A DNA stretch of 21,648 nucleotides from a virus, in the IMG/VR virus record IMGVR_UViG_3300044737_000024, positions 1-21,648 of that record. One strand, given 5' to 3'. The notes below the pieces were generated by a model that saw only the letters and a list, made by a program, of their open reading frames with translations, ran no database searches and was not told the DNA's origin. Positions 1 to 21,648 of the stretch are shown piece by piece (positions within the stretch are counted from its first letter, which is position 1; every line of letters starts with the position of its first letter). Both the position numbers and the translations under genes were made by a program.

Positions 1-61
1 GGCCGAGCAGCTCGAACCGGCCCGTGAAGTAGCGGCCCGTCACCTGCGCTCAACGGGATGA
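1..61 (+). CDS. 3' end of an upstream gene, probably terminase small subunit (partial)
   Basis: Bases 2-61 are an open frame that runs in from the left edge and ends at TGA 59-61. The visible residues read AEQLEPAREVAARHLRSTG, a charged helical tail. Its stop overlaps the ATG of the large terminase gene (ATGA at 58-61), the coupling expected of a terS-terL pair. Only 19 residues are visible, so the assignment as small terminase comes from position alone. Any other gene upstream of terL would look the same here. Confidence 0.5.
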   Translation, partial: AEQLEPAREVAARHLRSTG

Positions 62-1485
62 CCAGCGACCCTCTGCTACTGGCCGCGCAACGTATCGACG
101 ACCGCAGAGAGCACGCGAAACGGACCGCCGCCTACCGGACCAACCCCACAGGGTGGGTGTCCGACCGGCTCGGCGAGCACGTGTGGTCGAAACAAACCGA
201 GATCATGCAAGCGGTGCTGGACTATCGCCGGGTCGCTGTCCGGTCCTGCCACGGTGTCGGTAAGAGCCATATCGCGGCACGGGTGGTCGCGTGGTGGTTG
301 ACGGTGCACGACCCGGGCGACGCGTTCGTGGTCACCACCGCCCCGACGTTCCCTCAGGTCCGGGCGATCCTGTGGCGGTACATCCGGCAAGCCCACCGCC
401 TGGGGGCGTTGCCCGGCCGGGTCAACCAGACCGAGTGGCACATCGACGGCGAGTTGGTGGGGTTCGGCCGGAAACCCGCTGACCACGATGTGGCGGCGTT
501 CCAGGGCATCCACGCGCGCCGTGTGCTGGTCGTGCTGGATGAGGCGTCCGGTATCCCCGATCAGCTGTGGACCGCGGCGGACGCGTTGACCACGAACGAC
601 GGGTGCCGGATCCTCGCGATCGGGAACCCGGACAACAACTCGACCCAGTTCGCGAAGGTCCACGCGGCGGGCAGCAGCTGGCACAAGATCGGGATCAGTG
701 CGTTCGACTCACCGAACTTCACCGGCGAAGAGGTGCCGCTGGCGCTGGCCGAGCAGTTGATTTCGCCGGCGTGGGCGGCGGAGAAGCTGGTGGACTGGGG
801 CGAAACGAACCCGGTCTACCGGTCGAAGGTGCTCGGTGAGTTCTCGCTCGACGACCCGGGCAAGGTGGTGTTGGCGTCGCATGTGGCGGCGTGTCGTGTC
901 CCGCGTGAGGAACCACCGACGGCGGCCGAGCTGCTGCCGGTCGAGCTGGGCGTGGATGTCGGTGGCGGCGGGGATGAGACCGTGATCCGGGAACGGCGGG
1001 GGCGGGTGGCCGGCCGGGAGTGGCGGGAACTGTCGGAGGACCCGGCGACGATCGCGCCGATGGTGGTCCGCGCGATCGCGGAAACGGGCGCCACCAGGGT
1101 GAAGATCGACGAGATCGGGGTGGGTCGGGGTCTCATCGGGGAGCTACGCAACCGGCGGGATGTGCGGGCGCAGATCGTGCCGGTGAACGTCGCGAACAAG
1201 TCGCGTGAGCCGGGCAAGTACAGCAACGTGCGTGCGGAGATGTGGTGGGAGGTAGGGCGTGAGCTGTCGCGGACGGGGGGTTGGGACCTGTCGGTGATGG
1301 AGAACGGGGACACCACGGCGGCCCAGCTGTTGGAGCCGGGGTGGGACACGGCCCCGGCGGGGGGCGCGATCAGGATCGAGTCCAAGGACGAGATCATCAA
1401 GCGGTTGAAGCGGTCGCCGGACAACGCCGACGCGTTGTTGATGGCGTTCTATGAGCCGCCGACTCCTCGGGTTCGGTTCATGTGA
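58..1485 (+). CDS. terL: Terminase large subunit (ATPase-nuclease)
   Basis: 475 aa, normal length for a phage large terminase, the motor that pumps DNA into the prohead through the portal and cuts the concatemer. The N-terminal ATPase shows a Walker A loop SCHGVGKS (residues 63-70), a Walker B strand RVLVVLDEAS with D161-E162, and a coupling-type motif AIGNPDN (187-193). The C-terminal RNase H-like nuclease shows acidic residues in the expected places: GVDVGGGGDET (D300), KIDEIGVG (D351) and SPDNADALLMA (D458). Nothing suggests damage. The ATG overlaps the stop of the upstream gene. The 3' end overlaps by 8 bases the end of the convergent minus-strand HTH gene, so the two genes read into each other. 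The ATPase and nuclease motifs are seen directly; packaging function follows from the family. Confidence 0.95.
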   Translation: MTSDPLLLAAQRIDDRREHAKRTAAYRTNPTGWVSDRLGEHVWSKQTEIMQAVLDYRRVAVRSCHGVGKSHIAARVVAWWLTVHDPGDAFVVTTAPTFPQVRAILWRYIRQAHRLGALPGRVNQTEWHIDGELVGFGRKPADHDVAAFQGIHARRVLVVLDEASGIPDQLWTAADALTTNDGCRILAIGNPDNNSTQFAKVHAAGSSWHKIGISAFDSPNFTGEEVPLALAEQLISPAWAAEKLVDWGETNPVYRSKVLGEFSLDDPGKVVLASHVAACRVPREEPPTAAELLPVELGVDVGGGGDETVIRERRGRVAGREWRELSEDPATIAPMVVRAIAETGATRVKIDEIGVGRGLIGELRNRRDVRAQIVPVNVANKSREPGKYSNVRAEMWWEVGRELSRTGGWDLSVMENGDTTAAQLLEPGWDTAPAGGAIRIESKDEIIKRLKRSPDNADALLMAFYEPPTPRVRFM

Positions 1486-1684
1486 CCTCTGGGCGGCGGC
1501 GGGTCTCTTCCCACGCGGCGACATCGTCGGCGGCGTAGAGCACGCGGCGGCCGATGCGGACACCGGTCGGGCCGGTCCCGACCTGCCGCCAGTAACGGAT
1601 AGTGCTCAACCGGGTGCGGAATCTTTCGGCCAACTCCGCCGACGTGTAGTACACAATTTCCGGGCCGGGCTCGTTAACGGTCAT
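1478..1684 (-). CDS. Excisionase-like small HTH DNA-binding protein (MerR/AlpA-like fold)
   Basis: 68 aa if it starts at ATG 1684-1682; the frame stays open further upstream to 1852, but that extension looks like random high-GC translation and would cross the intergenic region. The body has the winged-HTH pattern of excisionase/AlpA/HTH_17 proteins: YTSAELAERF (helix 1), LSTIRYWRQVG (recognition helix with an aromatic-Arg pair), GVRIGRRVLYAADDVAAWEE (wing and last helix). Such proteins bend DNA for excision or act as small repressors or activators. It is the only minus-strand gene in the window, converges on terL with an 8-base overlap, and is divergent from the gene at 1843. No clear Shine-Dalgarno precedes the ATG, so it may be leaderless. 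The fold is confident. Whether it is an excisionase or a regulator of the head operon is open. Confidence 0.8.
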   Translation of the reverse strand: MTVNEPGPEIVYYTSAELAERFRTRLSTIRYWRQVGTGPTGVRIGRRVLYAADDVAAWEETRRRPEVT

Positions 1685-1842
1685 AAACGAATAATGACGG
1701 ACACCAACGGCTATTACCAGCCCCACCGGACAGGTGCTCCGGTTACGGTGTGGCAACCGTGGTGACCTGCGGTTTATGGCTGTACCTTCGCGGATGTGAC
1801 CCCATGCGACCGTTTCGATAACTATGTCGAAACGAGGACGCC
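1685..1842. promoter_or_regulatory. Divergent intergenic region with dyad elements
   Basis: 158 bases between the divergent HTH gene (minus) and the small membrane protein gene (plus), noticeably AT-richer than its surroundings. It must hold the promoter of the HTH gene and may hold one for the head operon. It contains an imperfect 18-bp dyad at 1741-1758 (GGTTAC, 6 bases, GCAACC; one mismatch) and the perfect inverted repeat at 1811-1834. A TACCTT at 1783-1788 could be a plus-strand -10 element, but no well-spaced -35 is evident. Promoter assignment is inference from gene arrangement. Confidence 0.5.
1811..1834. promoter_or_regulatory. Perfect 8-8-8 inverted repeat, candidate operator or leader hairpin
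   Basis: CGTTTCGA (1811-1818) and TCGAAACG (1827-1834) are perfect reverse complements with an 8-base spacer. The right arm touches the GAGGA ribosome site (1834-1838) of the next gene. Arm length and spacing suit a dimeric HTH repressor or the HTH protein encoded alongside. As RNA, it would be a hairpin partly sequestering the ribosome site. It lacks a T-tract, so it is a poor intrinsic terminator. Confidence 0.5.
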
Positions 1843-2028
1843 ATGCGGTCACGACTAGCGCTCTTCGGCCGATGGTCCATTCGGGTGCGTACCGCCATTT
1901 TTACCCTCGGCGGATTCGGTGCGCTCACCGCCTCCGCCTGGACATGGGTCGGTATGCCCGCCGGGCTGGCCGTCGGTGGCGCGTCGCTGCTGATCATCGA
2001 AGCGCTGTCCGGTGGTGAGCGCTCATGA
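1843..2028 (+). CDS. Small two-helix membrane protein
   Basis: 61 aa. ATG 1843 follows a good ribosome site (GAGGA, 1834-1838). After an Arg-rich start there are two hydrophobic stretches, roughly residues 17-37 and 39-56, split by a Pro-Ala-Gly turn, giving a likely helical hairpin in the membrane with a short charged end (GGERS). Its stop overlaps the portal ATG (ATGA 2025-2028), so the two are translationally coupled. Similar tiny two-TM proteins sit just upstream of the portal gene in many actinophages; their role is not known. No catalytic motif is visible. Confidence 0.7.
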   Translation: MRSRLALFGRWSIRVRTAIFTLGGFGALTASAWTWVGMPAGLAVGGASLLIIEALSGGERS

Positions 2029-4388
2029 GATCCCCGCTCGGCGCCCTCGCCCGCGCCGTACGCAACCTGGGCCCCCCGCCCATGACGTCCAACCGTTCCG
2101 GTGGACGCGCCGTGGGCTTGTTCGGCTCACGCCGCGGTGAGGCGCCGCTGGCGATGATGGAGACCGTGTCCACGGTGTACGCCGTGGTGTCCCGGCTGGC
2201 CAACTCCACCGCCCGCAGCGACTGGACCCTGTACCGCACGGCCGCGTCCGGCCTGGACGACGACCGCGTCCCGGTCTCGTCACACGCCATGATCGACCTG
2301 CTCCGTAAGCCGAACCCGTTTTTCACCAGGTTCGAAATGATGGAGGTCGGGCAACAGCATCTCGAGCTGGCCGGGAAAACGTGCGTCGTGGTCGCCCGGT
2401 CCGGGCAGTACGGGCGCGGCACCCGCGCGGGAGACCTCCCGCTGGAACTGTGGCCGGTCCGCCCGGACAGGATCTTCCCCATCCCGGACGTGAAAAACTT
2501 TCAGTCCGGGTGGATGTACACGTCCCCGGACGGTGAGGAGATCCCGCTCGGGCTGGACGAGGTGCTGTCCATGCGCACCCCCGATCCGAAAGACCCGTAC
2601 GGGTGCCTCTCCCCGGTCCAGTCGCTGATGACGGACCTGGAATCCGCCCGCTACTCCGCGCAGTGGAACCGGAACTTTTTCATCAACGGCGCGCAGCCGG
2701 GCGGGATCGTCACCGTCGAGCAGCGGCTGTCGGACGACGAGTACGACGAGATGACCATGCGGTGGCGCGACCAGCACCAGGGCGTGGCGAACGCACACAG
2801 GGTCGCGATCCTGGAACGCGCCTCCTACACGGAAACAAAGATCACCCAGCGGGACATGCAGTTCGTCGAACTACGCAACGTGTCCCGGGACATGATCCGC
2901 GAAGCGTGGCAAATCCCGAAGTTCGCGCTCGGCGACATCGACGACGTCAACCGGGCCACCGCCGACGCGTCCGCGGACTGGTTCGGTCGGGAGCTGACCT
3001 CCCCCCGGCTCGACCGGTGGAAAGAACTGATCAACGTCCAGCTGCTGCCGATGTACGGGGCGACCACCCGCGGCCTGGAGTGGGACTACGCGCCGGTGGT
3101 GTCGAAGGACCAGACGGCGGAGAACGAGGACCTGGCGGCGCGGGTGGCGATCGCGCAGGGCCTCTACGACCTGGGCGTGGACTGGGCGGACGCGTTGAAG
3201 ACCGCCGGTCTGCCGCCGATGGTCCAGCGGATCGAGATCACCGCCCCAGCCCCGGACACCACCACGGATCCTCAGGATGACGCTGACCGGGTGCTGGTCG
3301 AGGCCCTGCAGAAGATGTATCTGGCGGTCGGACCGATCCTCAGTACTGAGGAGGCTCGGGAGATCGCGAACCGGTTCGGCGCGGGCCTGGACCCCAGCGT
3401 GGATCCGTCACCCGACCCGCCACCAGCCGTACCGGCCGAGCCGGTGGCGCCGGTGGGCGGGCAGCAGCCACCCGGTGTCCCGGCGACCGAGGGTGCAGTG
3501 ACCGACCCAGGCGCGCCGCCGCCCGCACCGGAGAACATATCGGCCCAGCTGGCGCGGCGCGTGACCGAGCTGCTCGACCTGGCCCGGGGCCGGCCCCGTA
3601 ACGACACCGACCCCCCAGACGACCCGGGCGCCGCTGAGTCGGTGGACCTGCAACCGGTCCAGGACGACTGGGAAACCGCGCTCGACGCGTTGCTGACCGT
3701 GTGGGCCGCGGCCGTGGTGGCCGAGTGGATCTCGGACCTGGCCGAGCAGATCGCGCACGTGCTGCGCTCCGGGGTGCTGACCGGGCTCGCGGACCTCAGC
3801 CTGGCCACCGACACCGCGATCAACCGGGTCATGAACGCGATGCACAACCTGGCCGACAAGGCCGCCCACCGGGTGGTCGAGGAGGCCGCGGCCCAGGACG
3901 TCGAGGTGAAGGCCGCGGCACCCCCGAAGGAAGCGTTCCGGGACCGGGCCACGGTGACGGTGGATCTGCTGGCGGATGGGTTGAAGATCTCCGCCGGGCG
4001 GGAAGCGGCCCGGCGGGCCGGGCCGGGCGCGGATCCGGATGAGGTTGCCGGTCAGGTCCGTGAGCATCTCGAGGGCCTCACTGACGCTGAGCCGGCGAAG
4101 CAGCTCGGCGCGGCGTTGACGGGGGCGCAGAACACGGGTCGGGTGGAGACGTTGCGGCGGGCACCGTCGGGCGCGATCTACGCCAGCGAAGTGTTGGACA
4201 CCAACACGTGCGCGCCGTGCCGTGCGATCCATGGCCGGTGGATCTGCAACACCGATGACCAGGCGCCGCTGTACAAGCTGTATCCGGTGGGGGGCTATGT
4301 GGACTGTCTGGGTCGGGAGCGGTGTCGGGGCACTTTTGTGGGCGTGTGGCGGCCTAAGACTGTGGGTGGGGATGGTGAGGATCAATGA
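2025..4388 (+). CDS. Portal protein fused to a MuF-like capsid morphogenesis domain
   Basis: 787 aa, about twice a normal portal. Residues 1-400 are the portal, which forms the dodecameric ring at the DNA entry vertex: ETVSTVYAVVSRLANSTARS near 46-65, FFINGAQPGGIV (218-229), MIREAWQIPKFALGD (290-304) and the ending typical of the family, GLYDLGVDWADALKTAGLPP (379-398). A Pro-rich linker follows (about 459-503). The C-terminal part (about 545-787) is helical and ends in a MuF-type motif: DTNTCAPCRAIHGRW (C729, C732), then C741 and the pair VDCLGRERCRGTF (C761, C767), in place of the usual HP-CRC ending. MuF domains act in prohead assembly and may enter the capsid. The ATG overlaps the upstream stop. 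The portal call is strong. The MuF call rests on the Cys pattern and position. Confidence 0.9.
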   Translation: MRSPLGALARAVRNLGPPPMTSNRSGGRAVGLFGSRRGEAPLAMMETVSTVYAVVSRLANSTARSDWTLYRTAASGLDDDRVPVSSHAMIDLLRKPNPFFTRFEMMEVGQQHLELAGKTCVVVARSGQYGRGTRAGDLPLELWPVRPDRIFPIPDVKNFQSGWMYTSPDGEEIPLGLDEVLSMRTPDPKDPYGCLSPVQSLMTDLESARYSAQWNRNFFINGAQPGGIVTVEQRLSDDEYDEMTMRWRDQHQGVANAHRVAILERASYTETKITQRDMQFVELRNVSRDMIREAWQIPKFALGDIDDVNRATADASADWFGRELTSPRLDRWKELINVQLLPMYGATTRGLEWDYAPVVSKDQTAENEDLAARVAIAQGLYDLGVDWADALKTAGLPPMVQRIEITAPAPDTTTDPQDDADRVLVEALQKMYLAVGPILSTEEAREIANRFGAGLDPSVDPSPDPPPAVPAEPVAPVGGQQPPGVPATEGAVTDPGAPPPAPENISAQLARRVTELLDLARGRPRNDTDPPDDPGAAESVDLQPVQDDWETALDALLTVWAAAVVAEWISDLAEQIAHVLRSGVLTGLADLSLATDTAINRVMNAMHNLADKAAHRVVEEAAAQDVEVKAAAPPKEAFRDRATVTVDLLADGLKISAGREAARRAGPGADPDEVAGQVREHLEGLTDAEPAKQLGAALTGAQNTGRVETLRRAPSGAIYASEVLDTNTCAPCRAIHGRWICNTDDQAPLYKLYPVGGYVDCLGRERCRGTFVGVWRPKTVGGDGEDQ

Positions 4389-5284
4389 GTTTGGATCAGC
4401 GGGTGTGGAAGCTGTTGCGCGCCAGGGATTCCCGGCCGCGTCCGACAGCGTTCCAACCCTCCAACCTGTCCATTGTGGACTACGATGGTGGCCCGTCCGA
4501 GCTGCTGCTCTATATGGAAATCGGATACTGGGGGATCACCGCCCAGGACGTCGCCGACCAACTCCAGGGCCGCCGTGGCGACCTGCACGTACGCATCAAC
4601 TCCCCCGGCGGGGACGTGTTCGACGGGTACGCCATCTACAACATGCTGGCCAAGTACGACGGGGCGGTGACCGTCACCGTCGAGGGCCTCGCCGCGTCGG
4701 CCGCGTCGTTCATCGCCATGGCCGGCGACACAGTCGAAATGTGCCTGGCGTCCCAGATGATGATCCACGACGCGTCCGGGGTTTGCATGGGCGACGCGGC
4801 CGAGATGCGCGAGTGGGCCGATGTGCTCGACAGCATCTCCGACACGATCGCCACGGTGTACGCCGAACGCGGCGGCAGTGACGCCGGCGAGTGGCGCGCG
4901 ATCATGCAGGCCGAGAGGTGGTACAGCCCGCAGCAGGCGGTGGACGCGGGCCTGGCGGACACGATCGTGTCCCCGAACCGGGTGACCACACCACCGCCTG
5001 TCGAACCGGACGGCACCGGCCCCGATGAGACCGGTCCGAGCATGGTGGTCCTACCGGCCGTCGCCGTCGCCGCCGCCGTCGCGACCGAACCCGAACCTGT
5101 GGTCGAGTCGGAGCCCGTGCTCGAGCAGGAACCAGCCACCCCCACCGCCACCGACAGCACCACTGCCGGTGACACGTCACCCACCCCCGACACGTGGACC
5201 ACCATGCTCGCCCGCCTACTCCAACCCGCACCGTCCACGGTGGACGCTCTGCTGAAAGCACTGCTAGAGAAAGGAAAAGTGTGA
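4385..5284 (+). CDS. ClpP-like prohead maturation protease with long C-terminal tail
   Basis: 299 aa. ATG 4385 overlaps the portal stop (ATGA 4385-4388). Residues about 25-195 have the ClpP/S14 fold: INSPGGDVFDG (71-81, oxyanion region), nucleophile S105 in GLAASAASFIA, and H128 in MMIHDAS, followed by RWYSPQQAVDAGLAD (178-192). The third catalytic residue is not obvious: at the usual ClpP Asp position I see Ile, so the acid must lie elsewhere, as in other phage members. Residues about 200-275 form an acidic Pro/Glu/Thr-rich segment, ending in a short amphipathic helix (LLARLLQPAPSTVDALLKALLEK). Such a tail could act as a scaffold or as a cleavable tether. The product is expected to trim the capsid N-terminal delta region. 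The last bases (TGATG) overlap the capsid gene. Confidence 0.9.
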   Translation: MSLDQRVWKLLRARDSRPRPTAFQPSNLSIVDYDGGPSELLLYMEIGYWGITAQDVADQLQGRRGDLHVRINSPGGDVFDGYAIYNMLAKYDGAVTVTVEGLAASAASFIAMAGDTVEMCLASQMMIHDASGVCMGDAAEMREWADVLDSISDTIATVYAERGGSDAGEWRAIMQAERWYSPQQAVDAGLADTIVSPNRVTTPPPVEPDGTGPDETGPSMVVLPAVAVAAAVATEPEPVVESEPVLEQEPATPTATDSTTAGDTSPTPDTWTTMLARLLQPAPSTVDALLKALLEKGKV

Positions 5285-6681
5285 TGACGCGGACGCTCAT
5301 TCCACCGAAGAACGTGCATATCCCCAAGAACAGCGACGAGCTAGCCGAGATGCTCGGCGACCCCGGCAAGCTGGAACCGATCGTCACCAACGCGGAAGCG
5401 CTGGCCGGGTTCATCGACGCGTACGCCCAGCAGCAGCAGGGCGAAGGCACCGACCTACACCGCATGGTCGAAGCCGAAACCCAGAAGCAGTTGGCCGACT
5501 ACCTGCGTGAGAAGGACGTCGACGGCGACAACAGCGACCGGGTCAAGCGTCTGAACCTCTCCCCGCAGGGCAAGGGCGGCGGCCGCGCGTCGATGCTCAC
5601 GTCCTACGGTCAGGGCGCACGGCACAACCAGTACGCCCCGGGCGCGGTCCTCGACGCCGAGTTCCGGACCGCGGTGGACTACCTGGAAACGATCTGGCAC
5701 CTGAACGAGGCGCCCGCGGCGCTGGCCAAGCGGTCGGCCATCCGCAACGCCGCCGGCTCGGTGTCCCCCGCTGACGGCGGGTTCCTGGTTCCGGAGACCC
5801 TGCGCAGCCAGCTACTGGAAATCGCGCTTGAGGTGGCGGTGGTCCGGTCGCGTGCCACGGTCGTGCCGATGGACTCCGCGCGGGTCCCGTTCCCGATGAT
5901 CGACGTCACCAGCAACGCGTCGTCGCTGTACGGCGGGATGATCGCCTACTGGGGTGAGGAGTCCGCCGCGCTGGTCGACGCGTCCCCGAAGTTCGGGCGG
6001 GTCGAGCTGGACGCGAAGAAACTCACCGGCCTGAGCGTGGTGCCGAACGAGCTGTTGCAGGACAGCATCGTCTCGTTCTCGGCGTTGATCGAACGCCTGT
6101 GGCCGTTGACGTTGGCGTTCGAAGAGGACGCGAAGTTCATGGGCGGCACCGGTGTGGGTGAGCCACTCGGGTTCCTCGGTGCCGCGAACACAGCCTCGAT
6201 CGCCGTGGCAGCTGAGGCCGGGCAAGGCGCGGACACGATCCTGTACGAGAACATCGTGAAGATGTACGCGCGGATGCTGCCGTCCAGCCTGAACAAGGGG
6301 GTCTGGTTGATCTCGCCGGACACGATCCCCGAGCTGTACACCATGGCCCTGTCCGTCGGTACGGGCGGCAACAGCGTGTTCGTCGCGAACGCGGCGGGCC
6401 CGGGTCCGCAGACCCTGTTCGGGCGTCCGATCGTGATCACCGAGAAGGCCAGCAAGATCGGTGACCTGGGCGACATCAACTTTGTTGACCTCTCGTACTA
6501 CCTGGTCGGTGACCGGCAGTCCATGTCCGCCTCCAGCTCGACGGACTGGAAGTTCGGAAACGACCAGACGGCTTTCCGGATCATTCAGCGGGTCGACGGG
6601 CGGCCGTGGATCCAGTCCGCGGTTACCCCGAAGAACGGCGGCAACACCCTGTCCCCGTTCGTGTCGCTGGCTGCCCGCTAG
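5284..6681 (+). CDS. Major capsid protein, HK97 fold
   Basis: 465 aa from ATG 5284. The frame is open from 5194, but the AAAGGA ribosome site at 5270-5275 and TGATG coupling to the protease gene fix this start. Residues 1 to about 110 are a charged, helical N-terminal region of the delta-domain type, probably removed by the upstream protease. A GSVSPADGGFLVP motif (158-170) opens the HK97 core. Family hallmarks are ESAALVDASPKFGRVELDAKKL (E-loop/P-domain region, about 226-247) and the segment FEEDAKFMGGTGVGEPLGFL (279-298), which is diagnostic of HK97-type capsids. The C-terminus (FRIIQRVDGRPWIQSAVTPKN) is the A-domain end. The longest gap so far, with a strong hairpin, follows, as expected after the most highly expressed head gene. 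Confidence 0.95.
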   Translation: MTRTLIPPKNVHIPKNSDELAEMLGDPGKLEPIVTNAEALAGFIDAYAQQQQGEGTDLHRMVEAETQKQLADYLREKDVDGDNSDRVKRLNLSPQGKGGGRASMLTSYGQGARHNQYAPGAVLDAEFRTAVDYLETIWHLNEAPAALAKRSAIRNAAGSVSPADGGFLVPETLRSQLLEIALEVAVVRSRATVVPMDSARVPFPMIDVTSNASSLYGGMIAYWGEESAALVDASPKFGRVELDAKKLTGLSVVPNELLQDSIVSFSALIERLWPLTLAFEEDAKFMGGTGVGEPLGFLGAANTASIAVAAEAGQGADTILYENIVKMYARMLPSSLNKGVWLISPDTIPELYTMALSVGTGGNSVFVANAAGPGPQTLFGRPIVITEKASKIGDLGDINFVDLSYYLVGDRQSMSASSSTDWKFGNDQTAFRIIQRVDGRPWIQSAVTPKNGGNTLSPFVSLAAR

Positions 6682-6687
6682 TAGCTG

Positions 6688-6719
6688 GCCGCCGCCGGCA
6701 TTCACCCCCCGGCGGCGGC
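6688..6719 (+). terminator. Strong hairpin after the capsid gene
   Basis: GCCGCCGCCGG (6688-6698) pairs perfectly over 11 bp with CCGGCGGCGGC (6709-6719) around a 10-base loop. It starts seven bases after the capsid stop codon. There is no T-tract, common for actinobacterial hairpins, so it could be a partial terminator, an mRNA 3'-end stabiliser that raises capsid over downstream products, or both. Confidence 0.65.
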
Positions 6720-6781
6720 TCTACCCGGGCCGGCAGTGTCGCCCCGGCAACGGAACACCTAGACAGGGAAGGAAAAACCTG

Positions 6782-7219
6782 ATGGCACAGAAGGCATTGG
6801 GCCGGCTGTTCAACACCACCCCCGCCGCGGACGGGAAGTGGATCAACGTGAAGGACGCGGGTGGGATCGCGTTCTCGTGCTACCTGGCCGCGGCGGCCGG
6901 GGACACGTACACGCTGCAAGAGGCGAAGGACGCGGCCGGTACGGGCGCGCAGAACCTGGCGTGCATCACGGAGTACCACACCAACACCGGCGATGGCAGC
7001 GACGTGTGGACGCGTCGTACGCAGGCGGCGGCGGCGACCGTGGTCACGGCGGCGGCGGCGACTCAGAACGCCATGGTCGTCGAGGTCGAGGGCACCCAAC
7101 TCAGCGACACGTTCAAGTTCGTGAAGCTCACGTCCACGGGTGCGGGTGCGGTGACCGCGCTCACGCGGGACCTGATGGTTCAGCGTGCCCCGGCGAACCT
7201 GCCCGCGATGGGGGTCTGA
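6782..7219 (+). CDS. Small head protein, possible capsid decoration protein
   Basis: 145 aa from ATG 6782, chosen because GGGAAGG (6766-6772) lies 9 bases upstream; the frame is open much further left, through the capsid gene and its hairpin, but has no other ribosome site. The protein is Ala/Thr-rich with predicted beta strands and no membrane segment or catalytic motif; it has two isolated Cys (about residues 33 and 60). Strong ribosome site, position directly after the capsid gene, and size all suit a decoration or cement protein. I do not recognise the family from sequence, so the function is inferred from position. Confidence 0.75.
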   Translation: MAQKALGRLFNTTPAADGKWINVKDAGGIAFSCYLAAAAGDTYTLQEAKDAAGTGAQNLACITEYHTNTGDGSDVWTRRTQAAAATVVTAAAATQNAMVVEVEGTQLSDTFKFVKLTSTGAGAVTALTRDLMVQRAPANLPAMGV

Positions 7220-7221
7220 CC

Positions 7222-7671
7222 ATGTCCGTGTTGATCCAGGGCGACCAGCTCCGCACTGTCGTGCTCGGCAACCGGGTGGAGAAGTCCACCGGCACGCTCG
7301 CCGCTACCACGATCCCCCTTTTCACCATCGCGGGTGGGTTGGTGGCGGTCACGTCGCTGAGTGGCCGGGTCACGACCGCGGTCACCGTCGCCAACTCCTA
7401 CAAGTTGCAGCACAACCCCACCGCCGGGACCACTGTGGACCTGTGCGCGGCGACGGACATCGGCACCACCGACACCGTGCTCGGGGAGATCCTCGTGGTG
7501 TCCGGCGTGAAGGCCACGGGTCTCGTGGTCGGCGCCGCACCGCGTGTGGTGTCCGCCGTGGTCATGGACACCGGGCAGATCGAGTCCGTGTCCGCCGGTA
7601 CGGACGGCGTCATCCTCTGGTCCCTGACCTATGTGCCGTTGGACAACGGCGCGTCGATCGTGGCGGCCTGA
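7222..7671 (+). CDS. Small beta-rich head-associated protein, unknown function
   Basis: 149 aa. ATG 7222 is two bases past the upstream stop; the ribosome site is weak (GGGGG 7210-7214), suggesting coupled translation. The sequence is an almost continuous series of Val/Thr/Gly-rich beta strands, for example LFTIAGGLVAVTSLSGRVTT and TGLVVGAAPRVVSAVVMDTG, consistent with a small beta-barrel or sandwich. Proteins of this look follow the capsid gene in actinophages. It could decorate the head or form a head-vertex fibre. No motif gives a firm assignment. Confidence 0.75.
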   Translation: MSVLIQGDQLRTVVLGNRVEKSTGTLAATTIPLFTIAGGLVAVTSLSGRVTTAVTVANSYKLQHNPTAGTTVDLCAATDIGTTDTVLGEILVVSGVKATGLVVGAAPRVVSAVVMDTGQIESVSAGTDGVILWSLTYVPLDNGASIVAA

Positions 7672-7673
7672 CC

Positions 7674-8234
7674 ATGGCCCTGGTGGTGTGTGACGGCTGT
7701 TCCACGCGGTACCCGCCGGATGTGGAGCGGTGCCCGCACTGCGGGTCGGGCACGGCGGTCGCGGAGGAAGTGGTGGAGCAGCGGCGGCCGTTGCTGCCGG
7801 TCCGGGTAGTGCAGTGCCGCAACCTGGACTGTCCAGCGGTGGGGATCACGCGGCGGGTGCCGTTGCGGAACGCCGGCCCGGGTGTGTTCGAGCGGCCGGT
7901 GTTGGTGTGCGCGCGGTGCCGGGCCCCGATGGCGGACGTCGAAACAAGCGAGGAGGACAGCATGGCGAAGACCACGGTCCACGGTGGACCGTCGAACGCG
8001 GACGACCCGGAGCAGGTCACCGACCCCGAGCAGGCGGAGCAGGTGGACGAGCCCGACGGCGGCGGCGAGGAGGAGGTCGCGGACCAGGCAGTCAACTACG
8101 AGTCGTGGACGGTGTCCCAACTCCAGGTCGAGCTTGCCGAGCGTGGCCTGTCGAGCACTGGGAAGAAAGCCGAGCTGCAACAGCGGCTCGTCGACGACGA
8201 CACTCAGAACCAGCCAGACCCCGAGATCGGGTGA
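7674..8234 (+). CDS. Double zinc-ribbon protein with C-terminal SAP-like domain
   Basis: 186 aa from ATG 7674, two bases after the upstream stop. Residues 1-86 hold two apparent zinc ribbons: CDGC...CPHC (C6, C9, C20, C23) and CRNLDC...CARC (C48, C53, C79, C82). Residues about 98-138 are an acidic Asp/Glu/Gln linker. Residues about 139-176 match a SAP/HeH-type helix-extended-loop-helix (ESWTVSQLQVELAERGLSS, then TGKKAELQQRL), a fold that often binds nucleic acid. In-frame ATG 7962 (M97), just after the second ribbon, has a consensus Shine-Dalgarno and could yield a separate 90-aa acidic SAP protein. The location among head genes suggests a capsid-associated or DNA-contacting role; that is inference. 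Confidence 0.8.
   Translation: MALVVCDGCSTRYPPDVERCPHCGSGTAVAEEVVEQRRPLLPVRVVQCRNLDCPAVGITRRVPLRNAGPGVFERPVLVCARCRAPMADVETSEEDSMAKTTVHGGPSNADDPEQVTDPEQAEQVDEPDGGGEEEVADQAVNYESWTVSQLQVELAERGLSSTGKKAELQQRLVDDDTQNQPDPEIG
7951..7956 (+). promoter_or_regulatory. Consensus internal ribosome binding site before in-frame ATG 7962
   Basis: AGGAGG with a 5-base gap to ATG 7962, inside the zinc-ribbon/SAP gene and in its frame. It is far better than the site in front of the gene's own start at 7674. It encodes Glu-Glu in an acidic stretch, so it may be coincidental; it may also drive a shorter SAP-only product. Confidence 0.5.
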
Positions 8235-8240
8235 CCCGCC

Positions 8241-8414
8241 ATGTCCTGGGAACAGCTGATCTCCATCCGGGAGGAACGCGTCGCGCTGTACCGGGAGGAA
8301 CGGTCCCGGCCGCCGGTCGCGTGCCCGAACGATGGTGAACCGCTGATCACCGGCCGCAACGGGCAGTTGCACTGCCCGTTCGATGGTTGGGAGCCGGACG
8401 GGACATGGCCCTGA
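8241..8414 (+). CDS. 57-aa two-Cys mini protein
   Basis: ATG 8241 to TGA 8412-8414, 57 codons. The N-terminal half is a charged helix (SWEQLISIREERVALYREER). The C-terminal half has a paired pattern ACPNDGEPL and LHCPFDGWEPDG: each Cys is followed by Pro and then an Asp-Gly, like half of a rubredoxin/zinc-ribbon hairpin. With only two Cys it would need another protomer or other ligands to bind a metal. Codon use is as GC3-rich as its neighbours, and it fits snugly between the SAP gene and the gap that follows. Tiny proteins with this pattern are familiar between head and connector genes in actinophages; the function is unknown. Confidence 0.7.
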   Translation: MSWEQLISIREERVALYREERSRPPVACPNDGEPLITGRNGQLHCPFDGWEPDGTWP

Positions 8415-8561
8415 GCAGGTGCGTGCTGGCGGCCGTTTAGGGGCAGGTCGCCAGCGCGCACCACCCACAACTGCTCCACCCAACAGAACACAGAGCTAGT
8501 TACCCGGGGTCACACCGTGTGTGGCCCCTAGGCCAGAAAGCAAGGCGAGGGGACCGGCGAG
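8415..8561 (+). promoter_or_regulatory. Intergenic region with two tandem hairpins and a ribosome site
   Basis: 147 bases with no convincing gene. Hairpin 1: GTGCGTGCTGGCG (8419-8431) with CGCCAGCGCGCAC (8449-8461), 13 pairs including one G-U, 17-base loop. Hairpin 2: GGGGTCACAC (8506-8515) with GTGTGGCCCC (8519-8528), 10 pairs including one G-U, 3-base loop. A GAGGGGA ribosome site (8547-8553) serves the next gene. No T-tract follows either hairpin. The region probably separates head and connector/tail transcription units or tunes their ratio; no clear promoter is visible. Confidence 0.55.
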
Positions 8562-9608
8562 ATGGGTTACTTCCTGACCACCAGGGAGGAGGTGAAAACC
8601 TCCCTGGATATCCGTGAGACCGCGCGCGCGAACGCGCAGGTCGACCGCCTGAACGCGGCGGCGACCGATTCGGTTGAGGGGCTGTTGAAGCGGTCGTTCG
8701 CTCCGGTCCTGGATACCCGGACGTTCGACTGGCCGGATGAACAGTCGCGCGGGGTGGTGCCGTGGCGGATCTGGTTGAACCAGAACACGATGATCTCCCT
8801 GGTCAGCGCTTCCTCGGGTGGTGTCACCATCCCCACCCAGAACGTGTTGCTGCGCCCGGACTGGGGGCCGCCGTTCACGCGGGTCGAGCTGGACCGGTCG
8901 TCGAGTGCGGCGTTCAGCGGCGGGGCGACGCCGCAGCGGGCGGTGTCGTTCACCGCGCTGTGGGGCGACCGGGACGACTCGGCGACCGCGGGGGCGTTGG
9001 CCGCCGCGGTGGTCTCGACCACGGCCATCACGGTCACCGTCACGAACGCCGCGCTGATCGGTGTGGGTCAGCTGCTGCGGGTGGACGACGAGCGGATGAC
9101 GGTGACCGACCGGTCCTCTGTGGCGACGGGAACCACGCTGGTGGGGGCGCTCACGGCCAGCTCGGCGAACACCAGCGTGCCGGTGGTGTCGGGCGCGGCG
9201 GTGAACGTGGGTGAGGTGGTGACGTTGGGGTCCGAGCGGATGATGGTCGACGACGTCACCGGGAACACGCTGGTGGTGCGGCGCGCGTTCGACGGGTCCG
9301 TGCTGGCGCAACACTCGAACGGGGCCGTGGTGTACGCCCCCCGCTTGTTGACGGTTCAACGAGGCGCGGGGGGGACCGCCGCCGCCACCCACATCACCGC
9401 CACCCCCATCACGAAATGGGTCCCTCGAGGGCTGCTGTCCCAACTGGCACGCGCCTACATCATGGTGGGGATCCAGGACGAGGCCGCCGGGTACGCGCGG
9501 ATCGCCGGCGCGGAAGGCGCCGCCGCGAAGCTCGGCGACCGCCTGCACGTCCTGGAAGAACGCGCGCTCGCCACGCTCGGCCGGCTGGCCCGGTTCCGGA
9601 CGGTGTGA
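8562..9608 (+). CDS. Head-tail connector protein with duplicated beta insert
   Basis: 348 aa from ATG 8562. The helical ends look like a gp6/gp15-type connector: LTTREEVKTSLDIRETARAN through LLKRSFAPVLDTRTFDWP at the start, and WVPRGLLSQLARAYIMVGIQ with a long C-terminal helix at the end. The middle (about 150-262) is an insert containing two copies of a beta module: VGQLLRVDDERMTVTDRSS (168-186) and VGEVVTLGSERMMVDDVTG (216-234), the second followed by LVVRRAFDGSVLAQHSNGA. This makes it longer than simple connectors. It probably forms the ring beneath the portal. The connector call is from position and the helical ends; the module duplication is seen directly. Confidence 0.75.
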   Translation: MGYFLTTREEVKTSLDIRETARANAQVDRLNAAATDSVEGLLKRSFAPVLDTRTFDWPDEQSRGVVPWRIWLNQNTMISLVSASSGGVTIPTQNVLLRPDWGPPFTRVELDRSSSAAFSGGATPQRAVSFTALWGDRDDSATAGALAAAVVSTTAITVTVTNAALIGVGQLLRVDDERMTVTDRSSVATGTTLVGALTASSANTSVPVVSGAAVNVGEVVTLGSERMMVDDVTGNTLVVRRAFDGSVLAQHSNGAVVYAPRLLTVQRGAGGTAAATHITATPITKWVPRGLLSQLARAYIMVGIQDEAAGYARIAGAEGAAAKLGDRLHVLEERALATLGRLARFRTV

Positions 9609-9609
9609 C

Positions 9610-10002
9610 GTGTACACCATCGAGATCGAGACCACCGGGCCCCTGTTCGACGGCCAGTGGCAGCCAGCCATGGACGATTTCCGCACCGAAGCCGTTCAGG
9701 AAGTCGGCGCGCAGGCGCTCGCGAACTGGCACACCTTCCTCGACGCCTCCATCCGCAACCCCACCCCCTACTACGAAACCCAGCTGGTCAGCGAACTGGT
9801 CACCGCTGACCTGGACATCGTGTCGGACCGGGGCATCATCTACGGCCCCTGGCTCGAGGGCACCGGCAGCCGCAACGAAACCACCCGGTTCAAGGGCTAC
9901 GCGTCCGCCCGCAAGGCCACACAGCAGCTCGAAGGGCAGATCGACCAGGTCCTGATCCCCGTGGTGGCCCGCCTCACCCGACGGTTGAACGGGGAGGGCT
10001 GA
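9610..10002 (+). CDS. Tail completion / head-closure protein, HK97 gp10-like
   Basis: 130 aa from GTG 9610, one base after the connector stop. After an N-terminal beta hairpin (YTIEIETTGPLFDGQW) there are helices, then the diagnostic stretch IIYGPWLEGTGSRNETTRF (residues 76-94) followed by KGYASARKATQQLEG and a C-terminal amphipathic helix. This YGPWLEG-SRN-RFKGY pattern occurs in actinophage proteins placed between connector and tail terminator. It is expected to form the ring that joins head to tail. No in-frame ATG exists upstream, so the GTG is the best start. Confidence 0.75.
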   Translation: MYTIEIETTGPLFDGQWQPAMDDFRTEAVQEVGAQALANWHTFLDASIRNPTPYYETQLVSELVTADLDIVSDRGIIYGPWLEGTGSRNETTRFKGYASARKATQQLEGQIDQVLIPVVARLTRRLNGEG

Positions 10003-10005
10003 GCT

Positions 10006-11247
10006 ATGGCTGTGGGCTGGAACGGACCCGACCCGATCGCCGATGCCGACGCGACCGCGTACGAGCTGGGCACCGAGTACCTGGTCAACACCGACATCAC
10101 GATCACCGGTGTCCGGATCTGGGCGGACGTCTCCGAGATCAACCTGGCCGGGCGGACCGCGACGATCTGGACCACCGGCGCTGGTGTGCTGGCCACGGTC
10201 AGCCTGCCCACCGACCTGCCCACCGGGTGGACCGTATTTCCCCTCACGGTGCCGTTGACGCGCACCGCCGGTTCACACCTGGTCGTGTCCTACGGCACGG
10301 GCGGCAACGAGGGCGCCGCGGTCCACGCCCTGGATGGCGATGTGGTGTCGGCGGACGGCGCGGTGACCGCGCTGTCGGCCGGCAACGCGACCGGTGGCCG
10401 CAACGGCCGGTTCCACGTCGGGGCCGGGGTGTTCCCCACCGCCGGGAACAACGGCAACGCATTCTACGGCGCCGACATTTCCTACACGGTGGGGATCGGC
10501 GGGAACACCCCGCCGGTCGTGACCGGTGTGGACCTGGTGGACGTCGACGGGACAGTGACCGCGACCGCGCATGTGACCGATGTGGACACCCTGGTCGGGT
10601 CGAGCATCCGGTTCGACTGGGGCGACGGGTCGTCCGTGTCGGCGGTCAACTGGCCGACCGTCACCACCACCCACACCTACAGCGCGTCCGGGCTGTACGC
10701 GGTGTTGGTGTCGTGCACCGACGCGGACAGCGCGGTCGGGTACCGGGCCGGCGCGGTCGAGGTGACCGTACCCCCCGATCTCCCGGATGACGGGTTCGAC
10801 ATCGTGGCGATCCTGGACGCGATCACCTCACACGCCGCCGCACTGGGGCCGTTCGAAGCGGTGGTGACCCATGAGCCGAAGGCGGCGACCGCTGGCGGGT
10901 TGACGGGCGCGGTGTGGGTGAACCAAATCGATCTGGTTCCCACGTTTTCCGGTTTGGCTGAGTCGGCGGTGCGGGTCCAGTTCGTGCTTCGCCTGTACGA
11001 CAACATGTTGCGGGAACCACAGGACTCGATCGACCCGGACATGACCCGCGTCGTCAACGACCTTTTCGTTGCCTACCACCAGGACTTCACCCTCAACGGT
11101 GTGGTCACGGAAATTGACCTTCTCGGTTCCTACGGTGAGGGCCTGTATGTGCGGTCCGGATATATCAGGCAGGACAACAAGTTGATGCGTGCGATGTCCA
11201 TCTACCTACCGGTGATCGTCGCGGCGGCGTTCACCCAACACGACTAG
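10006..11247 (+). CDS. Tail terminator with N-terminal DUF4082-like and PKD-like domains
   Basis: 413 aa from ATG 10006 (GGGGAGGG at 9990-9997). Residues about 10-163 follow the DUF4082 pattern: ELGTEYLVNTDITITGVRIW, ATIWTTGAGVLATVSL, TGWTVFPLTVPL, AGSHLVVSYGTGG, and closing strand NAFYGADISYT. Residues about 168-256 are PKD-like: RFDWGDGSS (202-210) and THTYSASGLYAVLVSCTDAD (222-241). Residues about 260-413 match actinophage tail terminators, which normally make up the whole ~140-150 aa protein: DIVAILDAITSHAAALGPFE, VTHEPKAA, RLYDNMLREPQDSIDPDM, and IRQDNKLMRAMSIYLPVIV. No stop, frameshift or internal ribosome site separates the parts, so a single polypeptide is likely. DUF4082 and PKD domains are usual on extracellular carbohydrate-related proteins, so the tail neck may carry host-surface-binding decorations. 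Confidence 0.8.
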   Translation: MAVGWNGPDPIADADATAYELGTEYLVNTDITITGVRIWADVSEINLAGRTATIWTTGAGVLATVSLPTDLPTGWTVFPLTVPLTRTAGSHLVVSYGTGGNEGAAVHALDGDVVSADGAVTALSAGNATGGRNGRFHVGAGVFPTAGNNGNAFYGADISYTVGIGGNTPPVVTGVDLVDVDGTVTATAHVTDVDTLVGSSIRFDWGDGSSVSAVNWPTVTTTHTYSASGLYAVLVSCTDADSAVGYRAGAVEVTVPPDLPDDGFDIVAILDAITSHAAALGPFEAVVTHEPKAATAGGLTGAVWVNQIDLVPTFSGLAESAVRVQFVLRLYDNMLREPQDSIDPDMTRVVNDLFVAYHQDFTLNGVVTEIDLLGSYGEGLYVRSGYIRQDNKLMRAMSIYLPVIVAAAFTQHD

Positions 11248-11257
11248 GAGTACCGCT

Positions 11258-11494
11258 GTGACCGCGTTCGCTGACAGGCACCCGGGTGTGCGGCATTTCG
11301 AACCACTGTTCGCCACCGAGCACCTCCCGCCGCACCTGGCGGAGATCTCCAACCAGTTCCGGGACGTCGCCGAGTCGATGGTGGAGCACTTCCCGACCGA
11401 CGGCCCCGAGTTGACGACTGGGCTGCGGAAGCTGTTGGAAGCGAAGGATTGTTTCGTGCGGCACGCGGTGATCACCGCGACCAAGGGGGGATGA
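11258..11494 (+). CDS. Acb2-like helical-hairpin protein, candidate cyclic-nucleotide sponge
   Basis: 78 aa from GTG 11258, with AGGAG at 11246-11250 overlapping the terminator stop. It is predicted to be two helices joined by a short turn: LPPHLAEISNQFRDVAESMV (23-42), a FPTDGPELT turn, then GLRKLLEAKDCFVRHAVI (55-72). The pattern of a helix, a Pro/Asp turn ending in E-L-T, and a second helix R-K-x-x-E-A-x-x-x-x-x-x-A resembles small actinophage proteins placed in the Acb2/Tad1-like family. Acb2 hexamers trap cyclic nucleotides made by CBASS defence. Alignment is by eye and remote. The alternative is an ordinary tail-assembly accessory protein, since it sits between terminator and tube genes. 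Confidence 0.6.
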   Translation: MTAFADRHPGVRHFEPLFATEHLPPHLAEISNQFRDVAESMVEHFPTDGPELTTGLRKLLEAKDCFVRHAVITATKGG

Positions 11495-11497
11495 CCA

Positions 11498-11746
11498 GTG
11501 TCGAAGTTCGCGCGCCCCAACAAGGCGCTGATCGACGCCCTGGTCCGCGCGCGGATCGTCGACGACCCGAACCAGGTCCGTCGGGTCCTGATCGACATCC
11601 AGGGCGGCCAGCCACCAGCCATCTATATCGAGAAGTTCGGGGACGCGGACCGTATCGCCCAGGCGATCGCGGACGGGTTCGGCCCGGACGACTTCCTGGG
11701 CGAACCGGGTGACGAGCCGCTGCAACCGGTCAATAAGGAGGTGTAG
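11498..11746 (+). CDS. 82-aa conserved-type actinophage protein, unknown function
   Basis: 82 aa from GTG 11498, after a GGGGGG ribosome site at 11485-11490 and 3 bases past the upstream stop. Small alpha/beta protein: a basic helix (PNKALIDALVRARIV), a strand with DPNQVRRVLIDIQGGQPPAIYIE, then an acidic C-terminal half (DADRIAQAIADGFGPDDFL). No Cys, membrane segment or active-site motif. It pairs with the Acb2-like gene upstream, an arrangement I associate with other actinophages. Function is not assigned; the 3' end contains the strong ribosome site of the tail tube gene. Confidence 0.7.
   Translation: MSKFARPNKALIDALVRARIVDDPNQVRRVLIDIQGGQPPAIYIEKFGDADRIAQAIADGFGPDDFLGEPGDEPLQPVNKEV
11735..11742 (+). 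promoter_or_regulatory. Very strong ribosome site for the first tail-tube gene
   Basis: AAGGAGGT with a 7-base gap to ATG 11750, overlapping the end of the preceding gene. Along with the tape-measure site it is the closest to consensus in the window, in line with the need for many tail-tube copies. Confidence 0.75.
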
Positions 11747-11749
11747 GCC

Positions 11750-12496
11750 ATGTCCAAAGAGTCCGGTCTCGGCAACGCCCTGTACATCAACGGGATCGAC
11801 GTGTCCGGTGAGGCACGCAACTGGGACGTCACCAGCCCCATGCAGATGCTGGACGTCACCGGGCTGCGGAAACTCGCCAACGAACGGATCACCGGGCAAC
11901 GCAGCGGGACGTTCAAGTGGAACAGCCACTTCGACCCACTGTCCACCGGGTACCTGGCGCTGTCGGCGTTGCCCTACACGGACGCGGTCGTCACCCTCAT
12001 GCACCGGGAAACCCTGGCCGCACCGGCGGTGAACCTGGTCACTAAGGAAATCAGCTATGACCCGACCCGGGACGACAAGGGTCAAGTGATCTTCGGAGTT
12101 GAGGAGCAAACCAACGCGTCCTGGTCGGACTGGGGAGTGTTGGCGACCCCGGCGAAGCGGGTCGACACCGCCGCCACCAACGGTGCTGGGGTCGACCACG
12201 GCGCCGCGCCACTCCTCGCGGTCGGGTTGCAGGCATACCTACACATCCATGCGTTCACCGGCACCAACATCACCGTCAAACTCCAGCACTCCGACGACGA
12301 CGCGGTGGGCGACCCATACGCGGACGTCACCGCCGGTGGGTTCACCGCTGTCACCGCCGCGCCCGGCGGGCAGATGCTGTCCACCAGCCGGACGTTGCAG
12401 ATCAAACGGTGGATCCGGGTGGTCACCACCGGGACGTTCACCACGTGCACGTTCAGTGTCGCGGTCGTCGTGAACGACACGACGGTGGCGCTGTGA
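11750..12496 (+). CDS. Major tail (tube) protein A with C-terminal domain
   Basis: 248 aa from ATG 11750. Residues 1 to about 140 look like a tail-tube domain: GNALYINGIDVSGEARNWDV (8-27), DVTGLRKLANERI (35-47), GTFKWNSHFDP (53-63), then a long strand/loop segment. The tail about 150-248 is a second beta domain (AYLHIHAFTGTNITVKLQHS, LQIKRWIRVVTTGTFTTCTF), like the Ig-like or carbohydrate-binding extensions on many tail-tube proteins. The related shorter protein at 12969 shares the DVTGL.K.ANER motif. The strong ribosome site and position between terminator and chaperone support the tube role. I cannot tell which of the two forms the tube. Confidence 0.8.
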   Translation: MSKESGLGNALYINGIDVSGEARNWDVTSPMQMLDVTGLRKLANERITGQRSGTFKWNSHFDPLSTGYLALSALPYTDAVVTLMHRETLAAPAVNLVTKEISYDPTRDDKGQVIFGVEEQTNASWSDWGVLATPAKRVDTAATNGAGVDHGAAPLLAVGLQAYLHIHAFTGTNITVKLQHSDDDAVGDPYADVTAGGFTAVTAAPGGQMLSTSRTLQIKRWIRVVTTGTFTTCTFSVAVVVNDTTVAL

Positions 12497-12960
12497 ACGC
12501 CCTATCGCCGGCGCTACCGCCGGAACTGCGCCGCACGTTCGAAGTGGACCGGCCGGTGGCCACGCACTGGCGCGTCGTCGACTGCGCGACCGCCGCCCCG
12601 TACGGGGACTGCCCGCACTACGCGGACGGGTTCGACCTCGAGTTCAACCCCGCCCGCCCGGACCTGGACGACATCCGGGCCGGGTTGCGGGCGGGCAGGT
12701 ACCGGTGGGTCGAAGCACCGGCGATACGGACCCCCGGGTTCGTGGGGTTCTACTTCCCTGCGGAGCAACGGTGTTTGCGGTCGCGGAAACCGGGGTTCCA
12801 ACACGTCGTTCCCCGCGACCGGCCGCCCAGGCTGCGGGTGTACCGCGGTGACTGGCGTGCGGACCTGGGCACGGAGGTCACGCACACGCGGCCGGAGGAC
12901 TTCGCGGAGCACCTGTGGGAAACGGTCGACTCGCTGCAAACCAAGTACAAGGAAGGGTGA
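12493..12960 (+). CDS. Cys/His-rich protein between the two tail-tube genes
   Basis: 155 aa from GTG 12493, whose last two bases overlap the stop of the upstream gene (GTGA 12493-12496). Visible potential metal ligands: C31, C40, H42 in DCATAAPYGDCPHY, then C94 in EQRCLRSRK and H104 in GFQHVV, with H131 and H140 near the end. The HWRVVDC...DCPHY...Q-C-...H pattern recurs in actinophage proteins of this size near tail genes, and their role is unknown. Ends in RGDWRADLGTEVTHTRPEDF and a helical tail. The open frame extends left to 12409 but that part overlaps the tail gene, so the coupled GTG is preferred. Possibly a zinc-binding tail assembly factor; this is inference only. Confidence 0.75.
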   Translation: MNALSPALPPELRRTFEVDRPVATHWRVVDCATAAPYGDCPHYADGFDLEFNPARPDLDDIRAGLRAGRYRWVEAPAIRTPGFVGFYFPAEQRCLRSRKPGFQHVVPRDRPPRLRVYRGDWRADLGTEVTHTRPEDFAEHLWETVDSLQTKYKEG

Positions 12961-12968
12961 TGATCTAG

Positions 12969-13376
12969 ATGGCGAAGATCAACGGTCTGGGATTGACGGC
13001 GTTCAACATCGACGACAGCGGTGGCACGCCAAGGGATGTGCGCAACGACCTGGGCAACTTCGGGATCTCCACGCCCCGCGCCGTGCAGGACGTCACTGGT
13101 CTGGACAAGTCCGCGAACGAACGGCTGCTGCTGCTCGCCGACTACGCCCTGGACACCTCTGGGTTCTTCAACCCCACCGCCACGAAGTTGCACGACGTGG
13201 GTAAGACGATCTCGTCGACGTCGGTGGCTCGGACCGTGGGGATCACGTTCGGTGGCGTCAGCCTCAACGCCGAGATGTACGGGACCGACTACCAGGTGAC
13301 GCGTGCGGAAGGCGGCGCCTTGACCTGCAAGATCCCGTGGGTCCTCGCCGACGGCACTGTCCCCACTTGGTCCTGA
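12969..13376 (+). CDS. Tail-tube-like protein B (paralogue of the 11750 product)
   Basis: 135 aa from ATG 12969 (AAGGAAGGG at 12949-12957). It is the length of a bare tail-tube domain. DVTGLDKSANERL (41-53) corresponds to DVTGLRKLANERI in the first tube protein, and each is followed by a G-[FT]-[FK]-x-NP/DP segment (SGFFNPT here, GTFKWNSHFDP there). It lacks the C-terminal domain. Its strands (VARTVGITFGGVSLNAEMYG and TCKIPWVLADG) match a small beta-barrel. It is directly before the tail chaperone, the usual place of a tail-tube gene. It could be the main tube subunit, with the other carrying decorations, or a minor variant. Confidence 0.75.
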   Translation: MAKINGLGLTAFNIDDSGGTPRDVRNDLGNFGISTPRAVQDVTGLDKSANERLLLLADYALDTSGFFNPTATKLHDVGKTISSTSVARTVGITFGGVSLNAEMYGTDYQVTRAEGGALTCKIPWVLADGTVPTWS

Positions 13377-13377
13377 C

Positions 13378-13896
13378 GTGGGGTTCCAACGACTGACCGC
13401 GTTCCATGACCTGGAGATCGGCGGCGAGTTCGCGGGTCTCCAGGTCCGGGTACGGCACATCTCCGGGGAGGGCCTGGTCGCCTACGCCGGGCTCGAGCCG
13501 CTGCCCACCCACACCGATCCGTTCTCGGTGTTGCCGCTGTGGGCGGAGTTCGTCGACTCCTGGAACTTGATGGACGGGGACGGGCGGGCGATCCCACCGA
13601 CGGGCGCCGCTCTGATGGGTCAGGACCCGGAGTTCATCCGGGGGGTGCTCGGCGCGTATCTGGTGACGCTGGACCAGCCGTACCCGTCGACGGTGGCGCC
13701 GGTGGTGGCGTGGGCACCGCCCGTGGACCCAGCACAGCAGGTGTTGGAACCGGTGAGCAGCGCCGCGGTGATCAGCGACGCGCCCGATGCGGAGGACATG
13801 GACATCCCCGCCGCGCCCGGCCCGGACCTGTCGCACCTGGAGATGTACCTGCACGACGCGGCGCCCATCCAGGCCCCGCAGCCTGTCCCAGCATAA
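13378..13896 (+). CDS. Tail assembly chaperone (lambda gpG-like position)
   Basis: 172 aa from GTG 13378, one base past the upstream stop. The N-terminal part fits actinophage chaperones: FHDLEIGGEFAGLQVRV (9-25), then helix with LPLWAEFVDSWNLMDGDGRA (52-71) containing the typical WNL-x-D-x-x-G segment, then DPEFIRGVLGAYLVTLDQ. The C-terminal third is acidic and Ala/Pro-rich. Its place just before the tape measure is that of gpG/gpT-type chaperones, which coat the tape measure during assembly. Usually a frameshift joins a second reading frame; here the stop lies 13 bases before the tape measure start and no second open frame looks protein-like. Confidence 0.7.
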   Translation: MGFQRLTAFHDLEIGGEFAGLQVRVRHISGEGLVAYAGLEPLPTHTDPFSVLPLWAEFVDSWNLMDGDGRAIPPTGAALMGQDPEFIRGVLGAYLVTLDQPYPSTVAPVVAWAPPVDPAQQVLEPVSSAAVISDAPDAEDMDIPAAPGPDLSHLEMYLHDAAPIQAPQPVPA

Positions 13897-13904
13897 GGAG
13901 GAGG
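13895..13904 (+). promoter_or_regulatory. Ribosome site fixing the tape measure start at GTG 13910
   Basis: AAGGAGGAGG contains two overlapping AGGAGG cores. The gap to GTG 13910 is 5 or 8 bases. The in-frame GTG at 13904 is too close to be used, and the longer open frame from 13787 lies inside the chaperone gene. The start at 13910 is therefore preferred. Confidence 0.75.
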
Positions 13905-13909
13905 TGACC

Positions 13910-16900
13910 GTGGGGAACGAAGTCAAGATCAAAGTCCGGTCTGACGAGACCGCGGTCAACTTCGACAAAACCCAGGCCGGGGTCGCGGCGTTGCGGGCGC
14001 AGGCCAGCAAGGACGCGGCGGCCATGGCCGCCGCGTCGAAACAGTTGCAGGAGGCCCGGGAACGCGAAACCGACGCGGCCACCAAGGCGGGCACAGCCGA
14101 GCAGAAACTCGGCGGGATCCTCGCGGAAAACCGGCGCGTGGTCCGCGACCTGGGCGACGCGGAAGCCGACCGCACCAGGCATTTGCAGGCCGCCGCGCAG
14201 GCCGCGTCCCAAGTGACAGCGGCTGAGGAGATCCTGGCACGCAAACGCGGTGAGGGATCCTCGGGCGCCGTGTCGGGCGGGATCGGTGTGGACCCGGCAG
14301 CGGCGGAGAAACAGTCCGCGACGGTCCAGGCCGCCATGGACCGGTTGGCCGCCGCGCGCCGGCGTCAGGCGGATGTGGCTGGCCAGTTGCGGGTGGCGGA
14401 GGAACGCCTGTCGGCGGCGGTGCAGGCGAACGCGCAAGCGGTGGCGCAGGCCACGGCGCGGGTGCAGGCGGCGCGGGCGCGGGAGTTGGACACGGCGGGG
14501 AAGCTGCGGGTGGCGGAGGAACAGCTCCGGGCGGCCCAGTCGGATGAGTCCGTGTCGGGTGCGCGGCTGGCGGCGGCGGAGGAGAACGTCGCGAAACACC
14601 GGCGGGATGTGGCGTCCGCGACCGCCGCGGTGACGGGCGCGGAGGACCGGTTGCGGCAGGTCCGTGCGGATCAGCCGGGGGTGGCGGCGGCGGAGGAGAC
14701 GCGGGCCCGGAAGCTGCGGGACACCGAAGCGGCGGCGACAGCGGCGGCGGCGGCGGAGCGCCGGTTGCGGGAGGTGCAGGACCAGGAGGGGAAGAAAAGC
14801 GGGCCGTCGTTCGATCGGTCCAAGTCGCTCCTGGACAAGGGCCTGCTGATGAGTGAGGCGAAGTCCTACGGGATGCAGGCGGGGGCGGTGTTGGCCGGTG
14901 CGTTAGGTGCGGGGATCTCCACGGTCGGCGCGGCCGGTCTGTTCATTGGGATCGCGGCGGCGGCGCAGTCGTCGAACACGCAGATCCGGGACGCGTATTC
15001 GGGGATGTGGGAGCAGGTCAAGGCGGGCGCCTATGAGGCGTCGTCGGTGTTGGCGGATGACTTTATCGCCTCGGCGCAGACCCTGGGGAACACGTTCAAC
15101 ACGTTGAAGCCACAGATGGCGGAGGCGTTCCGGGCGTCGCAACCGGTGTTGAACGATCTGGTCGACGGTGTGGACCGGATGGCGCGCTCCGCGATGCCGG
15201 GCCTGGTGACCGCGACCCAAGCGGCTGGGCAGGCCAGCAATGGCTTGGCGGACATGATGGACTCGGCGGGGAAGGCGGTCGCTTCTTTCTTCACCGAATC
15301 CAGTAAGGGCGCGGCGGCGGGTGGGGACGCGTTCCGCACGTTCGGGACGATCGTGGAACGTTTGGGGTCGTTCGCGGGCCGGATCCTGGCTGAGTTGGCG
15401 AACAACTCGGGGTCGGTGTTGCAGCCGCTGGTGGGGTTCGTGGACGCGGCGGCCGGTGCGATCGAGAACCTGGCGCACGTGGCGTTGCCGGGTCTCGCGT
15501 CCGGGGCCGGGTTCGCGTTCTCTGGGCTGACGTTGCTCGTGAACCTGGCGTCGTCGCTGTTGACGGTGCTGGGCCCGCTGGTGCCAGTGATCATGTCGGT
15601 GGCGTCCGCGTTGAAGCTGATCGACATGGTGTCGTTCGGGCAGGTCGGGAAGTCGTGGGGCAGCTTCAAGGGTGCGGTCGCTGAGGGTGAGGGGATCTTC
15701 GGGAAGGTCGCGAAGGGCGCGGGTGCGTTCGCGACGACGTTGGGGCCGGTGGGGATCGCGGCGGGGGTGGTGGCCGCTGGCCTGGGGTATTTGGCGCAGG
15801 AAGACGCGAACGCGGCGGGGATGGCGGAGGCACACGCGAAACGCGTGGATATGTTGACGGACGCGTTGCGAAAATCAAATGGTGTGATCAACCAGAATGT
15901 GCGGGTGTCGGCCGCGCAGGCGTTGCAGAACATGGCGGTGAACAAGGCTTATCAAGAGGGCGACACGATCAAAAAGAATATGATGCAGGGCGCCAGCGAA
16001 TTGAACATCAGCCAAGAACTGTTGACCAACGCCTATCTGGGGCAGGGTACGGCGTTGGGGAGTTTGAACCACCAGTTGGACGCGATCATGTCGCCGTACA
16101 AAGACTATAACGACATGATCGCGCACGCGAACCCCCAAGAGCAGAAACGGTGGATGCTCGCGGAGTTGATGAAGAAAACCATCAACGAGCAGCAAGGCGA
16201 GTTCGCGGCGGCGGCGAAAGCCCAGGCTGATTTCGCGGCGGCGGCAGGCATGTCGACCACCAGTATCAGCAAGCTCGCCACCGAGTTCGGGATCCTGGCG
16301 GACAAAGAGACCACGGCGGAGGCGAAGCTCTCCGCGTTGATGAAGATCATGGACACGCTCGCTGGTCGTAACACCGACATTGAGCATGTGACGGAGGCGT
16401 GGGAAAAGTTCATCGACAACTTCAACAAGAAAGACATGAACTTTACCGACAAGGCAGCGGGCGGCAAAAAGTATGTACAGTCCCTGATCGACGCGTCCGG
16501 TCAGATTAAACTCACCACCGAAGACGGCCGGAAACTATATGACACGGTCACCGGTGCTGAACAGAGTTTTGAGAGCACAGCGATAGCGATGAGGAAAGCC
16601 GGATCTTCCACGGAAGAAATCCGGGCGAAGCTCCAAGGGATGCGGGACGCGTTCATAGCGAACGCGATATCGATGGGGTTCACGGCGGACCAGGCGGCGA
16701 TGTTGGCCAACAAGTATGGGCTGCTCCCGCATGAGGCATCGACATACGTGTCGTCGAACCTGCAACCGGAGATCCAGCGCGCGCTCGAGCTGGGCGGCAC
16801 GATCCGTGCGTTGCCGGACGGGTCGTTTGAGGTCACCGCGAACACCGCCCAGGCACAGGGCACGATCAACAAGCTCATCCAAACCAACGACGGCAAGGTC

Positions 16901-17305
16901 ATCCACATCCACGTGGCGACGTCCGGCGCGCAACTCAACGTGTCCAACGGGTCGTTCGCCCGGTTGCAGGCCGCTGGTGGGCCCGCCGCGCACGCGGCGG
17001 AAGGCGGCGCCCGCACCGGGCCGACCACCGTCAACGAACGCGGCCGGCAGGAAGGGTTCACCACCCCCGGTGGGGACACGTTCCTCTTGCCGATGGGTGG
17101 CCAGGTCATCCCCAACGCCAACATCCAGTCCATGGCCGATCACGCCGCGTTCCGGGGCGGGCCGGCCGCTGGTGGTGTGACACAGCTCGAGCTGATGGTC
17201 CGGTCGGACGGTAGCGATATCGGCGAGTTCTTCGCGGGCCTGCTGAAAAAGTACGTGCGCGTCGCGGGCGGCGGGAACGTTCAGCTCGCGCTCGGGAGGG
17301 TGTGA
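13910..17305 (+). CDS. Tape measure protein
   Basis: 1131 aa from GTG 13910. Residues about 1-310 form an Ala/Glu/Arg-rich coiled coil with a repeat: LRVAEERLSAA and LRVAEEQLRAA recur 39 residues apart. Hydrophobic segments lie at about 321-354 (AGAVLAGALGAGISTVGAAG region), 521-573 (LTLLVNLASSLLTVLGPLVP) and 603-631, the type thought to be membrane-active. The C-terminus has a motif like those closing many tape measures (TVNERGRQEGF then PGGDTFLLPMGG, about 1039-1066). As in all siphoviruses, it would be the longest structural gene and set tail length (about 170 nm at 1.5 angstrom per residue). Bases about 15870-16700 are clearly AT-richer than the GC-rich start: 60 of 120 bases are G/C at 16501-16620, but 50 of 60 at 14701-14760. 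Confidence 0.93.
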   Translation: MGNEVKIKVRSDETAVNFDKTQAGVAALRAQASKDAAAMAAASKQLQEARERETDAATKAGTAEQKLGGILAENRRVVRDLGDAEADRTRHLQAAAQAASQVTAAEEILARKRGEGSSGAVSGGIGVDPAAAEKQSATVQAAMDRLAAARRRQADVAGQLRVAEERLSAAVQANAQAVAQATARVQAARARELDTAGKLRVAEEQLRAAQSDESVSGARLAAAEENVAKHRRDVASATAAVTGAEDRLRQVRADQPGVAAAEETRARKLRDTEAAATAAAAAERRLREVQDQEGKKSGPSFDRSKSLLDKGLLMSEAKSYGMQAGAVLAGALGAGISTVGAAGLFIGIAAAAQSSNTQIRDAYSGMWEQVKAGAYEASSVLADDFIASAQTLGNTFNTLKPQMAEAFRASQPVLNDLVDGVDRMARSAMPGLVTATQAAGQASNGLADMMDSAGKAVASFFTESSKGAAAGGDAFRTFGTIVERLGSFAGRILAELANNSGSVLQPLVGFVDAAAGAIENLAHVALPGLASGAGFAFSGLTLLVNLASSLLTVLGPLVPVIMSVASALKLIDMVSFGQVGKSWGSFKGAVAEGEGIFGKVAKGAGAFATTLGPVGIAAGVVAAGLGYLAQEDANAAGMAEAHAKRVDMLTDALRKSNGVINQNVRVSAAQALQNMAVNKAYQEGDTIKKNMMQGASELNISQELLTNAYLGQGTALGSLNHQLDAIMSPYKDYNDMIAHANPQEQKRWMLAELMKKTINEQQGEFAAAAKAQADFAAAAGMSTTSISKLATEFGILADKETTAEAKLSALMKIMDTLAGRNTDIEHVTEAWEKFIDNFNKKDMNFTDKAAGGKKYVQSLIDASGQIKLTTEDGRKLYDTVTGAEQSFESTAIAMRKAGSSTEEIRAKLQGMRDAFIANAISMGFTADQAAMLANKYGLLPHEASTYVSSNLQPEIQRALELGGTIRALPDGSFEVTANTAQAQGTINKLIQTNDGKVIHIHVATSGAQLNVSNGSFARLQAAGGPAAHAAEGGARTGPTTVNERGRQEGFTTPGGDTFLLPMGGQVIPNANIQSMADHAAFRGGPAAGGVTQLELMVRSDGSDIGEFFAGLLKKYVRVAGGGNVQLALGRV

Positions 17306-17309
17306 CGCC

Positions 17310-20087
17310 GTGGCGAAGCTCGGGTTGATGGACCCCTACGTGGAGGTCTGTTTGGGTGGGTTGTGGCTGGACATCACCGGTGATGTCCGCTACCAGCAGG
17401 GACGCGGGATCGACCTGCAAACGGGTTCCACTCCCGAGTCTCCCCAGGTCAACTCCTACTGTCGGGTGCAGCTGGACAACCGGTTGGGGACGTGGTCGCC
17501 GCGTAACCCGGCCTCGACCAAGTACGGTCTCCTGCTTTGGAACACGCCGTTACGGGCCGGTAGCCGGATCGTGCATGACCTGGACCGGTCCCGGGCGGCG
17601 TCCAACGGGTGGGGCACGGGTAGTGAGGGGACGCCGACCGCGTACGTGTGGACGTCGACCGGCACCGCCGGGGACTATGCGGTCACGGCGGGGGTCGGCA
17701 CGCACTCGCTGTCGTCGACGGCGTCGCGGTTGTCGTACATGTCCGTCATGGATATGTCCAATGTGGAGGTTCGGTTCACGTTTCAACTGCCGTTCTCCAA
17801 CACCCTCGGCGGGTCGGTGTTCACGAACGTCGCGTTCCGGGGCAGCGGCGCGGGGGTGGCGTGGTATCGGGCGCAGATCGCGGTGACCGCGGCGGAGGCG
17901 GTCACGGTGCAGGCGTACGACACGGGTGGGGTCGCGGTCGGGTCACCGACCACGGTGGCGGGCCTGACGCACAGTGGGCAGACGTTGCGGGTGGCGGCGC
18001 ACATGGACGGCGAGACCATGCGGGTCAAGGTGTGGCCGGCCGCCAGCAGTGAGCCGTACTCGTGGGCGTTGGAGGTGCACAGCCTGGGTGTGGCGTTGTC
18101 GGAGCCGGCGCATGGGTGGGTGGGGGTCGAGTCGTCGAAGGCGGCCGGTAACACGAACGGCACGTTCTCGATTTCCTACACGAACGTAGAAGTGCGGTCG
18201 CAGCGGTTCGAGGGCGAAGTGTCGGAATGGCCGCTCGACGCCGAGCAGTCGGGGAACGACCTGGTCGTCAACATCGAAGCGGCGGGCCAAACCCGCCGCT
18301 ACCGGGCCGGCACCGAGGTACTCCGCTCCCCGATGTACCGCGCGTTTCACACCGCCCCCTCGCTGGTGGCGTACTGGCCCTGCGAGGAGGGGTCGGGGGC
18401 GACAGAGTTCGCGTCGGCGCTCACCGGCGGCGGCACCTTGGATGTCCTGTCCGGCACGCCCCGCCTGGCATCTGACTCGATCTTCTCTGCCAGCCAACCT
18501 CTCCCGGTCGTAGCGAAATCGGTGTGGGAGGGGCTGGTCAACGGGTACGGCACGCCGTCGCCGAACGTGATTCAGTGGCGGTGGATCCAACGGATCGACA
18601 TCGGCACGGCGGAACCCCCGGACACCTCGACGATCATCCGGTTCAAAAACTTCGGGTCCGCCTACTTTTTCATCATCCGTTACGTCACGGGTGGGGCACT
18701 GACACTCGAGGTACAGGACTATTTCGGGTCCATTCTGGACACTGACACGTTGTCACTGGAAGTACGCAACGTCGGCGGAAGGTGCTCGTTCACCACCACC
18801 CAGAACGGCGCCAACGTCGACTGGGCCTACACGATCACCGACGTGGACACCCAGGTCACCCAGACCGCCACCGGCAGCACCGCCGGCCAGACGATCGGCA
18901 TGGCCGGCGGTGTCGCCGTCGGATCCGACGGCACCCTCGACGCGGTCACCATCGGACACATCACGTGCCAGACCGCCGCGACCGCGACCCTGGACTACGC
19001 CTCACCGGTGTTCGGGTGGCAGGGCGAAGCCGCTCCCGCGCGCGCGTTGCGGGTCCTGGGCACTGAGGAAGGCATCCCGTACCAGCCGGAAGGCGACACG
19101 TCGAAGGGTCCCACGATGGGGACACAGCCGCTCGGCGCGCCGATCGGGATCTGGGACCAGACACAAGTCGTCAACCAGGGCTTGCAATTCGAACCGGTCT
19201 ACCGCGCGGGCATCGGGTACATCACGTTCGGTGCCCTGGTGAACCGGGCCGAACGGCTCACCGTGGACTACGCCACCGGGCAACTGTTCGGGAAACTGCT
19301 CCTCGTCGACGACGACCTGTTGACAGAGAACAACGTCGTGGTCACGAAGGCGGACACGTCCGACTCACCCGGATCGACGGTGACCGCGACACAAACCACC
19401 GGCCCCATGTCCACACTGGCACCCGGGCTCGGCGGGATCGGCCCGGTGTCCAAACCACACAGTGTCAACGTCTACACGCTCGCCGACGCACGCAACGTCG
19501 CCGGCTACCTGTTGTTCCGGGGCACGCTGGACAAGCCGCGGATCCCAGCGACGAAAATGTTGTTGGCGAACCCGAGGATTGTGGCGTCACCGGCCCTGTT
19601 CCAAGCCGCGCTGGACCTGCGGGAGGGTGGGTTCTACAAGGTCACGAGCCTACAAACTCGGATGATCGCGGACTCGGTGCGGACCGTGGTGATCGGCCGC
19701 ACCGAGAGGTTGACCCAGTTCGAACACGACATCACGTGGGCCGGGCTGCCGGGCGAGATGTATGTGGCGACCCGGGTATCAGACGGTGCGACACGACGTT
19801 CCCGGGTACAGGCCAGCAGCATCTATCTGAACGCCAACGTCACCAGCACGGCGTTCACGATCGTGGTCAAGTCGCTGGACGGTTTCCTCCTGTCGACCAC
19901 CGCTGTCCCGTACGACATCACGCTGGGTGGGGAGCGGATGACGGTCACCGCGTGCGTGGGCGCGGCCAGCCCACAAACCCTGACGGTGACCCGGTCAGTC
20001 AACGGCGTGGTCAAAGCGCAGGTCGCGGACGACTCGAACAACGCACGTGTCCGTATCTATGACGGCGCGCGGGTGTCGCTGTCCTGA
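17310..20087 (+). CDS. Minor tail / baseplate protein with LamG-like inserts
   Basis: 925 aa from GTG 17310 (GGGAGGGTG, 17294-17302). The N-terminus (about 1-90) resembles actinophage distal-tail proteins: VEVCLGGLWLDITGDVRYQQ, then CRVQLDNRLGTWSPRNP (51-67), and LLWNTPLRAGSRIV. Residues about 96-300 and about 351-560 are beta-sandwich inserts, the second opening with the LamG-type SLVAYWPCEEGSGA (351-364). Residues about 640-815 return to a hub-like domain (GALVNRAERLTVDY, RNVAGYLLFRGT, RTERLTQFEHDITWAGLPGE). The last ~90 residues hold a beta module ITLGGERMTVTACVG... LTVTRSVNGVV, like those in the connector. Expected at the tail tip, in host contact. The exact name (Dit versus Tal) is uncertain. 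Confidence 0.85.
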   Translation: MAKLGLMDPYVEVCLGGLWLDITGDVRYQQGRGIDLQTGSTPESPQVNSYCRVQLDNRLGTWSPRNPASTKYGLLLWNTPLRAGSRIVHDLDRSRAASNGWGTGSEGTPTAYVWTSTGTAGDYAVTAGVGTHSLSSTASRLSYMSVMDMSNVEVRFTFQLPFSNTLGGSVFTNVAFRGSGAGVAWYRAQIAVTAAEAVTVQAYDTGGVAVGSPTTVAGLTHSGQTLRVAAHMDGETMRVKVWPAASSEPYSWALEVHSLGVALSEPAHGWVGVESSKAAGNTNGTFSISYTNVEVRSQRFEGEVSEWPLDAEQSGNDLVVNIEAAGQTRRYRAGTEVLRSPMYRAFHTAPSLVAYWPCEEGSGATEFASALTGGGTLDVLSGTPRLASDSIFSASQPLPVVAKSVWEGLVNGYGTPSPNVIQWRWIQRIDIGTAEPPDTSTIIRFKNFGSAYFFIIRYVTGGALTLEVQDYFGSILDTDTLSLEVRNVGGRCSFTTTQNGANVDWAYTITDVDTQVTQTATGSTAGQTIGMAGGVAVGSDGTLDAVTIGHITCQTAATATLDYASPVFGWQGEAAPARALRVLGTEEGIPYQPEGDTSKGPTMGTQPLGAPIGIWDQTQVVNQGLQFEPVYRAGIGYITFGALVNRAERLTVDYATGQLFGKLLLVDDDLLTENNVVVTKADTSDSPGSTVTATQTTGPMSTLAPGLGGIGPVSKPHSVNVYTLADARNVAGYLLFRGTLDKPRIPATKMLLANPRIVASPALFQAALDLREGGFYKVTSLQTRMIADSVRTVVIGRTERLTQFEHDITWAGLPGEMYVATRVSDGATRRSRVQASSIYLNANVTSTAFTIVVKSLDGFLLSTTAVPYDITLGGERMTVTACVGAASPQTLTVTRSVNGVVKAQVADDSNNARVRIYDGARVSLS

Positions 20088-20103
20088 AAGGTGGTGGTGA
20101 CCG

Positions 20104-20568
20104 GTGGCGCTTTTGCCGGCGGCGGGTACGGACTGGGACCCGGTAGCGGAACAGCTGGCGTTGGCGGCGCTTTTGGCGGACTTCTCGTCGTCCGCGTCAG
20201 TCGCGACCCAACAGACACGCAGCAACAACACGTTCGGTGATCTGGCGACGGTGGGGCCGTCGGTGCCGCTCACGTCCAAGGGCACGATCGCGTGGGTGGC
20301 GTGGGGCGCGATCGTGTTCGGCAACGTCGCCTCCGCGTCCGGTCGGATCACGGTGGCCATCTCGGGTGCCACCACGTTGGCGGCGGCGGCGACGAACGGT
20401 TTCTACGCGTCGGAGAACGGCGGCTTGGGGGTGGGTAGCGCAGGGGTTGTGTGGCGCGCTTTCGCGATCACCCCGGGCGCGAACACGTACACCCTGAAAT
20501 ACAACAACATCGCCGCGAACGGGACGGCGACGTTCCAGGACAGGTGGATCACTGTCGTTGCACCGTGA
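20104..20568 (+). CDS. Small beta-rich tail-tip protein, unknown
   Basis: 154 aa from GTG 20104, 16 bases past the upstream stop with a GGTGGTG ribosome site (20091-20097). After a short helix (PVAEQLALAALLADF) it is all predicted beta strands with Gly/Ala/Ser/Thr, for example SKGTIAWVAWGAIVFGNVA, and ends in TYTLKYNNIAANGTATFQD, typical of small sandwich proteins. It follows the large minor tail protein, so it may be a tail fibre or receptor-binding accessory. No family identification is possible by eye. Confidence 0.7.
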   Translation: MALLPAAGTDWDPVAEQLALAALLADFSSSASVATQQTRSNNTFGDLATVGPSVPLTSKGTIAWVAWGAIVFGNVASASGRITVAISGATTLAAAATNGFYASENGGLGVGSAGVVWRAFAITPGANTYTLKYNNIAANGTATFQDRWITVVAP

Positions 20569-20569
20569 G

Positions 20570-20574
20570 AGGAG
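20570..20574 (+). promoter_or_regulatory. Ribosome site that selects a TTG start
   Basis: AGGAG with a 7-base gap to TTG 20582. Earlier in-frame candidates lie upstream of this site and inside the previous gene. Confidence 0.6.
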
Positions 20575-20581
20575 CTTTCCC

Positions 20582-20920
20582 TTGGCTGACAACGTGTTTG
20601 TGGATGTGCCGCCGCTCTACCACGCCGCACTGTGGGACGGGGTGGACGCGGCCCCGATCGACGAGTTGATCGGTGGCCTGTTCGGTGCGGACTACCTGGG
20701 TTCCGAACCGGCGCTCGATCAGGGGTCGGACGGCTGGCTGCGGGTGACGTCCCGGCCGGACGGCCGGCTGTGGTTCCGGGCATCGGGCACGTGGGTGATC
20801 CCGGCCGGGAACGTCCTGATCTACGGGCCGATGTACGGCGACGGTGACCTGCAACCGGGGACGTGGCAGTACATCACCGAGGCCCAGTTCGCGGCCCGGT
20901 TCACGAAGGTGGTGACGTAG
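20582..20920 (+). CDS. 112-aa tail-region protein with TTG start
   Basis: 112 aa from TTG 20582, encoding (M)ADNVFVDVPPLYHAALWDG. The frame opens at another TTG (20558) that lies inside the preceding gene and ahead of the ribosome site, so the second TTG is preferred. The N-terminal part is helical (DAAPIDELIGGLFG), the rest looks like strands: DGWLRVTSRPDGRLWFRASG and WVIPAGNVLIYGPMYGDGDL. Ends in WQYITEAQFAARFTKVV. No signal peptide, Cys or catalytic motif. Function unknown; it may be a tail-tip accessory between the minor tail protein and the DUF1906 gene. Confidence 0.7.
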   Translation: MADNVFVDVPPLYHAALWDGVDAAPIDELIGGLFGADYLGSEPALDQGSDGWLRVTSRPDGRLWFRASGTWVIPAGNVLIYGPMYGDGDLQPGTWQYITEAQFAARFTKVVT

Positions 20921-21648
20921 ATGGTTCAGGTGCTGGACTATTCCGCCGGGTTCCCCGGTGCCCAGGCTATCCGGGCCGCTGGGTACGCGGGGGCGGTGCG
21001 GTACATCGGGTTCCCGGGCCGGCGTAAGTGCACCACCCGCGCCGAGCTGGACGACTTCACCGCGCACCAGCTCGGGATGGCACTGATTTTCGAGGACACG
21101 TTGACCACCTGGCGCACGGGCCGCGCGGGTGGTCAACGCTCGGCGCGGGTGGCGCGCGCGCACGCCGACAGCATCGGCTGGCCCACGAGCAGACCGATCT
21201 ACTTCGCGACCGACCAGGACGTGGTCACCGCGGTCGAGTTCGCGGAGATGCTTGAGTACCTGCGTGGCGCGGGGGATGTGCTCGGCGTCCAGCAGGTCGG
21301 GGTGTACGGCGAGGCGGACGTGGTCGACCGGGCCGGCGCGGCGGGGGTCGCGTCGTGGTTGTGGCAGACCGCGGCGTGGTCACGAGGCCGTAAGACGGGC
21401 TGCAACCTGTATCAGCATGTGGGGACCGTGTATGTGGGCGGTGTCGCGTGCGACGTGAACGACGTGCTGACCCCGGCGGATTGGGGTCAGCACACCGGTT
21501 CGAGTATCACGACTTGGGAGGATGACGTGGCTTTCACGGATGACATCACGGTGGCTTCACCGGGGGATCGCACGTACACGGAGCACGGGGAGGCGGCGAA
21601 GTTCATCGGCGACGCGTACTTCTGGTCCGCTGACCTCTACAAGGCGAT
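20921..21648 (+). CDS. DUF1906 (Rv2525c-like) glycosidase-fold protein, partial at right edge
   Basis: At least 242 codons from ATG 20921, directly abutting the previous stop, still open at the window end. The first ~195 residues match DUF1906, a TIM-barrel family related to glycoside hydrolases: VLDYSAGFPGAQAIRAAGYA (4-23), RYIGFPGRRKCTTRAELDDF, IYFATDQDV, VGVYGEADVV, SWLWQTAAWSRG, CNLYQHVG and CDVNDVL followed by DWGQ. The retained acidic residues are the D of LDYSAG, the ATDQD region and the E of YGEAD. The rest (about 196 on) is a different, acidic region (EDDVAFTDDITVASPGD). In actinophages such proteins sit among tail/lysis genes as candidate cell wall hydrolases. Enzymatic activity is unproven for many of the family. 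Confidence 0.85.
   Translation, partial: MVQVLDYSAGFPGAQAIRAAGYAGAVRYIGFPGRRKCTTRAELDDFTAHQLGMALIFEDTLTTWRTGRAGGQRSARVARAHADSIGWPTSRPIYFATDQDVVTAVEFAEMLEYLRGAGDVLGVQQVGVYGEADVVDRAGAAGVASWLWQTAAWSRGRKTGCNLYQHVGTVYVGGVACDVNDVLTPADWGQHTGSSITTWEDDVAFTDDITVASPGDRTYTEHGEAAKFIGDAYFWSADLYKA

Follow-up and report, generated by a model that had tools for sequence, protein, structure and literature searches.

Decorations of phage heads and tails are common, and the locus described here raises the question of whether they can also be built into the tail terminator, the ring onto which the head must dock, and of what they would do there. The window, i.e., the whole stretch of DNA that was analysed (21,648 nucleotides, corresponding to positions 1 to 21,648 of the IMG/VR virus record IMGVR_UViG_3300044737_000024), includes one open frame in which a DUF4082 domain and a PKD domain precede a tail terminator (Table 1). 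In other phages, terminators form a hexameric ring that sits on the last ring of the tail tube and presents a surface to the head (PMC11784142). Our reading, to which we give a probability of roughly two in three, is that the product of this frame is a structural tail terminator carrying an accessory DUF4082-PKD arm, which most likely serves low-affinity adhesion to polysaccharide at the host surface. The more specific proposal that a terminator ring with six flexible DUF4082-PKD arms constitutes an undescribed device, namely a host-glycan-binding collar at the neck whose module has been repeatedly gained or lost among related phages, is put forward tentatively, at odds that are slightly unfavourable.

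Table 1. Coordinates in the window of the fused gene, its predicted domains and its neighbours.
Feature	Position	Strand	Basis or remark
Head-tail adaptor gene, 348 aa, upstream	8562..9608	+	phrog_442 head-tail adaptor, E=0.00027
130-aa gene between adaptor and terminator	9610..10002	+	Head closure or gp10-like, identity uncertain
Ribosome-binding site of fused gene, GGGGAGGG	9991..9998	+	Read directly in the sequence
Fused gene DUF4082-PKD-tail terminator	10006..11247	+	Open frame, ATG start, 413 codons (413 aa)
DUF4082 domain, residues 8-154, predicted beta-sandwich	10027..10467	+	PF13313
PKD (Ig-like) domain, residues 166-256, WGDG motif	10501..10773	+	PKD_4/PKD profiles and fold
Tail terminator domain, residues about 262-413	10789..11244	+	Predicted fold, Dagobah homologue
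Pair of small genes (78 and 82 aa) separating the terminator gene from that of the major tail protein	11258-11746
Major tail protein gene, downstream	11750..12496	+	phrog_9522, E=3e-17
Second major-tail-like gene	12969-13376		phrog_10528 'major tail protein', E=0.0004

The neighbours in the window form a siphophage head-tail module (terminase, portal, protease, capsid and tape measure), within which the fused gene follows the head-tail adaptor gene and precedes the major tail genes, the location expected of a terminator. An AlphaFold2 model of the fused protein, built from 73 sequences, reached a mean pLDDT of 87.6, with values above 90 over most of residues 262-413, where the terminator fold (a four-stranded sheet flanked by two helices) was present; the pTM of 0.45 is read as the modelled domains floating relative to each other. 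When residues 262-413 were compared with solved structures, at least ten terminators or collar proteins were matched at Z 10.9-13.9, including the R2 pyocin collar (6u5f, Z 13.9), λ gpU (3fz2, Z 13.3 over 126 residues, rmsd 2.8), the diffocin collar (Z 13.2), T5 p142 (8bcp, Z 12.8), the P74-26 neck (Z 12.4), the Mu terminator (Z 12.2), and the terminators of RcGTA (Z 11.6) and R4C (Z 10.9). The predicted fold is thus common to the λ, T5 and R4C terminators over about 126-136 residues (Z 11-13), and the position just before the major tail protein gene is common to λ gpU, T5 p142, SPP1 gp17 and R4C gp18; in contrast to the window protein, these four are single domains of about 130-160 aa devoid of DUF4082 and PKD.

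No family was matched by Pfam on residues 258-413, PHROG and NCBIfam returned nothing useful for the window's own terminator domain, and phrog_4204 ('tail terminator') was matched by 7 of 66 family members, with a best E of 2e-4, the window's own domain being unmatched. The nearest annotated relative (43% identity) is HUN42_00017 of Streptomyces phage Dagobah, which shares its neighbours with the window gene, an adaptor homologue before and a major tail homologue after, but is a stand-alone protein of 157 aa annotated as a hypothetical protein, whereas the window version is fused. Since fold, size and gene position agree, the C-terminal domain was filed as a tail terminator, bearing out what the preliminary description of this DNA had proposed for it; residues 262-413 would be expected to form a hexamer. 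A terminator family that has no Pfam model, and that figures as hypothetical in Dagobah, can now be named. Separately, fragments of the coronavirus spike appeared among the matches of a four-row profile against the PDB (E 0.008-0.6, over one short helix); these are attributed to chance, because they were lost with a 17-row profile.

Turning to the N-terminal part, the preliminary description had likened about 255 residues to two extracellular beta-sandwich domains of DUF4082 and PKD type, and profile matches to both confirmed this. In a Pfam scan of the window protein, PF13313 matched at E=7e-16 (58.9 bits, the curated cut-off being 28.4), and DUF4082 scores of 50-74 bits were obtained in seven homologues. 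The PKD match, placed by Pfam at about residues 166-246, remained just under the cut-off in the whole-protein scan (PKD_4 23.7 and PKD 20.3 bits) and was just over it when the domain was scanned alone (PKD_4, PF18911, 27.9 bits; PKD, PF00801, 24.9 bits); PKD_4 also scored above the cut-off in six homologues (L088, L100, L102, L103, L106 and L107). The PKD model superposed on the PKD1 domain 6aem over 84 of 84 residues (Z 12.7, rmsd 1.8) and on several collagenase PKD domains at Z 11-12, and the WGDG motif is conserved, so that the predicted PKD identity of residues 166-256 is firm.

The structural affinities of the DUF4082 domain are broader. Taken from the full model and compared with solved structures, it matched chain Z of the cyanophage A4 capsid (Z 11.6), PHR domains (Z 11.5), and domains from two phage adhesion structures, the baseplate of phi812 and the central fibre of Douge (Z 11.3-11.8, the Douge superpositions having an rmsd above 6). 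Folded alone, it was predicted with modest confidence (pLDDT 69.5), and the same targets led at Z 6.7-8.8, with eukaryotic PHR domains at Z 8.5-8.8, while lectins and carbohydrate-binding modules (CBMs) reached about 4-4.5 against this same DUF4082-only model. That the closest non-phage folds are eukaryotic PHR domains counts against the adhesion reading, in favour of which the resemblance to the Douge and phi812 domains speaks. In cells, DUF4082 is found in long proteins beside cadherin-like modules rather than in capsid-binding proteins, as in a Rhizobium plasmid protein of 1643 residues, where stretches of both kinds alternate (the cadherin-like ones read by eye). Judged from these sequences, the cellular context suggests a surface-adhesion module, though it does not amount to proof of sugar binding.

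A search for homologues of the same architecture, as proposed in the preliminary description, was carried out with two profiles, the terminator part (of which the best 80 of 397 IMG/VR relatives were retained) and the N-terminal part (ten loci), and yielded 10 further IMG/VR loci of uncultured bacterial viruses besides the window: L001, L002, L088, L100, L101, L102, L103, L104, L106 and L107; L103 is nearly a copy of L104, and the 5' end of L107 is truncated. Full-length identity to the window protein was 95% for L001, 89% for L002 and 39-47% for the others. Every DUF4082-PKD relative found in the IMG/VR pattern scan was joined to this terminator, and in all loci retrieved the family DUF4082 profile matched the terminator frame only. 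The possibility raised earlier that homologues might always lack the N-terminal part is thus answered by these loci, although most relatives do lack it: stand-alone terminators of about 151-160 aa, starting near the position equivalent to residue about 258-262, made up 62 of 73 aligned rows, to which Dagobah is added, a proportion that reflects the best matches among the 397 IMG/VR relatives and is not a census. A profile scan of genome contigs with a four-row alignment retrieved one more stand-alone homologue (L108, SCVR01000015.1), whose 39-kb contig, binned as a Dehalococcoidia metagenome-assembled genome, shows the same order of tail genes. Because most relatives have a stand-alone terminator, the arm is considered accessory and not a family-wide trait. 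In the terminator tree the fused forms appeared in several places, requiring 5 changes, at least 2 of them forced by well-supported branches, while the bootstrap had not converged and most deep forks are weak; repeated gain or loss of the arm is likely, though this tree does not prove it. Among the best 50 BFVD matches no model superposed on all three domains, a result that does not prove absence, and the good single-domain matches corresponded to stand-alone terminator-like proteins.

With these elements, the reading we prefer would operate as follows. The C-terminal domain would assemble into a ring of six subunits, stopping the growth of the tail tube and giving the head a surface to dock on. 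Because that ring is expected to be hexameric, up to six DUF4082 arms mounted on PKD spacers would radiate outward from the neck. The arms would then adhere weakly to host-surface polysaccharide, in the manner of the surface domains of mycobacteriophage Douge. In that phage, mycobacterial glycans are bound by Ig-like and carbohydrate-binding domains that the tail tube, the capsid and the baseplate carry, an activity which, in its authors' proposal, helps the particle to lie along the cell (PMC13033339). The likeness lies in the fusion of surface domains to structural ring proteins; the Douge Ig-like domains described there differ in being carried by the tail tube and capsid, not by the terminator, and in lacking DUF4082. 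By this analogy, we give glycan binding by the arm about an even chance.

The earlier statement that host-binding decorations are rarely described at the neck holds only in part, since precedents exist in the neck passage structure of 936-type and TP901-1 phages and in the adaptor of roseophage R4C, the R4C authors themselves doubting a role in adsorption. The lactococcal neck passage structure (PMC6669499) likewise forms a collar at the neck, and its modules may bind saccharides of the host, but it is a separate protein of 500-900 aa, composed of a BppU-like ring domain, a trimeric coiled coil and a CBM, and is not the terminator; the window protein yielded no BppU match, and no long helix was modelled in it beyond the terminator domain. 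The R4C adaptor is closer in that a neck-ring protein also bears an extra Ig-like domain, although this domain is carried by a 12-fold adaptor and comes without DUF4082, and its authors relate it to attachment to the capsid and not to adsorption (PMC10276861). An arm located in the same neck region could by extension be a structural clamp of the joint, and this is the best-placed alternative. We regard it as unlikely, since most relatives join head and tail with no arm, which is thus unneeded for the joint, and the cellular company of DUF4082 described above is not that of capsid binders.

Less probable, by about half, is that the N-terminal part regulates assembly, maintaining the terminator monomeric and soluble until the last tail-tube ring is reached, and being then cleaved, or retained with no host binding. 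T5 p142 provides the grounds for this: its N-terminus contributes to the contacts between subunits, and the protein stays monomeric when tagged at that end, while the C-terminally tagged form polymerises into fibres (PMC11784142). For the same reasons, an N-terminal fusion might disturb ring formation and not simply decorate the ring. Stand-alone terminators are nonetheless the rule in the family, and two conserved surface-type domains exceed what such a role needs. That source also mentions larger terminators for contractile tails, whose sheath is served by the additional domains.

A third alternative, slightly less probable still, is that the gene is translated in two forms, with a start inside the frame near residue 258 supplying additional stand-alone terminator so that arms are present on some of the six subunits only. 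GTG and ATG codons do occur near the junction, and in L100 one such start pairs fairly well (-8.4 kcal/mol); however, the internal starts are not conserved in position among the homologues compared, and the two window candidates are weak, with duplex energies of -3.6 and -4.1 kcal/mol against -11.3 kcal/mol for the pairing of GGGGAGGG with the 16S 3' end at the main start. This strong site and the ATG confirmed the 413-codon frame at exactly the position given beforehand. The dN/dS of the fused gene was 0.20 and 0.10 against the two close relatives (L001 and L002) and, in these same comparisons, ranged 0.05-0.40 in each domain and across the linker and junction, most changes being synonymous, which indicates at the sequence level that purifying selection is acting on the arm domains and the linker. 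Given the conserved fusion, the low dN/dS and the absence of a conserved junction start, the gene yields a single chain as far as its sequence tells. An assembly or frameshift artefact, or a wrong upstream start joining two genes, to which the start of most homologues near residue 258 might point, has a negligible probability and is already refuted, because the three-domain frame recurs in 10 further loci (9 distinct) with full-length identities down to 39-47% and low dN/dS across the linker.

Each of the domains is already known, as are neck decorations and the larger terminators of contractile tails; a decoration within the terminator itself is what we found no report of. Our literature search, which reached few subscription journals and is accordingly weak evidence, retrieved no description of a tail terminator with adhesin-like domains, and a single mention of DUF4082. 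At the nucleotide level, the window as a whole had no match among phage records. Should the arms be displayed, head docking must be able to proceed on a ring bearing six N-terminal extensions of about 257 residues, and host recognition would gain a further site at the neck; moreover, the fused terminator provides a testable setting for DUF4082, a domain with no assigned function.

The surrounding genes merit some further remarks. In nearly all loci the terminator gene is preceded by an adaptor homologue, and the 130-aa gene, for which no Pfam or PHROG family was matched, keeps its place between both in most of them. In Dagobah (11088-11423) and in L023 (2046-2435), its homologue is found downstream of the second major-tail-like gene, hence its neck role is uncertain. 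The first of the two small genes (78 aa) matched phrog_5120, of unknown function, at E=6e-29; in many relatives, the gap between the terminator and major tail protein genes holds other genes or none. phrog_10528 also matches the first major tail protein gene, more weakly, and the major-tail-like pair, with a gene of ~150 aa in between, recurs in Dagobah and in almost every related locus.

Some minor observations concern these same gene clusters. The adaptor of the window is longer than expected, and its residues 189-258 weakly resemble a tail protein profile, so that this middle stretch is possibly another neck decoration. Residues 167-239 of the major tail protein weakly resemble Bbp16 (PF21190, E=0.007, below the cut-off), and from its sequence the tail tube may also bear a decoration domain. 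In L010, a separate 204-aa gene (6450-7064), situated between the gene of a stand-alone terminator and that of the major tail protein, has a weak DUF4082 match just below the cut-off (E=7e-6), and possibly represents the same decoration in unfused form. Finally, a gene resembling HNH homing endonucleases, recognised by eye, lies within the tail gene cluster of L014 (7619-8140).
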